DNA of 57,132 nucleotides from contig JAHELB010000006.1 in the NCBI GenBank assembly GCA_024644385.1, positions 1 through 57,132 of the forward strand. The letters are read 5' to 3'. The translations under genes were made by a program, and so were the position numbers. The DNA is from Nitrosopumilaceae archaeon. GTDB lineage: Archaea; Thermoproteota; Nitrososphaeria; Nitrososphaerales; Nitrosopumilaceae. Below the pieces are notes generated by a model. It saw nothing but the letters and a program-made list of their open reading frames with translations, was not told the origin of the DNA and did no database searches. Every line of letters starts with the position of its first letter. The stretch's first letter is position 1. Below are positions 1 to 57,132 of the stretch, piece after piece.

Positions 1-428
1 AGGAAACTATGATGGAGGAAACTATGATGGAGGAAACTATGATGGAGGAAACTATGATGGAGGAAACTATGATGGAGGAAACTATGATGGAGGAAACTAA
101 TAGGACTCCATACGCAGGAAATTTTGTCGGTGTAGGTGATGGAATCCATGATGCTCAGGGGGTTGCTTTTACGGTACCATTGGAAAATGGAAATACAGTA
201 CTAAGATTAGAGAATTTCAAGGCAACTAACGGTCCGGATTTGTTCGTGTACCTCTCAGCAGATAGGAATGCATCGGATTTTATCAATTTAGGAGATTTAA
301 AAGCTAGCAGTGGGAATCAAAATTACGACATTCCAAGTGATGTTGATCTTGACAAATACAACAAGGTTTTGATTTGGTGTAAAGCTTTCGGAGTTTTATT
401 TGGAAGTGCTGAATTATCGGTTCAATAA
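1..428 (+). CDS. DM13-domain secreted protein, N-terminus missing at window edge
   Basis: The reading frame is open to the left edge, so the true start and any signal peptide lie outside the window. What is visible is an array of MMEET repeats (6 full copies) followed by about 105 residues that match the DM13 domain: a GNFVGVGDGIHDAQG start, an LRLENFKATNGPDL core, and a VLIWCKAFGVLFGSAEL end with the single conserved cysteine. DM13 domains are found in secreted or membrane-attached proteins and have been proposed to act in redox or electron transfer; that role is not shown here. The Met/Glu/Thr repeat is probably a flexible linker between an anchor and the domain. A winged-helix regulator gene follows directly downstream. 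Confidence 0.82.
   Translation, partial: ETMMEETMMEETMMEETMMEETMMEETMMEETNRTPYAGNFVGVGDGIHDAQGVAFTVPLENGNTVLRLENFKATNGPDLFVYLSADRNASDFINLGDLKASSGNQNYDIPSDVDLDKYNKVLIWCKAFGVLFGSAELSVQ
9..98 (+). repeat. 15-bp tandem repeat, 6 exact copies (MMEET)
   Basis: Unit ATGATGGAGGAAACT is repeated exactly at 9, 24, 39, 54, 69 and 84, with a partial copy at 1-8, so the array continues beyond the window. It is in frame with the DM13 gene and adds five residues per copy. Perfect identity of copies points to recent slippage and probably to length variation between strains. Confidence 0.97.
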
Positions 429-455
429 TTTTTTTGGAAGATCACAAAAGGAATT

Positions 456-463
456 TTTTATAT
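456..463 (+). promoter_or_regulatory. TATA box for the 487 gene
   Basis: TTTTATAT is centred about 27 bp upstream of the ATG at 487, the spacing expected when an archaeal transcript starts at the start codon itself. This supports 487 as the start rather than the upstream ATG at 400, which lies inside the DM13 gene. Confidence 0.55.
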
Positions 464-486
464 CTGATACCAATCCTGAGCATTCA

Positions 487-879
487 ATGCTTAGGACATT
501 GATTGTTTTCCCAGTTTTTTCATTTTCATATTTAATACCAAATTCTTTGTTTTCGTTTTCGGGAACTGATAGTGAATCCTCGCAGCCCAATCCTAGATTC
601 AAAATGATACTTTGGCTCATTATTGCAGGTACAAGAGGTGGTGCAAATAGAGCAAAAATTCTAAATGTAATCCGAGACAAACCGAGGAACGCAAATCAGA
701 TTGCAAAGGAATTGAACCTGGATCACAAGACAATAGCACATCATGTTAAAATACTTTCCAAAAATGATTTAATTGAAAAGGCCCAAAAAGACTATGGTGC
801 AGAGTACCAGCTATCCCAGATAATGAAGAAAAATCAAAATGCATTAGAGGAGATTATAAGGAAAATTGGAACAAAGTAA
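487..879 (+). CDS. ArsR-like winged-helix transcriptional regulator
   Basis: Predicted DNA-binding regulator of 130 aa. Residues about 40-110 form a winged helix: GTRGGANRAKIL, then NANQIAKELNLDHKTIAHHV (recognition helix region) and ILSKNDLI. The N-terminal ~35 residues are hydrophobic and not found in the paralogue at 48483-48785, which matches this protein from LLW/ILW onwards; the start is therefore uncertain (ATG 487 fits the TATA box, TTG 547 would give a protein of usual length). A small three-helix membrane protein gene follows 27 bp later, the same order as at 48.2-48.8 kb. The regulator probably controls or senses through this partner, but the ligand is unknown. Confidence 0.8.
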   Translation: MLRTLIVFPVFSFSYLIPNSLFSFSGTDSESSQPNPRFKMILWLIIAGTRGGANRAKILNVIRDKPRNANQIAKELNLDHKTIAHHVKILSKNDLIEKAQKDYGAEYQLSQIMKKNQNALEEIIRKIGTK

Positions 880-906
880 TTTAAAATTTTGCAGGAGTAG
901 TTTTTG

Positions 907-1209
907 ATGGTAGATTTTATGTTAGCTGCAGTAGTGGCTGCATTTCTTAACATTGGATTGTTGCTAGTTACAATTATTACGTATGTTCAAAACATGACGG
1001 TGATTAGATCATACTATACCTCCGGGCTAGTTCTAGTCGCAGCTTTGCTAATGATTCAAAATATCGTGATTGTAATATTTTGGTTTACCCTTTACATGGA
1101 TGATAAGGCATTAATGATGTCAGCTGATATGGTAGCACATTACTTGTTTGCAATTAACGTGATTCAAACATTAGGATTATCTATTCTTGTGTGGATTACA
1201 AGAAGATAG
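907..1209 (+). CDS. Small three-helix membrane protein, partner of winged-helix regulator
   Basis: 100-aa protein made almost entirely of three transmembrane helices (about residues 4-26, 37-60 and 74-97) with a short DDKALMMSADM loop. AGGAG at 893-897 lies 9 bp before the ATG at 907; a TTG at 904 is an alternative. It shares length, helix layout and gene neighbour with the protein at 48173-48457, although sequence similarity is weak. The pairing with a winged-helix regulator suggests a membrane sensor or an anti-regulator, which is inference. It resembles the DUF7521-type proteins that sit beside ArsR-like genes in haloarchaea; I cannot confirm membership. Confidence 0.75.
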   Translation: MVDFMLAAVVAAFLNIGLLLVTIITYVQNMTVIRSYYTSGLVLVAALLMIQNIVIVIFWFTLYMDDKALMMSADMVAHYLFAINVIQTLGLSILVWITRR

Positions 1210-1335
1210 TACTAAAAACAAGAATCTAAATTTCAAAATCTCTGAGTTTATTTTTTATTTTAATTTATAAAATTGGATTGAAGTTAAAAATCAAAGTTCA
1301 ATAATATTAATTAGACCTAAAATTACAAAAATTTT

Positions 1336-1704
1336 ATGCCTGCAAAAGGAAAAGTGAGTTTGTTGCGTCAGACAATCTATTGCTTTATACCAATAATGGA
1401 TCTTTATGCAGCGTATCACATAAAAAAATTAAGATGGTATCTTCTCATAATGCTGGTTATTGGAATTCCATTGAGTATAATTTCCTCAGTAGTAAATCCA
1501 ATGCCTGAGACTTTTGATGAAGGAAAATTATTTTTAGAAAATCAAGAAATTAATTGGGAGTATGCAATTTTAGGGGAAAATCCTTCTTTAACCATTGCCA
1601 CAACCATAATTTATCAAGCTATAGTGTTTGGAGTAGCCGTGTACATCATTAGAAAATGGTCAAAGCAATGGAATACGCAGTTTGATTTAGAAACTGCAAG
1701 TTAA
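1336..1704 (+). CDS. Small membrane protein of unknown function
   Basis: 122 aa with an amphipathic N-terminus, one helix at about residues 36-56 (LLIMLVIGIPLSIISSVV) and a second at about 86-107, separated by an acidic 30-residue loop (ETFDEGKLFLENQEINWEY) probably outside the cell. The C-terminus KKW/RKWSKQW is basic and likely cytoplasmic. I do not recognise a family with a known role. An AT-rich TATA-like tract at about 1300-1311 lies upstream of the ATG. It is flanked by the convergent hotdog gene. Confidence 0.7.
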   Translation: MPAKGKVSLLRQTIYCFIPIMDLYAAYHIKKLRWYLLIMLVIGIPLSIISSVVNPMPETFDEGKLFLENQEINWEYAILGENPSLTIATTIIYQAIVFGVAVYIIRKWSKQWNTQFDLETAS

Positions 1705-1737
1705 TTAAAGGCAAAAAAAACCATTTTAAACTAAATC

Positions 1738-2220
1738 TTATTTCCTTTGAGCCATTCTGGAGGGCTCACCACTCTTAATTTTATTAAAGTCATTGATAAC
1801 CTCAGAATCATTTGATTCAATGTGTTGTATGTTAGTTCTCTGTTTTTCCTTTACAACGACTGCAGTCCCAATAGCTTTTGCTACTAAAATTGGAGGTTCT
1901 AATACATCACAAGCAGATTCTTGGTTTAGATTTTTTGATGAAGAAATTATTTTAAATGCCTCAAAAATTATTTTCCTGCTAGTATTTCCAACTGAAACAA
2001 TTTTTCCAACAATTTCTAAAAAATCTCCACCATGTACTGGCTCAAGAAATTCAACTTTTTCATATGCCCGTAAAAGCCCCTCATCTCCGTCATGACGAAT
2101 GGTTAATTCTGTTGCTACATCCCCAAAAAGCTCCATAATATGAGCACCGTCTACCAGATCTCCTGCATAATGAACATCACTGGTGCTAATTCGTACGCGT
2201 AAGGTTACTTTGGGAAACAT
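1738..2220 (-). CDS. Hotdog-fold protein, 3-aminobutyryl-CoA ammonia-lyase-like
   Basis: 160-aa single hotdog-fold protein. Features that match 3-aminobutyryl-CoA ammonia-lyase (Kal) and related acyl-CoA hotdog enzymes are VRISTSDVHYAGDLVDGA near the N-terminus, LFGDVATELTIRHDGDEG, and VEFLEPVHGGDFLEIVGKI followed by VGNTSRKIIFEA. Kal interconverts 3-aminobutyryl-CoA and crotonyl-CoA plus ammonia. In an organism that runs a crotonyl-CoA-containing carbon-fixation cycle a crotonyl-CoA-type ligand is plausible, but the substrate cannot be read from sequence; a thioesterase is the main alternative. The last ~50 residues are a polar tail beyond the fold. Single gene, not in an operon. Confidence 0.75.
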   Translation of the reverse strand: MFPKVTLRVRISTSDVHYAGDLVDGAHIMELFGDVATELTIRHDGDEGLLRAYEKVEFLEPVHGGDFLEIVGKIVSVGNTSRKIIFEAFKIISSSKNLNQESACDVLEPPILVAKAIGTAVVVKEKQRTNIQHIESNDSEVINDFNKIKSGEPSRMAQRK

Positions 2221-2381
2221 TCCTGTAAAATTGGTAATACTTCTTTGGATATTAGATTTTTTCGTATTTAAAAATGAGTAAAGAGGAATTAAACTATGTT
2301 AAGGTAAATGGGTTTGTGGATTTAGTCATAAATTTAGAAAACAAAACAAACTTTTTCTATTTTGGGTTTTTTAAGTTAGAT

Positions 2382-2738
2382 ATGAAAATCCTGGTAATTG
2401 ATGATAATAAAGAAAACACATCAAGACTTTCAAAATTCTTTGAGGAAAAAGGGTTTTCCATCATTATTTCAAATGATCCAATGGTAGGTCTTCAAAATAT
2501 TCAACAGGAAAAATTTGATGTGATTCTTTTGAACGTTAGTACACCAGTGGTCTCCGGAATTGGGGTAATCGAATTGTTAGCATCGGATAACATTCTGAAA
2601 GATCAAAATATTTTAATTTTTTCTGAGGAAGATATTCCAAACATTCAATTAAAAAATTTGTTGAGGAGAGATGGGGTAAATGGTTTTTTGAAAAAACCAA
2701 TAGACCTTGATCAGCTTTTGACAATAATTAATATTTGA
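2382..2738 (+). CDS. Degenerate (pseudo-)receiver domain protein
   Basis: 118-aa stand-alone receiver domain. It aligns along its whole length with the receiver at 39988-40344 (MKxLxxDDN, SNDP/TNDP, LKKPI near the C-terminus). The acidic pair D7-D8 and the late lysine are kept, but the phospho-acceptor position is asparagine (N51 in VILLNVSTP where the paralogue has VVLLDISMP). It therefore probably cannot be phosphorylated in the usual way and may act as a constitutive or decoy receiver. An upstream in-frame ATG at 2274 would add 36 residues unlike any receiver, so ATG 2382 is preferred. Confidence 0.85.
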   Translation: MKILVIDDNKENTSRLSKFFEEKGFSIIISNDPMVGLQNIQQEKFDVILLNVSTPVVSGIGVIELLASDNILKDQNILIFSEEDIPNIQLKNLLRRDGVNGFLKKPIDLDQLLTIINI

Positions 2739-2787
2739 ATTTTGACTCCAAAAATCCAATTAAAGAAATATCAAAAATCATTTTGTT

Positions 2788-3738
2788 TTAATTTCCATCA
2801 ATATTGCAATTTGAGGTTCCAGGTAAGCAATACACTTGAAACTTCCACAAATGAGTTTGGGAAGACCCGTTACCTGAGACACTAATGTATGCTAAAAGCG
2901 TCTCTAAATCGTCAAAGCTTTTTGGAATCTCCCATGAAAAAATAAAATAACCATTTTGATTTGTAAAACCATCAAACTCTCGAATTATATTCTCACCGTA
3001 GTTTTCTATGGTTAAACTGACTTTTGCGCCCTCGATTGGATGGTATCCGTCAGAAACACGGACATTGATTGTATGTGTTGTCCCCCGCCTTACCAACTCT
3101 TCACCATTAATTACAACTTGGAGTTTGGGAGATGCAGTTTTGTCATTTACAATCAATCCCAAGTTTGCCAAGTGTTGAATCGAAAAAATCATCTCAGAAA
3201 CAGTAATTTTGTCTTCTGCTAACCATTCAAAGGATTTAACCAGCCAGGGAGGAAAGTCATTTGTGGGCAAGCGTGTTTTGGTCAAATGAAAAAAAGAAGT
3301 AGACTTTTTCTCGCCTGCAAATTCCGATTCCACCATGTAAGTTCCTGTTTGGGATTTCCAGGTAATTGGATATACAGTAAAGTACTGACCGGTCTCAAGG
3401 AGGGGTGATTTGATAATCTCCGTTCTGCCGTCAGGGGAGGTAATCTGTAAATTTACATTTGCAGTCCTACCGTATTCGTTTATTCGTCCTGAAATTTTGA
3501 TAAAATCTGTCTCACCAATTCCAGGGATGGTGTATATTTGTTGAATACCATGTGAGTTTTTAATTAATTTTTGATCGGAAAGTTTTTCAAGTATCGACTT
3601 GACTGCTTTAGCATCAAGTCTATTCTCAAAATACAGCTGTGTTACATCCTCTTTTACCCAACCAGGAATATGAAGATCTCCATATGCGAAAGCACCTGTA
3701 ACTGTTAACAAACACGAAATTATTGCAATTGTTTTCAT
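2788..3738 (-). CDS. Secreted protein with two PxWV-helical modules and Ig-like domain
   Basis: 316 aa with a clear signal peptide (MKTIAIISCLLTVTGAFAYG). After it come a short helical module starting IPGWVKEDV and, at about residue 160, a second one (FPPWLVKSFEWLAEDKI then IFSIQHLANLGLI). Between them is a beta-rich region (ISGRINEYGRTANVNLQIT) and after them an Ig-like domain of the A-macroglobulin/bacterial-Ig kind (VNVRVSDGYHPIEGAKVSLTI). The helical module also ends the sugar dehydrogenase at 16509-17834. Probably exported and surface bound; function unknown. The downstream gene in the same direction belongs to a different transcript, as 3746-4021 is upstream of it. Confidence 0.78.
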   Translation of the reverse strand: MKTIAIISCLLTVTGAFAYGDLHIPGWVKEDVTQLYFENRLDAKAVKSILEKLSDQKLIKNSHGIQQIYTIPGIGETDFIKISGRINEYGRTANVNLQITSPDGRTEIIKSPLLETGQYFTVYPITWKSQTGTYMVESEFAGEKKSTSFFHLTKTRLPTNDFPPWLVKSFEWLAEDKITVSEMIFSIQHLANLGLIVNDKTASPKLQVVINGEELVRRGTTHTINVRVSDGYHPIEGAKVSLTIENYGENIIREFDGFTNQNGYFIFSWEIPKSFDDLETLLAYISVSGNGSSQTHLWKFQVYCLPGTSNCNIDGN

Positions 3739-3745
3739 TATACAT

Positions 3746-4021
3746 TCAAGATGGTTCTTGGTCTACCCTTATTTTTTCTTCCAAATCTTCAATGCCTAAC
3801 TCATCATTCGTAGAATAACCGACTGGTTTCTCTAAACCATATGTACTAGTCTTTTTTTTGACTTGCCCCGAATGATCTTGGGTCAATTTATGGAGGTATT
3901 TTCTATCTGAAATATTCAACATTTTATTTTTCTCGAGGGTTTCTTTGATGTGCTTTAGTCTGGGAATATCCCCATATCCTATCTCCAACATTCTTTTGGC
4001 ATCCTCAAGAAGCGAAGTCAT
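3746..4021 (-). CDS. Hypothetical charged protein
   Basis: 91 aa, soluble, rich in Lys, Glu and Asp, mainly helical in the first half (LLEDAKRMLEIGYGDIPRLKHIKETLEKN), then a polar tail with an acidic ELGIEDLEEKIRVDQE end. It lies 7 bp upstream of the secreted-protein gene 2788-3738 on the same strand, so the two may be co-transcribed. No recognised domain. Confidence 0.6.
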   Translation of the reverse strand: MTSLLEDAKRMLEIGYGDIPRLKHIKETLEKNKMLNISDRKYLHKLTQDHSGQVKKKTSTYGLEKPVGYSTNDELGIEDLEEKIRVDQEPS

Positions 4022-4089
4022 AATGTATTAGTCAGCCCAGGATAATTAAATCAATTTCTCATTATTATTACAAACCTTGTCGAAAAAAG

Positions 4090-4371
4090 TTACAGATCCA
4101 AACCAAATGATCCTGCAACATTTGAAAATTTCATGTAGGATTCCAAGTATTGACTTCCTTTTGGAGTAATTACAAAGGTGTTTTTACCATCATACTCTAT
4201 TTTGTTGATCAATTCTGAGCCTGTTAAATTTTCGAGGAATTTTGATAATCTAGTATGTGAAAGATTGGCTTTTGCAAGCAACCTCGTAGTCTTTATTCCT
4301 TCTTCTCCAGATTCTCTTGTTGCAGAAAGAAGATCCCCAACAATTTGCATACTGGTTCTGTAATTCACCAT
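4090..4371 (-). CDS. Winged-helix DNA-binding protein (HTH_45 type)
   Basis: 93-aa winged helix of the small archaeal type often found in Nitrososphaerota (HTH_45-like). Helices at about 5-18 (MQIVGDLLSATRES), 25-33 and 38-50 (SHTRLSKFLENLTGSELI), then a wing YDGKNTFVITPKGSQYLE. The TPKG.xxL ending is characteristic of this group. Likely a dimeric transcription regulator; the target is unknown. The nearby 4250-4474 minus-strand frame overlaps it in another frame and is a shadow. Confidence 0.8.
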   Translation of the reverse strand: MVNYRTSMQIVGDLLSATRESGEEGIKTTRLLAKANLSHTRLSKFLENLTGSELINKIEYDGKNTFVITPKGSQYLESYMKFSNVAGSFGLDL

Positions 4372-4601
4372 ATTTACCGTAATTAGAATTATAATAAAAG
4401 GAGAATGAATGATTTCTCAGTGAATTTGTTGTAAAATGATCATTTTTATGATAAAGCTTGTAGCTAACGCACAATTACAAATAATTTTCTCAATTTTATG
4501 AACTGTTGTCTCATACCTGGTAAGACACTGGCATTTTTTAGACATTACGATTTTCCAAAAACAATTCGCCACGATTTGTCTTGTACCTAGCTGCTGAATT
4601 A

Positions 4602-4845
4602 CTAGTTTAACATGTAGGCAAATGAGTAGGATTTATGCCTGTTTAGCCTTAACCACGTTTTTGGATTTATATCTAAAAGATCTGAATTCTTAACCGCCAA
4701 AACTTTTTTCTCTTTGTTGAGAATATTTTCCTTTATCGTTTTTCCCAAAGAGAATAATTTCAATAATGTTGGCCTTATCTTCTGTTGTAATTTCGAATCC
4801 ACGAGACTGAAGATAGTTAAAAAGCTGTTCAGAGTGTATTTTCAT
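4602..4845 (-). pseudogene. Small gene apparently split by a frameshift
   Basis: An ATG at 4845 (minus strand) has a strong Shine-Dalgarno GGGAGATGA just upstream and opens a 51-codon frame, MKIHSEQLFNYLQSRGFEIT..., that stops at 4690. The adjacent frame is open from 4802 to 4602 and carries a more protein-like C-terminal half (GKTIKENILNKEKKVLAVKN, then a DINPKTWLRLN stretch). Removing one G from the GGG run at about 4746-4748 would join them into one ~80-aa protein. Either a real frameshift, a sequencing error, or a true 51-aa protein. No family recognised. Confidence 0.45.
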
Positions 4846-4863
4846 AAGTCATCTCCCTAGTTT

Positions 4864-4879
4864 TGGTTTAAACAAACCA
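4864..4879. repeat. Short inverted repeat upstream of 4845 gene
   Basis: TGGTTTAAACAAACCA is a 6-bp inverted repeat with a 4-base centre (TGGTTT / AAACCA), placed about 20-35 bp upstream of the minus-strand start at 4845. It could be an operator, but a chance palindrome in AT-rich DNA is also possible. Confidence 0.35.
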
Positions 4880-5099
4880 TGATTTATTGTTTGAAAGGTT
4901 AAAAAAATTCTTGTGCCAAAAGTTTTCGTTAAATTAATCTAAAATTATTTGTTATAGTTACTTCTTACCGGTTTAATAGGAAAAACTTTTTTTTACCCTA
5001 AAATCAAATATTTGTAAATTATTTATTGAGATTATTAAAAATATGATAAGAACGATTTGCATAAATTGATTTGCCTACTATTATAAGATTTTAGGATTC

Positions 5100-5108
5100 A
5101 AATATAAA
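5100..5108 (+). promoter_or_regulatory. TATA box for the 5131 gene
   Basis: AAATATAAA centred 27 bp upstream of the ATG at 5131, giving a predicted leaderless transcript and supporting that start. Confidence 0.55.
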
Positions 5109-5130
5109 CAAGTTATGACTACTTAGATGC

Positions 5131-5667
5131 ATGAACAAAACGGATAAAAATGTCAGACATCAGGACCAGACAGGATCAGTTTCCAAGCAACAAGTTAAAA
5201 CAAAGCAAATTGTATCCCAACAAATTAAAAGTGAATCAACCCCTAAGCCAGAAATTAGATCAGAGACATCACAAGAATTTTTCCTTACATACAAACAAAA
5301 TGTAGAGAAATACTTTGATCAAATGGAACAATCTATTCCAAAATACTATCAAACATTATCTGAATTACAACAAGAGTTTCTTCAAGCCTGGGAAAATATG
5401 TTTAATGCTAGCATAGCCGTTCAAAAGGAATTTAGTAGTAAAACTGGATTGGATTCCAAACAATCAAGTATTGCTAGTAAATTTGTTTCAGATACAACTG
5501 AAGCAGCTATTAGAGCTCGAACTGTGAGGGACAAAATATTTTTGACATCCATTGACACTACCAAAGAAAACATAAAAGAATGGAATAGACGATCACAAGA
5601 ATTTGCAGATTTGAATCGAAGGATATTGCAGTCTTGGGTTTCATCATTTACGGCTAGGAAAAACTAG
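5131..5667 (+). CDS. Phasin-like helical protein
   Basis: 178 aa. The first ~50 residues are polar and Gln/Lys/Ser-rich, with no signal peptide. From about residue 55 it is a continuous amphipathic helical region (YKQNVEKYFDQMEQSIPKYY, LQQEFLQAWENMFNASIAVQ) ending in NRRILQSWVSSFTARKN. This composition and repeated W/F-containing helices resemble phasin or PhaE-type proteins that coat polyhydroxyalkanoate granules, but no PHA synthase gene is in the window and the similarity is only in pattern. Any helical scaffold protein is a fair alternative. Confidence 0.6.
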   Translation: MNKTDKNVRHQDQTGSVSKQQVKTKQIVSQQIKSESTPKPEIRSETSQEFFLTYKQNVEKYFDQMEQSIPKYYQTLSELQQEFLQAWENMFNASIAVQKEFSSKTGLDSKQSSIASKFVSDTTEAAIRARTVRDKIFLTSIDTTKENIKEWNRRSQEFADLNRRILQSWVSSFTARKN

Positions 5668-5724
5668 GCGTAAATTTTCTATTTTTATTTAAAATTGTAA
5701 CAATTTTTCTGTTTCAAAATCATA

Positions 5725-7179
5725 TTATCTTTTAATTGCTAGAAACCTTGAATCATCAGAGTTCCAAATTATCTTAATATCTAGATTGTTTTTAAAGTCA
5801 TTTGACATTTTTTGAATTTGTTTATGAGTGTCTATGTTAATATCCTCCAATGCCTGTGATTTTTCATCTAGGATTTGTTCCATGTTTGATTCATGGTTTT
5901 TTCGCAATTCCATAATTTGAATAGCAAGTTCATCTTTGGTCATTCCATCTTTGGAATAAAATTTATCGAGTAGATCTTTTTCCTCCTGTTTTGCAAAATT
6001 TTCAGCTTCTTTGTACATTTGATCATAGTTTTTCTTTAATTGAATTTGATCAAGAGTATGTAAATCATAAAGGTCGTTAATCTCTTGATTTAATTCAAAT
6101 ATTTGATTTTCAATTTTTTTTTCTTGGTCTTTATCCAGTATAAATTGCGTAAGCTCATGTATCTCCCCTATCCCTCCTTCAATCCAAGTATCAGCAGTGG
6201 ATTCTAAAATACATCCATAATCTCTAGCCTCAATGTGATATGCAACAATATGCCCTTCTATGCATTGAGTTCCAGGAGTTGTTCTAATTGTTGGTGTAAG
6301 TGAATTGTCATCAAAAATTAATACGGTAGAGTCTACAATTTTTCCCATTCCACGCATTTGCCAAATTTCAGCAGTAGAATTTGTGATACATGCATAATCA
6401 TTTGTATGCAATCTATGCACTACAACATATCCTTTGCGACATTGAGTGTCAGGATTGGTTGCTAGAGATTCATAAGCATGCTTGTCATTAGGGTTTGCTA
6501 AAAGATATTCGGGATCTGATCTATAATCAGTGTAATAGTCAGCTAGTTGAGATTGGGTAAAGGGATTTTGAGGTAATTGTCCGGTAGAATTAAAAAGTAA
6601 TTGTTGTTTGTAAATTGCTAAATTATGTTTTACATTAAACTGAGCGTTCATTTCGATTAATTCTATTCTTTTAGTTTCAGCTGCCTTATGGTAGGCAGCC
6701 CTTGCCTCACTTAGACTCCCACCATTTGCTATTACTTTTTTTAGTGCTTCCCTGCCAGCATTTACCTTCATTTCCTTGAATTCAAATTGATCCCAAAATA
6801 CTCCCTTTATTTGGGGTGGTTTATCTTCTACAAATCTCTCGAAGGCAGCACGAGACGTATAGTTTGACCAGAGATTTTCCCATTCTAAAAGATCTTGATT
6901 GAGTCTTTCAAGTGCAATTTTTCGTTTTTCTTCTAGTTCTAGCTGAGCTTTTGTTCGTTCATACTCTCTTTTTTCCAAATCTTCAATCCATTTTTTTGTT
7001 TGTTCAATCTTTTCTAAAATATCTAAAGCAAGAGGATTGTTTAACAAATCTCCTGATAGTGTGTTTTGTTGACCTAAAACAATTGTATCGTTTTGTGCAT
7101 TACTTGGCCTTATGTCTAGGCCAAGGGGCAAACTCAATGTTAAAATCAAGATTAATGGAATGACTATCTGTCTCAACAT
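5725..7179 (-). CDS. Secreted coiled-coil protein with FWDQFEF domain and two Cys-pair repeats
   Basis: 484 aa with an N-terminal signal peptide (IVIPLILILTLSLPLGLDIR). Order: coiled coil (about 55-110), a ~95-residue domain marked by GVFWDQFEFKEMKVNAG and LIEMNAQFNVKHNLAIY, two ~37-residue repeats each with a cysteine pair (CRKGYVVVHRLHTNDYAC; CIEGHIVAYHIEARDYGC, each followed by STAxxW), and a long charged coiled coil to the end. The FWDQFEF domain reappears in the protein at 54459-55406. The Cys-pair repeats are diverged forms of the module in 13774-15120 and 25016-26296. Exported and probably cell-surface; function unknown. Confidence 0.8.
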   Translation of the reverse strand: MLRQIVIPLILILTLSLPLGLDIRPSNAQNDTIVLGQQNTLSGDLLNNPLALDILEKIEQTKKWIEDLEKREYERTKAQLELEEKRKIALERLNQDLLEWENLWSNYTSRAAFERFVEDKPPQIKGVFWDQFEFKEMKVNAGREALKKVIANGGSLSEARAAYHKAAETKRIELIEMNAQFNVKHNLAIYKQQLLFNSTGQLPQNPFTQSQLADYYTDYRSDPEYLLANPNDKHAYESLATNPDTQCRKGYVVVHRLHTNDYACITNSTAEIWQMRGMGKIVDSTVLIFDDNSLTPTIRTTPGTQCIEGHIVAYHIEARDYGCILESTADTWIEGGIGEIHELTQFILDKDQEKKIENQIFELNQEINDLYDLHTLDQIQLKKNYDQMYKEAENFAKQEEKDLLDKFYSKDGMTKDELAIQIMELRKNHESNMEQILDEKSQALEDINIDTHKQIQKMSNDFKNNLDIKIIWNSDDSRFLAIKR

Positions 7180-7440
7180 TCAATTAAAAATTAAATTGTA
7201 TTTATATGATCCTCAAAATTGTCACTCATTTTTTTATAAAAATTAATTTTTAATCCTACTTTTTGACAAATTGTATTATTACCAAAATATCAAGAGGATC
7301 CTTATTTTTTGTATTTTGTAAATTAGATGGTATGATGTATTTGGTCGGGGAATACATCTACCTATCTAAGTGAATTTTTTTTGTAATTGTATAATAAAAA
7401 CACCACGTACAATTCGTTCATCAGAATTCTCAGCAGTGCC

Positions 7441-7450
7441 TATATATTAA
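7441..7450 (+). promoter_or_regulatory. TATA box in front of intergenic hairpin
   Basis: TATATATTAA is centred 23-25 bp upstream of the first arm of the hairpin at 7468-7521, the position expected for a promoter that starts transcription at the hairpin. No protein-coding start follows at that distance. Confidence 0.4.
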
Positions 7451-7467
7451 ATTGTTATACTAGAAAC

Positions 7468-7521
7468 AATTGGAACTGTCACCAAAATTCCACGCATCGG
7501 TTTTGGTCTTAAGTTCCAATT
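7468..7521 (+). ncRNA. Candidate structured small RNA in 358-bp gene-free stretch
   Basis: Between 7180 and 7537 there is no credible gene. It holds a two-part stem: AATTGGAACT (7468-7477) pairs perfectly with AGTTCCAATT (7512-7521), and inside it ACCAAAA (7481-7487) pairs with TTTTGGT (7501-7507) around a 13-base loop. A TATA box sits the right distance upstream. Alternatives are a 3' structure or terminator of the minus-strand gene ending at 7538, or a small palindromic repeat element. Strand is therefore uncertain. Confidence 0.4.
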
Positions 7522-7537
7522 AAATTAAAAAATTTTC

Positions 7538-7768
7538 TCAACCACTCGTGGAATTATAATGATTGCGTAATATGCTTTTCATCAATGGCAAATACAATTC
7601 ATTTGATGTTGGTTTTGTTTTGCATTTTGATAAGAGTCTATCACAATATTGTTTTTCTTCTTCTGTTAACTGTGATGCGTGAAGATAGTTTTTCTTTGAA
7701 GCAAGATCATAAAGAAACGAATAATATTCTTTTAGAGTTTCCTGGTCCTGTAATTCTTTTGCCCTCAT
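7538..7768 (-). CDS. Small soluble hypothetical protein
   Basis: 76 aa, helical and charged (ELQDQETLKEYYSFLYDLAS, then TEEEKQYCDRLLSKCK). The opposite-strand frame 7585-7794 would be hydrophobic and low in charge, so the minus strand is preferred. No family recognised. The stop is 17 bp from the hairpin at 7468-7521, which may serve as its 3' end. Confidence 0.55.
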   Translation of the reverse strand: MRAKELQDQETLKEYYSFLYDLASKKNYLHASQLTEEEKQYCDRLLSKCKTKPTSNELYLPLMKSILRNHYNSTSG

Positions 7769-7921
7769 TTTTTCTCAAAGAAACCAGGGAATAGAATTAT
7801 TTAGTATCTGCCTTACTTTTTGATTGATTCCTGTTCAGAATTTGAATTTTTTTTACCCGTTTAGTTCAATATTTGAACAATGGAGACTATCTTTGCATTA
7901 GGAAAAACAATTTGATTTAAA

Positions 7922-8533
7922 ATGACTATGGCCGAGCCTGTAATTGAGCAAAAAAAAGAGATTAAAATCGATGCAATAGATAGACAAATTCTAAACTTGC
8001 TTATTTCAAATGCACGAGATTCCACAAGAACCATAGTTAAGAAACTCGAAGGTATGGGTACTGAAATGTCAGAGAGAGGGGTAGGAAAAAGAATTTCACG
8101 TTTAGAAAAACTTGGAATAATTCGTGGCTATACGACGATGGTTGATCTAATTCAGGTAAATATGCCCATTTTACGACTGATTACGGTGAAATTTACATCT
8201 CCAAAAGATTTTGTTGCGAGGTTAGATGAAATGAAACAATATTTGACTGGTGCACCCTATTGTGATTTTTCGGCTAGAACGAACGGGAATATTGACTGGA
8301 TTGAACTAAAATTTTTTAACAACCATGAACAAGCCCAAAAAGAAGAGGATCTGTATCGAGCTTGGTTTGGGGATATAATGGAAGATTATAGATCCTACGA
8401 CCTTGATATTCACAAAATGGGTTGGCAGCTTTTCGATGAGGATGATTTTAATAGATTTATTCAGAGCATGACTAAAAAGGAAGATTCTGGCTCTAGCATC
8501 AACAATCCAGAGGGTAATTCTAATCCAAAATAA
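7922..8533 (+). CDS. Lrp/AsnC-family transcriptional regulator
   Basis: 203 aa. The N-terminal AsnC-type helix-turn-helix spans about residues 15-75 (IDAIDRQILNLLISNARDST and GVGKRISRLEKLGII), followed by a ligand-binding/dimer domain of RAM type with atypical sequence, and a polar Ser/Asn-rich C-terminal tail. Lrp proteins bind DNA as dimers or octamers and respond to amino acids or other metabolites. The first ATG (7922) is used here; ATG 7928 is an equally good start. Single gene; targets unknown. Confidence 0.88.
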   Translation: MTMAEPVIEQKKEIKIDAIDRQILNLLISNARDSTRTIVKKLEGMGTEMSERGVGKRISRLEKLGIIRGYTTMVDLIQVNMPILRLITVKFTSPKDFVARLDEMKQYLTGAPYCDFSARTNGNIDWIELKFFNNHEQAQKEEDLYRAWFGDIMEDYRSYDLDIHKMGWQLFDEDDFNRFIQSMTKKEDSGSSINNPEGNSNPK

Positions 8534-8578
8534 TTACTAAATTCACTCTTTTAAATAAAAAGATAGTATACTATAATC

Positions 8579-8674
8579 ATGGCTTTAAGAAATTGTGTTC
8601 ATTGTGGTAAGGAATATGAGGATGTATTCGAAAGACGAATCTGTTCGGACAAGTGTTCTTTTGAAATTTCCTAG
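8579..8674 (+). CDS. 31-aa zinc-finger microprotein
   Basis: Short protein MALRNCVHCGKEYEDVFERR plus 11 more residues, with CVHC and CSDKC as a probable zinc site. A TATA-like TTTTAAATAAAA lies about 25 bp upstream of the ATG at 8579, so a leaderless transcript is predicted. A hairpin terminator candidate follows at 8703-8723. The metal-binding cysteine pattern is the main reason to believe such a short frame. Function unknown; small zinc fingers of this kind often bind nucleic acid or ribosomes. Confidence 0.65.
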   Translation: MALRNCVHCGKEYEDVFERRICSDKCSFEIS

Positions 8675-8702
8675 TTAATCTGTACTTGAGTAAATAGGCT
8701 CG

Positions 8703-8723
8703 ACAGTTCATTTATTGAACTGT
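8703..8723 (+). terminator. Hairpin, probable transcript end
   Basis: ACAGTTCA, five bases TTTAT, then TGAACTGT: a perfect 8-bp stem 28 bp after the zinc-finger gene, followed by a T-rich stretch. Fits a 3' end structure. Confidence 0.5.
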
Positions 8724-8817
8724 GTTGTTAATTTTTAGATTCAGTTTCTGAACAAAATACAACGTAAAAGTTGGATCCATTCTAAATAGCTCAAAAATTT
8801 CTTAAGCTTTGACAAAC

Positions 8818-9036
8818 ATGAGTACAATCAACGTACAAATTGAAGTTTCCGACAACAAAAGAAAACTCGGAATAATAGGTTTGTTAGCCTTACCTATTGT
8901 TGCAGCAATGTACTCCGCAGGAAGTGCATCCTTCGAGCAAGTACCACAAATACTCACAAGTGGAGTATTTCCAGTACTGTTAACTCTTGGATCTTGGGGT
9001 CTAGCTGTAAAAATGGCATTGAAATTGAAAAAGTAG
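8818..9036 (+). CDS. Small two-helix membrane protein
   Basis: 72 aa: polar N-terminus (MSTINVQIEVSDNKRKLG), helix 1 at about 19-35 (IIGLLALPIVAAMYSAG) and helix 2 at about 48-68 (FPVLLTLGSWGLAVKMAL), basic KLKK end. ATG 8818 is preferred over an in-frame TTG at 8809. No family of known function recognised. Confidence 0.7.
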   Translation: MSTINVQIEVSDNKRKLGIIGLLALPIVAAMYSAGSASFEQVPQILTSGVFPVLLTLGSWGLAVKMALKLKK

Positions 9037-9327
9037 GATAATTTCCTCTTTTCAATTTTTTTTATTTTATAAATTTAATTTAAGTAAATTTTTTTCTTTT
9101 AATCCATTCTCATTCTGGTCTATCTTTTTCTTCGGACACTAGTATTCATCCTCCATAGATTTTCTCTCCAAAATGAGCTGATTTATGGAGATACAAAAGT
9201 TACATTTACAACGTGACATGGTATTTCTTAAAAAAATTTTAATATAACAATGTGTATGACTCCCTGAAAAACAAACAATTTTGGTAGGCTCGAAAACCGT
9301 AAAACAATAGCGTTACACAACATTGTC

Positions 9328-9340
9328 TTTAAATTATTAA
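9328..9340 (+). promoter_or_regulatory. TATA-like tract in front of second intergenic hairpin
   Basis: TTTAAATTATTAA is centred about 26 bp upstream of the hairpin beginning at 9360 and too far (about 130 bp) from the ATG at 9467 to be its core promoter. Confidence 0.4.
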
Positions 9341-9359
9341 AATGGTAATTAGGCCCTAG

Positions 9360-9420
9360 ACTCAGGTCTGCCCACTATTGCCCAATAGCTGAGTTTGACC
9401 TGAGTTTTAATTCTATATTT
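9360..9420 (+). ncRNA. Candidate small structured RNA in 430-bp gene-free stretch
   Basis: The stretch 9037-9466 has no credible gene. It contains ACTCAGGTC (9360-9368) pairing perfectly with GACCTGAGT (9397-9405), and inside it CTATT (9375-9379) pairing with AATAG (9384-9388) around GCCC. The outer stem is followed by TTTT and a T-rich run to about 9420, as in an intrinsic-type terminator, and a TATA-like tract lies 26 bp upstream. This would be a 45-60 nt RNA. A 5' leader element for the 9467 gene is the main alternative. Confidence 0.45.
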
Positions 9421-9466
9421 TTAAAATTAACAAAGGTTTCAATAGGGACGAATACCATATTGTATT

Positions 9467-9652
9467 ATGGCACTTGGAATTTACATTGCAATTGTTGTAA
9501 TTGGAATTGTTGCAGTTGTTATGTTTAAGCTCTTTCGAAATACTAGTAAGACCAGCTATTTTGGAGAGCCAATCAGGTGCCAAACTTGTGGTAGAAGAAC
9601 ACAAGCATCAAATTGTCCTTTTTGTAAATCTGATTCAAAGTTTTTAAAATAG
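9467..9652 (+). CDS. Membrane-anchored zinc-ribbon protein
   Basis: 61 aa. An N-terminal membrane helix (LGIYIAIVVIGIVAVVMFKL) is followed by a short linker and a cytoplasmic zinc ribbon, CQTCGRRTQASNCPFC. The positive-inside rule puts the ribbon in the cytoplasm. It runs convergent with the beta-propeller gene and stops 3 bp from its end. Function unknown. Confidence 0.75.
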   Translation: MALGIYIAIVVIGIVAVVMFKLFRNTSKTSYFGEPIRCQTCGRRTQASNCPFCKSDSKFLK

Positions 9653-9654
9653 AT

Positions 9655-11883
9655 CTAGTCTTCTAAATATCCAATGAATTTACCAGTGTTTTCCAGTTTA
9701 ATAGAGTTGATCTCCTCCAGATTATTGATAAAATTCATCTTCAGATGTCTATCGGATGCAGTATACAAAACCTCTTCGATGTAGAATGTCCTTGAATTTC
9801 CCATTCCATAGTAACCAGAATCATTTTCGGTGTGAGTTATTGTTCCTTTGAGATTGATTCCGTCCTTGGGATTTAACTCAAATATATAAAATCCATTCCA
9901 TCTGTTAAAATCAGGCGCAATAATTCTTTTATCAGATATTCCATCCAAAGATTTAAGATCGCTACTAATTGGGATAGACAAAATATCTTTTTTCTTGTCA
10001 AAGAAAAAAGCCTTGTGGTTGTTTAATACCTCAGAATGTGTAGATGAGTCTCCTATTACAAAATCATCAAGTACTATGGGTTTTCTAACATCTGATACAT
10101 CAAAGAGTGCTACTTTGACCCCAAGTTGTTGAACCCTTCCACTTCCAACTTCTTTGGTGTCTCTTCCTACACCAATTACATAATCACCATCATATGGATG
10201 CAGGTAATTTGAGAATCCAGGAATTTTTAGCTCCCCTAAAATCTTTGGTGTATCTGAAGATAAGTCGATTACAAAGAAAGGATCGATTTGTTGGAAAGTA
10301 ACCAAGTATAATCTATCTCCCATGAATCGGGCTGAAAATATACTCTCATCAGGAGCTATCTCATCAAGTCCTCCAACAATTTTAAGATTCTCATCTAAAA
10401 CATAGACTGCATTTGAGCGTATTGTTCCCTTGTATTGTGAATAGTATTCTACTGTAGTTGCAACTCGGAATCTATCATCATTTTCATCCATTGAAAATTG
10501 ATTTAGTAATCGTCCTGGAACTGATCCCTTTGCAACATACTCTAATTTTTCCTCATCAATAGAAATTTTGTGAATTATTGTCTTTAGGGATTCTTCTTGT
10601 ATTCTTCTGTCATATTCTGAAAGTGCTTCACGGATTTTATCAAATAGTTTTTCCTTTTGGTTTTTACTCATCTGATTGTAAGAATCTTGCATTAACTCAG
10701 CAATTTCGCTCCACTGTCTTGCAGAATTCAAGGATGAATCATTTTGAATTGATTTGATTTTATCGCGAATCTCTGCCGGAAGTAATGGTACTACAACGTC
10801 AAAGAACCTATCTCGGTTAGAGTCTTCATAGAATCTATAAGGAAGATTTTGTTGGTAAGTTAGGTAAAAGTTGTCTTCAGAAACATAGATGGTGCCAGTA
10901 TACCCCATTAGAAATGTTTCAGAGTTTATTGTATCGCTAAATACATCAATCGCAGTTAGAGTATTAAAATTGGAAAATCTCTCCATATTATCAAAATAAA
11001 ATGCATCGGGAACCATTAATGGCTCTGATTTTTCCATAATAATTGGCAACCGGGGATATTGGTAGTCGATATTGCTGTTTGTTACAAAGTAGACAAAATC
11101 TCCAATCATTCGTGCATCTCTAAAGTGGCCATCAATGGTATAATCTTTGATAATTTCTGGTTTTTCCTTATTTGAAACATCTACTACCAAAGCATGAGTA
11201 ACAGGATTGTATGAAGGTCGAGGAATAAAATCAAATTGTGGAATTATTTCATCTTGGCTTTGCCCATTGTAAAATATCACCAATCGGTTACCGTTTAGGA
11301 ACATGTTTTGAATATATTGTGATTCAATATCCAATGCAATTTTTAGTACAAGTTTTGCTGATTCAGCAGGATAAGCATCAATAATAGATAGTGTATTTTG
11401 AGAAACAATGTAAACATATTTTGAATCATTTTTCAAATAATCTGGCTCATCAACATTTTCTACTTGAATATTGGTTGTTGAATAGTCAACACCACCTGTT
11501 CCTAATTGTGCTTTAGATGCATCCATGTCAAAACCTACCATGGGTTCTGCCATTGGAGCACGTAAGGATAATTCCATTGTTTCCTCAAATGCCATAAAAC
11601 CATCTGCTCGAAAACTTCGATCATCATAAAATCCGCCTTCAAACATATTTGAGGCACCTAAAATTTCCTTTAACTCAGTTGCTGAGGAAATTTTTCTGAT
11701 TTCTTGTGTACCTTGAATCAAATCTGAAACGGTTCTATCCACATAAACTACTTGTGGAGGATTTGGGTTTTGAGTAACTTCAGGTTGTTGATCAAAACCA
11801 ACGGCAAACATAATCCCTAAGGTTGCAATAACGGATATTGCTACCACGATTGGAATAATAATTTTGGAACTCATATTTTTCAT
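9655..11883 (-). CDS. Secreted C-terminal beta-propeller-domain protein
   Basis: 742 aa with one N-terminal membrane or signal helix (IIIPIVVAISVIATLGIMFA) and a long beta-propeller of the family described as distantly related to WD-40 repeats (COG4880/PF09826). Markers are NIQVENVDEPDYLKND early in the domain, SIIDAYPAESAKLVLKI, then repeated strands of the type GDFVYFVTN, DRLYLVTFQQIDPFFVIDL and YVIGVGRDTKE. An insertion of about 60 charged helical residues occurs in the middle. Such proteins are extracellular and of unknown biochemical role. It is divergently transcribed from a membrane-linked regulator (12015-12839), with a shared promoter region carrying two matching palindromes. Confidence 0.85.
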   Translation of the reverse strand: MKNMSSKIIIPIVVAISVIATLGIMFAVGFDQQPEVTQNPNPPQVVYVDRTVSDLIQGTQEIRKISSATELKEILGASNMFEGGFYDDRSFRADGFMAFEETMELSLRAPMAEPMVGFDMDASKAQLGTGGVDYSTTNIQVENVDEPDYLKNDSKYVYIVSQNTLSIIDAYPAESAKLVLKIALDIESQYIQNMFLNGNRLVIFYNGQSQDEIIPQFDFIPRPSYNPVTHALVVDVSNKEKPEIIKDYTIDGHFRDARMIGDFVYFVTNSNIDYQYPRLPIIMEKSEPLMVPDAFYFDNMERFSNFNTLTAIDVFSDTINSETFLMGYTGTIYVSEDNFYLTYQQNLPYRFYEDSNRDRFFDVVVPLLPAEIRDKIKSIQNDSSLNSARQWSEIAELMQDSYNQMSKNQKEKLFDKIREALSEYDRRIQEESLKTIIHKISIDEEKLEYVAKGSVPGRLLNQFSMDENDDRFRVATTVEYYSQYKGTIRSNAVYVLDENLKIVGGLDEIAPDESIFSARFMGDRLYLVTFQQIDPFFVIDLSSDTPKILGELKIPGFSNYLHPYDGDYVIGVGRDTKEVGSGRVQQLGVKVALFDVSDVRKPIVLDDFVIGDSSTHSEVLNNHKAFFFDKKKDILSIPISSDLKSLDGISDKRIIAPDFNRWNGFYIFELNPKDGINLKGTITHTENDSGYYGMGNSRTFYIEEVLYTASDRHLKMNFINNLEEINSIKLENTGKFIGYLED

Positions 11884-11919
11884 CTTTTTTTCTTTATTTT
11901 TTTAACTACCTTTTGACGG

Positions 11920-11998
11920 TTACTATAGTATATTCATTAAGCTTAAAAGGTTAAGTGAAATTGTAATTTTACCAAACAATTTACATATACTATAGTGT
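11920..11998. promoter_or_regulatory. Divergent promoter with two inverted 12-bp boxes
   Basis: The 131-bp region between 11883 and 12015 has ATATACTATAGT at 11985-11996 (plus strand) and the same 12 bp on the minus strand at 11922-11933. Each contains the perfect palindrome ACTATAGT; centres are 67 bp apart. On the plus side the box overlaps the expected TATA position for the regulator gene. They are either matching promoter elements or operator sites, possibly for the regulator's own winged helix. Confidence 0.5.
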
Positions 11999-12014
11999 AA
12001 ATAAAAGAATTCCA

Positions 12015-12839
12015 ATGTCAGGAGAAGAAAAGGAACAAGAGATTACCGAAAAAATTAAAATCATGGCTACGGATGATGAGAGAATAAAATCATTCGGTGA
12101 GTTGTTAACTAATGATTCAAGCAGAGCAATCCTACAATTGCTATTTAATGAAGAACTCACCGCACTTCAGATTGCAGATAAAACTGGAATTTCTCTTCAA
12201 TTAGTAAAATATCACATCATCAAATTACAGGATCTAGGCGTGGTGAAGGTGACTAAAACCGAAAAAAATTCCAAATCTCAGGATATGAAGTATTATTCTG
12301 CTTCTAAATTTAGCATGGTTATTGTTCCTCCCATATACTCTGAAAAAACAAAGGAAAGCAAGCTCCTGGTTCGTTCATTTAGGCATATTTACAAAATTTC
12401 AGGTTTAGGACTAGCTGCAGGGATTTCAGGCCTTTTGTCATTTTCAATGTTACAACAAAAAAATAATGTATCTATTGAACCAGATAAAGAAATTCAAGAG
12501 ACTAGTCTTCAAGATATGGAGGGGAGTTTTCAAGCAGCAATAGAAGAATCGGGTGAAGACGTAGCTGCAAAATCAGGAGATGCTGCCATTTCCACTACAC
12601 CCTCTGTAGAATCTACACCGGAGGTTTTAAAGGAAAATAGATTAGAAGAAGCTTTAGAGCTTCAACAACGAAGTATTGATGCAGCTGAGGCAAATCCTTC
12701 TATAGGATCTGGTACTCCTCTTTTTGATTTTGGGGATTTAGCAATTACCTTTACCATAATCGCAATAATTTTGGGTGGATTGGCTGCATTCTTTTTCATC
12801 AAATCCCTCAAACAGTCGAAACAAAAACGACTGGCATAA
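12015..12839 (+). CDS. Membrane-anchored ArsR-type winged-helix regulator
   Basis: 274 aa. Winged helix at about residues 25-95 (LTNDSSRAILQLLFNEELTA, ISLQLVKYHIIKLQDLGVVK), then one membrane helix (about 131-147), an outside acidic segment of ~90 residues, and a second helix (ITFTIIAIILGGLAAFFF) before a basic tail. Both ends are therefore cytoplasmic. The outside segment ends NPSIGSGTPLFDFG, almost the same as NPKAGSGTPMFAADG in the next gene. A DNA-binding domain tied to the membrane suggests one-component sensing of an envelope signal; this is inference. It is divergent from the beta-propeller gene. Confidence 0.85.
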   Translation: MSGEEKEQEITEKIKIMATDDERIKSFGELLTNDSSRAILQLLFNEELTALQIADKTGISLQLVKYHIIKLQDLGVVKVTKTEKNSKSQDMKYYSASKFSMVIVPPIYSEKTKESKLLVRSFRHIYKISGLGLAAGISGLLSFSMLQQKNNVSIEPDKEIQETSLQDMEGSFQAAIEESGEDVAAKSGDAAISTTPSVESTPEVLKENRLEEALELQQRSIDAAEANPSIGSGTPLFDFGDLAITFTIIAIILGGLAAFFFIKSLKQSKQKRLA

Positions 12840-12866
12840 TCTAGTTCTAAACAATTTTTAGTGAAA

Positions 12867-12878
12867 ATGAAATTTCAT
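12867..12878. repeat. Perfect 12-bp palindrome upstream of 12914 gene
   Basis: ATGAAATTTCAT lies 36-47 bp upstream of the ATG at 12914, between the regulator and its neighbour. It could be an operator; in AT-rich DNA a chance palindrome cannot be excluded. Confidence 0.3.
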
Positions 12879-12913
12879 CAAAGCCTTTATTCGATTTTCA
12901 CGTAATAAAATCA

Positions 12914-13228
12914 ATGACTAGAAAAACAACGGCAATCATAACAGGAGTAATGTTTAGTCTTTTGATATTACCTTCTGTTAGTAACCTTGCATTTGCACAG
13001 TACATTGTAACTGATGGAAAAACTGGACTCGATGACTACTTGCAACTTGCTCATGATAAGGTTACAATTGCACATGACAATCCAAAAGCTGGATCTGGAA
13101 CACCAATGTTTGCAGCAGATGGGGTTGTAGGTGCTTTAATTTTGTCTACCGGAATATTTGGCGGAGTTGCTGCAACATTTTTTATTAGAGGCCGTCAAGG
13201 AAAATACGCTGCAATTGGACGTGGATAA
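12914..13228 (+). CDS. Small exported protein with GSGTP-helix tail
   Basis: 104 aa. Signal peptide MTRKTTAIITGVMFSLLILP ending near FAQ, a ~45-residue mature segment (GKTGLDDYLQLAHDKVTIAH), the NPKAGSGTPMF motif, a membrane helix (GALILSTGIFGGVAATFFI) and a basic GRQGKYAAIGRG end. The motif plus helix matches the end of the regulator encoded just upstream, which argues that the two act together, for example by helix pairing or processing by one protease. Function unknown. Confidence 0.75.
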   Translation: MTRKTTAIITGVMFSLLILPSVSNLAFAQYIVTDGKTGLDDYLQLAHDKVTIAHDNPKAGSGTPMFAADGVVGALILSTGIFGGVAATFFIRGRQGKYAAIGRG

Positions 13229-13312
13229 AAAATCCACTCCTTTTTTTAGAATAGTGATATAATTAAGCAAAAATCGTGTAATTTGTGCCCAAATTTATAG
13301 TATTTTTGGGTT

Positions 13313-13561
13313 TTAGCAGGATTCGTAATACCGCTCTTCTGCATAACTAAGGTACACATCATGCCCAAAGTAGAGTTTTGATTCAATTATTTGACTTTCA
13401 GTATATTCTCTTAATTCTGGACATGATAGACTAAAGATAAATTCTTTTTCCTCGATCATCTCATTAGAAGTTAGTAGGATTACATAGATTAAGGAAATTA
13501 AAACTACTGGAGCGATAAAAAAAGTAACAGGCATGTGTTTTAGATCTTTTTTACTAATCAA
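13313..13561 (-). CDS. Small membrane protein
   Basis: 82 aa with one membrane helix (about 11-30, VTFFIAPVVLISLIYVILL) and a polar 50-residue domain, probably outside, with two cysteines (LSCPELREY and the C-terminal YYESC) that could form a disulfide. No family recognised. Confidence 0.6.
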   Translation of the reverse strand: MISKKDLKHMPVTFFIAPVVLISLIYVILLTSNEMIEEKEFIFSLSCPELREYTESQIIESKLYFGHDVYLSYAEERYYESC

Positions 13562-13773
13562 TTTACAATCTCCAATGTTTCTGGTTTGCGTTAACCATTT
13601 TCCAAATTATTAAATTAAATAATTGCAAAACATCTCCACCTCAAGCCCACAAAATTATAAAATTCATTTTTATAAAGTTGGCTACATGTAATTTTTTTTT
13701 ATGACATTATTTAAAAATTTAAATATTAATTTTAGATAGATTTAAAAAAATATTGTTTAGTAAAAAAGAAAAA

Positions 13774-15120
13774 TTAGATCGAAGAAATTACAATTCCTCG
13801 TTCAATTAGTTTTTCTGCTGTTGTTTCTTTGACACAAATTGGTGTTGCATTGGATGTTTTCATTACAAGTGTAAAACCTTCACGACATTCTACCATGGTT
13901 GCATCAATTCCTGCTGCAACTTGATGCCTAGGGGAAATCCAGCTCATTGAAAATTCTCTTGCCTTTTCCATGAAATGATCTCTCATTTCTTGTTTTTCTA
14001 AATCACTCATTGATTTATCTCGCAATGAATGCTTGAAATCTCGTAGTTCTCCATGAAGTGTCTTGATCTCAATTTTTTGCTCATCAGTCAAAGTACTTGC
14101 TCTTAGAATCATGTGAGATTTACGGTCAGAAATCATAGAGTCTTTATGGTCAGACATTTGGCTTTTCATAGAGTCTTTATGGTCAGACATTTGGCTTTTC
14201 ATAGAGTCTTTATGGTCAGACATTTGGCTTTTCATAGAGTCTTTATGGTCAGACATTTGGCTTTTCATGTACATCATATGCTCCTCAATGAACATGTCCC
14301 TTCCAGAGTCATCTAGAGAGCAATATTTTTCCATTTCTAAAAGATGATCTACTTTTTTCTGATGTTCTTCAATAAACTCTAATTTCTCTTGTTCAGACAT
14401 TTCACAAAATTCATCCATCTTCTCTCTTTTGTTATAGTCAAATTTCTTGGAATCATGATCTCGCATAAATTCATCCTTATTTTCTTCAATGTAAGCATCT
14501 CTTTCTAAATCATCCAGTAAACAATACTCTTCCATTTTTTCTTGATGATCAGATGTCATCGGATGTTTTTCTAGGAAGGTTTCTTTATCTTCATCAGACA
14601 TTTCACAGTATTCATCCAATTTTTCTCTCATGTCATATTCGTGTTTTAGGTATGCATCCATGTGTTCTTCAAAGTAAGCATCTTTTTCTGATTCATCCAG
14701 TAAACAATACTCTTCCATTTTTTCTTGATGATCAAATGTCATCGGATGTTTTTCTAGGAAGGTTTCTTTATCTTCATCAGACATTTCACAATATTTATCC
14801 CACATATCGTCCATATCCCAATCATCTTTCTCTACATAATTTGGAAAATGTTCGTCAATAAATTCATCAATTAGATCTTCCCGTTCCATTTCATCTAATT
14901 CACAAAGATTTGCTAATCGTTCTTCAAATTGTTCCAGTCTTGGATGATCCATGAATAATTGTTTTTTTTCTTCTCCAGTCATTTTACAAAAATACTCTAG
15001 TCTGTCGTCAAAGTCGTGGTCGTCATCATCTGATTCTGCAAATGCTATTACAGTTCCCGCGGTTATCCCGGTGAATATTATCAGTGAAAAAACAACACTA
15101 AGAAGTTGTATTTTTTTCAT
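13774..15120 (-). CDS. Secreted acidic repeat protein with C-terminal Cys-pair module
   Basis: 448 aa from ATG 15120 (MKKIQLLSVVFSLIIFTGIT signal peptide); an upstream in-frame ATG at 15204 is unlikely. The mature protein has four ~60-residue acidic helical repeats, each with two cysteines, of the type YCEMSDEDKETFLEKH and MEEYCLLDESEKDAYFEEH. Next come 4-5 copies of DHKDSMKSQMS, then a helical Glu/Lys region. It ends with CREGFTLVMKTSNATPICV followed by ETTAEKLIERGIV, a module shared with other secreted proteins here. Many Asp/Glu suggest divalent-cation binding or a surface-layer role, unproven. It is divergent from 15186-15437. Confidence 0.82.
   Translation of the reverse strand: MKKIQLLSVVFSLIIFTGITAGTVIAFAESDDDDHDFDDRLEYFCKMTGEEKKQLFMDHPRLEQFEERLANLCELDEMEREDLIDEFIDEHFPNYVEKDDWDMDDMWDKYCEMSDEDKETFLEKHPMTFDHQEKMEEYCLLDESEKDAYFEEHMDAYLKHEYDMREKLDEYCEMSDEDKETFLEKHPMTSDHQEKMEEYCLLDDLERDAYIEENKDEFMRDHDSKKFDYNKREKMDEFCEMSEQEKLEFIEEHQKKVDHLLEMEKYCSLDDSGRDMFIEEHMMYMKSQMSDHKDSMKSQMSDHKDSMKSQMSDHKDSMKSQMSDHKDSMISDRKSHMILRASTLTDEQKIEIKTLHGELRDFKHSLRDKSMSDLEKQEMRDHFMEKAREFSMSWISPRHQVAAGIDATMVECREGFTLVMKTSNATPICVKETTAEKLIERGIVISSI
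14135..14266 (-). repeat. 33-bp tandem repeat, 4 copies
   Basis: Four identical 33-bp units begin at 14135, 14168, 14201 and 14234 and encode the 11-residue DHKDSMKSQMS repeat inside the acidic secreted protein. Exact identity indicates recent expansion. Confidence 0.95.
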
Positions 15121-15185
15121 TAATAAATTTCCATAATATAGGCTATAAAGCCTATTGGAACAATAATACACAATAATTAATAATA

Positions 15186-15437
15186 ATGAAATGGATTCGT
15201 GCAATCATGCCTGAAATTTCCCAGAAAGATATAGAACGTATAGAGTTGTTGGAAATCGTAGCTAGTACCAAAACCGGACTTAAAATGTTGTCCAGTGAAC
15301 AATTAAACCGTCTATATCAATTGGTAAACGAGAAAGTCTATACAAATGAAATCCATATTGCCAAATCAAAAAAAGATTTACTGGAAAAAATAAACAATAG
15401 AATTTATGATCTAGGCGAAGGAAGAATAATTCTCTAA
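15186..15437 (+). CDS. Hypothetical small helical protein
   Basis: 83 aa (or 76 aa from the ATG at 15207), soluble and helical: ISQKDIERIELLEIVASTKT, MLSSEQLNRLYQLVNEKVY, SKKDLLEKINNRIYDLGEG. Divergent from the acidic secreted protein with a 65-bp gap. No family recognised. Confidence 0.55.
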   Translation: MKWIRAIMPEISQKDIERIELLEIVASTKTGLKMLSSEQLNRLYQLVNEKVYTNEIHIAKSKKDLLEKINNRIYDLGEGRIIL

Positions 15438-15542
15438 TGTTTAAAAAAATTAGTTTAATAGTTTAAAATTAAAAAATGGTATAATTGAGAACCATCACAA
15501 AAATGTGTTACTTTCAAGAAAAAATTTTTTGTTCTTTATGCC

Positions 15543-15572
15543 ATTTCTATAGGGATAAATTCCATAGGAAAT
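15543..15572. other. Imperfect hairpin in 15438-15633 intergenic stretch
   Basis: ATTTCTAT (15543-15550) can pair with ATAGGAAAT (15564-15572) with one bulged base, plus a GG/CC pair. Nothing else is visible in the stretch 15438-15633. Weak evidence for a function. Confidence 0.25.
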
Positions 15573-15633
15573 GAACAATTTGCATGAACCACTTGTTAGC
15601 AATTGCTTTTATTTCAAATTTGTATTATACAGT

Positions 15634-15714
15634 ATGTATAGTACACAACACGAGGACTTTGTAGAAGTCTTGGCAGCATGGGCTAAGGTAATTGGAGTTA
15701 ATCTAGAGAGATAG
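15634..15714 (+). CDS. Possible 26-aa microprotein
   Basis: MYSTQHEDFVEVLAAWAKVI plus six residues, an amphipathic helix. A TATA-like TTTTATTTC is centred about 23 bp upstream of the ATG, consistent with a leaderless mRNA. No sequence family is known to me. Evidence is limited to promoter spacing and sensible composition. Confidence 0.35.
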   Translation: MYSTQHEDFVEVLAAWAKVIGVNLER

Positions 15715-15813
15715 GTAAAAAAAGTAAGATAAGAAATTTTTATAATTTCTAGTACTTACTCCTCATCAAAACTGTAAATATCTTTTTTATTTACAGTGAT
15801 TTATTATTTTTTG

Positions 15814-16470
15814 ATGGAATCAATTTCTTCGTTAAACAAAAAAATTGAAAATTGTACAAAATGTCCAAGACTAGCCAAGTATATCAGAGATATTGCAAAA
15901 AATAAAGTTAAAAGATTTTCAAATCAAGTGTACTATGGAAAACCGCTTTCAGGGTTTGGAGACATAAAGGCAAAATTACTTATCGTTGGACTTGCACCAG
16001 CAGCGCATGGAGGCAATAGAACGGGGAGAATGTTCACAGGAGATTCTTCAGGTGATTGGTTAGCAAAAATAATGTATAGATATGGATTTTCATCAATTCC
16101 TACTAGCCAAACTTTAGATGATGGGATGGTACTTCAAAATGCTTACGTTACAGCAGCAGTTAGATGTGCACCACCTCAAAACAAGCCTACAAAACAAGAG
16201 ATGGAAAATTGTTTTAATTATTTAAAACAAGAATATTTAATCCTAAAAAATGTCAAGTTAATTTTGTGTCTTGGGAAAATCGCATATGATACTACCTGCA
16301 AATTAATTAAAATAAAACCAGAAAAGTTTGGCCACAATAAATTATTTAAGTATAATTCTATCAAAATTTTAACTTCTTATCATCCATCAAAACAGAATAC
16401 TCAGACAGGTAGGCTAACTTGGAGTCAATGGTCTGCAGTTTTCCAGAAAGCCAAACGCCTAACAAAGTAG
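15814..16470 (+). CDS. Uracil-DNA glycosylase, family 5 (UDGb) type
   Basis: 218 aa. Removes uracil (and in family 5 also other deaminated or oxidised bases) from DNA as the first step of base-excision repair. Motif A is GLAPAAHGGNRTGR followed by MFTGDSSG, the family-5 form that lacks the Asp/Asn of families 1 and 4; motif B is near SYHPSKQN. Four cysteines (C14, C17, and those in VRCAPP and MENCF) fit the usual 4Fe-4S cluster. ATG 15814 is preferred over GTG 15796 because a TATA-like TTTTTTATTTA lies 26 bp upstream. Confidence 0.9.
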   Translation: MESISSLNKKIENCTKCPRLAKYIRDIAKNKVKRFSNQVYYGKPLSGFGDIKAKLLIVGLAPAAHGGNRTGRMFTGDSSGDWLAKIMYRYGFSSIPTSQTLDDGMVLQNAYVTAAVRCAPPQNKPTKQEMENCFNYLKQEYLILKNVKLILCLGKIAYDTTCKLIKIKPEKFGHNKLFKYNSIKILTSYHPSKQNTQTGRLTWSQWSAVFQKAKRLTK

Positions 16471-16508
16471 AAAACCATTTATTTTAAAACCAATACTTGT
16501 CTATCCTA

Positions 16509-17834
16509 GTGAAAGAAGTTCTTTTTGTAATTACTATTTTTTCTTTAATTCCGTTTATTTACGCTCAAGAATATCCTGATCTGGGTGTAAAGGTTGAGAC
16601 TGTCGCGGAGAATCTAAAAATACCCTGGTCAATTGCATGGGCCCCTGATTGGACAATATTTTTTACAGAACGTGGTGGGGATGTTAGAATTATTCAAAAT
16701 GGAATAGTTTCAGAAAAACCAATCCTTTCACTAGAGGTCGGTGGAGAAGAAGGAGGTTTGCTAGGTATTGCACTAGATCCAAACTATTCAGATAACCATT
16801 ACATCTATTTGTATTATACCTACAATGATTTTTTATCAACTCAAAACAAAGTAGTTCGTTATGTTGAATCAAATCTAAATTTAACTGAGGATAAGATTCT
16901 GGTTGACAACATTCCAGGAGGACCATACCATGACGGTGGAAGAATAAAGTTCGGCCCTGATGGAAAATTATACATTACTACAGGAGATGCAGGAAATGGG
17001 AGTTTAGCTCAAGATAAAAATTCCCTAGCAGGAAAAATCCTTCGAATTAATTCCGATGGAACCATACCAGAGGATAATCCATTTTCAAATTCTCCAATTT
17101 TCTCATATGGTCACAGAAATCCACAGGGTTTGGACTGGGATAAATCAGGAAATCTCGTTTCTACCGAGCATGGACCTTCAGGTTTTCGTGGGGTTGGAAA
17201 TGATGAAATTAATGTAATCAGACCTGGAGAAAATTACGGATGGCCTGATATCATTGGTTCTGAAACAAAAAAGGGCCTCACAACACCGATTATGAGTACG
17301 GGAAACGATACATGGGCTCCCTCCGGAGCAGAATTTTATGAGGGGGATAAAATTCCACAATGGACGGGAAAGTATTTTGTAGCTACACTTCGTGGGAATC
17401 ATTTACATTTAATCGACTTTGATTTAAAAAATAATAAAATTTTATCAGATCAGAAATTGTTTAGTGGGGATTTTGGACGGCTTAGGGATGTTGCCACAGG
17501 TCCTGATGGCTACCTATATGTTTTGACAAGTAATAGAGATGGTAGGGGTTCTCCAGAAAATAACGATGATAGGATCCTTCGAATAGTCCCGTTAAATGAA
17601 ATTAATAGTTTTCAAGGTTGTGTTAATGCTGGAAATCCAGTGATGGAATCCTATCCAAGACAATGTAGTTCTAATGGAAAAATTTTTGTGGAGGAAGTAG
17701 AGATTTCAAATAAAAAAATACCTGAATGGGTAAAAAATATCTTCATTTGGTTTGCACAGGATCTAGTTTCAGAGGATGAAGTGCTAAACGCCATCAAGTT
17801 TTTGGTACAGCAAGATATAATCAAATTAGATTAA
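16509..17834 (+). CDS. PQQ-dependent aldose sugar dehydrogenase-like protein, secreted
   Basis: 441 aa with a signal peptide (KEVLFVITIFSLIPFIYA). The six-bladed propeller of soluble aldose sugar dehydrogenases is seen in WSIAWAPDWTIFFTERGG, GGLLGIALDPNY, GGPYHDGGRIKFGPDGKLY, GHRNPQGLDW and EHGPSGFRG. These enzymes oxidise sugars with a PQQ cofactor outside the cell; whether this archaeon makes PQQ is not shown here. After the propeller come a small Cys-containing linker and a helical module (KIPEWVKNIFIWFAQDLVS) shared with 2788-3738. GTG 16509 is preferred: a TATA box (16478-16489) is 26 bp upstream. TTG 16497 is the alternative. Confidence 0.85.
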   Translation: MKEVLFVITIFSLIPFIYAQEYPDLGVKVETVAENLKIPWSIAWAPDWTIFFTERGGDVRIIQNGIVSEKPILSLEVGGEEGGLLGIALDPNYSDNHYIYLYYTYNDFLSTQNKVVRYVESNLNLTEDKILVDNIPGGPYHDGGRIKFGPDGKLYITTGDAGNGSLAQDKNSLAGKILRINSDGTIPEDNPFSNSPIFSYGHRNPQGLDWDKSGNLVSTEHGPSGFRGVGNDEINVIRPGENYGWPDIIGSETKKGLTTPIMSTGNDTWAPSGAEFYEGDKIPQWTGKYFVATLRGNHLHLIDFDLKNNKILSDQKLFSGDFGRLRDVATGPDGYLYVLTSNRDGRGSPENNDDRILRIVPLNEINSFQGCVNAGNPVMESYPRQCSSNGKIFVEEVEISNKKIPEWVKNIFIWFAQDLVSEDEVLNAIKFLVQQDIIKLD

Positions 17835-17837
17835 ATT

Positions 17838-18365
17838 TTATTTTATCCAATCCAAACCTGCACCAAAGTAATAACCAGCAAGGATTGTACCTGCTGACCA
17901 AACTAGAGATCCTGCAAAGGTATACAGGATAAACTTTGGAATTTTCATTTTAAGCAATCCCGCAGGAACTGATATCATTTCTCGCATTACAGGAACCATT
18001 CGGCCTAAGAATACTGCCTTGTCACCATATTTTTCAAACCAAATCTCAACACGTTCAAGTTTCTTCTCGGAAATCTTTACAAACCTAAGATATCGTAACA
18101 AAATTGTCCTGCCAAGTTTTAGGGCAATTAAATAAATTCCTGTAGTTCCTAGAGTGGCACCTGTTGCACCTAGTATTATCAGAGGAATTATTGAAATTAT
18201 TGACAACCCTTGTTGGGATGCCAAAAAACCTGCAGTAGGGAAAACTGCAAGAGTGGGAATAGGTGGGATGATGGTCTCAATTAGAGCTGCCAAAAAAACT
18301 CCTTCATAGAGATGTTGTGAGAGAAATTCACCAATCCAAACTAGAAATGAATCAAACGGTTCCAA
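17838..18365 (-). CDS. DedA-family membrane protein
   Basis: 175 aa with four to five membrane helices. DedA/SNARE-associated features are the ETIIPPIPTLAVFPTAGFLA segment near the N-terminus, a GATGATLGTTGIYLIALKLG helix, and FEKYGDKAVFLGRMVPVMRE with the conserved R..P..R, then VPAGLLKM. Family members move lipid carriers (undecaprenyl or polyprenyl phosphate, or phospholipids) across the membrane. It converges on the sugar dehydrogenase, 3 bp apart. Confidence 0.88.
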   Translation of the reverse strand: MEPFDSFLVWIGEFLSQHLYEGVFLAALIETIIPPIPTLAVFPTAGFLASQQGLSIISIIPLIILGATGATLGTTGIYLIALKLGRTILLRYLRFVKISEKKLERVEIWFEKYGDKAVFLGRMVPVMREMISVPAGLLKMKIPKFILYTFAGSLVWSAGTILAGYYFGAGLDWIK

Positions 18366-18421
18366 TAAGATCTACAGATAAAACCCAACTAAATTACTTT
18401 ACAAAAATGAATGAACCCGTG

Positions 18422-18730
18422 CTAATCAAGTTTTTTTAAATAATCAAAAAAAGATTCGCCTTCAAACTGGACATATTCATTGACTAGCTTGATTTCCATC
18501 TCTGAGAAAAATTTGTCATATACCGTTTGTCGTTCATGTTTAAGCGGGGTAGGACAAAAACACATCTCAGACCAGCAAATAATCTGTGGTCCTGTGATTT
18601 TAGCACATTTCATTGAATTTAGGATCTCTTGCCCATCTGGTTTTTGATTTTCAATTGTTCCATCAGTTAGACTTTTAAAAAAATCCTCCATTTTTTCTGA
18701 AATAAATTTCGCTTTTATGGAATAAATCAC
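18422..18730 (-). CDS. Conserved-looking hypothetical protein with clustered cysteines
   Basis: 102 aa, soluble. A central group of cysteines, MKCAKITGPQIICWSEMCFC, could bind metal, and the C-terminus YVQFEGESFFDYLKKLD is helical. It lies 56 bp upstream of the DedA gene on the same strand. No recognised family. Confidence 0.6.
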   Translation of the reverse strand: MIYSIKAKFISEKMEDFFKSLTDGTIENQKPDGQEILNSMKCAKITGPQIICWSEMCFCPTPLKHERQTVYDKFFSEMEIKLVNEYVQFEGESFFDYLKKLD

Positions 18731-18833
18731 TGATTTCTCTTCATGTCACTATAATTTAATCTAGAAAAAATAACCCAAATCTAGGAGAATAAGACATTTA
18801 AATTATTAATCACAAGTTTTGAAAAAAAGGTAA

Positions 18834-19250
18834 TTGAGCTACAAATTTTTGGATCATGCAACCGATGCTTTTGTGGAGGTAAATGCAAAAGATCTCAAAG
18901 AAGCTTTTTCTGTAACGGCAGATGTTGTAATCAATATTACAATTGATCAAGAAAAAGTGGAAGAGAGGGGTCAAAAAGAATTTTCAGCTTTTGGAAAAGA
19001 CCTTAGATACTTACTTTTCAGCTGGCTTGAGGAGATTACTTTTGTATTAATTACTGAAGGTTTTGCGATTAGGAGAATTAAATTTAGTATAGAGGAAGAT
19101 AATGGATTTACCATTCATGCAATAGCATTTGGGGAACCACTGGATTTTAAAAAACATAATTTTAAGGTAGAAATCAAAGCTCCGACCTTTCATGAGATGA
19201 AAATAGAGCAGAATAATGGTGTCTTTATGAGATTTTTGTTGGATTTGTGA
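18834..19250 (+). CDS. Archease
   Basis: 138 aa. Archease activates the tRNA-splicing and RNA-repair ligase RtcB and broadens its nucleotide use. Seen here are the N-terminal YKFLDHATDAFVEVNAKDL, central FSWLEEITFVLITEGFA, and the end APTFHEMKIEQNNG with the conserved His and acidic metal ligands. Translation starts at TTG 18834; no upstream in-frame ATG fits. RtcB itself is not in the window. Confidence 0.9.
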   Translation: MSYKFLDHATDAFVEVNAKDLKEAFSVTADVVINITIDQEKVEERGQKEFSAFGKDLRYLLFSWLEEITFVLITEGFAIRRIKFSIEEDNGFTIHAIAFGEPLDFKKHNFKVEIKAPTFHEMKIEQNNGVFMRFLLDL

Positions 19251-19327
19251 CTTTGTGAACTTTTCTTATCAATTCAATGGAACAAGTTATACGTATTTTT
19301 TAAAAATGAAACAATTAAACTGAAAGT

Positions 19328-20971
19328 ATGCTCAAAAATTTGTTGGTATTTTCGGTTTTTGCACTTATAGTGTTGATGATCTTCCCAGCTTATGCAGCAG
19401 TAGAATCCTTTTCTTTGGAAAGGGGATTTTACACAAATGAAGAGGATTTAGTGTTTGTAGGAGTTGAAAAAGAGGGTAAAAAATCGGTCTTCATAATAAT
19501 TCGAGATCCTAGCGGAGAATATATCGGAATGTTTTCAGATCCATCCTCTGATGTTGATGGTTCCTTTTCAACAATTCCAAGGACAGTAGAAACTTTTTTC
19601 ACTAGTAGTGGAATCTATAACGCAACTGCATTTACTGATGACCAAAATGAAAACGAAGGTATATCAATTAAATTAGAATACGATGGAAATAGAATAGCTG
19701 AATTTGATGATTTTGTATTAACGCTAAAGACAATTTCCGATAAAACAATAACTGAAAGAAATACTCTTTCATTTACCGCAGGGGTTACCGATAGTTCTTT
19801 GGATAAATTAATTTTTAGCTTGGATAAAAATCCACCAAGTGGGGCTTCAATAGATTCAGAGACCGGGGAGTTTACTTGGACACCCTCGGCTGCTCAAGGA
19901 AATCCAGCAGGAATTCAATACAACTTTGATATCGTTGTAGTAAGAGGCATACAAGAAGATCGTGAATCTATTACAATCACTGTGACAGAACCTGGAACAA
20001 GTACTCCAAAGGACGAGCCAAAGGAAGAACCAAAGGCAGAGCCTAAGGAACAAAAGGAACTTGGTATTGCATCATTTGTAGATACATCAAAAGATCCTCA
20101 AAGTTATGTTGACAGATACAACAATGAGCCAAGCTACAAGAAATGGTTTGATGATAATTATCCCCAGTATGATTCCATAAAGCAGGCAGTAGGATTGGAT
20201 AAGCCTGAAGATGCATCCAAAGATGTTGAATTAGCTCCATTTGTGGATCCCTCAAAGGACCCTCAAAGTTATGTTGACAGATACAACAATGAGCCAAGCT
20301 ACAAGAAATGGTTTGATGATAATTATCCCCAGTATGATTCAATTCAACAAGCAGTTGGAATAAAGGTACCAAAAGGAATTGCAGTATTTGTAGACCCCAA
20401 ACAAGACCCGCAGTATTATGTAGACAGATACAACGATGAGCCTACATACAAGAAATGGTTTGATGAAAACTTTCCAGAGTATGATTCAATTTATGAGGCA
20501 GTAGGATTAGATGAGCCTGAAACCATGGTCCCAAAAATGGGAGAATGTGGACAGGGAACAAAGCTAGTTGATGGAGTTTGTACTGTAATTCCAGCAAAAG
20601 GCGGAGGATGTCTAATTGCTACTGCAGCATATGGTTCAGAAATGGCCCCACAGGTCCAATACCTGAGAGAAATTCGTGACAATAAGGTGATGAGCACAGA
20701 GGCAGGTGCCTCATTTATGTCCGGATTCAACCAGTTTTACTATTCATTTTCACCTACCATTGCAGACTATGAAAGAGAGAATCCAATGTTTAAAGAAGCT
20801 GTAAAGATTGGCTTGACACCAATGATGTCAAGTTTGGCTATTTTAGACCATGCTGAGTCTGAAAATGAAATTCTGGCATATGGAATTAGTTTGATAATAT
20901 TGAATATTGGGATGTATGTGGCAGCACCTGCAATTATAGTGTTCAAAACTAAAAAATTTATAAAAATTTAA
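19328..20971 (+). CDS. Surface protein with triple YVDRYN repeat and CFI-box C-terminus
   Basis: 547 aa. Signal peptide (LLVFSVFALIVLMIFPAYAA); beta-sandwich N-domain; a cadherin/He-PIG-like Ig domain (LSFTAGVTDSSLDKLIFSLD ... TGEFTWTPS); an Glu/Pro/Lys linker; three ~45-residue modules, each FVDxxxDPQxYVDRYN then YKKWFD; and a C-terminal GGGCLIATAAYGSEMAPQVQ region, the CFI-box type domain found at the end of archaeal and bacterial surface proteins, closing with a hydrophobic helix and basic tail. Probably anchored outside the cell. The C-terminal coding region from 20484 to 20934 is identical to the next gene. Function unknown; adhesion or matrix attachment is plausible. Confidence 0.83.
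   Translation: MLKNLLVFSVFALIVLMIFPAYAAVESFSLERGFYTNEEDLVFVGVEKEGKKSVFIIIRDPSGEYIGMFSDPSSDVDGSFSTIPRTVETFFTSSGIYNATAFTDDQNENEGISIKLEYDGNRIAEFDDFVLTLKTISDKTITERNTLSFTAGVTDSSLDKLIFSLDKNPPSGASIDSETGEFTWTPSAAQGNPAGIQYNFDIVVVRGIQEDRESITITVTEPGTSTPKDEPKEEPKAEPKEQKELGIASFVDTSKDPQSYVDRYNNEPSYKKWFDDNYPQYDSIKQAVGLDKPEDASKDVELAPFVDPSKDPQSYVDRYNNEPSYKKWFDDNYPQYDSIQQAVGIKVPKGIAVFVDPKQDPQYYVDRYNDEPTYKKWFDENFPEYDSIYEAVGLDEPETMVPKMGECGQGTKLVDGVCTVIPAKGGGCLIATAAYGSEMAPQVQYLREIRDNKVMSTEAGASFMSGFNQFYYSFSPTIADYERENPMFKEAVKIGLTPMMSSLAILDHAESENEILAYGISLIILNIGMYVAAPAIIVFKTKKFIKI
20484..20934 (+). repeat. 451-bp exact direct duplication, copy 1
   Basis: Base-by-base reading shows 20484-20934 identical to 23741-24191. 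Upstream the two genes stay similar but with scattered differences; after 20934 they diverge at once. Confidence 0.95.
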
Positions 20972-21075
20972 TCTAGATCGAATTTTTGTTCAATTTATGG
21001 TTAATGTGAGTTGATCAAATAAGTAGTCAAATTGATTAACTTATTTATTAAAACAGTATTCGTGGAGATGACTAG

Positions 21076-24000
21076 ATGAGGGCCCAATTAGGATTTTGTT
21101 TATTCATTGGTTCTTTGTTATTTTTTGGTAGTTTTGCATCATCACAAATAGCGGTAGCAGAGGCTTCATTTTCTTTAGAATTTGGATCATTTGGAACAGG
21201 TGATGGAAAATTCAAATCCCCATCTGGATTGGCACTTGATACAGGGAATAACTTGTTGTATGTAGCAGATACAAATAATCATAGAATTCAGATTATAGAC
21301 CTTGATGGTAATTGTTCAGGAAGTGAGGAGCTTGCAGACGATATATGTTTTGTAGATGAATTTGGTGAAAAAGGAACTGGGGAGGGAGAATTTGAATTTC
21401 CTACTGCCATGGTATTAGATACTAAAAGAGATTTGTTGTACATCATAGATTCTGGAAATGATAGAATCCAGATAATAGATGTGGATGGTAATTGTGGTAA
21501 TGAAGAGCTTGCAAATGACATATGCTTTGTAGATGAATTTGGAGAAAGCGGTAATGGCCAAGGAGAATTTGATTCCCCTTCAGGACTAGTTTTGGATACT
21601 GGTGCAAGTTATCTCTATGTTGCTGACACTAACAATAATAGAATTCAGATAATAGATGTGGATGGTAATTGTGATAGTAACGATGATGAATATCTTGCAA
21701 ATGACATATGTTTTGTAGATGAATTTGGAGGAAAAGGTAGTGGAAAAGGTAAATTTGATTTGCCTTCAGGTTTGGCTTTGCATACAGGTAATGACATGTT
21801 GTATGTTTCGGACACTGATAATAATCAAATTCAGATTATTGATGTGGATGGTAATTGTTCTGGAGCTATTAAACTGGCAGATAACATTTGTTTTGTAGAT
21901 GAATTTGGTAATGTTGGTGACGACGAGGGGGAGTTCAAATCGCCCTCTGCTTTAGCAATAGATGTTGCTAATGACTTGTTATATGTAGCAGATACGGATA
22001 ATGAAAGAATCCAGATAATAGAGATGGATAGTACTTGCTCAGGTAGTGAGGAATTAACTGATGATGTATGTTTTAAGGAAGAATTCGGAAAACAGGGAGA
22101 TGATGATGGAGAGTTTGATTTTCCTTCTGCTCTAGTTTTAAACACATCTGATGATTTATTGTATGTTGCAGATACTAATAATAATCGAATTCAGATTTTT
22201 GAACTTTCAGGAGGTTCCTCTGGTTCCGGATCTAGTTCAGGAAAAGCTCCGGGTAGACCAACATCTCTTAAGGCATATCCAATTTCTACAAGTTCTATTT
22301 TCCTTTCATGGGATGTAGCAGATCCTGATGATGGTGTAATAGGATACAAAATAGAATCAAAAGAAGGAAATGAAAGCTTTACAACAATTGTCACAAACAC
22401 CGGAAGCAATTCCAATTCATTTGTACATGGAGGCCTAAGTTCTAGTGAAACCTACAGTTACAGAATTTATGCAATAAATGATGAAGGAACCAGTAGTGCA
22501 TCCTCGACGGTAAATGAAAAACCTTCAGATTCTTTAGCGCCTGCAGCATTTACCGCTACTGCAATTTCTCCCTCCCAGATCAAGCTTTCCTGGTTTCCTC
22601 CAACATCGACATTTGGGCAGTCCATTAGCGGGTATATTGTAGAACGCCAAGTAACCTCTGGAGTTTACACCGAGGTTGACAATGTTGGAAGTGGGACGAG
22701 AACCATAACAGTGAGTAATTTGGAAACAGATAAGGCATATACCTTTGTGGTAAAGGCAAAATTTGGTAATGGGTCAGGTAGTCCAAGATCAAACACCGCC
22801 TCTGCTACTCCTACTGAGGACTCCGTAGAACCGACAGCTTCTTCATCAATTACATCCCCATCAGCACCCAACCTGAATGTGGAAGTAATTTCAGAAACCC
22901 AACTTGGTTTATCATGGAGTAAGCCAGCGGATGGTGGTTCTCCAATTAGTGGGTATAAAATCGAAGTTAAAGAGAATTCTGGCTCATATTCAATCCTAGT
23001 GGAAAATACAAAGGAGACATCAACTAAATATTCTCACACCAATTTAACACCAAATACAAAATATACTTACAAAGTTTCTGGTATTAATGGAATAGGTGTA
23101 GGTAGTCCCTCAAACGAGAGTTCCGGTATACCAACTGATATCCCTGATCCAGTACTCGAGATAAAGCCTTTAGGAAAATTATCAACAGATGAAGGAAAAA
23201 GATTATCCTTCATAGTTGGATTAACTGATAGTTCAATTGGTGATGTAAGGTTTAGTTTGGCAAATAATGCTCCAAGTGGAGCTTCTATTAGTTCAAGTTC
23301 CGGATCATTTACTTGGACCCCAGGTAAAACCCAAAGTGGAACCTATACCTTTGATGTTATTGCATCAGCAAATTCCATGGAAGATAGAGAGTCTATTACA
23401 ATTACGGTAAATGATGTCCCAGATTCTATACCAGATGAACCTAAGGAAGAACCAAAGGCAGAGCCTAAGGAACCAACGGAACTTGGTATTGCATCATTTG
23501 TAGATACATCGAAAGATCCTCAAAGTTATGTTGACAGATACAACAATGAGCCAAGCTACAAGAAATGGTTTGATGATAATTATCCCCAGTATGATTCAAT
23601 CCAACAAGCAGTTGGAATAAAGGTGCCAAAAGGAATTGCAGTATTTGTAGACCCCAAACAAGACCCGCAGTATTATGTAGAAAGATACAACGATGAGCCT
23701 ACATACAAGAAATGGTTTGATGAAAACTTTCCGGAGTATAATTCAATTTATGAGGCAGTAGGATTAGATGAGCCTGAAACCATGGTCCCAAAAATGGGAG
23801 AATGTGGACAGGGAACAAAGCTAGTTGATGGAGTTTGTACTGTAATTCCAGCAAAAGGCGGAGGATGTCTAATTGCTACTGCAGCATATGGTTCAGAAAT
23901 GGCCCCACAGGTCCAATACCTGAGAGAAATTCGTGACAATAAGGTGATGAGCACAGAGGCAGGTGCCTCATTTATGTCCGGATTCAACCAGTTTTACTAT

Positions 24001-24234
24001 TCATTTTCACCTACCATTGCAGACTATGAAAGAGAGAATCCAATGTTTAAAGAAGCTGTAAAGATTGGCTTGACACCAATGATGTCAAGTTTGGCTATTT
24101 TAGACCATGCTGAGTCTGAAAATGAAATTCTGGCATATGGAATTAGTTTGATAATATTGAATATTGGGATGTATGTGGCAGCACCTGCAATGTTGGTTTA
24201 CGGAATAAAAAAAGCAAAGCTAGTTAGGTTTTAA
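21076..24234 (+). CDS. Large surface protein: NHL propeller, three Fn3 domains, CFI-box C-terminus
   Basis: 1052 aa. Signal peptide (LGFCLFIGSLLFFGSFAS), then six NHL-type propeller repeats, each FGxxGxGxGxFxxPSGLxLD with YVADTNNxRIQI and a Cys-containing loop (GNCxGxEELADDICFVDEFG); three fibronectin type III domains (about 395-690; SWDVADPDDGVIGYKI, SWFPPTSTFGQSISGYI, SWSKPADGGSPISGYKI); one He-PIG/Ig domain; two YVDRYN modules; and the CFI-box end. The domain set is typical for binding polysaccharide or protein outside the cell. It sits 104 bp after a paralogue with the same C-terminus and is likely co-regulated with it. Confidence 0.87.
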   Translation: MRAQLGFCLFIGSLLFFGSFASSQIAVAEASFSLEFGSFGTGDGKFKSPSGLALDTGNNLLYVADTNNHRIQIIDLDGNCSGSEELADDICFVDEFGEKGTGEGEFEFPTAMVLDTKRDLLYIIDSGNDRIQIIDVDGNCGNEELANDICFVDEFGESGNGQGEFDSPSGLVLDTGASYLYVADTNNNRIQIIDVDGNCDSNDDEYLANDICFVDEFGGKGSGKGKFDLPSGLALHTGNDMLYVSDTDNNQIQIIDVDGNCSGAIKLADNICFVDEFGNVGDDEGEFKSPSALAIDVANDLLYVADTDNERIQIIEMDSTCSGSEELTDDVCFKEEFGKQGDDDGEFDFPSALVLNTSDDLLYVADTNNNRIQIFELSGGSSGSGSSSGKAPGRPTSLKAYPISTSSIFLSWDVADPDDGVIGYKIESKEGNESFTTIVTNTGSNSNSFVHGGLSSSETYSYRIYAINDEGTSSASSTVNEKPSDSLAPAAFTATAISPSQIKLSWFPPTSTFGQSISGYIVERQVTSGVYTEVDNVGSGTRTITVSNLETDKAYTFVVKAKFGNGSGSPRSNTASATPTEDSVEPTASSSITSPSAPNLNVEVISETQLGLSWSKPADGGSPISGYKIEVKENSGSYSILVENTKETSTKYSHTNLTPNTKYTYKVSGINGIGVGSPSNESSGIPTDIPDPVLEIKPLGKLSTDEGKRLSFIVGLTDSSIGDVRFSLANNAPSGASISSSSGSFTWTPGKTQSGTYTFDVIASANSMEDRESITITVNDVPDSIPDEPKEEPKAEPKEPTELGIASFVDTSKDPQSYVDRYNNEPSYKKWFDDNYPQYDSIQQAVGIKVPKGIAVFVDPKQDPQYYVERYNDEPTYKKWFDENFPEYNSIYEAVGLDEPETMVPKMGECGQGTKLVDGVCTVIPAKGGGCLIATAAYGSEMAPQVQYLREIRDNKVMSTEAGASFMSGFNQFYYSFSPTIADYERENPMFKEAVKIGLTPMMSSLAILDHAESENEILAYGISLIILNIGMYVAAPAMLVYGIKKAKLVRF
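23741..24191 (+). repeat. 451-bp exact direct duplication, copy 2
   Basis: Second copy of the identical segment, encoding the end of the last YVDRYN module and the CFI-box C-terminal region of the larger surface protein. Confidence 0.95.
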
Positions 24235-24257
24235 TCTTAATAATTTTAGGAAGAAAC

Positions 24258-24401
24258 ATGGGGAAACTGAGTAGGAACCTTCGAATATGTGGAGGTTGTG
24301 GAATCGTTTACACTTCGGTAAGCTTTGAAAAATATATTGATGAATGCCCCATTTGTAAATCAAAAAGATATGAAAAACTAGTTGTAGGATCTTCAAAGTA
24401 A
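24258..24401 (+). CDS. 47-aa zinc-ribbon microprotein
   Basis: MGKLSRNLRICGGCGIVYTS followed by DECPICKSKRYEKL: CGGC and CPIC form a probable zinc ribbon. The ATG at 24258 is 24 bp after the large surface-protein gene and the stop is 32 bp before the thioredoxin gene. Function unknown; a nucleic-acid or ribosome-binding role is usual for this size of ribbon. Confidence 0.7.
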   Translation: MGKLSRNLRICGGCGIVYTSVSFEKYIDECPICKSKRYEKLVVGSSK

Positions 24402-24432
24402 TAAAATTATTAAATTGTCGTTATTTTAAATA

Positions 24433-24876
24433 GTGAGAAATAGATTTTTTAGTAGAAATATTGTAGTTATAGAAGTGTCTGACGATCCTGAAATTGAAAA
24501 GATTAAACAAAGAAAGTTAGAGGAAATGCTTCGACAAAAAAATCAGCCCCAAGTAGAGCCAGGAATTGTAGATCTTGATGGTTCTAATTTTGATCAAGTG
24601 GTATTTGCTGAGAATTGTACTCTGGTAGATTTTTGGGCAGAGTGGTGTGGTCCATGTAAAATGATGCATCCAGTATTTGAAAGTCTATCAAAGAAATATC
24701 CTCAGATAAAATTTGCACGAGTAAATGTTGATTTAAATCAAAACATTGCCATGAGATTCGACGTACAGTCTATACCCACTTTTATCATGTTCAAATCGGG
24801 TCAAATTGTAGATAAAATGATGGGAGCCGTAGGCGCCCCTGGTATTCATATGATTTGTAAAAAGTATTCCAAATAA
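24433..24876 (+). CDS. Thioredoxin with N-terminal helical extension
   Basis: Thioredoxin fold of about 95 residues with the active site WAEWCGPCK and the cis-proline IPTF motif (SIPTFIMFKSGQ). It reduces disulfides in cytosolic proteins. In front of the fold is a charged helix (DPEIEKIKQRKLEEMLRQ) that recalls the start of PDCD5/TFAR19-type DNA-binding proteins. GTG 24433 gives 147 aa; GTG 24475 would start just at SDDPEIEK and give 133 aa. A TATA-like tract at about 24405-24412 favours 24433 only weakly. A second thioredoxin is at 41861-42190. Confidence 0.85.
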   Translation: MRNRFFSRNIVVIEVSDDPEIEKIKQRKLEEMLRQKNQPQVEPGIVDLDGSNFDQVVFAENCTLVDFWAEWCGPCKMMHPVFESLSKKYPQIKFARVNVDLNQNIAMRFDVQSIPTFIMFKSGQIVDKMMGAVGAPGIHMICKKYSK

Positions 24877-25015
24877 TTGGAAAGCCCAAGATATGTGATT
24901 GATTAAATTCTGAAATTATTTTATTGTGTTTGGGAATTTATCGGCTATGGCTAAAAATAGTCTCCCCTTGGCATGATTAGGATAAATATAGCATTAGATA
25001 TACAAAAATTCTAGA

Positions 25016-26296
25016 TTGAGACTAAAAATTCTTACTTTATCAATAATTGCTGTTCTCCTAACGGTTTCTGTCTTTTCTGCTTTTGATGCCTTTGCAGATG
25101 TGAGTAGTCCTAAAAAACAAACAAACGCAGGTATTTCCACACAAAACGTATTCTGTAAAGAAAATCTTTACAAGGTTATTTTAAAAGCAAGTAACAAACC
25201 ATTTTGCGTTAGTCCTGATACTGCAAAAAAGATGATGATGAGGGGAATCACGGTACTAACTGATACCCAAAATGTGGATAGATTTGTAGAGCAAATAATG
25301 AATAAAAGTCCTATCGGGACAATTAAAAAACTAGTTTCCTTGAAGGTTAGTTCTGGGTATCATGTTGTGTTTGAGGCATGTGCAGAAGACCAAGGAATTA
25401 GGGCACCAGAAGTAATTGTAACTTCTGATAGTGAAACTCGGTATGTAAAATTGGTAGAAAGATTGTTACCAAATTCATGTGAAACAAATTCTGTTCAAAT
25501 CAAAGCTTCAAATCCAAATTCTATAAAAATGAATATTGCAAATAAAGGAGGAGTAACTGCAAAAATAAACCAGCTTGAAAATAAGGTAAAGGATTTGCAA
25601 GAAAAGCTAGCAGCTGAGAAAGCCCAATTGGGAGTTAAAGTAAAAGATACCAAAGAAGTTGATGATGCAACAAGTACAAGAATTTCCCAGATAGTTGGGA
25701 TGCGTTCAGAGCTAAATCAAGCAAGAGAAGAATTAAACAGGTATCTGTTTGCCCTAAACTTGACTCCAAAAATAAAAACAACAGAACTTGATGTGAAAAA
25801 ATCCTTTGCGGGAACACCTTTGGAAGGTATTCTTGTTAACAAGCTTGGAGTCTCAAAACAAATTCAAACTGAGGGAAGTTATGATGTAGTATTTGAAATG
25901 TGTTCTGGGAAACAGCTAGTTAGGATTCCAGTAGTTATGGTAAAGTCAGATTCTGAGACAAAAAATGTAAGATTAGCTGATAAGATAATTCCAGAGACTT
26001 GCCAAGTAACAGGAGCAAAAATCAAGGCAAATGCTCCTGAATCCATCGAGGTAAGCGTTGCTGATACTGCTCAAAACTCTGTAACTGCCTCAGATTTAGA
26101 GGCCAAGCTAACCGAATTAACTAAATTCCTTCAGACTGAAAAACAACTACTAAAGGATTTGACACACTTTGAGCCAAGACCGGATGATTTCAATAATCAA
26201 GCACTAGTCATTACTCAAAAGATAATAGATCTTAGAAATGAAATTAATATGATCAAATTACAACTCTTCAATATTTTAAACCAGGCTTCTAAATGA
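25016..26296 (+). CDS. Secreted two-module protein with coiled coils
   Basis: 426 aa. Signal peptide (LTLSIIAVLLTVSVFSAFDA), one Cys-pair module (FCKENLYKVILKASNKPFCV then TAKKMMMRGI), and then a beta-rich domain plus coiled coil that occurs twice: first VVFEACAEDQG ... SDSETRYVKLVERLLPNSC, second VVFEMCSGKQL ... SDSETKNVRLADKIIPETC, each followed by a ~60-residue coiled coil. Each beta domain has a cysteine pair likely to form a disulfide. TTG 25016 is the start. Exported, function unknown; it could be a structural envelope protein. Confidence 0.8.
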   Translation: MRLKILTLSIIAVLLTVSVFSAFDAFADVSSPKKQTNAGISTQNVFCKENLYKVILKASNKPFCVSPDTAKKMMMRGITVLTDTQNVDRFVEQIMNKSPIGTIKKLVSLKVSSGYHVVFEACAEDQGIRAPEVIVTSDSETRYVKLVERLLPNSCETNSVQIKASNPNSIKMNIANKGGVTAKINQLENKVKDLQEKLAAEKAQLGVKVKDTKEVDDATSTRISQIVGMRSELNQAREELNRYLFALNLTPKIKTTELDVKKSFAGTPLEGILVNKLGVSKQIQTEGSYDVVFEMCSGKQLVRIPVVMVKSDSETKNVRLADKIIPETCQVTGAKIKANAPESIEVSVADTAQNSVTASDLEAKLTELTKFLQTEKQLLKDLTHFEPRPDDFNNQALVITQKIIDLRNEINMIKLQLFNILNQASK

Positions 26297-26446
26297 TAGA
26301 ACCTCAAACTGGGGTGAAGAGTAGGTTAGATTTTGGTTTATGACTAGGGTTTGTTTGCCGGAAAATTTTTAAAAAAAGATTAAGATCCACAAACCACTAA
26401 AGGTATCAACGTGATCAATATGGTCCAAGTTAATGCGTTGAAATTA

Positions 26447-26938
26447 TTATCGTTTTTTCTTTACTGGTCTCTTTTTTGAGGTACCTTTCTTTACTGGTCT
26501 CTTTTTTGAGGTACCTTTCTTTACTGGTCTCTTTTTTGAGGTACCTTTCTTTACTGGTCTCTTTTTTGAGGTACCTTTCTTTACTGGTCTCTTTTCAATA
26601 ATTTTCCATAAATTGGAAGTGATTTTGGAATTGTTTGAATTTGGATCTGTGCTTACCAAGAAAAGATTATCATCCAAAAACAAAATTATGGTATTAGCAT
26701 TTTCGAATTTGGTTATAGTCTCCTTTACCTTACCCAGTTTGTGTTGTAGATTTAGAAGGCGATTCCATCTATCAAAGGTATAATATACAAGCATCTTTAG
26801 TTCGTCATCAGTTAGTAGGGAATTGGAATTTTCCCTATTTTTTTGCTCAACCAAAATTCCCTTAGAATTTAAAACGCCCACAAATCTTATTTTATTATCA
26901 GAGTTTACAAAGTCGCTACAAAGTTTTTTCAAATTCAT
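26447..26938 (-). CDS. Roadblock-like (DUF6659-type) protein with Lys/Arg repeat tail
   Basis: 163 aa. The first ~115 residues look like the small Roadblock-type proteins common in Nitrososphaerota (KIRFVGVLNSKGILVEQKN, ELKMLVYYTFDRWNRLL, NTIILFLDDNLFLVSTD). The tail is five copies of KKRPVKKGTS and is very basic. Roadblock proteins form platforms for small GTPases; the basic tail could bind nucleic acid or membranes, as in histone-like tails. A second Roadblock-like protein at 53220-53567 lacks the tail. Confidence 0.75.
   Translation of the reverse strand: MNLKKLCSDFVNSDNKIRFVGVLNSKGILVEQKNRENSNSLLTDDELKMLVYYTFDRWNRLLNLQHKLGKVKETITKFENANTIILFLDDNLFLVSTDPNSNNSKITSNLWKIIEKRPVKKGTSKKRPVKKGTSKKRPVKKGTSKKRPVKKGTSKKRPVKKKR
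26461..26600 (-). repeat. 30-bp tandem repeat, 4 full copies plus partial
   Basis: Identical 30-bp units start at 26461, 26491, 26521 and 26551, with a partial copy from 26581. They encode the 10-residue basic repeat KKRPVKKGTS. Confidence 0.95.
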
Positions 26939-27080
26939 TTCATTTTAAGTAATAATTTTACTATTAATAATTGATTCAACTTCACTTAAAATTGAAATTC
27001 CCAAGACAATTTTTCATTTTTAACCGGAAATTAGATCCTTTTCATATTATGAATAAATACAAGGATAGGTAAATAGTGAT

Positions 27081-27170
27081 ATGGGTTTTAGAAAAACACT
27101 AGCAAAGTTTTGTGTTTTCAAAAGTGTGCGTGAAAAGGCAAACCAGCCTGATGAACAGCAGGGAAACTAA
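27081..27170 (+). CDS. Possible 29-aa microprotein
   Basis: MGFRKTLAKFCVFKSVREKA and nine more polar residues: a basic amphipathic helix followed by a polar tail. AATAAATA at 27052-27059 is centred about 26 bp upstream of the ATG, as for leaderless archaeal genes. No known family. Confidence 0.4.
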   Translation: MGFRKTLAKFCVFKSVREKANQPDEQQGN

Positions 27171-27200
27171 ATCCTTTACAAAGTTTAATCTTCTTTTGTT

Positions 27201-27581
27201 TTAACAACTAATTTCTTCATTAACTAGCAAATTGTCTTGCATGTTAACAATATTATCAAGGCTAGTAGGGTCTGATTCAACTAGGCGGATTCCAAAATTC
27301 AAAAACTCTTTGAGATGCTCCTCATCCATCCTGTGGGAACTAATAACAACCACTTTTTTTAACTCTGATGGCTTTGCATTTTGTAAATCCCGAATAAATT
27401 GTATTCCGTTGTATTCTGGCATGTACAAGTCAAGTAGAATTAAATCATAATCGTTTTGCATCAAGATTTCTAGACCCTCTATTCCAGAATAAACGCTTTT
27501 GATTGAGTGTTTATCGGCTGCAAACATGTCCTTATACAATTCACGTATTTGTGGCGAATCATCGATATGGAGAACTTTCAT
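27201..27581 (-). CDS. Stand-alone response regulator receiver with atypical C-terminus
   Basis: 126 aa from ATG 27581. D7-D8 and phospho-acceptor D51 (LILLDLYMPEYNG) are present, as is the Ser/Thr switch region (VVVISSH). The conserved lysine of the final strand is missing: where receivers have KP, this has ESDP. It may therefore be phosphorylated but signal differently. An upstream ATG at 27614 would add 11 residues unlike a receiver. No output domain, so it acts through protein contacts. Confidence 0.85.
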   Translation of the reverse strand: MKVLHIDDSPQIRELYKDMFAADKHSIKSVYSGIEGLEILMQNDYDLILLDLYMPEYNGIQFIRDLQNAKPSELKKVVVISSHRMDEEHLKEFLNFGIRLVESDPTSLDNIVNMQDNLLVNEEISC

Positions 27582-27679
27582 ACAGTTTAGTTTTCTAAAA
27601 AAAATAATTATCACGGTGAGATCTTTGTTTTATACAAAATAGCTTAATTTTTTAACTAAAATTTACCCTTCCAAAAAAA

Positions 27680-29461
27680 TTAGTACGCGTAAGCAGCATC
27701 ACGTTTCCTTTGAATCTCCACTATTTCATTTAACACTTTAGTTTCTTCAGGACCCAGTTTGTGTGAAAATTTACCCAAAAGCTGTTTTGCTTCGTGTGAA
27801 GGCGGAAAAGAGTAAAAAATATCTTCTTCAAATATTTGTCTTCCAATCGTAATATCTTGAACAGAGCAAGCTACTTCTTGTCCAGTTTTTGCTGAAGTTA
27901 CAGTTTTTCCTTCGTGTTGTAATTGATGAACTTTGCCAATACTTTTTCCCTCTTTGTTCATAAAGGGAATTTTATGTCGTAGTTCCCCTACATCAATCTG
28001 AATTCCAAAAACTGCAGGATTGCTGTTTCGAAAGGAATAACCTTTTAGAAATCTAAATTTAGATATTGGTGTAATCTCTGCAAAAATTGCATCCTCTTCA
28101 TGTGCTGTATCTTCTTCAACCCAAGCATTATAGTTATCAATTAAACTGTAAATTATTTTGTCTTCAAATATTCTGATATGACTATTCTCAGATTCCTCTT
28201 TAGCATCTGGCAATACCTTTACGTTAAATGCTAAAATTACCCCAAGGTGTCTATCATTTTCCTTTATTGCCTTTGATTCCATAATATCACGTCGATTTAC
28301 AGATCCAATATCGGCTTTGGCAATTGGAACTTGAGAGCGTCTTAGCATCTCAATTACCGCTTCAAGAGATCCTATTGTGTCGCATTTTAGAATAATTCCG
28401 TTTGTTTCTGTATCAACAAAAACAGATTTCATCTCTGATTCGATTAATTGAACGTATTTTTTTACATCGTTATTATTGGATGCCACATAGAGTGTACTTC
28501 CAGGTAAGACACCTTCAAGGTCAGGAGACGCTATTTTTAGACCCGCCGCAGCATCGACGTGGTCTACAGGTTTGAATTTATCTCGTGGATCTCTCATCTC
28601 ATCTAGAGGTTTGGGTAAAAGAATTGCTTTAGGTTTTGTAACAACTACTGAATCACGTTTGGCAACAACAATACTATCACTTTTTTTTATACTACCATCG
28701 ATCAAAATTATATTTGCTGTTTGTCCTAGACCCACCTCATCATTTACTTCAAGTACTATTCCTCGTGGTTCTTTTTCTTCCTGATTCAATCTCTTCTGTA
28801 AATATTGCTGCGTTAAACCAATTAAGACGGCAAGTAGTTCTGGTATTCCTACTCCAGATCTTGCTGAGATTGGGACTATGGCAATTTCTGATTTAAAATC
28901 TTTAATCCGATAAAATGCCTCGGATTGATACCCTAAAATGGAAAGAGTTCCCACAACATCGTAAATTTTTTGATCCAGATCATTTTGAATAGATTGATCC
29001 TGTTCCTTTATGGCTTTTGTAATAAATTGGGTGTCAGATTTTCTCCATCCTGATAGTTGATCACATTTGTTTAACGCAACCACGAATGGAACTTTTCGGC
29101 TCTGTAAAATTTTCAAGCTCTCATTTGTTTGGGGTTGAAAACCACGGTTTACATCTACAACTAGGATTGCAATGTCTGCCGCGGATCCCCCCCTTGCTCT
29201 AAGGTTTGTAAATACCTCGTGTCCAGGAGTATCAATAACTAAAATTCCTGGGACTTTAGTCTCAGATTTCTCTAATTTATCATACAATGGTCCACAAGTT
29301 TCCTTGATTGTTTCAGTTGGTAGAAAACTTGCTCCTATGTGTTGAGTAATTCCCCCAGCTTCTCTACCTTGAACTCCAGTTCCTCTAATTCTATCAAGAA
29401 GAGATGTTTTACCAGAATCTACGTGACCTAAAACTGCCACAATGGGCTGACGAATTTGCAA
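27680..29461 (-). CDS. infB: Translation initiation factor aIF5B
   Basis: 593 aa, the usual archaeal length. Universal GTPase that promotes subunit joining. G1 GHVDSGKTS, switch-II DTPGHE, G4 NKCD are all present, followed by the domain II barrel (PRGIVLEVNDEVGLGQTANI), domain III, and a C-terminal barrel and helices that bind aIF1A. It is the last gene of the L7Ae-S28e-L24e-Ndk-aIF5B operon, 6 bp after ndk. Confidence 0.96.
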   Translation of the reverse strand: MQIRQPIVAVLGHVDSGKTSLLDRIRGTGVQGREAGGITQHIGASFLPTETIKETCGPLYDKLEKSETKVPGILVIDTPGHEVFTNLRARGGSAADIAILVVDVNRGFQPQTNESLKILQSRKVPFVVALNKCDQLSGWRKSDTQFITKAIKEQDQSIQNDLDQKIYDVVGTLSILGYQSEAFYRIKDFKSEIAIVPISARSGVGIPELLAVLIGLTQQYLQKRLNQEEKEPRGIVLEVNDEVGLGQTANIILIDGSIKKSDSIVVAKRDSVVVTKPKAILLPKPLDEMRDPRDKFKPVDHVDAAAGLKIASPDLEGVLPGSTLYVASNNNDVKKYVQLIESEMKSVFVDTETNGIILKCDTIGSLEAVIEMLRRSQVPIAKADIGSVNRRDIMESKAIKENDRHLGVILAFNVKVLPDAKEESENSHIRIFEDKIIYSLIDNYNAWVEEDTAHEEDAIFAEITPISKFRFLKGYSFRNSNPAVFGIQIDVGELRHKIPFMNKEGKSIGKVHQLQHEGKTVTSAKTGQEVACSVQDITIGRQIFEEDIFYSFPPSHEAKQLLGKFSHKLGPEETKVLNEIVEIQRKRDAAYAY

Positions 29462-29467
29462 ATCAGA

Positions 29468-29869
29468 TCACTCAAATGCTACCCTCGATTCATGATCAAA
29501 ACTTTCCTGAGAATCAGATGCATGAATGATGTTATCGGTAAATCCTAAACCAAAATCTCCTCGTATGGAACCAGGTGCTGCTTCAAAAGATTTTGTAGAT
29601 CCAATCATTATTCTTGTTGTTGCAATGGCATTATTTCCTTCAATAATTGCCACCACTACAGGGCCCGAAGTGATAAATGATGTTAGTTCTCCAAAAAATG
29701 GTTTGTCTTGGTGTACGCCGTAAAATTTTTCTGCTTGTTCTTTGGTAAATTTAAATAATTTTAGTTTAACGAGTGTAAATCCTTTTCTTTCAAATCTTGC
29801 AATTATCTCGCCTGTAAGATGTCTTGCTACCGCATCAGGTTTAACAATGAAGAGGGTTTGTTCAGTCAA
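29468..29869 (-). CDS. ndk: Nucleoside diphosphate kinase
   Basis: 133 aa, full length. Transfers the gamma phosphate between NTPs and NDPs. N-terminal FIVKPDAVARHLTGEII, and catalytic histidine in NIIHASDSQES, with the RGDFG ribose-binding motif nearby. It overlaps the L24e stop by 4 bp, showing translational coupling in the ribosomal-protein operon. Confidence 0.96.
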   Translation of the reverse strand: MTEQTLFIVKPDAVARHLTGEIIARFERKGFTLVKLKLFKFTKEQAEKFYGVHQDKPFFGELTSFITSGPVVVAIIEGNNAIATTRIMIGSTKSFEAAPGSIRGDFGLGFTDNIIHASDSQESFDHESRVAFE

Positions 29870-30072
29870 TGCTTCTTTTGTTTAATTCCGCCTTTAACGT
29901 ATTTTTTTGTCCATTTTAATTTTCGTGGATCACGTTTTAATTCGAGCGCATTTTTTTTACATTTAGCAGAACAAAACCATAAAACTGTTCCATCGTTTTT
30001 TGCAAACATTGTACCTGATCCTTTGGCAACTGTTCTATCACAGAAATTACATGGTTTTACTAAAAGGCTCAT
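29866..30072 (-). CDS. rpl24e: Ribosomal protein L24e
   Basis: 68 aa. CxxC zinc-binding site in PCNFCDRTVAKGSG and a second pair in FCSAKCKK, followed by the basic tail (RDPRKLKWTKKYVKGG). Large-subunit protein. Sits between S28e and ndk. Confidence 0.95.
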   Translation of the reverse strand: MSLLVKPCNFCDRTVAKGSGTMFAKNDGTVLWFCSAKCKKNALELKRDPRKLKWTKKYVKGGIKQKKH

Positions 30073-30081
30073 TTATTTCTC

Positions 30082-30294
30082 CTATTTGATCTTCTTTGCT
30101 TCTCGTTCTGTTTCTCGTAGCATTAAAATTTCTCCTAATCTAACTGAGCCTTTTACATTTCTTGTAAGAATTCTACCACGATCTCTGCCCTCGAGGACTT
30201 TAACTCTAACTTGAATAACTTCTCCGGCAATCCCGGTTCTACCAACAATTTGAATGATTTCAGATTGAACTACTTCGTCAGTTGTAGCACTCAT
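30082..30294 (-). CDS. rps28e: Ribosomal protein S28e
   Basis: 70 aa, OB-fold small-subunit protein. [20 protein letters not shown] and [18 protein letters not shown] with the basic ERE end are typical. Overlaps the L7Ae stop by 4 bp. Confidence 0.95.
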
Positions 30295-30677
30295 TGTTCT
30301 GTCTTACCACCTTTAATTTTAGCAATTGATGATACCACTTGATCTACAATGTGTTGAGCATCACCAGCATCCAAAATTGCAGCAGCCGCAGATGTAATGT
30401 CAATTCCTAAAGATTTACCTAGTTCTTGCTTGTTTGGAACAAATGCATATGCAGCGCCTTGTTCCTCACATAAGATTGGAAGATGTGCTACCACCTCAGG
30501 TGGTTCTACATCTTCGGCGATAACAATTAGTTTACTTGTACCCCTTTCAATTGCTTTTGTGGCCTCGTTTGTTCCTCTTTTTACTTTACCACTACTAGAA
30601 GCAACTCTTACGGCCTCTAAAATAGGATTTACCAGATCTTCTGGAGTCTCAAATTTTACATAGTAAGCTTTGCCCAT
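30291..30677 (-). CDS. rpl7ae: Ribosomal protein L7Ae
   Basis: 128 aa. Binds kink-turns in 23S rRNA, C/D and H/ACA sRNAs and RNase P. The [20 protein letters not shown] and [21 protein letters not shown] segments carry the kink-turn-binding residues. First gene of the operon; AGGGTGA at 30684-30690 (minus strand) is a Shine-Dalgarno 6 bp before the ATG, unlike the mostly leaderless genes elsewhere in the window. Confidence 0.96.
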
Positions 30678-30739
30678 ACATAGTCACCCTTAGGGATCAT
30701 TCTCCATTCCCATCATGCGAGGGATTGGTTTTAAAAGTG

Positions 30740-32089
30740 TTATCTGGAAATGATGGACTTAGCTTTTTGGAGATATTCTGACATTAGTGAGTCAAGATTT
30801 TCTTTAGTTTCAGCTTCTCCATAGATTCTAATTATTGGTTCTGTACCACTTGGGCGAATCATAACCCAATTTTTTTGGGTTTTGGTTATTTTTATTCCAT
30901 CTGTAGTATCAGAGTTTGGAAACTCTTCTGCAAGGAATTTAATCAATTTTTTTGCGTCTTCAGAGGTGCAATGGATTTTATCTTTTGTGGTAAACGATAC
31001 TGGGAGAGCCTTTATTTTTTGAGAAAGTGGTTCATCTTGGGAAGATAAAAAATCTAACATTAGCCCAAGAGTCATACACCCGTCCCTTACTTGATTATGA
31101 GGTCCATACATGAACCCACCATTCTCCTCATATCCAATTAGAGCTTTTGTAGGTATCATCTTACGAGATACTTCAACGCTTCCAACTTTGGTACGAATTA
31201 CTTTAGAATTAGAATCATTTACAATTTTTTCAATTGCGGAACCAGAATTCAAGCAAGTAATTACAGTGGAGTTGGGAAATTTTTTCAGGATATGTTTTGC
31301 CAAAATAAGTGCAGATTTGTCCCCTGTAAGTATTTTTCCTGTGTCATCACAAAAGATACTTCTATCACCATCTCCATCAAAAGCAATTCCAAAATCAGCA
31401 TTTTTTTCCTGAACAACCTTTGAAAGGTCATGTAGATTTTGAGGGGTTGGTTCAGAACCTCTACCTGGAAATGAACCATCGATTTTTTCATTTACTAAAA
31501 ATACTTGACATTCGAGGTTTTTACAAAAAATAGGTGCAGTAACGGCTTGTGCGCCATTTCCTAGATCTAATACAACTTTAAATTTTTTAGATTTGATCTT
31601 CGCTGAATTAATATGAGATAAAATTCCCTGTACATAAACTTCGATCGCTCGATTCTCAGTATTTGTAACTCCCCATTTAGGACTATTTTTTATCCAATTT
31701 TTTTTAAGATAATTTTCTTCAATTATTAATTCATCCTCTCGTGAAATTTCTACTCCGTCTTTTGCTGCCGGTTTAATCCCATTGTATTGAGATGGATTAT
31801 GTGAGGCTGTAATCATTATTCCCCCTTTGTAACCTAATTTTTTTACGGCATATTCAAGACATGGAGTTGGAACTAATCCCGTATTGCTACAATCTAATCC
31901 ACAATAGTTTAAAGTTGAACAAATGGTCTTTGCAATGATGGGACTTGAATCTCTTCCATCATATCCCACAAGAATTGGTCCCTCTTTAAAATAAGCTGCA
32001 ATAGCCAATACCATATCGTGAATGAATTCCAAAGTAAAATCTTCCTTGAAAATTCCACGTATTCCATTTGTTCCAAAAAATTTTGCCAT
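30740..32089 (-). CDS. glmM: Phosphoglucosamine mutase / phosphohexomutase
   Basis: 449 aa. Interconverts hexosamine or hexose 6- and 1-phosphates for UDP-sugar and surface glycan synthesis. Active serine in GGIMITASHNPSQYNGIK, metal loop GIAFDGDGDRSIF, sugar-binding GYEENGG and phosphate-binding RPSGTEPIIRIY. FGTNGIRGIF at the start favours the GlmM type over phosphomannomutase. ATG 32089 is preferred; a TTG at 32101 adds four residues. It ends in the direction of the translation operon. Confidence 0.88.
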   Translation of the reverse strand: MAKFFGTNGIRGIFKEDFTLEFIHDMVLAIAAYFKEGPILVGYDGRDSSPIIAKTICSTLNYCGLDCSNTGLVPTPCLEYAVKKLGYKGGIMITASHNPSQYNGIKPAAKDGVEISREDELIIEENYLKKNWIKNSPKWGVTNTENRAIEVYVQGILSHINSAKIKSKKFKVVLDLGNGAQAVTAPIFCKNLECQVFLVNEKIDGSFPGRGSEPTPQNLHDLSKVVQEKNADFGIAFDGDGDRSIFCDDTGKILTGDKSALILAKHILKKFPNSTVITCLNSGSAIEKIVNDSNSKVIRTKVGSVEVSRKMIPTKALIGYEENGGFMYGPHNQVRDGCMTLGLMLDFLSSQDEPLSQKIKALPVSFTTKDKIHCTSEDAKKLIKFLAEEFPNSDTTDGIKITKTQKNWVMIRPSGTEPIIRIYGEAETKENLDSLMSEYLQKAKSIISR

Positions 32090-32136
32090 ACTCTTGTGCA
32101 ATAATAGATAAATTTGTGTCTAGTGGCAAATTCGTT

Positions 32137-32221
32137 GCGGGAGTCGCCCAGCCTGGCCAAAGGCGTAGGGCTTAGGACCCTATCTCTTAGGAGTTCGTGG
32201 GTTCGAATCCCACCTCCCGCA
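32137..32221 (+). tRNA. tRNA-Leu (anticodon UAG)
   Basis: 85 nt. Acceptor GCGGGAG (32137-32143) pairs with CTCCCGC (32214-32220), discriminator A 32221. Anticodon stem TAGGG/CCCTA with loop CTTAGGA, anticodon TAG at 32173-32175; long variable arm, as in leucine tRNAs; T stem GTGGG/CCCAC with TTCGAAT. No intron; CCA not encoded. Confidence 0.95.
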
Positions 32222-32242
32222 CTCAATCATAATTTTCTGTGA

Positions 32243-33127
32243 ATGATTAATAATGAGAAAATACACACCAAGAAAGTCTTGAAGAAAACGGTTGTTGGAA
32301 TCACAGTTGTAGGTGAAGATAGGGAAGGTATTGTTGCTACTTTTACTAATTTTGTATTTTCACAAGGCGGAAACATTGAAAAGGTGAATCAAAATGTTAT
32401 CAAAGGTCTTTTTGGCATGTATTTAGAAGCTTCGTTTACAAAAAACATTAATGTAAAAAAATTTGATTCTAGTATTCAAAAACTTGCAAAAAAAGAAAAA
32501 ATGGATGTAAATACACATCATGAAACCAATATTCAAAAAAATATTGCAATATTTGTAACAAAAGAACCTCTTTGTCTTCAAACCATTCTTTCTGCTGCAA
32601 AAAAGAAATCATTGAAAGGAAATATCTCAGTTATAATAGGAACTGAAAAAACTCTTCAACCTTTAGCAAAAAATTCAAAAATTCCATTTGTCATAATTGA
32701 TGAAAAAAACCAAGAAAAAGCTGAAGAACGAATTATAGAAGTATGTAAAAAATACAATGTTGATTTAATAGTACTTGCCAGATACATGAGAATTCTTACA
32801 CCAAACTTTGTTTGGCGGTTTCCTAATCGAATTATCAATATACATCCTTCTTTACTTCCAGCCTTTGCAGGGGCATTGGCGTATGCCCAAGCTTATGAAA
32901 GAGGTACAAAGATTATCGGCGTGACTTCTCATTATGTAACTGAAAACTTGGACCAAGGACCTATAATTTTTCAAGATTCTTTTGAAGTTAATCCAAATGA
33001 TTCCCTGGAGAAAATAAAATCAAAGGGACAAAAACTTGAAGCCAGCACACTTCTAAAAGCCACCAAAATGCATTTGGAGAATAAACTAGAGGTTCGTTGG
33101 AGGAAAGTTCACATCAAATCCAAGTGA
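32243..33127 (+). CDS. purU: Formyltetrahydrofolate deformylase (PurU-like)
   Basis: 294 aa. N-terminal ACT domain (about 16-95; VVGITVVGEDREGIVATFTN) and C-terminal formyltransferase fold. Catalytic region is LIVLARYMRILTPNFV, IINIHPSLLPAF and VTSHYVTENLDQGPII, giving the Asn/His/Asp set of the family. It hydrolyses 10-formyl-tetrahydrofolate (or the archaeal equivalent) to release formate. It is followed after 5 bp by an ArfB-like formamide hydrolase gene, so both neighbours are predicted to release formate. Confidence 0.87.
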   Translation: MINNEKIHTKKVLKKTVVGITVVGEDREGIVATFTNFVFSQGGNIEKVNQNVIKGLFGMYLEASFTKNINVKKFDSSIQKLAKKEKMDVNTHHETNIQKNIAIFVTKEPLCLQTILSAAKKKSLKGNISVIIGTEKTLQPLAKNSKIPFVIIDEKNQEKAEERIIEVCKKYNVDLIVLARYMRILTPNFVWRFPNRIINIHPSLLPAFAGALAYAQAYERGTKIIGVTSHYVTENLDQGPIIFQDSFEVNPNDSLEKIKSKGQKLEASTLLKATKMHLENKLEVRWRKVHIKSK

Positions 33128-33132
33128 ATCAG

Positions 33133-33867
33133 ATGGTAGAAATACAATCACAGTTTGATCCTGAGCTAAGAAAGAAAATTAACCGTAAAAATCAAGTTGC
33201 AGTTTTACCTGTGGGATCGATTGAACAACATGGCCCTCATCTTCCCATCTCGACAGATTCTGATATTGTGACTGAAATATCAAAAAAAATATGTCAAAAA
33301 AATTCTTACCTATTGCTGCCAACATTAAATTATGGTATATCACATGAACATTCTCCCTTTTTTAATCTAAGTTTAAAAAAAAATACTCTCCAAAAAGTCC
33401 TTTTAGATTTGTGTTTATCTCTATATGAAAATAAAATTAAAACAATTTTTATCATTAATGGGCATCACGGAAATCAAAGTGCAATAAAAAATATAAATGT
33501 AAAAGTTAACAAAACATTAAAAAATCAAATCAAAGTTTTTACATTTTCTTATTGGCATTACATGAAAAGAGATTTTGATCATGCTGGATTTGTAGAAACG
33601 TCATTGATGCTTGCTATCTCGAAAGGGGTAAAAATGAAATTAGCAAAAAAAGGTCTTATCACTGATGGATTGAGTACACAAGAAATAAAAAAATTGGGAA
33701 AAAAAGCATCAGTTGCTTTTCCACAAGTTACAATAAACGGAGTTTGGGGGGATCCTACAAAAGCTACAAAAAAAGAGGGAGGTAAAATATTTTCTGAAAT
33801 TACAGCGAATTTAGCAAAAAAGTGTCAAACTTGCCTTACTGGGCATGGTTCAAAGTTTCACCAATGA
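33133..33867 (+). CDS. Creatininase-family amidohydrolase, ArfB-like
   Basis: 244 aa from ATG 33133, 5 bp after the purU stop; the earlier TTG is inside purU. Metal ligands of the creatininase family are in GSIEQHGPHLPISTDSDI, the NGHHGNQSA motif and the VETS glutamate. In archaea this family includes ArfB, which removes the formyl group from the FAPy intermediate after GTP cyclohydrolase III in riboflavin and F420 synthesis. That role fits an F420-using archaeon, but creatininase itself or MftE-type peptidase cannot be excluded from sequence alone. Confidence 0.78.
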   Translation: MVEIQSQFDPELRKKINRKNQVAVLPVGSIEQHGPHLPISTDSDIVTEISKKICQKNSYLLLPTLNYGISHEHSPFFNLSLKKNTLQKVLLDLCLSLYENKIKTIFIINGHHGNQSAIKNINVKVNKTLKNQIKVFTFSYWHYMKRDFDHAGFVETSLMLAISKGVKMKLAKKGLITDGLSTQEIKKLGKKASVAFPQVTINGVWGDPTKATKKEGGKIFSEITANLAKKCQTCLTGHGSKFHQ

Positions 33868-33912
33868 AATTTTAATATAATCCTCTAATATCAATGCCAA
33901 TAAGTGAAATAG

Positions 33913-34146
33913 ATGTCCGTTGATATGGCAGTTAAAGTATTGGATGAGAGTATCAATCAAGTAGTATTGATAAAACTCAAAGGTGGCAAAACCCTAAGAG
34001 GGAATTTGCTTGGCTTTGACCAACACATGAATCTGCTACTCGATTCCTCAGAGGAAATTCCTGCTGAGGGCGATTCAAAGACCCTTGGAACCATAGTCGT
34101 TAGAGGAGATAATGTTGTTATGATCTCTCCCCCACCGGCAATTTAG
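33913..34146 (+). CDS. Sm-like (LSm) RNA-binding protein
   Basis: 77 aa, full length. Sm1 motif [20 protein letters not shown] and Sm2 motif [15 protein letters not shown] are present. Forms heptameric rings that bind U-rich RNA. Immediately followed by the L37e gene, the usual archaeal pair. Confidence 0.94.
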
Positions 34147-34156
34147 GTGATTTGAG

Positions 34157-34324
34157 ATGGTAAAAGGCACTACTTCTATGGGTGGCTTTACAAAGAAAAA
34201 AGTTCACATTAGGTGTAGAAGATGTGGTAAAAATTCATTACATAAACGCCATCATGAATGTGCAAGTTGTGGTTTTCCAGAGGCCAAACGAAGAAAATAT
34301 TCATGGATTAAATGGTATACCTAG
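34157..34324 (+). CDS. rpl37e: Ribosomal protein L37e
   Basis: 55 aa: [20 protein letters not shown], then [20 protein letters not shown] and basic [12 protein letters not shown]. Four cysteines bind zinc. GGTGA precedes the ATG by about 6 bp. Stop 34322-34324 directly touches the ATG of the next gene at 34325. Confidence 0.95.
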
Positions 34325-35269
34325 ATGCAGGAAATTGCTATTATTCTTAGTTCATTAGCAGGTGTTGCAACTGCAGCTGCTGTAAGAAGAACCCCAAGAA
34401 CTAAAACAAGACTTTTGAGCATGGGGGCAAGCTCGCAAATAAAAAATCAGATTAATACACTAAAAATTGAGAAAGACATTCTTACAAAAACAATCGCCAG
34501 ATTATATCAGTCAGATTCGGACTTGACAAAGATTCAGCGTGATAAACTGCTGTTAAGGTATCAACATCAATTAGGAATTATTTTAGCAAAACTAGAAAAA
34601 CTTGACCAAGCAAGTAAGCATCCAGATTTGGGTCCAATAGGTGATGGCTTAATAACTTTGATGGACCAAAAATTATCTAAATTAGATGAAAGATTGTATG
34701 AACTGTCATCAAAAATTACTTCAACAGTCCAAATTCCTGAAATTAAAAAAGAGAAAATTGAAGAAAATGAAGGAAAGACATCTAAACCAGAACATAAGAT
34801 GGAGATCAAACCAAAACAAAATTTCTTTAGTTTTAAAAATTCAAATCCTGTAAAATCTGAACCGGAAATTGTCTCTCCTGCCAAAGCACAACAGTCAATT
34901 GAGCTCACCACATTAACTAAAATTTCAAAAAAGGAATCAAAGTTTCCTGTAATTGAAAAACAAATTGAATTAAAAGAAGAAATAATTAATGAAGTTGTTC
35001 AACCAAAACCTAAAACACCAGAAAAATTAGAAAGTGTACAAAAAATTTCTTCTCCAAAATCAAGAGTGACATTTGAAACAAAACCCAACCTTACAAAAGA
35101 AGTAGAGAAGATTACTCAATTCAAGGCTCTCCCAGAACCCCAAAAGGAAAAATCTAAACCGATAATAGAAATTGAAGATGAGTTTGATGAGGATTCAGAT
35201 GATTTAGACAAAATTAAAGTTGAGATAATGAATGTTCTCTCAAAGCTAGACCAAGCAGAGGTAGAATAG
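34325..35269 (+). CDS. Hypothetical protein with coiled coil and charged linker
   Basis: 314 aa. A short hydrophobic start (IAIILSSLAGVATAAAV) may be a membrane or signal segment. Then a coiled coil at about 37-130 (IKNQINTLKIEKDILTKTI), a Lys/Glu/Pro-rich region of about 150 residues that is probably unfolded, and an acidic C-terminal helix (DEFDEDSDDLDKIKVEIMNV). It follows L37e with no gap and touches the rpiA TTG, so it is likely co-transcribed with both. No known family. Confidence 0.7.
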   Translation: MQEIAIILSSLAGVATAAAVRRTPRTKTRLLSMGASSQIKNQINTLKIEKDILTKTIARLYQSDSDLTKIQRDKLLLRYQHQLGIILAKLEKLDQASKHPDLGPIGDGLITLMDQKLSKLDERLYELSSKITSTVQIPEIKKEKIEENEGKTSKPEHKMEIKPKQNFFSFKNSNPVKSEPEIVSPAKAQQSIELTTLTKISKKESKFPVIEKQIELKEEIINEVVQPKPKTPEKLESVQKISSPKSRVTFETKPNLTKEVEKITQFKALPEPQKEKSKPIIEIEDEFDEDSDDLDKIKVEIMNVLSKLDQAEVE

Positions 35270-35944
35270 TTGTCTTACGATAGTGCCATATCGGCATTAT
35301 CAGATGATGCCTTGAAATTTGTAAAGGACAAATATGTTGTAGGTCTTGGGAGTGGTAGAGCAGCTTCTATACTTGTAAAATCGCTTGCATCATTAATCAA
35401 AGTTAAAAAATATGAAATTAAAGGAGTTCCAACATCGCTTCAAATAAAATTGATCGCCCAAAAAGAAGGAATTCCAATTATAGAATCTGATCAAGTGGAC
35501 CATATTGACATTGTTTTTGACGGAGCAGATCAAATAGATTCTCAGAAATTCATAATCAAAGGTGGAGGAGGTGCATTGTTAAGGGAAAATATTTTGTTTA
35601 GTTTAGCCAAAAAGATCATAGTAATTGCAGATAAAACAAAATTTGTAAAATACTTTACAAGATCTGTCCCCATAGAAATTCATCCGCTTGCAAGAAATTC
35701 AGTTTACAAAACAATTCAAAAATTAGGAGGAAAACCTTCCTTACGTATTCTTGATAGAGGATATCCATTTTTTACTGAAAATGGAAACATTATTCTTGAT
35801 AGCGATTTTGGAACCATTAAAAATCCTAAAGAATTATCCAAAAAAATTAAACAGATACCAGGTGTATTGGAATCAGGAATATTTCTTAGAAAACCAGACA
35901 TTATCTATAAAGCAAAACCTGGTGGAAAATTTGAGGTTATTTGA
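35270..35944 (+). CDS. rpiA: Ribose-5-phosphate isomerase A
   Basis: 224 aa, usual length. Interconverts ribose-5-phosphate and ribulose-5-phosphate. VVGLGSGRAAS, HIDIVFDGADQID, IIKGGGGALLRE and VIADKTK carry the phosphate- and sugar-binding residues, including the catalytic Glu/Asp. Start is TTG 35270, directly after the previous stop. The 3' end overlaps the convergent amidohydrolase gene by 8 bp. Confidence 0.94.
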   Translation: MSYDSAISALSDDALKFVKDKYVVGLGSGRAASILVKSLASLIKVKKYEIKGVPTSLQIKLIAQKEGIPIIESDQVDHIDIVFDGADQIDSQKFIIKGGGGALLRENILFSLAKKIIVIADKTKFVKYFTRSVPIEIHPLARNSVYKTIQKLGGKPSLRILDRGYPFFTENGNIILDSDFGTIKNPKELSKKIKQIPGVLESGIFLRKPDIIYKAKPGGKFEVI

Positions 35945-37328
35945 TATGACGCTCAACCAGTTTTCCATGTCCTAGTTTTCCGATAACCTCAAAGTCATCA
36001 GAAACAATTTCCCCTCGGACAATTGTTTTGACTGGCCAGCCCTTTAATTTCATCCCTTCATAGACTATATAATCAGAAAAACCTCCGAATAAATCAGAGG
36101 AAACGGTATTTTCTTTTTTCAAATCAATCATAGTAATATCAGCGTCAGATCCCTTTTCCAAAATTCCTTTTTTTGGATACATTCCAAAAATTTGGGCAGC
36201 GTTTTGGCTGGTAAACCTAACAAATTGTTGAAGTGATATTTTGCCTTTATTGACCCCTTCACTTAACAAAATTGGAACTATCGTACCTATTCCAGGAAAT
36301 CCTGCCAAGGCATCCCAGACGTTTTCTCCTTGCAACTTTAGATCTAGTTGGTTTGCAACATGATCAGTTCCTATGGTATCAATTTTATTATCTGACAATG
36401 CATTCCATATAGCTTCTTGGTCTTTTTTTGTTCTTATTGGAGGCATTACCTTGGCTAGATATCCGTGTTGTTTTTCGTGTGATAATGTAAGATAGTGAGG
36501 GCAGGTTTCCACAAAAATTTTTGTTCCTTTTTGTTTTTCTTGGTTTATTTGTTGTAAGGCTCGTTCGGATCCAATATGAACAAAGTAAATAGCGCAGCCA
36601 TAATCACGGCCAAACTTACAAACTGTTTGAATGGCTTTTGCTTCATATTCAGGAGATCTGCTTTCGGACCATGCAGGGAGTCCATCCCGATTTTTTTCCT
36701 TTGCAGTTTTAATTCCACATGCACAAGATTCGTAATCTTCAGCATGAACTAAAACTGGACATCCCAGAGAAGCTGCCTCTTTAACGGTTTCTTTAACAAT
36801 TTGATTATTGATTTCAACATTTGCAGAATCGAGTTTTGATGTATATGGTTGCATATCCATATAGACATGGCCTATATCTCCACCAAGATTCATGTAAATT
36901 TTAAAGGATGTAATTCCATTTTCCACACAATATTTCATTTCGTCAATTTGGTGTTTGGAAAAAATTGAGGCATGAATTGTATAATCAACATAATGATTTT
37001 TTGAAGAAGCTTCTAATTGTTTTTCTAATGAAGTTTTAAAGGAACTCCCTAAACGAAGCATCCTCATCATAGTTGTGATACCCCCAATTGCGGCAGCGTG
37101 AGATTCTGATTTAGCAGCCTTGTCAATTGACGAGTAAACCCCATAATGAACATGTGGATCAATTGGTCCAGGAATTGAAATGAGTCCATTCCCATTAATT
37201 TTATGGTCACACGAAGGTGTTTCATGAGTAATTCCTACAATTTTCCCATCATCAATTATGATATTTTTTTCAACAATACCCTGAGGGAGTACTACTCGAG
37301 AATCTGTGATTAAGGTATCAAAGGTCAT
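35937..37328 (-). CDS. Cyclic amidohydrolase (dihydropyrimidinase / dihydroorotase type)
   Basis: 463 aa. Metal ligands: PGPIDPHVHYG (HxH), probable carbamylated lysine in ITSFKIYMNLGG, histidines in VLVHAEDYES and YFVHIGSE, and catalytic Asp in IDTIGTDHVANQL. The insert YVDYTIHASI and the overall length fit dihydropyrimidinases and hydantoinases better than compact dihydroorotases, though archaeal dihydroorotases are also similar. It hydrolyses a cyclic ureide; the substrate is not certain. No pyrimidine genes are next to it. Confidence 0.82.
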   Translation of the reverse strand: MTFDTLITDSRVVLPQGIVEKNIIIDDGKIVGITHETPSCDHKINGNGLISIPGPIDPHVHYGVYSSIDKAAKSESHAAAIGGITTMMRMLRLGSSFKTSLEKQLEASSKNHYVDYTIHASIFSKHQIDEMKYCVENGITSFKIYMNLGGDIGHVYMDMQPYTSKLDSANVEINNQIVKETVKEAASLGCPVLVHAEDYESCACGIKTAKEKNRDGLPAWSESRSPEYEAKAIQTVCKFGRDYGCAIYFVHIGSERALQQINQEKQKGTKIFVETCPHYLTLSHEKQHGYLAKVMPPIRTKKDQEAIWNALSDNKIDTIGTDHVANQLDLKLQGENVWDALAGFPGIGTIVPILLSEGVNKGKISLQQFVRFTSQNAAQIFGMYPKKGILEKGSDADITMIDLKKENTVSSDLFGGFSDYIVYEGMKLKGWPVKTIVRGEIVSDDFEVIGKLGHGKLVERHIK

Positions 37329-37446
37329 CGATTTTTTTTTATTTTGCAGTCTATTATTCGTTGAGTTAGGACTCCGGATTTAAAAATTCAATAAGTTATG
37401 TTTGTTTTTGGTTTGGAAAAATTTTGGAATTCAAGGAAGGTGGAAA

Positions 37447-39783
37447 TTATTGGGTGGAGTTGGGTAAAACAATTTTCTTTTCAGGAGCTGGCAGACAAAT
37501 AAAAAATGAGGTTCCTTTTCCAAATTCACTTTCAAGCCAAATCTTTCCCTTTAGTCCCTCGGCAATTCCCTTACAAATAACAAGACCTAAACCTGTACCA
37601 CCATGCTTTCTTGTTGCGGAGGTGTCAATTTGGTAGAATTTTTTGAAAATGTTTGACTGTTTTTCTTTAGGAATTCCAGGGCCATTATCTTTAACAGAAA
37701 ATATAATATTTTTCTCCTTTAATTTTGCTTCAACCAATATCTTTCCATCTTTTGAAGGGACGAAGTCGACTGAATTTCTTATCAAATTATCTAAAATTTG
37801 CCTCAATCTTTGTTTGTCTGTATTCAAAAATAGTTTTGGAGGACTTGTTACAGTAAATTCAATATTTTTAGTTTTCATCAGATGTTGATTATTTTCCTTT
37901 AATTCATTCATAAATTCCGCGAGACTAAATTCAGTAATCAAAAATGACATTTTCTTCATATCTAATTTTTGAACATCCAGTAAATCGCTAATTAGTCGTT
38001 CGAGTAATGTGGCATTGGATTCAATCTTGCTAATGAAATCAATTTGATCATTATTTAGTGAACCGAAGGTATCACAATCTTTTAGCATTTCACAATAACC
38101 CTTGATTGGGACCAATGGAGTATTTAGTTCATGGGTCATCATGGATGAAAATTCTTCTTTTTGAAGTTCGGATTCTTGAACATTTTTCAAAGCTTCTGAC
38201 AATTTTTCTTCCAAGATTTTTTGGTTTGTAATATCCGTAAGAATGGCTATGAATTGTTCCGGTTTTCCGTTCCCTCCTAGTAAAGGTGAAATTGTGGCTT
38301 TGGACCAATAATAATTGCCGTCTTTTGCTCTGTTTTTGAGATCCCCCTTCCAAGTTTTTCCATCTAAAATAGTTTCCCACATAGTTTTGAAAAATGCTTT
38401 ATCATGATAGTGAGAGTTAACTATACGTGGGTTTTGTCCTAAGAGTTCCTCGCGTGTATATTGTGATACCTTGCAAAAATCATCATTGACATATACAATA
38501 TTCCCGTCAACATCAGTGATTAATACATTTGCAGATTTGTCCAGTGCTTCCTTAAAGTTGGATAAATTTTCTTGTTGTTTTTTAATTACGTTCATATTTT
38601 CTCGAAGTGCTTTGTTTGAGTCTTCTAGTTTTCTGGTTTGAACTTTAACTAAGCTCTTTAAATTGTCTTGAGTAGATTTCACATACTGGAGTAGTTTTTC
38701 AAATCCGTTTGTTAGTTGATCCAGTTCATTACTAGAAGAATCTGATTTTTTATCTAGATGTACATTAAAATTTCCATTTCGAATTTCATTCATGGTTGTA
38801 CTTAATTTCTTAATTGGATGGGAAATTGTCCTTGAAAAAAGAATGGCAAGTAAGATAATTCCTGCAAGTAAAATTGAAAATACGGTTAATAACTTAAATT
38901 GTAAATTGTAAATAGGTAAAAATACCTTCTCTAACTCTATTTCTCCTATAATACATAAATTCTCATCTCCAATTAATTTCATGACCCCAAGAACTTCCTT
39001 ACCATCTTTGTTAATGTATTGTTGAGAAATTAATTGCCCTGAAAAACATCTATCAATGAATTGATGTTCCATATTCCAATTTTGTGTAGAATATTTTACC
39101 TTTGAATCAGTTGTAATTTGACGAGATGCACTATCTACTAAAAATATTTCCTGATTATTTTCAAATCCATAACTTAAACCCTCAGGTTCAATTGCATTAA
39201 GTGACGTTTGTATTGAAATGATTCCAAATACTCTACCTTCAGAATCTGTCAAATTGTTTGAAAAGGTTACATAGTTGTTACTTAGTATCTGATTTTTTTG
39301 AAATCCTGCAAAATAAGGCTCATTTTTACTCATTTGCATGTAAAATTCATCTGGAATTTTATGACCAATCAATTCTCGCTGAGTGCTTGCTATTATTTTG
39401 GAATTAAGATCTGAGACGTAAATGGATTCAATAGTTGATCTTGAATCTATTTCACCTAAATTCCCAATAGCATTAGATCTAGATTCCACAAGCATAGAGT
39501 CTAATTGAATTTGAATTCTGTCCAGGAAAGTGGGATCTTTAATTTTATTAGAATCAAGTTGTAATGGTAAAAATGTAGAAGCAAATAATTTTGATTGTAC
39601 TTGCCTTGTGTCCATATAATGTTCAATATCTGCAATTTTCGAAACTAAAGATGAATCAAGGGCTAATTCTTTTTGAATAAGAAGATCATCTGAGATTTCT
39701 GTAATACTTATTCCTTCCAAAATTATTATTGGAATCAGTGCAATGCATAAAAATAGAATTACCAGCTTCTTGTTTAAATTCAT
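37447..39783 (-). CDS. Membrane sensor histidine kinase: Cache-like, HAMP, PAS, HisKA, HATPase
   Basis: 778 aa. Membrane helices at about 5-25 and 297-317 enclose a ~270-residue outside domain, probably of double-Cache type (ESIYVSDLNSKIIAS; GIISIQTSLNAIEP). Then HAMP (SHPIKKLSTTMNEIRNGNF), a coiled coil, a PAS/PAC domain (VLITDVDGNIVYVND; DITNQKILE), the H-box FSSMMTHELNTPLVPIKGY and HATPase motifs NLIRNSVDF, DNGPGIPKEKQ and HGGTGLGLVICK. All catalytic motifs are present. The receiver gene at 39988-40344 lies upstream on the same strand, separated by 204 bp, and is its likely partner. The signal is unknown. Confidence 0.93.
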   Translation of the reverse strand: MNLNKKLVILFLCIALIPIIILEGISITEISDDLLIQKELALDSSLVSKIADIEHYMDTRQVQSKLFASTFLPLQLDSNKIKDPTFLDRIQIQLDSMLVESRSNAIGNLGEIDSRSTIESIYVSDLNSKIIASTQRELIGHKIPDEFYMQMSKNEPYFAGFQKNQILSNNYVTFSNNLTDSEGRVFGIISIQTSLNAIEPEGLSYGFENNQEIFLVDSASRQITTDSKVKYSTQNWNMEHQFIDRCFSGQLISQQYINKDGKEVLGVMKLIGDENLCIIGEIELEKVFLPIYNLQFKLLTVFSILLAGIILLAILFSRTISHPIKKLSTTMNEIRNGNFNVHLDKKSDSSSNELDQLTNGFEKLLQYVKSTQDNLKSLVKVQTRKLEDSNKALRENMNVIKKQQENLSNFKEALDKSANVLITDVDGNIVYVNDDFCKVSQYTREELLGQNPRIVNSHYHDKAFFKTMWETILDGKTWKGDLKNRAKDGNYYWSKATISPLLGGNGKPEQFIAILTDITNQKILEEKLSEALKNVQESELQKEEFSSMMTHELNTPLVPIKGYCEMLKDCDTFGSLNNDQIDFISKIESNATLLERLISDLLDVQKLDMKKMSFLITEFSLAEFMNELKENNQHLMKTKNIEFTVTSPPKLFLNTDKQRLRQILDNLIRNSVDFVPSKDGKILVEAKLKEKNIIFSVKDNGPGIPKEKQSNIFKKFYQIDTSATRKHGGTGLGLVICKGIAEGLKGKIWLESEFGKGTSFFICLPAPEKKIVLPNSTQ

Positions 39784-39987
39784 TTCAATAGCCCTTTATT
39801 TTTTAGTGGTCGTAAGACGTTTAGTTTTCGTTCAGTGATTTTATAATTTTTGGAAATTGGGAAGTATTTTTTTTTTAATAAAATTTTGGATAATGTAATT
39901 TGACTATTGTAAGTATTTAGTGGTTTAAAATTATTAGAGTGAATCGCAGAAGTGGTCAATTGGAATCAAGAAATTTCGAAAAAGTCC

Positions 39988-40344
39988 TCAACTAGTAATC
40001 GCAGTTAATAGCTCATTTAGCTGTATTGGCTTTTTCAAACAACCTTGAATACCATCTTTTTTTAATAATTCATTAATTTGACTGGTAGTAAAGGCAGTTG
40101 CAGAAAATATAACAATTTTCTGATTCTTTAGAATTTGTTCTCTCTCTAATGTTTGAATAATATCAATTCCACTAAATTCAGGCATGGAAATATCTAAGAG
40201 AACAACGTCATATTTTTCTCCTTTAATTCTTTCCAGGCCATCCCTTGGATCATTGGTTACTACATTATCAAAACCCTTGGCCTTGAGGAATTTTGAAAGT
40301 AGACCTGTAATATCTTGGTTATCATCAACTATGAGTACTTTCAT
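39988..40344 (-). CDS. Stand-alone response regulator receiver
   Basis: 118 aa. Full set of receiver residues: D7-D8, phospho-acceptor D51 (VVLLDISMPEFSG), S in VIFSAT and K in CLKKPIQL. No output domain. Encoded 204 bp upstream of the sensor kinase on the same strand. The degenerate receiver at 2382-2738 is its close paralogue. Confidence 0.93.
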   Translation of the reverse strand: MKVLIVDDNQDITGLLSKFLKAKGFDNVVTNDPRDGLERIKGEKYDVVLLDISMPEFSGIDIIQTLEREQILKNQKIVIFSATAFTTSQINELLKKDGIQGCLKKPIQLNELLTAITS

Positions 40345-40507
40345 AAATTTTACATTAGGCTGTCGTATATAGGAAAATGTTTGTTCAAATCCAACAAAGA
40401 TTTCTAGATAATAAATTATTATTTTATTTTCAACTTGTCTTTTTTCGATGAAAACCTTGGTACTTATCTTGCAAATGAATAAAAATACACCTAAAAAAGT
40501 AGGATCA

Positions 40508-40579
40508 GGGCCGGTGGTTTAGGGGTATAATGTCGCGTTCGCAACGCGAATGTCGGGGGTTCGATTCCCCCCCGGTCCA
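40508..40579 (+). tRNA. tRNA-Ala (anticodon CGC)
   Basis: 72 nt. Acceptor GGGCCGG (40508-40514) pairs with CCGGTCC (40572-40578) and has the G3-U70 wobble pair that marks alanine tRNAs. Anticodon stem TCGCG/CGCGA around TTCGCAA, anticodon CGC at 40540-40542. T arm GGGGG/CCCCC with TTCGATT. Discriminator A; CCA not encoded; no intron. Confidence 0.95.
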
Positions 40580-40613
40580 TTTTTCCAGAAACTATTATAC
40601 AATAATAAAAAAT

Positions 40614-40982
40614 ATGGATATTATGGAAGTATTTGATGGAAAAAAAGCCGCTCAAGAGTACATGTCAAAACATACATTGGCTTTTTCAACTCCCGAGTTG
40701 ACTCTAATGAGATTTGCATTTTGGTTAGGGGATACTGTACCAGATCCTAAAAACAAAGAAAATTCTATCCCAAGAATGCTAACATTTATGACAGAACAAG
40801 ATTTCGCTCCTGTACTAATCGATGATGAGACTTATGTTCCAACGGGTGCTGTAAAAAATTCTGGAAATTTGTATGGAAATCCAAATCAAGAAAATATTTC
40901 AAGTGGAAAGTTTTGTTCTGAATGTGGAACCAAACTATCGTCTAGTGCAAAGTTTTGCCCGGAATGTGGGACAACCCAATAA
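40614..40982 (+). CDS. Protein with C-terminal double-CxxC zinc ribbon
   Basis: 122 aa from ATG 40614 (ATG 40623 also possible); the longer frame runs back through tRNA-Ala and is not real. About 90 residues without a recognised fold (STPELTLMRFAFWLGDTVPD), then a zinc ribbon FCSECGTKL ... FCPECGTTQ. A TATA-like ATTATAC at about 40593-40600 precedes it. Unknown role. Confidence 0.72.
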   Translation: MDIMEVFDGKKAAQEYMSKHTLAFSTPELTLMRFAFWLGDTVPDPKNKENSIPRMLTFMTEQDFAPVLIDDETYVPTGAVKNSGNLYGNPNQENISSGKFCSECGTKLSSSAKFCPECGTTQ

Positions 40983-41008
40983 TTAATTCATAGAACCTAA
41001 AACTAGTA

Positions 41009-41536
41009 CTATAGTTTATTTCCACACTTTGTGCAAAACTTTGCATTTGGTCTTAGTTGAGACCCGCATGAAGGGCACCCATTACTGCTAACTGTTTGTC
41101 TAGGCAAAAGGGAAGGATCAGGGGACGGTAGTGTTCCAGGATCTCCAAATGTTTCTTTTGCGGAAATAATTCCTGGAGGTCCGCCGACCGGGTTATCTGC
41201 AGTACCTGCTCTTGGTGGAATCATTCCAGAACCACCCATCATTCCAGGCTGTCCCATCCCTGGCATCAATCCAGGAGATTGGGTATTTGAGGATCCTGTT
41301 TTTAGTGATTTTCTAATTTCAAAAATAACTTTGATTGCTAAAAATTCTAATGCAGAATATGCAACTACATAATCTCCTAATCTTTGAAAGAATTGTCTGT
41401 CATCTATCTTACCTTGTTTGTACATGTTATTTGTGTCAAGAAATGATTCATAGTAACCCTGAGATTCATCAAACAAGCTTTCCAATTTGTCAAAAAGCAT
41501 GTTAAGAGTATCTACTTCACCAAATGACATATCCAA
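41009..41536 (-). CDS. Protein with helical N-domain, Gly/Met/Pro linker and C-terminal zinc ribbon
   Basis: 175 aa. A helical region (about 5-85; VDTLNMLFDKLESLFDESQG), a Gly/Pro/Met-rich linker (MPGMGQPGMMGGSGMIPP), and a zinc ribbon CPSCGSQL ... FCTKCGNKL at the end. It is convergent with the other zinc-ribbon gene at 40614-40982. Unknown role; likely a protein- or nucleic-acid-binding adaptor. Confidence 0.75.
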   Translation of the reverse strand: MDMSFGEVDTLNMLFDKLESLFDESQGYYESFLDTNNMYKQGKIDDRQFFQRLGDYVVAYSALEFLAIKVIFEIRKSLKTGSSNTQSPGLMPGMGQPGMMGGSGMIPPRAGTADNPVGGPPGIISAKETFGDPGTLPSPDPSLLPRQTVSSNGCPSCGSQLRPNAKFCTKCGNKL

Positions 41537-41656
41537 AGTTTTCTCTTGGAATATTAATTACTTTAGGATCGAAAAAGACAATTTTACGTTGGAATTATCC
41601 TAAATTATGCCTATGAGTAAATCAAGGTAGTGGGCGATTAAATTTAGGACATAAAA

Positions 41657-41767
41657 CTAAAAATCTACTAACCTTGCCAACATTAAAGCCAAGGAAATAT
41701 TTACCCAAATGGCGACGCTAAACGCTATTAATTTGAGATTATGTATCACTCTACCCCTACCGCCCAT
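41657..41767 (-). CDS. 36-aa single-helix membrane protein
   Basis: MGGRGRVIHNLKLIAFSVAI plus WVNISLALMLARLVDF: a basic start, then one clear membrane helix. The minus-strand ATG is at 41767; an ATTAATAA tract lies about 22-29 bp upstream, fitting a leaderless promoter. This explains the otherwise gene-free stretch 41540-41860. Resembles small subunits of membrane complexes in size and layout; partner unknown. Confidence 0.6.
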   Translation of the reverse strand: MGGRGRVIHNLKLIAFSVAIWVNISLALMLARLVDF

Positions 41768-41860
41768 TCAATTTTATTGGTTCAAATTATTAATAAGGCT
41801 TAATCTATGTTCTGTTAATTTTGATACATTTTAAAAAACAAAAAAGAAAAATACGTGTGT

Positions 41861-42190
41861 TTAGGATTGAAGTGCCCTATCAATCATATTTTTGTAGGAT
41901 TCTTTTGATGCGGCTCCAACTTGTTGGCTAACAATTTCACCTTTGTTAAGAAGAATTAGAGTTGGAATACTAAAGACATTGTATTTTGAGGCCAATTCAT
42001 TAGCTTCATCTACATTGACCTTGACAAATTTTACCTTTCCCTCATAGTCACTTGCCAATTCTTCGACTACAGGGCTAACCATCCTACATGGACCACACCA
42101 TTCAGCCCAAAAGTCAACGAAGACAGGAATATCAGAATTAATTACATCTATTTCCCACGATTTCGCATCAGAAACTTGTGTTACTCCCAT
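41861..42190 (-). CDS. trxA: Thioredoxin
   Basis: 109 aa, typical length. Active site FWAEWCGPCRM, cis-proline FSIPTLILLNKGE. Reduces protein disulfides. ATG 42190 is preferred; the longer frame from 42232 adds 14 atypical residues. Single gene. Confidence 0.95.
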   Translation of the reverse strand: MGVTQVSDAKSWEIDVINSDIPVFVDFWAEWCGPCRMVSPVVEELASDYEGKVKFVKVNVDEANELASKYNVFSIPTLILLNKGEIVSQQVGAASKESYKNMIDRALQS

Positions 42191-42319
42191 TCTAATTATA
42201 TTAAATTTAAGACACCTAAAAACGTTCACCAAAATTGAGGTAATTTTGCTTTGTGTTTAAGGAGTGTGACAAAATGAATTTTGATATATACTTAAATGAC
42301 GTTTTGGGAAATCTGATTT

Positions 42320-43090
42320 ATGAGCTCTGAACTTAGACTTAAAAAATTAAGAGGGTCCGGAGGCTATGTAATGGCAACCATAAATGATGAACAACAAATG
42401 AAAGGAAATCTTGGTGGACCAGATTTATTTTTAGCACCAATTGGGAGATTAGATTCAGAAATTATTACTAAACATTTTTGCAATACCTGTGAAAAAGAAT
42501 ATGAAGGACCACCAAAAATTGAATATGAAAATCCAAATGAAGAGGTTGCAGAAAATTTAATCCTTGCAGAAAAAGGACAATACATCTGTAATACCTGTAA
42601 TTCAACCCTTGCAGAATATAGGGAATTTAAAAAACAGGATGAAGTTCAGGAGGTAGGAGCTGCAAAACCATTAGAAATTGAACCAGATGTAGCACCTGAA
42701 CCAACAATTCAAGAGGAATCCCAAATAATTCCTGAAATGCAAGCGCAAACATCCACTCATACTACTGAACCAGTAGTAACAGAACCAACCCCAACAGGAT
42801 CAATAAGTTCACTGGAAGGATTAGCGGTATATGATGAAAATGCAAAGAAAATTGGGACTGCTAGACAAGTTGGAATTGATTCCAATCAAAAAATGGTGTT
42901 AACTATTATCAAAAATGATGGTGTTGAAGGGAGTGTTCTTTGGAGCAGTATTGGAAAGGTGGGAGATATTATTTTGCTAGGAAATGCAACTACTACTCAA
43001 GTAAATTTACCGGGAAAATGTTCTAATTGTGGATTTGAAAATAATGAAAACTCAAAATTTTGTGAAGAGTGCGGAACAAAGCTACAATAA
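42320..43090 (+). CDS. Zinc-ribbon and PRC-barrel domain protein
   Basis: 256 aa. An N-terminal Cys4 region (HFCNTCEKEYEGPP ... YICNTCNS), an acidic/Pro/Thr linker, a PRC-barrel-like domain (about 165-225; EGLAVYDENAKKIGTARQVG, SVLWSSIGKVGDIILLG) and a C-terminal zinc ribbon (CSNCGFENNENSKFCEECG). PRC barrels occur in ribosome-maturation and photosynthetic proteins and usually bind proteins or RNA. ATG 42371 is a possible later start. It is 43 bp upstream of the signal-peptidase gene. Confidence 0.78.
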   Translation: MSSELRLKKLRGSGGYVMATINDEQQMKGNLGGPDLFLAPIGRLDSEIITKHFCNTCEKEYEGPPKIEYENPNEEVAENLILAEKGQYICNTCNSTLAEYREFKKQDEVQEVGAAKPLEIEPDVAPEPTIQEESQIIPEMQAQTSTHTTEPVVTEPTPTGSISSLEGLAVYDENAKKIGTARQVGIDSNQKMVLTIIKNDGVEGSVLWSSIGKVGDIILLGNATTTQVNLPGKCSNCGFENNENSKFCEECGTKLQ

Positions 43091-43133
43091 TTTTTAAAGG
43101 AAATTGGTTCAATGGAAAAAGATGTGAAAGTGA

Positions 43134-43826
43134 TTGGATAAACGAATTGTTTCAAAAAGTGTAATCAAGGATATTATTATTGTAGTTTTGGGAGTGGTTG
43201 TAATATGGATTGGTTTACAAGTTGCTTTTGGGACCGAGAATCCATTCTATGTTGTAGCTAGTGGAAGTATGATTCCAGAATTACAAGTATATGATGTGTT
43301 AATAGTACAAGGCCATATTCCAATTAAGGATATTCAAGTAGGAGATATTATTGTATTTGACCGCCCATCAGGACATGACAGAGTAATAGTTCACAGAGTT
43401 GTTTCAATTATTGATGATAACCCCGTTACTCTAAGGACAAAAGGAGATAACAATATAGCTTCCATTGCTGGAACTGATTATCCAATTACAGAAAAGGAAT
43501 ACATTGGTAAGGTGGAATTTAAAATCCCTCAAATTGGTTATGTTACCCAAGTTTTAAAACCTCCCACTAACTATATCCTGATTGTTTTAGTGATTGGAGT
43601 GATGATAATTAAAGAAATTGTAAAAAGAAAAAACGTAAAAGAAATTTCTTTAAATGATCCTCTGAAATCTAAAGATCCAAATATTTTACAAGACCATTCA
43701 GATTTAGAAGCCTTAGAAAAAGATTCTGCATATTCGGAGCACTATGGATCCAAAGTTTCAGATAAAGAATCTCCAAAGAAATCTAACAAGGAGGGTGAAA
43801 AAAAATTTGGTCCATCTAAGGATTAG
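43134..43826 (+). CDS. Signal peptidase I
   Basis: 230 aa. N-terminal membrane helix (DIIIVVLGVVVIWIGLQVAF), catalytic serine in VASGSMIPEL, conserved GDIIVFDRP, and histidine in VIVHRVVSI, followed by TKGDNN, matching the Ser-His-Asp type of archaeal and eukaryotic Sec11 rather than bacterial Ser-Lys. A second helix (YILIVLVIGVMIIKEIV) and a 55-residue charged cytoplasmic tail follow. Removes signal peptides from the many exported proteins in this window. TTG 43134 is the apparent start. Confidence 0.9.
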   Translation: MDKRIVSKSVIKDIIIVVLGVVVIWIGLQVAFGTENPFYVVASGSMIPELQVYDVLIVQGHIPIKDIQVGDIIVFDRPSGHDRVIVHRVVSIIDDNPVTLRTKGDNNIASIAGTDYPITEKEYIGKVEFKIPQIGYVTQVLKPPTNYILIVLVIGVMIIKEIVKRKNVKEISLNDPLKSKDPNILQDHSDLEALEKDSAYSEHYGSKVSDKESPKKSNKEGEKKFGPSKD

Positions 43827-43995
43827 AAAGTTAGGTAGTTCCCAAACCATGCAATCAATCCATTGACGTCTTGCCTTCAATTTTTTCTGAAATTGAATTT
43901 TTTTGGGTAAACTACCTTTGTTTAATTGTAAATCGTGAAATAAAAAGAATGTCTAGTTGTAAGTTAACATTTGTTTAAAATATTTGAAAAAAATT

Positions 43996-45528
43996 CTAAA
44001 TAAGAGAATCCTTGGTTTTGAAAATTCGGTTAAAGTAACCAGATTGTTCTGAGGGTTTTTCGATATCATTAGTGATACCTGCTAGATTCTTTGCTAGATT
44101 CTTTTTGTAACCAATTTGCATCTGTCTTTGAATTTGAATTCTTTGTGCTTGTGGGGAACCAGCTCCATGCATTGATTCTGTAAGATAACCCACAGCATTT
44201 CTACCAAGCGTCATATTTTCAATTAGCCTAAGAATTCTCATTCTATTTTCAACATTAACACCCTTTCTTCCTACAAGGAATTTTTTAAGTAATGGACCAG
44301 CTACTGGGTGTCTAAAGTCTTTTTCAGAAGGGAGTGTTACCACCAATCCCCCTGCAATGTCTTGTGCAAGCCTACTAATTTCATATGGGAATCTAGTAAC
44401 GTTATGTTTGCAGACTTGGGCAAGCATATCTTCATTTAGATATACACCAGATTTCATCCTGTGTCCTAGGTGAGATGATGCAATTCCAGCAGCGAATATG
44501 GTTTCATTTAGATGAGTCATTTCAACAATTTTATCCTTGATATGTGATACTTTTGGTACTCCATTATAGTCTGCAATGGTAGCTGCAGCACCAATTAGAA
44601 CATCACCAAGTCCTGTTTTGCAGACATAGCTACGTCTATGGTAACAAGTAAATCGCTCTATAAGCATGGATGCAAATTCAAATTCTCCATGCATGAAGAC
44701 TTTGTCCCATGGAATAAACACTCTATCTAAAATCATTAATGCCTCTTGTCCGCCAAATTTTGCATTTCCATCATCGATATCCCCTCCTTCCATACTCCTA
44801 GTGTCACAAGATTGTCTGCCATAGATGTAAGTAAGTCCCTTGACATCGGCTGGAATTGCCCCAACTATTGCCCAGTCTTTATCACTTTCCGTTAACCTAA
44901 CTGTAGGCATTAAAATAATCCAATGAGAGTTAATACATCCAGTTTGGTGCGCCTTCGCTCCAGAAACATAGATACCATTTTCATCTTTATCCACAACCCT
45001 AGTAAACAAATCAGGATCCTCTTGCTCAGCTGGACCTTTTCCTCTATCGCCTTTAGGATCTGTCATGGCACCGCCAATTACAAGATTTTCTTTTTGAACC
45101 ATCTTTACAAATTCTAAAAATCTTTGATGATAATTTGTTCCATGTTTTTCATCAATTTCAAAAGTTACAGAGTGTAAAGAATTTAAGGCATCCATGCCAA
45201 CGCATCTCTGGAAACATGTTCCGGTGTTTTGTCCTAGGGTTCTCTGCATTTTATTTTGTAAAACTAAATCCTCTGCGCTTTCTGCAATATGTAAAAATCT
45301 GTTTATTTTTAATCCAGTTATTGAAGAATTGGCTGAAGCAAGTTCTTCTTCTCGTACAGCAAGATCATATGTTTCAGCTACTGCGTTAATTGAAGGTCTA
45401 ATCATTGGGTGGTCTACAGGTTCTTTGACTAGTTCTCCGAAAAGGTAAATTTTTAGATCTCGTCCTCTCAGACTTTCAATGTATTCATCTCCTGTTCTAA
45501 TTGTCTTTAGGCGTTCTACATTTGCCAT
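43996..45528 (-). CDS. 4-hydroxybutyryl-CoA dehydratase
   Basis: 510 aa from ATG 45528. Iron-sulfur flavoprotein that dehydrates 4-hydroxybutyryl-CoA to crotonyl-CoA, a key step of the thaumarchaeal 3-hydroxypropionate/4-hydroxybutyrate cycle. Cluster ligands are seen as CFQRC near residue 105 and as CYHRRSYVC near residue 300; flavin contacts include TDPKGDRGKGP and the acyl-CoA dehydrogenase-like C-terminal domain. It lies 67 bp after the synthetase that makes its substrate, the same gene order as in Nitrosopumilus maritimus (established knowledge). Confidence 0.94.
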   Translation of the reverse strand: MANVERLKTIRTGDEYIESLRGRDLKIYLFGELVKEPVDHPMIRPSINAVAETYDLAVREEELASANSSITGLKINRFLHIAESAEDLVLQNKMQRTLGQNTGTCFQRCVGMDALNSLHSVTFEIDEKHGTNYHQRFLEFVKMVQKENLVIGGAMTDPKGDRGKGPAEQEDPDLFTRVVDKDENGIYVSGAKAHQTGCINSHWIILMPTVRLTESDKDWAIVGAIPADVKGLTYIYGRQSCDTRSMEGGDIDDGNAKFGGQEALMILDRVFIPWDKVFMHGEFEFASMLIERFTCYHRRSYVCKTGLGDVLIGAAATIADYNGVPKVSHIKDKIVEMTHLNETIFAAGIASSHLGHRMKSGVYLNEDMLAQVCKHNVTRFPYEISRLAQDIAGGLVVTLPSEKDFRHPVAGPLLKKFLVGRKGVNVENRMRILRLIENMTLGRNAVGYLTESMHGAGSPQAQRIQIQRQMQIGYKKNLAKNLAGITNDIEKPSEQSGYFNRIFKTKDSLI

Positions 45529-45595
45529 ATTCACATTCCTCTGAACTTCTATAAAAATTCTAGATCAGTATTTAAAAAACCAAGGTTAAAACCGA

Positions 45596-47692
45596 TTAGA
45601 GGCCTATTCGGACATCAAGAATTCTGCAGCCTCTTCCTTTATCCATTACTAGGACAGGATTCATGTCTAATTCTTTAATTTCTTTGAAATCGGTGACCAG
45701 TTGAGAAAGTCTTTGAATACATTCGGATAATTTGGCAATATCTGATGGTTTTTCTCCTCTTACACCCTGTAAAAGTTTCTGGGTCTTTATTTCTGATATC
45801 ATATCATCTGCTTCTTTGCTAGTAACAGGTGCTAGCTTGAATGTTACATCTTTTAAGACCTCAACATAAATTCCTCCCATTCCAAGCATAATCACTGGGC
45901 CAAACCCTGGTTCTAACTTTGAACCGATAATCATCTCCTTTCCACCCTTTACCATCTCAACTATCAGAACTCCTTTGATCTCCGCCTTTTTGTTGTATTT
46001 TTTAGCATTTTTGATAATTGTTTGGAAAGCCTCTTTGATTTCTTTTTCGTTTGAAAGATTTACTTTAACTCCACCTGCATCAGATTTGTGAATTATTTGT
46101 GGAGATGCAATTTTCATTACAACTGGATAACCAATTTTTTTTGCAATCTTAATTGCTTCGGTCTCAGTTTTAGCTAGAGCGCTTGCGGGTAACGGTAGTC
46201 CATAGGATTTGAGAACTTCTTGTCCTTCTTCTTCAAGTAGATTTGGTCTCTTTTCTTTTCTAACCTTATCAAAAATTTTTTTTGCCTTTGCCTTGTTAAC
46301 TTTGAATTTAGTAATTTTTCCATCTGGTTCTTTAATCCAATTAGAAAATTTTATCATTGCAGCCAGTGTTCTTATTGCTCCCTCTGCATATGTGTAATAA
46401 GGGACATCACCGTCAGCTAAAATTTCTCTGTTGGTAATTCCTTCATCTAAACCCATTAAACTTGCAAGCATTGTTTTACGGTATTTTTTTGACATTGTAA
46501 CAATTACTTCTGCTAGCTTATCATAATTCAGTGTCCCTGAAGGAGTACACATTGTAATTACTGAACCAACCTTGGGGTGTTTGAGAACTCTATCTAAAAC
46601 ATTATGAAATCGGTTAAAATCTGCATCACCTACGATATCAACAGGGTTTCGAGAACTTCCCCAAGGGGGAATTACGGCATCGATTTTTGGGCGAATACTA
46701 TCAATTTTTGCCATTTTGACACCTAGTTTTGAACATGCGTCAGTTGAAATTATTGCAGGTCCTCCGGCGTTTGAAACAATAACTAAATCTCCTCCTGTGG
46801 GAAGTGGTTGTTTTGAAAAAGCAGTAGCATAATCAAATAATTCCTCCATGGTATCGACCCTAATTGCACCAGATTGTTTTAGTAATGCATCATAAATTTC
46901 ATCAGAACCCATCAAAGCACCTGTATGAGACATTGCAGCTTTTGCTCCTTCTGGACTTCGTCCTGATTTTAAAACTAAAACTGGTTTTTTGAGTTTACGA
47001 GTAATATTTTTACAAACTTTAAGAAACTCTTGCCCATCTCCCATATCTTCAAGGTACATTACAATTACCTTAGTTTGATTATGTGATGCTAGCATTTTTA
47101 GAACATCAACCTCACTCATTACGGCCTTGTTGCCCATACTGATTACTGCCGAAAAACCAATACCTTGTGCACTCGCATCTTCTACCAGAGCTGCACAAAT
47201 GGCCCCACTTTGAGATACAAGAGCTATTTGACCTGATTTTGGAGTAATTTTCAAAAAGGTAGAGTTCATCATTGTCTTTGGGTCAAGGTTCATTACGCCA
47301 AGACAGTTTGGTCCAATTATTTGGATTTTGTATTTTTTTGCTATATCTTTTAGTTCTTGTTCTCTTTTTGCTCCTTCTTCATCTACTTCTTTAAATCCTG
47401 CAGTTATGATTATTACTCCTCTGATTTTTTTCTTTCCGCACTCTTCTAACACATTGGCTACCAACGTATTTTTGATAACAATAACTGCGAGATCTACTGG
47501 TTTTGGAATATCCAAAACACTCTTGTACGCTTTTTTGTAAAATACAGTGTCTCTACTAGGGCTAATTGGGTAAACAGTTCCTGTAAACCCGTTCATAATA
47601 TTTGATGTAATGGTGCTTCCAACACTTCCTCTTTTGTCAGATGCTCCAATAATTGCTATAGATTTTGGTGAAAGAAAAACAGATTCAGCCAC
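45596..47692 (-). CDS. 4-hydroxybutyryl-CoA synthetase (ADP-forming)
   Basis: 698 aa. Makes acyl-CoA from acid, CoA and ATP, releasing ADP, the energy-saving enzyme type of the thaumarchaeal carbon-fixation cycle. Order: CoA-binding domain (SIAIIGASDKRGSVGSTI), succinyl-CoA-ligase-like domains with the phosphohistidine in MSHTGALMGSDE, then an ATP-grasp domain (VMKIASPQIIHKSDAGGVKV, MLGMGGIYVEVL). Its position just upstream of the 4-hydroxybutyryl-CoA dehydratase supports 4-hydroxybutyrate as substrate; the 3-hydroxypropionate enzyme is a paralogue elsewhere. Confidence 0.9.
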   Translation of the reverse strand: MAESVFLSPKSIAIIGASDKRGSVGSTITSNIMNGFTGTVYPISPSRDTVFYKKAYKSVLDIPKPVDLAVIVIKNTLVANVLEECGKKKIRGVIIITAGFKEVDEEGAKREQELKDIAKKYKIQIIGPNCLGVMNLDPKTMMNSTFLKITPKSGQIALVSQSGAICAALVEDASAQGIGFSAVISMGNKAVMSEVDVLKMLASHNQTKVIVMYLEDMGDGQEFLKVCKNITRKLKKPVLVLKSGRSPEGAKAAMSHTGALMGSDEIYDALLKQSGAIRVDTMEELFDYATAFSKQPLPTGGDLVIVSNAGGPAIISTDACSKLGVKMAKIDSIRPKIDAVIPPWGSSRNPVDIVGDADFNRFHNVLDRVLKHPKVGSVITMCTPSGTLNYDKLAEVIVTMSKKYRKTMLASLMGLDEGITNREILADGDVPYYTYAEGAIRTLAAMIKFSNWIKEPDGKITKFKVNKAKAKKIFDKVRKEKRPNLLEEEGQEVLKSYGLPLPASALAKTETEAIKIAKKIGYPVVMKIASPQIIHKSDAGGVKVNLSNEKEIKEAFQTIIKNAKKYNKKAEIKGVLIVEMVKGGKEMIIGSKLEPGFGPVIMLGMGGIYVEVLKDVTFKLAPVTSKEADDMISEIKTQKLLQGVRGEKPSDIAKLSECIQRLSQLVTDFKEIKELDMNPVLVMDKGRGCRILDVRIGL

Positions 47693-47755
47693 TTTCTTGG
47701 AGTTGAAGATTTTGTATAATAAAGCTATTCATAGGAAATTCTGATCCCTATTATT

Positions 47756-48112
47756 TTAGCTTCCCAACATTTTCCCTGCAAGATTTTCTCTTCTGGGAAC
47801 CCATGTCAAGGTAAGATTGGGAAATTTTCCAATTAAACTCCATGCTTCTTGAGCCAATATCCTTAGTTGCTCATTATTTATTGCAAAGTCATGATTTAAT
47901 TGTGAAATTGTATTTTTTGAGTCACTAAAGATTGTGATGGGTTCATTTGAATCTACAAATTTTTTTAATGCCGAAATTATTGCCATGTACTCTGCTTGGT
48001 TATTTGTAATATTGGGTTTTTTTTCATAAAATGATTCACCTGTTTCCTTAACAAAAAATCCATACCCACTATTTTCACCCCCAGAACCGTCTACATATAC
48101 GCTAATTGCCAT
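47756..48112 (-). CDS. RNase HI-like protein, last catalytic acid missing
   Basis: 118 aa from ATG 48112. RNase H fold with the first acids present: D in ISVYVDGSGG, E in NNQAEYMAIISAL and D in IFSDSKNTI. The last conserved acid, usually in a NxxAD motif, is absent: here WVPRRENLAGKMLGS ends the protein with Gly where Asp is expected. It may be inactive, use another acid, or have lost its C-terminus by frameshift. If active it removes RNA from RNA-DNA hybrids. Confidence 0.8.
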   Translation of the reverse strand: MAISVYVDGSGGENSGYGFFVKETGESFYEKKPNITNNQAEYMAIISALKKFVDSNEPITIFSDSKNTISQLNHDFAINNEQLRILAQEAWSLIGKFPNLTLTWVPRRENLAGKMLGS

Positions 48113-48172
48113 TGTACACACTCATAATTTTTACACTACAATTTACTTTTTTCTTATTCAATTAAATTGCGA

Positions 48173-48457
48173 TTAATCTAAGGTGATTTTTAAAAAGATT
48201 AGCAATCCTGCGAGTTCAGCAATCCCTACTCCCAACATATATGGGAATATTTCGTGAGAGAAGAGTTGATCCATTGAGAAATAGGCAAGACCCCCAATAA
48301 TATTATGAAGAAACAACATACTTGTTACAACAATCATTCCAAGTGGAAGTTGAGCCTTTGTTTTCCCATACATTTTTCCAAAAATTACAATCAAAATACC
48401 CAGTACCCCCATATTTGCGATTGAAACAATAGATAACACTAGAGAGGTAGGTTCCAT
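48173..48457 (-). CDS. Small three-helix membrane protein, partner of winged-helix regulator
   Basis: 94 aa, three membrane helices (about 5-25, 36-58, 68-90) and almost no other sequence. It lies 25 bp after a winged-helix regulator gene, in the same arrangement as 907-1209 after 487-879. Sequence identity between the two membrane proteins is low but length and layout are equal. Likely a membrane sensor or inhibitor for its regulator; inference only. Confidence 0.75.
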   Translation of the reverse strand: MEPTSLVLSIVSIANMGVLGILIVIFGKMYGKTKAQLPLGMIVVTSMLFLHNIIGGLAYFSMDQLFSHEIFPYMLGVGIAELAGLLIFLKITLD

Positions 48458-48482
48458 TTAGAGAAAGAAACCTCCTGAGCGC

Positions 48483-48785
48483 TTATTTACTTTTATCCAA
48501 TTTTTCTGCAATTTCATTAAATGTCTCCATATTTACTTCTAAAAAATTTGAGATAAAGTATGTAACTCCATATTTTTCTCCAATCTTTGTAATCAAGTTA
48601 TTTTTTTCAAGAATCTTAATATGATGCTGAATTGCCTTATAATCCAACCCAAGTTCTTTTGCTAACTGGTTTGTGTTTAATGGTTGTTTTTTTATAGAAA
48701 AAATAATCCTTAGACGATTTAATCCTCCACGTGAGCCTGCAAAAATAAACCAAAGGAGTCTTTTTGCATCTGGATCATTTGCCAT
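48483..48785 (-). CDS. ArsR-like winged-helix transcriptional regulator
   Basis: 100 aa. Winged helix: LLWFIFAGSRGGLNRLRIIF, NTNQLAKELGLDYKAIQHHI and ILEKNNLITKIGEKYG, with a C-terminal dimer helix. Clear paralogue of 487-879. First gene of a two-gene unit with the membrane protein 48173-48457. Confidence 0.87.
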   Translation of the reverse strand: MANDPDAKRLLWFIFAGSRGGLNRLRIIFSIKKQPLNTNQLAKELGLDYKAIQHHIKILEKNNLITKIGEKYGVTYFISNFLEVNMETFNEIAEKLDKSK

Positions 48786-48893
48786 TAATATCTAATTTCA
48801 AATGTTTTTCACTAAAAGGTATTGTGCGGTAAATTTAGGGTGACCTAGAAACTATAAAATACATAATTGGACTAATTTAATTGATTTAGAAAT

Positions 48894-49775
48894 ATGATGT
48901 TAAACTACGATGCTCCCTTGTATAGACCACCTTCAGAAGCTAAATCCTTAATTTTTCAAGTAACCTTAGGATGTTCTTTTAACGAATGTTCATTTTGTGA
49001 TATGTATAGGTCAAAACAATATTCAGAAAGACCATGGGATGAAATTAAATTAGAAATTGATATGATGGCAAAACAATTGCCAGATACCTCAAGAGTTTTT
49101 TTGGCTGATGGTGATGCATTAAATCTTGATGCAGATTATATGGTAAAAATTGTTAAATATATTTTTGAAAAATTTCCAAAATTGGAAAGAATTTCTTGCT
49201 ATGCAATGCCAATGAATATCTTAAAGAAAACACCAGAAGAGTTAAAAAAAATGTATGACGCTGGGTTGACCATGTTTTATTTGGGGATAGAAAGTGGTTC
49301 AGATATAGTACTAAAAAAAGTAACAAAAGGGGCCACTTCAAAAACTATTATCAAGTCAGTGAATAAAGCAAAGGAGGCAGGATATACCATGTCTTGTATG
49401 GTTATACTGGGTCTAGGAGGTAAAAAATATTCCAGGGATCACATTCATGGGACTGCAAAGGTAATTAGCGCATGTTCTCCACAGTATGTGGGTGCATTAA
49501 CTCTATATCTAGAAAATGGAATTAAGGAGGAGTTTTTGCAAAAATATAATGGAGAATTTGTACAACTAAATGATGATGAAGCTTTGAATGAATTAGAAGA
49601 ATTACTAAGTAACATTGAGACTAGTGATGAAATTATTTTCCGAGCAAATCATGGTTCTAATGCATATACAATCAAGGGTACATTTCCTCAAGACAAACAA
49701 AAAATGTTGGACCAACTAAAATGGATGAAGGAACATCCTGAAGTGGTAAGGCCCCAAGGATTAAGAGGATTTTAA
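48894..49775 (+). CDS. Radical SAM protein
   Basis: 293 aa. The cluster motif is GCSFNECSFCDMY, spaced C-x4-C-x2-C rather than the common CxxxCxxC; this spacing is typical for a known group of small radical SAM proteins of unknown substrate. Further features are the GDALNLD and GIESGSD motifs, which bind S-adenosylmethionine. It uses a 4Fe-4S cluster to make a 5'-deoxyadenosyl radical; substrate unknown. A 4-bp overlap with the convergent gene at 49772. Confidence 0.88.
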   Translation: MMLNYDAPLYRPPSEAKSLIFQVTLGCSFNECSFCDMYRSKQYSERPWDEIKLEIDMMAKQLPDTSRVFLADGDALNLDADYMVKIVKYIFEKFPKLERISCYAMPMNILKKTPEELKKMYDAGLTMFYLGIESGSDIVLKKVTKGATSKTIIKSVNKAKEAGYTMSCMVILGLGGKKYSRDHIHGTAKVISACSPQYVGALTLYLENGIKEEFLQKYNGEFVQLNDDEALNELEELLSNIETSDEIIFRANHGSNAYTIKGTFPQDKQKMLDQLKWMKEHPEVVRPQGLRGF

Positions 49776-50224
49776 ATCAAATTCCTTTGGTCGAGATACA
49801 CAACCTTGAAAATCGTAACATAGTATTCTCCATCAAAAATTTTAGTTGTTTTTCCATCTTCCACGTTTAATACTCTGAACTTGTACTCGTAGTTTCCATT
49901 TTCATTTACATCAGTTTGAGCAAAATGAGATGCGTCATCACCCTTGAAGATTTGAATGATTACCGGGTATCCCTCAACATGATTTGCTATTTTACCTTCG
50001 ACAAATCCCCAAGGTAAAGAGTCCTTTTCAGGAGTATTGAAAATAAGTGTAGTTTTCTCTAATCCAATAAACCCGTTTATTGGAATGTACTCAGTTTGTG
50101 GGAGATGTGAGTGTTCACTAATAAAAGTCTGGCCGGAATGAGGATGCGCAAAAACAATGGATGATGATGAGAGAATAATAATTCCGCTTAGAATTGCTAA
50201 AGCCAAGAATTTTGGATTGTCCAT
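49772..50224 (-). CDS. Secreted His-rich beta-sandwich protein
   Basis: 150 aa. Signal peptide (ALAILSGIIILSSSSIVFA), then a His-rich start to the mature protein (HPHSGQTFISEHSHLPQ) able to bind metal such as copper, and a beta-rich domain (WGFVEGKIANHVEGYPVIIQ; GNYEYKFRVLNVEDGKTTKI). Exported. It follows the CcdA-YHS-thioredoxin-like operon on the same strand after a 38-bp gap, so a common metal/redox role is possible. Confidence 0.7.
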   Translation of the reverse strand: MDNPKFLALAILSGIIILSSSSIVFAHPHSGQTFISEHSHLPQTEYIPINGFIGLEKTTLIFNTPEKDSLPWGFVEGKIANHVEGYPVIIQIFKGDDASHFAQTDVNENGNYEYKFRVLNVEDGKTTKIFDGEYYVTIFKVVYLDQRNLI

Positions 50225-50262
50225 ATAGAGGAGGTTTTGAATTGGCGATTTAATATTTTCTA

Positions 50263-50514
50263 CTATAGTGTCTCGATGACTATTTTTAGTTTATCAGGTA
50301 ATTCCGGTAATTCTGTATGACTTTCATTATTTTGAAGAATTTCAGGTCCAATACGCCGAACTCTTTGTGTGCCAATTAAGGTGTCAATATTTCTTTGAAT
50401 ATCTTTTTCAGAAAGAATTTGTTTTAATTTCTCAAAAAGGATTTCTTCTTTTTCATATTTTTTTATTGCATATTGAACAAGTATCATTTTTTCATCCATA
50501 GAATAATCTTCCAT
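50263..50514 (-). CDS. Hypothetical small helical protein
   Basis: 83 aa, charged and helical (MDEKMILVQYAIKKYEKEEI, LFEKLKQILSEKDIQRNIDT), possibly a degenerate winged helix: TLIGTQRVRRIGPEI could be a wing. It is downstream of the CcdA-YHS-thioredoxin-like genes on the same strand, 40 bp after the last. No known family. Confidence 0.6.
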   Translation of the reverse strand: MEDYSMDEKMILVQYAIKKYEKEEILFEKLKQILSEKDIQRNIDTLIGTQRVRRIGPEILQNNESHTELPELPDKLKIVIETL

Positions 50515-50554
50515 TTGTAAATTCCCGTCATTTCAATGTAAAAAACATTATCTC

Positions 50555-50776
50555 TTATGGGATAATTTTCTTGAGATCTTTTATCTTTGGAACCCCAGAA
50601 AAAACTAATTTTCCATCAATTACCAAACCTGGAGCTACAAAAATTGGGTATTTTGCCAAGTATTCGGGATTTTCGGTGACATCTATCAAATCATATGATA
50701 AACCAAGGTTTTCAAGCATATTTTCAAGTACTTTACAATTCGAACAACCAGGAGTGGTTAAAACTTCAAATTTCAT
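50555..50776 (-). CDS. Small thioredoxin/glutaredoxin-like CxxC protein
   Basis: 73 aa, minimal thioredoxin fold. Active site TTPGCSNCKVLENML, then YDLIDVTENPEYLAKY, cis-proline region VAPGLVIDGKLVFSG. Typical of small redox-active disulfide proteins. It overlaps the YHS gene by 4 bp (ATGA), so the two are coupled. Likely passes electrons to or from CcdA; inference from context. Confidence 0.87.
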   Translation of the reverse strand: MKFEVLTTPGCSNCKVLENMLENLGLSYDLIDVTENPEYLAKYPIFVAPGLVIDGKLVFSGVPKIKDLKKIIP

Positions 50777-50907
50777 GATTCTATAAATTGATCAGGGTTT
50801 TTCTCAAAGGCCCATCTACATGATGCACAACAAAATCGATATTCCTTTCCATTATGTAAAAGGGGTTCTCCTTTGTCAACCTCCATGCCACAAACAGGAT
50901 CCTTCAT
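50773..50907 (-). CDS. YHS-domain protein
   Basis: 44 aa: MKDPVCGMEVDKGEPLLHNG then KEYRFCCASCRWAFEKNPDQ. This is a complete YHS domain with its three cysteine positions (DPVCGM and FCCASC). YHS domains are small metal-associated modules, often in copper transporters and heavy-metal proteins. It overlaps the ccdA stop and the thioredoxin-like start, each by 4 bp or fewer. Confidence 0.9.
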   Translation of the reverse strand: MKDPVCGMEVDKGEPLLHNGKEYRFCCASCRWAFEKNPDQFIES

Positions 50908-51890
50908 AGTACCATTCTCTTTTTGTTAGTAAAATACCATATTATCGGAAAGACAATTAATCCTAAAAACAATATTGGAGCCAATTCCTGGGGAATTCGT
51001 GTATCAAAATCGTGAACATGTCCTCCAATATGAAATTCCGGTGGAATGGGTGTCATAGATACCAAGTTATTCCAGGTTATGTGAATTATAGTGGATTCAT
51101 ACCATTCATGTCCTCCAGGAATTCCTTGAATTATTAGAAAAGCCCCAATTAGTATTAACATCCATCCCGTAATTTTTTCAATATTTTCCCTGCTGGAGGT
51201 TATTCCTTTTGTGGCATTTACTCCAATAATTGCAAGAACAGAGAGTAGTATTAGAGGAATGGCCCTTCCTACCCCATGAACTATACCAAGGCTTGCTCCA
51301 ACTTCTGCACTTCCAGTACTTGCAACATAAATTAAAAGCCAATAAAACAAGGGGTTTGGACATCCAACCCCAGCATTTCCTAGCAGCAAACCCATAAAAA
51401 ATGATTTTGAATAGTCCCCACGATTTTGAATAAATCTTGGAGTCCCTGAATAAGTCGGTAATCTTAATTCTAGTAATTTTAGTTGCGATAGACCAAAGAG
51501 AAACGCTGCAATTCCAGCAATCAAAAACATGTAGATAGAAATTTGGTCCAAATCTGCTGTTTGGCCCAAAACTCCAATCCCCAAACCATAGAACATTATT
51601 GTTATGGTTAGACCCGCGCCAAACAAGCCAGCCATTAAAAGCCCTTTGTTCCCACCCTTTCCCATACTTAGGGGAATTATTATGAAGACAAGCGGAAGCG
51701 TACAAGGTAAAATTATCATTGAGAGTCCTGCAAGGTAAGAGATAATCAGCCAAGAAGGATATGATAGTTCTTGGCCAGCACCAATTGCAGTTTCATTTGT
51801 AATTCCAAAGATTCCTCCAACAAAAATTAAGGAAAAAAGTCCAAAGATTATTAATATTACAGTTTTTTTTACCGCAATTACACTTGACAC
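50904..51890 (-). CDS. ccdA: CcdA/DsbD-type thiol-disulfide transporter
   Basis: 328 aa with about eight membrane helices. The two membrane cysteines that shuttle electrons are in MIILPCTLPLVF and GNAGVGCPNPLF. It moves reducing power from cytosolic thioredoxin to the outside for disulfide reduction, for example in cytochrome or copper-protein maturation. A 70-residue outside loop near the C-terminus is His-rich (GGHEWYEST; FHIGGHVHDFD), unusual and suggestive of metal binding. First gene of a four-gene unit with YHS, CxxC protein and a helical protein. Confidence 0.9.
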   Translation of the reverse strand: MSSVIAVKKTVILIIFGLFSLIFVGGIFGITNETAIGAGQELSYPSWLIISYLAGLSMIILPCTLPLVFIIIPLSMGKGGNKGLLMAGLFGAGLTITIMFYGLGIGVLGQTADLDQISIYMFLIAGIAAFLFGLSQLKLLELRLPTYSGTPRFIQNRGDYSKSFFMGLLLGNAGVGCPNPLFYWLLIYVASTGSAEVGASLGIVHGVGRAIPLILLSVLAIIGVNATKGITSSRENIEKITGWMLILIGAFLIIQGIPGGHEWYESTIIHITWNNLVSMTPIPPEFHIGGHVHDFDTRIPQELAPILFLGLIVFPIIWYFTNKKRMVL

Positions 51891-52196
51891 GAATTAAATG
51901 AATTTTTCATGTATTTAATCGGACCATAATTTTTTTCAAAATTAACATAGATACATGGGTAGATCTAAAAAAAACTCATTTAGTGAATACTGAACCTAGT
52001 AATAATTAGGCTCAATTATTTACAAAAACAAAGATGGTTTTTATTTTTAATATTTTAAGAAGTCCATAATTGGATAAATTTAATTTCCATATTTTATACG
52101 AATAAAAAAAATCTAGGCTCAAAAATAATATTTTATGATCTTAAGGTCAATATTTTTTTTTAATAACAATTAGATCATACCATGTGTATTTATGTC

Positions 52197-52283
52197 ATGG
52201 ACAAAAGGCTAGAGAAAATGAAAGTTACTATTGACAAGGATTTGGAAAAATTCATGAAGTCAATAGCTTTTTTTCAAAGATGA
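52197..52283 (+). CDS. Possible microprotein or gene remnant
   Basis: MDKRLEKMKVTIDKDLEKFM then KSIAFFQR, 28 aa. A run of seven T at 52268-52274 would, with one T fewer, let the frame continue as KDEIGLVSKFHL. It lies in the otherwise empty stretch 51891-52407 and lacks a clear TATA box. Weak call. Confidence 0.25.
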   Translation: MDKRLEKMKVTIDKDLEKFMKSIAFFQR

Positions 52284-52407
52284 GATTGGACTAGTATCTA
52301 AATTTCATCTTTAGTAATTTTTCTAGAATTTATAAAGAAAAAGTTGAGCCTGTCTGAAAAAAATATTACTTACACTAAATTAAATCAGCTATTCCAGTTT
52401 TCAATTC

Positions 52408-52521
52408 ATGAGCTTTACTGATTGCCCTAGATGTGCAAACCAAGGATTAATGATGCCACTGAAAAAAGAGGAAAAAGGTTTTGTTTGCTCCATGTGTAAA
52501 TCATTTTATCCAGAGGAGTAG
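52408..52521 (+). CDS. 37-aa zinc-ribbon microprotein
   Basis: MSFTDCPRCANQGLMMPLKK followed by EEKGFVCSMCKSFYPEE. CPRC and CSMC give a probable zinc ribbon, like the first lines of TFS or RPB9-type ribbons. The ATG is at 52408. Function unknown; it is the only supported gene between 51891 and 52732. Confidence 0.65.
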   Translation: MSFTDCPRCANQGLMMPLKKEEKGFVCSMCKSFYPEE

Positions 52522-52732
52522 TTTGATATTCAATATATGCTTAAAAATATTTCTTTAGATAAAAAATAAAATTTTCAATATTTGTAAATTGCGGAACCAT
52601 TTCAAAATGCAATAAATTCAGAAATTATTTAGCAAGAAAAGTTTGGTAAAAAACAAATATTTCAGGGCACCTTCATAAATTAAAGAATTTAATGATAAAA
52701 TTAAAGGGAATTACAAAATTTGTTTAATGAAT

Positions 52733-53086
52733 TTAGACCCATAAAGAAAGATTTCTTTGCATATTTCTAACCTGTTGGTAATTTTTTAAAATAGTTTTTT
52801 CACACGAGAACCCTAGGTTAACTATTTTAAAATCTAAATATTTTTGAAAAATATATTCCAAATCCCAACAAGGAAAGAAAAAATGAAAACTCTTTACTGT
52901 TAGATTTTTTTCTTTATTTTGGAAAATTACTCGTCGATAAATGGATTCGTCAATTTCCTGTAGACAAACAGAACATTTGGAGTTATTTCTAGAGTTTTCT
53001 TCAATAATTAGTCCGTATTTCACTTCTTGATGAGCGTTAATATTTGAGGAACTTGATTTGAAATTGGAATCACATGATTCTATCAT
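52733..53086 (-). CDS. Hypothetical protein
   Basis: 117 aa, polar with aromatic-rich centre (VKSFHFFFPCWDLEYIFQKY) and a CSVC pair near residue 38-41 which, with later cysteines, might bind zinc. The base composition is more AT-rich than neighbouring genes. No family recognised; could be spurious. Confidence 0.45.
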   Translation of the reverse strand: MIESCDSNFKSSSSNINAHQEVKYGLIIEENSRNNSKCSVCLQEIDESIYRRVIFQNKEKNLTVKSFHFFFPCWDLEYIFQKYLDFKIVNLGFSCEKTILKNYQQVRNMQRNLSLWV

Positions 53087-53219
53087 AAAGTTTTTTGTGT
53101 GATTTTTTTATATTACATCTGGTTAGCTTTATTTCTAAGATTTTTCTAATTTAGCTATTCATTTTATTTCATAGGATGTACATAGAAAATCTTATCATCT
53201 AGAATATCCAGTAAAATTT

Positions 53220-53567
53220 ATGGAAATTCAAGACGCTGCTGAAAAAATTCTGAAGGTAAGCCCCTCAGTTCGAGTAGTAAGTGTGTGCGATCTCAAGGGT
53301 AAATTGATTTTTTCTGCACGATCAAAGAAAGTGAATATTTTGGTCTCAAAGAAACAAAGTTTGGGATCACTAAAGGCTGCAGCATATGATTGGAAGCAGA
53401 GAAAAAAGCTATTAAGATCACTTGGAGCATGCAAATATGTCGTTGCAGAATACGATAAGGTCAAGAGAATAGTAATTCCTGCGGGAAGAAATCACCTCTT
53501 GTACGTAACTACCTCGGCAACGCTAGATCACAACAAAGTGATTCGTAAGGTACGATCTTTCAGATAG
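53220..53567 (+). CDS. Roadblock-like (DUF6659-type) protein
   Basis: 115 aa. Roadblock/LC7-like fold: SVRVVSVCDLKGKLIFSARS, a central helix AAAYDWKQRKKLLRSLG and paired strands YVVAEYDKVKRIVIPAGRNH, LLYVTTSATLDHN. Relative of the N-terminal part of 26447-26938. Such proteins are abundant in Nitrososphaerota and thought to bind small GTPases; this specific role is unknown. Confidence 0.75.
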   Translation: MEIQDAAEKILKVSPSVRVVSVCDLKGKLIFSARSKKVNILVSKKQSLGSLKAAAYDWKQRKKLLRSLGACKYVVAEYDKVKRIVIPAGRNHLLYVTTSATLDHNKVIRKVRSFR

Positions 53568-53661
53568 CCGTACGAATTAAAAATTTTTTATTTTTTGTTA
53601 AATTCCCATTACCCCAAGGTCTTGTTCTGAAGATTTTTGGACGTGAATTTCGTTTGATTAT

Positions 53662-53919
53662 TTACTTTTTGAGTTTTCTTCTTCCAGTTCCTCTTCCAGA
53701 GCTTACCCACATACCTTTTGTTGATTTTTGTGGGGTACTTGGAATGTCACCGAATTTGATTTTACTTGTTCCCCGGCCTACTGAGATATACTTGTCTTTA
53801 GATCCTTCTTTTCTATCTGCTTGAACTTTTTTGAAATCCTCTCCGGACCATTTTTGCCCCGAATCATCTACTTCAATAATCTTGGTTCCTCTTCCACTTC
53901 TAATTCTAATTTTTCCCAT
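53662..53919 (-). CDS. Basic SGRGT-repeat protein
   Basis: 85 aa with the motif RSGRGT, VGRGTSK and SSGRGTGRRK spaced about every 35 residues and short beta segments between. Net positive charge suggests nucleic-acid binding, but no family is recognised. Confidence 0.6.
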   Translation of the reverse strand: MGKIRIRSGRGTKIIEVDDSGQKWSGEDFKKVQADRKEGSKDKYISVGRGTSKIKFGDIPSTPQKSTKGMWVSSGRGTGRRKLKK

Positions 53920-53961
53920 TATTATTCACATTTTGTATAGAAATTCTTCTTAATAAAATTT

Positions 53962-54090
53962 TTAAAACTCCTTAAAGGGATTATAAAAGTACATAAGGTC
54001 ACGCTCATAATAATTTGGGCAAAATGGGGTAAGCAGGGTTTGAACGCTCAGTTTAAAGTAATAATCCAAAAAATCTTTGGATTTTGCCAT
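53962..54090 (-). CDS. 42-aa small protein, second of an overlapping pair
   Basis: MAKSKDFLDYYFKLSVQTLL then TPFCPNYYERDLMYFYNPFK. Aromatic-rich. Its ATG (54088-54090) shares one base with the stop of the upstream small gene (TAATG), a typical coupled arrangement. No family known. Confidence 0.4.
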   Translation of the reverse strand: MAKSKDFLDYYFKLSVQTLLTPFCPNYYERDLMYFYNPFKEF

Positions 54091-54242
54091 TAATACATTG
54101 TATTCATCTTTTTCTTTTTTCTCATATCCTTTTCTTTTGAAGATGATTCGTTTGAATAATCATACTCTGGATATAGTTTCAAAAATCTTGTCTCAATTGA
54201 TTCCTCATAAGATTCATCGTCAATGTTATTAGAATATTCCAT
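54090..54242 (-). CDS. 50-aa small protein, first of an overlapping pair
   Basis: MEYSNNIDDESYEESIETRF then LKLYPEYDYSNESSSKEKDM and a basic RKKKKMNTMY end. Acidic first half, basic end. Overlaps the next small gene by one base. No family known. Confidence 0.4.
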   Translation of the reverse strand: MEYSNNIDDESYEESIETRFLKLYPEYDYSNESSSKEKDMRKKKKMNTMY

Positions 54243-54458
54243 CTAAGATCGAGCTCTAATCTATTTGTCTACCCGTCACGGAGATTTAAACATTAAGAAA
54301 TCTTGTTTTAATTTAAATACAAACATACGGGTTTTTGGTTCCTTTGATGGATGAACCTGTATGAATGCCCAGGTAAAATTAAGGTCAACAAATTTCGAAA
54401 AATTGGATCAACAAAATAGATTCTTTGGTTTATCTCTAGTTTTCTAAATCATGAACGA

Positions 54459-55406
54459 ATGAAAAATATTGAATATATGATAATTTGTTCAGTTCTCCTT
54501 ACCTCAACTTTGGGTTTGGCATCAAATGCCTACGCTGAAGGTTTAGTATTATCTGCAGAAACAAACTTTTTGGAATACAGGTATAATCAAATCCCTGCTA
54601 TTTCAGGCATTGTAACAGATTTGGATGGAAATCCTTTGTCCAGAGTCCAGGTATTTGCATCATTTCCATATGTGAAAACAGGGGTAACAGCAGATACCGA
54701 TGGTAACTCATCTTATTCAACTACCATAATCGGTTTTACTACATTTAATGATGGAAAATTTCTCTTAAACCCAACTAATCCTAGTCCTGCAGGTGAACAT
54801 ACCATAAAAGTTACCGCAAAAAAAGACACGCTAGAAGAAAGTGTCTTTGTGACCTACAAAGTAAAGGAAAATCCCAGAATTGCAAAGTCAGTTAATGATT
54901 CCATGGTTGCAGTCGAACCTAGCAGATTTTCAATTGATCCATTAGACCAGCAAATGGAAACTCAAAAAAAGCAAGTGGAAGAAAATCAAAATGTTATTAT
55001 TAAAAAAAATAAATCCCAGCAAGTCATAGAACAGCAACGTCAGGTTGCTGAACAGGATTTACAAAATGATCTAATTGGTTTTGAGAAAAAATATGAGGCA
55101 AATTCCCCCAGAAACGCTTTTGCAAGTTTTATAGAAAAAATTGATCTGTCCCTAAGGGCATTATTCTGGGATCAGTTTGAATTTACTCAAAACATCCATG
55201 ATCAAGCCTATCAGGCAAAGGTTGAAGCCTTAAAGCAAGGTCAAACATCTCAGCAGGCAACGAAAGTGTTTCAAGACACGGCAGCTGTTTCTCATGAAGA
55301 ACTAGTAGAATATAATGAGATGTTAAACGTAAAGCATGGTTTTGCTAATCAAACTATTCAAGACAAATTTGATAAAAAGGGTAAACTTCCTAGAACAGAG
55401 GATTAA
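54459..55406 (+). CDS. Secreted protein: Ig-like domain, coiled coil, FWDQFEF domain
   Basis: 315 aa. Signal peptide (IICSVLLTSTLGLASNAYA), then a beta-sandwich of carboxypeptidase-regulatory or Big-type (ISGIVTDLDGNPLSRVQVFA), a Gln/Glu/Lys coiled coil (about 165-215), and a C-terminal domain LRALFWDQFEFTQNIHDQ ... NEMLNVKHGFAN ... KKGKLP that matches the middle domain of 5725-7179. Exported surface protein; function unknown. Confidence 0.8.
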   Translation: MKNIEYMIICSVLLTSTLGLASNAYAEGLVLSAETNFLEYRYNQIPAISGIVTDLDGNPLSRVQVFASFPYVKTGVTADTDGNSSYSTTIIGFTTFNDGKFLLNPTNPSPAGEHTIKVTAKKDTLEESVFVTYKVKENPRIAKSVNDSMVAVEPSRFSIDPLDQQMETQKKQVEENQNVIIKKNKSQQVIEQQRQVAEQDLQNDLIGFEKKYEANSPRNAFASFIEKIDLSLRALFWDQFEFTQNIHDQAYQAKVEALKQGQTSQQATKVFQDTAAVSHEELVEYNEMLNVKHGFANQTIQDKFDKKGKLPRTED

Positions 55407-55501
55407 TCTTTTTTCAAATTTTATCCTTTCAAAAAAATATTTTAAAGTAAAAAAAATAATAGCTATAAATCCACTTGGTTAGGTTCTAAATAAGCCATGG
55501 C

Positions 55502-55663
55502 TCAAGCACATATTATTCCTTGTAAGGCACATCTCTGGTGGATTTGCTCATCAGTGTCAAAATGACATTTATTACAAGTAAATTTTATTGGCTCATCGCA
55601 AGTAGTACACTTTTCTTTTATTTTCAATTCAGTTCCACATTTTCTGCATGAATCGTTTCTCAT
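55502..55663 (-). CDS. Small multi-CxxC zinc-ribbon protein
   Basis: 53 aa from ATG 55663: CRKCGTEL, CTTCDEP, CNKCHF and a later cysteine pair, enough for two zinc sites. ATG 55675 is a possible earlier start; the 79-residue frame from 55741 is unlikely. Function unknown. Confidence 0.65.
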   Translation of the reverse strand: MRNDSCRKCGTELKIKEKCTTCDEPIKFTCNKCHFDTDEQIHQRCALQGIICA

Positions 55664-55770
55664 AAATGATATCATTAAAAATAGGATATTAAATACGGTC
55701 AACACTCGAGCTGACCAGTCATTTCCGTATTTTACCACCACCTATGAGCAAGTTTATTCATAGAATAATC

Positions 55771-55926
55771 ATGAAAACACAAACAACTCAAACAAAGCCC
55801 ACAAGTACGTGGGATACCATGGTCCATGCACCATTCAAAAAAGTAGTCAAGTTTGACTTGATTTGTATGGGACTAGGTATCGTAATGGGAATGGGCATAG
55901 GTGCCTTTTTAGTTACAGGAGTCTAA
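55771..55926 (+). CDS. Small single-helix membrane protein
   Basis: 51 aa (60 aa if ATG 55744 is used). Polar Thr-rich start (MKTQTTQTKPTSTWDTMVHA), then an amphipathic FKKVVKFD segment and one membrane helix (LICMGLGIVMGMGIGAFLV). Resembles small accessory subunits of membrane enzymes; partner unknown. Confidence 0.65.
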   Translation: MKTQTTQTKPTSTWDTMVHAPFKKVVKFDLICMGLGIVMGMGIGAFLVTGV

Positions 55927-55968
55927 AACTCCCTAACTAATTTTTTATTATACTAAATTATTAGGATA

Positions 55969-56952
55969 ATGATGAAGTTTTCCCGTGTCGAACCAGCATA
56001 TACTTCAAAACATGGATGTAGATTAGTATGGGAGGGAAAGGATGAAGATGATTCTGATACCGTAATCCTAAACAAAGAAGAGTTAGAATCCCTAGTCGAA
56101 ATTTTAAAAAAGGATGTTACTGGAACCATTCCCCTTGAAGACCAAACAAGTTCAATTTTGGTAAATTCTGATGTTACACAATTTACTTTTCAGGATCACA
56201 GACAACTTGAGGCAGATACCTTTGAGCTTCAAAAACAAATCCTAGAATTTGCAAAAGTTCCTCATGATCCTCAATACGTTCACATTAGTTCAAAAGAATT
56301 CTACCCCTCAGTATGGATTAGAAAAGAAGAACCAAAAAAGGAAGCGAAAGTAGATTTGAAAAAGCAAAGCTCCTCAAAAGAATCGCTTTTGCATGCGATT
56401 TTATTTTCAAAACCTGTAAAGAGCGATCAAGAATTAGATGAATCTGATATTTTTAGAATATTTGCGACAAGACGTTCTACAAGAAAATTTTCCAAATCCC
56501 AAGTGGAGGAATGGAAGGTTGACAAAATTTTAGCTGCCGCAGATACTGCACCTACTGCAGGAAACTTTCAAGGGCTGAAAATATTTTTAATTAAAAACTC
56601 CAAAACCAAAGGAGCTCTTGTAGAGGCTGCCAATAAGCAACCATATGTGAATGCACCTGTTGTGTTGGTATTTTGTATGGACCCATCTAGAGTAAATCTA
56701 AAATTTCCTAAAGAAATTCTGGAAAAGTTTTCCCTGCAAGACGCAACTCTCGCGGCAGCCTATTCACAGATTGCAGCTTCGGGTCTTGGTTTGAGTTCTA
56801 TTTGGATTGGAATGTTTGATGAGAAAATGGTACAAACCATTCTAGGAACCGAATTGAGACCATCCTCAATACTGTGTATTGGATATCCAGACAAGAAAAA
56901 ACCTCCAAAATCTAGAAGAAAGCTCAAAGAATTAATCGAGGTAATTGAATAA
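55969..56952 (+). CDS. Nitroreductase-family protein with long N-terminal extension
   Basis: 327 aa. The nitroreductase (FMN) domain covers about residues 165-325: RRSTRKFSKSQVEEWKVDKI, APTAGNFQGLKIFLI, and a late SSIWIGMFDE region. The first ~150 residues are not part of the usual family and include a charged linker (EEPKKEAKVDLKKQSS). Family members reduce nitro compounds, flavins or thiol-linked substrates. TATA-like TTTTTATTA is 24-25 bp upstream of ATG 55969, suggesting a leaderless mRNA. Confidence 0.85.
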   Translation: MMKFSRVEPAYTSKHGCRLVWEGKDEDDSDTVILNKEELESLVEILKKDVTGTIPLEDQTSSILVNSDVTQFTFQDHRQLEADTFELQKQILEFAKVPHDPQYVHISSKEFYPSVWIRKEEPKKEAKVDLKKQSSSKESLLHAILFSKPVKSDQELDESDIFRIFATRRSTRKFSKSQVEEWKVDKILAAADTAPTAGNFQGLKIFLIKNSKTKGALVEAANKQPYVNAPVVLVFCMDPSRVNLKFPKEILEKFSLQDATLAAAYSQIAASGLGLSSIWIGMFDEKMVQTILGTELRPSSILCIGYPDKKKPPKSRRKLKELIEVIE

Positions 56953-57022
56953 AGAAACAAAACAGTTAGAACCAGCTAATTTTCATCTGGTTTTTAAATG
57001 GTAAATTCAAAGATGATTACTC

Positions 57023-57132
57023 ATGACTGATCTTATTGATGAGACTGCCAATTATGTTTTAGATCTTGCCAGCCCTCAAAGATTAAGTATTTTATTTGAA
57101 TTACTCGGTAAAAATTCTACCCCTACTGAAAT
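57023..57132 (+). CDS. Winged-helix regulator, partial at right edge
   Basis: The first 36 codons only: MTDLIDETANYVLDLASPQR then LSILFELLGKNSTPTE. The DLASPQRLSILFEL pattern is typical for the first helices of ArsR-like archaeal regulators. The rest lies outside the window. Confidence 0.7.
   Translation, partial: MTDLIDETANYVLDLASPQRLSILFELLGKNSTPTE

Follow-up and report, generated by a model that had tools for sequence, protein, structure and literature searches.

Based on sequence comparisons, a protein of a Nitrosopumilaceae ammonia-oxidising archaeon was identified as a membrane-anchored winged-HTH regulator that ends in a segment homologous to AmoZ, a subunit of AMO, and the small protein encoded beside it as a paralogue of AmoZ (AmoZ2), distinct from AmoZ proper. 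AMO (ammonia monooxygenase) is the enzyme with which nitrification begins. We proposed that the two genes form an autoregulated module around a spare AMO subunit, in which the regulator would show an AmoZ decoy outside the membrane and set the expression of AmoZ2. A probability of about 0.5 was assigned to this reading, of which the anatomy is near certain and the sensing is what we infer.

The window, that is, the whole stretch of 57,132 nucleotides that was analysed, lies on contig C80 of the 1.56 Mb genome G000. The features of the locus are collected in Table 1.

Table 1. Features of the regulator/AmoZ2 locus (positions in the window)
Feature	Position	Strand	Basis or remark
Regulator, 274 aa	12015..12839	+	Winged-HTH, TM, linker, AmoZ-like segment, TM; orthologues within genus
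wHTH DNA-binding domain, residues 22-96	12078..12302	+	Pfam, AlphaFold, Foldseek, dN/dS
Regulator TM1, about residues 125-147	12387..12455	+	Hydropathy by eye; AlphaFold helix 116-150, low confidence
Regulator AmoZ-like module, putatively outer-face, residues 207-237 (helix + NPSIGSGTPLF)	12633..12725	+	Identity, hhalign, invariant residues
Regulator TM2 and basic, putatively cytoplasmic end, residues 239-273	12729..12833	+	AlphaFold helix 239-273; sequence
AmoZ2, exported AmoZ paralogue, 104 aa	12914..13228	+	Homology to AmoZ of contig C45 (G000:C45), family alignment
AmoZ2 module, putatively outer-face, GLDDYLQLAHDKVTIAHDNPKAGSGTPMF	13025..13111	+	Segment identity comparison, family alignment
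Operator-like inverted repeat GTGAAATTGTAATTTTACCAAA	11955..11976	+	60 bases 5' of regulator start codon; exact genome match
Operator-like inverted repeat GTGAAAATGAAATTTCATCAAA	12861..12882	+	53 bases 5' of AmoZ2 start codon; exact genome match
TATA-like CTTTATT	12885-12891		After AmoZ2 repeat; about 25 bases 5' of AmoZ2 start
Beta-propeller protein PF09826	9655..11883	-	Pfam 1.6e-149; divergent to regulator

AmoZ and its paralogue

AmoY and AmoZ were assigned to AMO by BN-PAGE and crosslinking (Hodgskiss et al., PMC10030591); according to the passages of that paper searched, amoY and the directly upstream amoZ are found one or two genes from amoABCX in most Nitrosopumilaceae. In a Nitrosopumilus genome (L039) the order was amoA-amoX-amoC-amoB, two genes, a gene for an 89-aa one-helix protein (amoY) and a gene for a GSGTP protein, where amoA (PF12942, 6.9e-116), amoC (PF04896) and amoB (PF04744) were recognised by Pfam. 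Contig C45 of the window genome, elsewhere in the genome than the window locus, encodes a 110-aa GSGTP protein adjoining AmoY. Judged by synteny, size and topology, this protein is AmoZ. Its relatives were found in 141 of 151 Nitrosopumilaceae genomes; they were present in the ammonia-oxidising families and absent from most other families of the order. The AmoZ copies of one f8 genus carried two cysteines in the outer domain, matching the Nitrososphaera AmoZ as described in the passages searched (PMC10030591). A PDB sequence search with AmoZ and AmoZ2 queries gave no meaningful match, the PDB copy searched contained no archaeal AMO chain resembling AmoA, and no virus-borne AmoZ was confirmed in IMG/VR.

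When the genome was searched with the 104-aa protein of the window, three places were hit: the protein itself, its C45 paralogue (46% identity, E=9.2e-20) and the tail of the regulator. AmoZ2 is laid out as a signal peptide, a short helix, GSGTP, a TM helix and a GRxGKYAAxGRG end, and helices 3-30, 39-55 and 68-101 were predicted by AlphaFold at low confidence. In the family alignment it retained the AmoZ signal peptide, GSGTP, FGG and the GRxGKYAAxGRG end, with A26, Y30, GSGTP and FGG being invariant. It was similar to AmoZ (Nmar_1507 / NVIE_004550), as far as the latter is described in the passages searched (PMC10030591), in the signal peptide ending AxAQY, the outer helix, NPxxGSGTP, the TM helix with FGG and the basic end. 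Unlike AmoZ, AmoZ2 is shorter and drifted in its outer part, has its own regulator and operator-like repeat, and lies beside the regulator instead of amoY; since the window gene sits away from amoY, it was regarded as a paralogue. The two settings did not overlap among the copies compared: none of 27 AmoY-linked copies had a regulator as a neighbour and none of 43 regulator-linked copies had AmoY.

Two other relatives were observed. A second type of AmoZ paralogue was found in the Nitrosopumilus-like genus g12 (L215 5233-5538, L216 5649-5996, L217 5432-5767), without a tailed regulator and without the operator, in a conserved cluster where it is followed by two small genes (MPNQFSQLLC..., MTAMETLLA...) and accompanied by a divergent exported protein (AVQLDAAIPK...). 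A 266-aa exported protein of another genome (G200, L201 3143-3943) resembled AmoZ in its signal peptide and in the beginning of the mature protein (AQYMGNVGS...YALEALDIQKRI) and lacked GSGTP.

The regulator and its AmoZ-like tail

The N-terminal domain of the regulator matched Pfam HTH_20 at 2.1e-7, above the cut-off of that model. The best Foldseek matches of the wHTH were PH1932, the Pyrococcus heat shock regulator, NolR and CadC/CzrA (ArsR-like). Hence, the DNA-binding domain has the same fold as in ArsR-like regulators (HTH_20/HTH_5), which differ from the present protein in that it is membrane-anchored and carries an AmoZ-like outer segment. The AlphaFold model, based on 16 homologues, contained a confident wHTH (22-96), a helix (116-150), a disordered acidic linker (151-206), a further helix (207-226), an interruption at GSGTP and a last helix (239-273); the confidence was low outside the wHTH, and the models of the regulator and AmoZ2 were usable for the wHTH alone. 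Because positive residues precede TM1 and follow TM2, and the linker is acidic, the HTH was placed in the cytosol, with TM1 leading outwards, the AmoZ-like segment probably on the outer face and TM2 returning the basic end. Within the genus, and with synonymous sites near saturation, dN/dS was 0.02 for the wHTH, 0.44 for the linker, 0.18 for the AmoZ-like module and 0.15 for TM2.

The original prediction had pointed to NPSIGSGTPLF in the regulator and NPKAGSGTPMF in its neighbour, each with a single hydrophobic helix and a basic end after it, as a common tail. Both open reading frames and both motifs were confirmed, and the likeness was beyond chance. The tail matched AmoZ2 with 35% identity over 57 residues (E=2.8e-6, own-genome search) and the C45 AmoZ with 52% identity (E=2.4e-11, search with the tail), and an hhalign comparison of 13 regulator tails with 13 AmoZ proteins gave a probability of 99.5% and E=1.4e-22 over 62 columns. 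The protein that most often bears the GSGTP tail is a subunit of AMO, AmoZ, whose outer segment is homologous to the tail that in the regulator is fused behind the wHTH; this connection had been missed.

The extent of the likeness had to be redrawn as well. The GSGTP segment is indeed shared, whereas the membrane helix after it, which was included in the predicted common tail, was only 9-41% identical to same-genome AmoZ or AmoZ2, compared with 27-76% for the outer segment. The shared stretch starts about 25 residues before GSGTP with a helix (LEEALELQ.R.I..A.ANP), and the conserved part of the tail consisted of this outer helix, NPxxGSGTP and a single further residue, either aromatic or hydrophobic. 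Residues E212, G231, S232, G233 and P235 were invariant in 16 tailed regulators from several genera. The regulator tail ends with KSLKQSKQKRLA and is without the GRxGKYAAxGRG end of most Nitrosopumilaceae AmoZ. The suggestion that the likeness reflects pairing of the two helices was not supported, as the TM segments diverge between clades and the outer segment is kept.

The outer module of the window regulator showed 58% identity to the AmoZ of its genome, as against 36% to the AmoZ2 encoded beside it, and the tandem-type tails of the window genus were 58-76% identical to the AmoZ of the same genome and 33-45% to the adjacent AmoZ2. The tail in this genus was therefore most likely derived from AmoZ, as far as identities can tell, and its copying from the neighbouring AmoZ2 was rejected for the same reason. 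Since the outer segments of AmoZ2 have drifted to this degree, AmoZ2 may do something else.

AmoZ-like segments were also observed outside these proteins. In one genome (L089, G145:C1:1438000-1451000, 5353-8397) a broken tailed regulator, AmoZ2 and a 603-aa VWA protein (PF00092, 8e-15) shared near-identical AmoZ segments (YMGNVGTEGQT.SYTLEEALEL...GSGTP), located near the N-terminus in the VWA protein, and this locus looks as if pieces of AmoZ were repeatedly copied into neighbouring genes. In genus g15 two PF09826 proteins (L198 2676-5012, L199 2733-5066), of the same beta-propeller family as the protein encoded divergently to the window regulator, showed a weak likeness to AmoZ in a stretch (VLEEALEIQQRRIESGQAIPSTGFGTS) immediately preceding the propeller, and no regulator was found in their vicinity.

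Association with AmoZ2 and the operator-like repeat

Regulators were collected from Nitrosopumilaceae, mostly MAGs, by likeness to the whole window regulator regardless of a tail, together with their flanks. In the resulting set of 135 distinct full-length regulators, AmoZ2 adjoined all 40 tailed ones with enough flank and was not found beside 89 of the 90 tail-less ones. The lone tail-less exception (L137) had GSGTP in another frame, that is, a frameshifted tail, so that the count became 41/41 for assessable tailed and 0/89 for tail-less regulators. It had been predicted that a tail shared by a regulator and its neighbour is unusual, which was borne out, and that its random occurrence in unrelated proteins, without co-occurrence with membrane regulators, would speak against the idea; instead, the tail recurred with the same neighbour across Nitrosopumilaceae. 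The Fisher p of 8e-33 for the association is not independent evidence, because tail states are clustered on the tree and independent events are few, and 41/41 does not represent 41 independent events.

According to the wHTH tree, the tail state changed at least 2 times, with a best estimate of 3. The tailed clade of the window genus (support 100) was nested in a clade (99) of Nitrosopumilus-type regulators with neither tail nor AmoZ2. The regulator-AmoZ2 pairs were mostly divergent overall and mostly tandem in the window genus. A divergent PF09826 beta-propeller gene was conserved beside the regulators of the clade, tailed or tail-less, and is the ancestral neighbour. The tree alone fits gain or loss; however, because the relatives lacking tail and AmoZ2 also keep the beta-propeller gene, an older pair of regulator and beta-propeller gene most likely acquired the tail and AmoZ2 jointly.

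The pattern GTRAAANNNWAATTTYAYCAAA had two exact matches in the genome, one before the regulator, between it and the divergent beta-propeller gene, and one before AmoZ2. The inverted repeat RTRAAA-N6-TTTYAYCAAA, expected zero times in shuffled sequence, preceded 41 of 43 regulator-linked AmoZ2 genes from different genera, none of 27 AmoY-linked amoZ genes and none of 13 other copies; because the motif was read off the regulator/AmoZ2 loci, the fair test is the contrast with amoZ and the other copies. In the window clade, the repeat is conserved upstream of many regulators, at -55 to -60, and a variant, GTTAAA-N6-TTTAATCAAA, was found before some tail-less relatives. Since the repeat was common to AmoZ2 genes beside regulators of different clades, this putative operator is probably read by the whole regulator family.

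The TATA-like element after the repeat, given its distance from the AmoZ2 start, suggests that the AmoZ2 transcript is leaderless. Archaeal activators usually act at sites just upstream of TATA-like elements. With the putative site lying immediately 5' of BRE/TATA, an activator is more likely than a repressor. We considered and rejected that the regulator also controls the amo operon, as there was no operator before amoZ and none was recognised at the other amo genes in a genome scan for sites with up to 2 mismatches. For this reason the regulator/AmoZ2 module seems to act on its own genes and not on the amo operon. Several of the looser sites inspected (up to 2 mismatches) were located inside genes or before unrelated exported proteins. 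An identical element, GTAAAAACCAATTTTCATCAAATAATATTAG, was seen before two different exported-protein genes (L220 and L221; G000:C7:1562-1583 and C53:9212-9233) and is probably the operator of another regulator.

Proposed sensing and alternative explanations

We proposed that the regulator would bind the RTRAAA-N6-TTTYAYCAAA sites just upstream of the TATA-like elements and thereby control amoZ2 and its own gene, and in the window genus perhaps the beta-propeller gene too. Its outer segment would be an AmoZ decoy docking on the partners of AmoZ, which are AmoB or AmoY according to the published model of AMO. Vacant AmoZ sites, or competing free AmoZ or AmoZ2, would alter the state of the HTH domains, and the output would be AmoZ2, which in turn would fill in for AmoZ in AMO or replace it. 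A more specific version, in which a transmembrane transcription factor with an AMO-subunit decoy counts vacant or misassembled AMO and switches on AmoZ2, the subunit mimicry having evolved at least twice, was put forward tentatively, as the less probable one.

The locus supplies a concrete candidate regulator, a paralogous AMO subunit and a putative operator. The 25-30 residues of AmoZ that were copied and kept, while the rest was free to change, would represent its likely interaction face. The occurrence of the tail beside a spare AmoZ gene that is probably controlled by the regulator points to a decoy piece of AMO by which the cell would read the state of this enzyme.

The protein was rated as a membrane one-component regulator with an outer domain taken from an enzyme subunit. 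In the regulatory hydrogenases HupUV/HoxBC a relative of an enzyme part senses for the expression of that enzyme, the catalytic paralogue sensing the substrate through a kinase; here, in contrast, a segment of a non-catalytic subunit is fused to a transcription factor. With ArnR/ArnR1 of Sulfolobus (PMC6396743) the regulator shares an N-terminal HTH and two TM segments, known here partly from a low-confidence model. ArnR acts on promoters via inverted repeats (ArnR box TCGAC-N5-GTCGA; PMC6396743); the putative operator here is likewise an inverted repeat, of a different sequence, RTRAAA-N6-TTTYAYCAAA. ArnR also has a putative HAMP and a sensor domain before its two C-terminal TMs (PMC6396743), whereas the regulator gave no such Pfam match, its TM1 follows directly after the wHTH, and the sensor candidate between the TMs is the enzyme-subunit segment. 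AmoZ was already known; the passages of the AmoZ papers searched made no mention of AmoZ paralogues or of the regulator, and AmoZ2 and the tailed regulator are apparently undescribed within those passages.

The readings were ranked in the order of decoy sensing, homotypic sensing, alternative subunit, neutral fusion and processing site. It is conceivable, although unlikely, that the tail binds AmoZ2 itself in the membrane, AmoZ2 serving its own regulator as ligand or anti-activator in a feedback pair with no involvement of AMO. This reading takes up the original suggestion that the small protein tunes the regulator. The tail and AmoZ2 are always neighbours and have the operator in common, and AmoY-AmoZ crosslinks beyond the distance limits, reported in the passages searched (PMC10030591), allow inter-protomer contacts. 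However, the closer similarity of the genus tails to AmoZ than to AmoZ2 fits a copied AmoZ binding face better than co-adaptation to AmoZ2.

Rather more doubtful is a switch of subunits, in which AmoZ2 replaces AmoZ under certain conditions, the regulator senses some linker, membrane or metal input and the tail merely localises it to AMO clusters. The features of AmoZ retained by AmoZ2 agree with such a replacement; the tail-less relatives, which retain a terminal TM helix as well as a variable linker, also imply that the family has some other input. On the other hand, the tail was found only with AmoZ2, suggesting that the two are functionally linked.

We thought it improbable that an AmoZ duplicate was recombined onto the end of the regulator as a functionless by-product. 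The patchwork in genome G145 (L089) is of the kind expected, but the module is under purifying selection when its dN/dS is compared with that of the linker, the same residues are invariant in regulators of several genera, and every one of the state changes, at least two, went along with AmoZ2 and with the same operator. A common protease site, as originally suggested, or a sortase-like C-terminal signal was given hardly any credence: the GSGTP-TM-basic layout resembles C-terminal sorting signals, but conservation extends to the helix that precedes the motif, AmoZ was modelled in the AMO complex with the stretch and TM helix retained (PMC10030591, passages searched), the segment also lies inside the VWA protein and, weakly, in the beta-propeller proteins, not at their C-termini, and at E<=5 the small protein matched no NCBIfam model and the regulator none for a sorting signal.

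The locus is adjoined in the window by a gene on the minus strand (13774-15204) for an exported acidic protein with long internal repeats (CEMSDEDKETFLEKHPMT.DHQEKMEEYC; MKSQMSDHKDS, four times).
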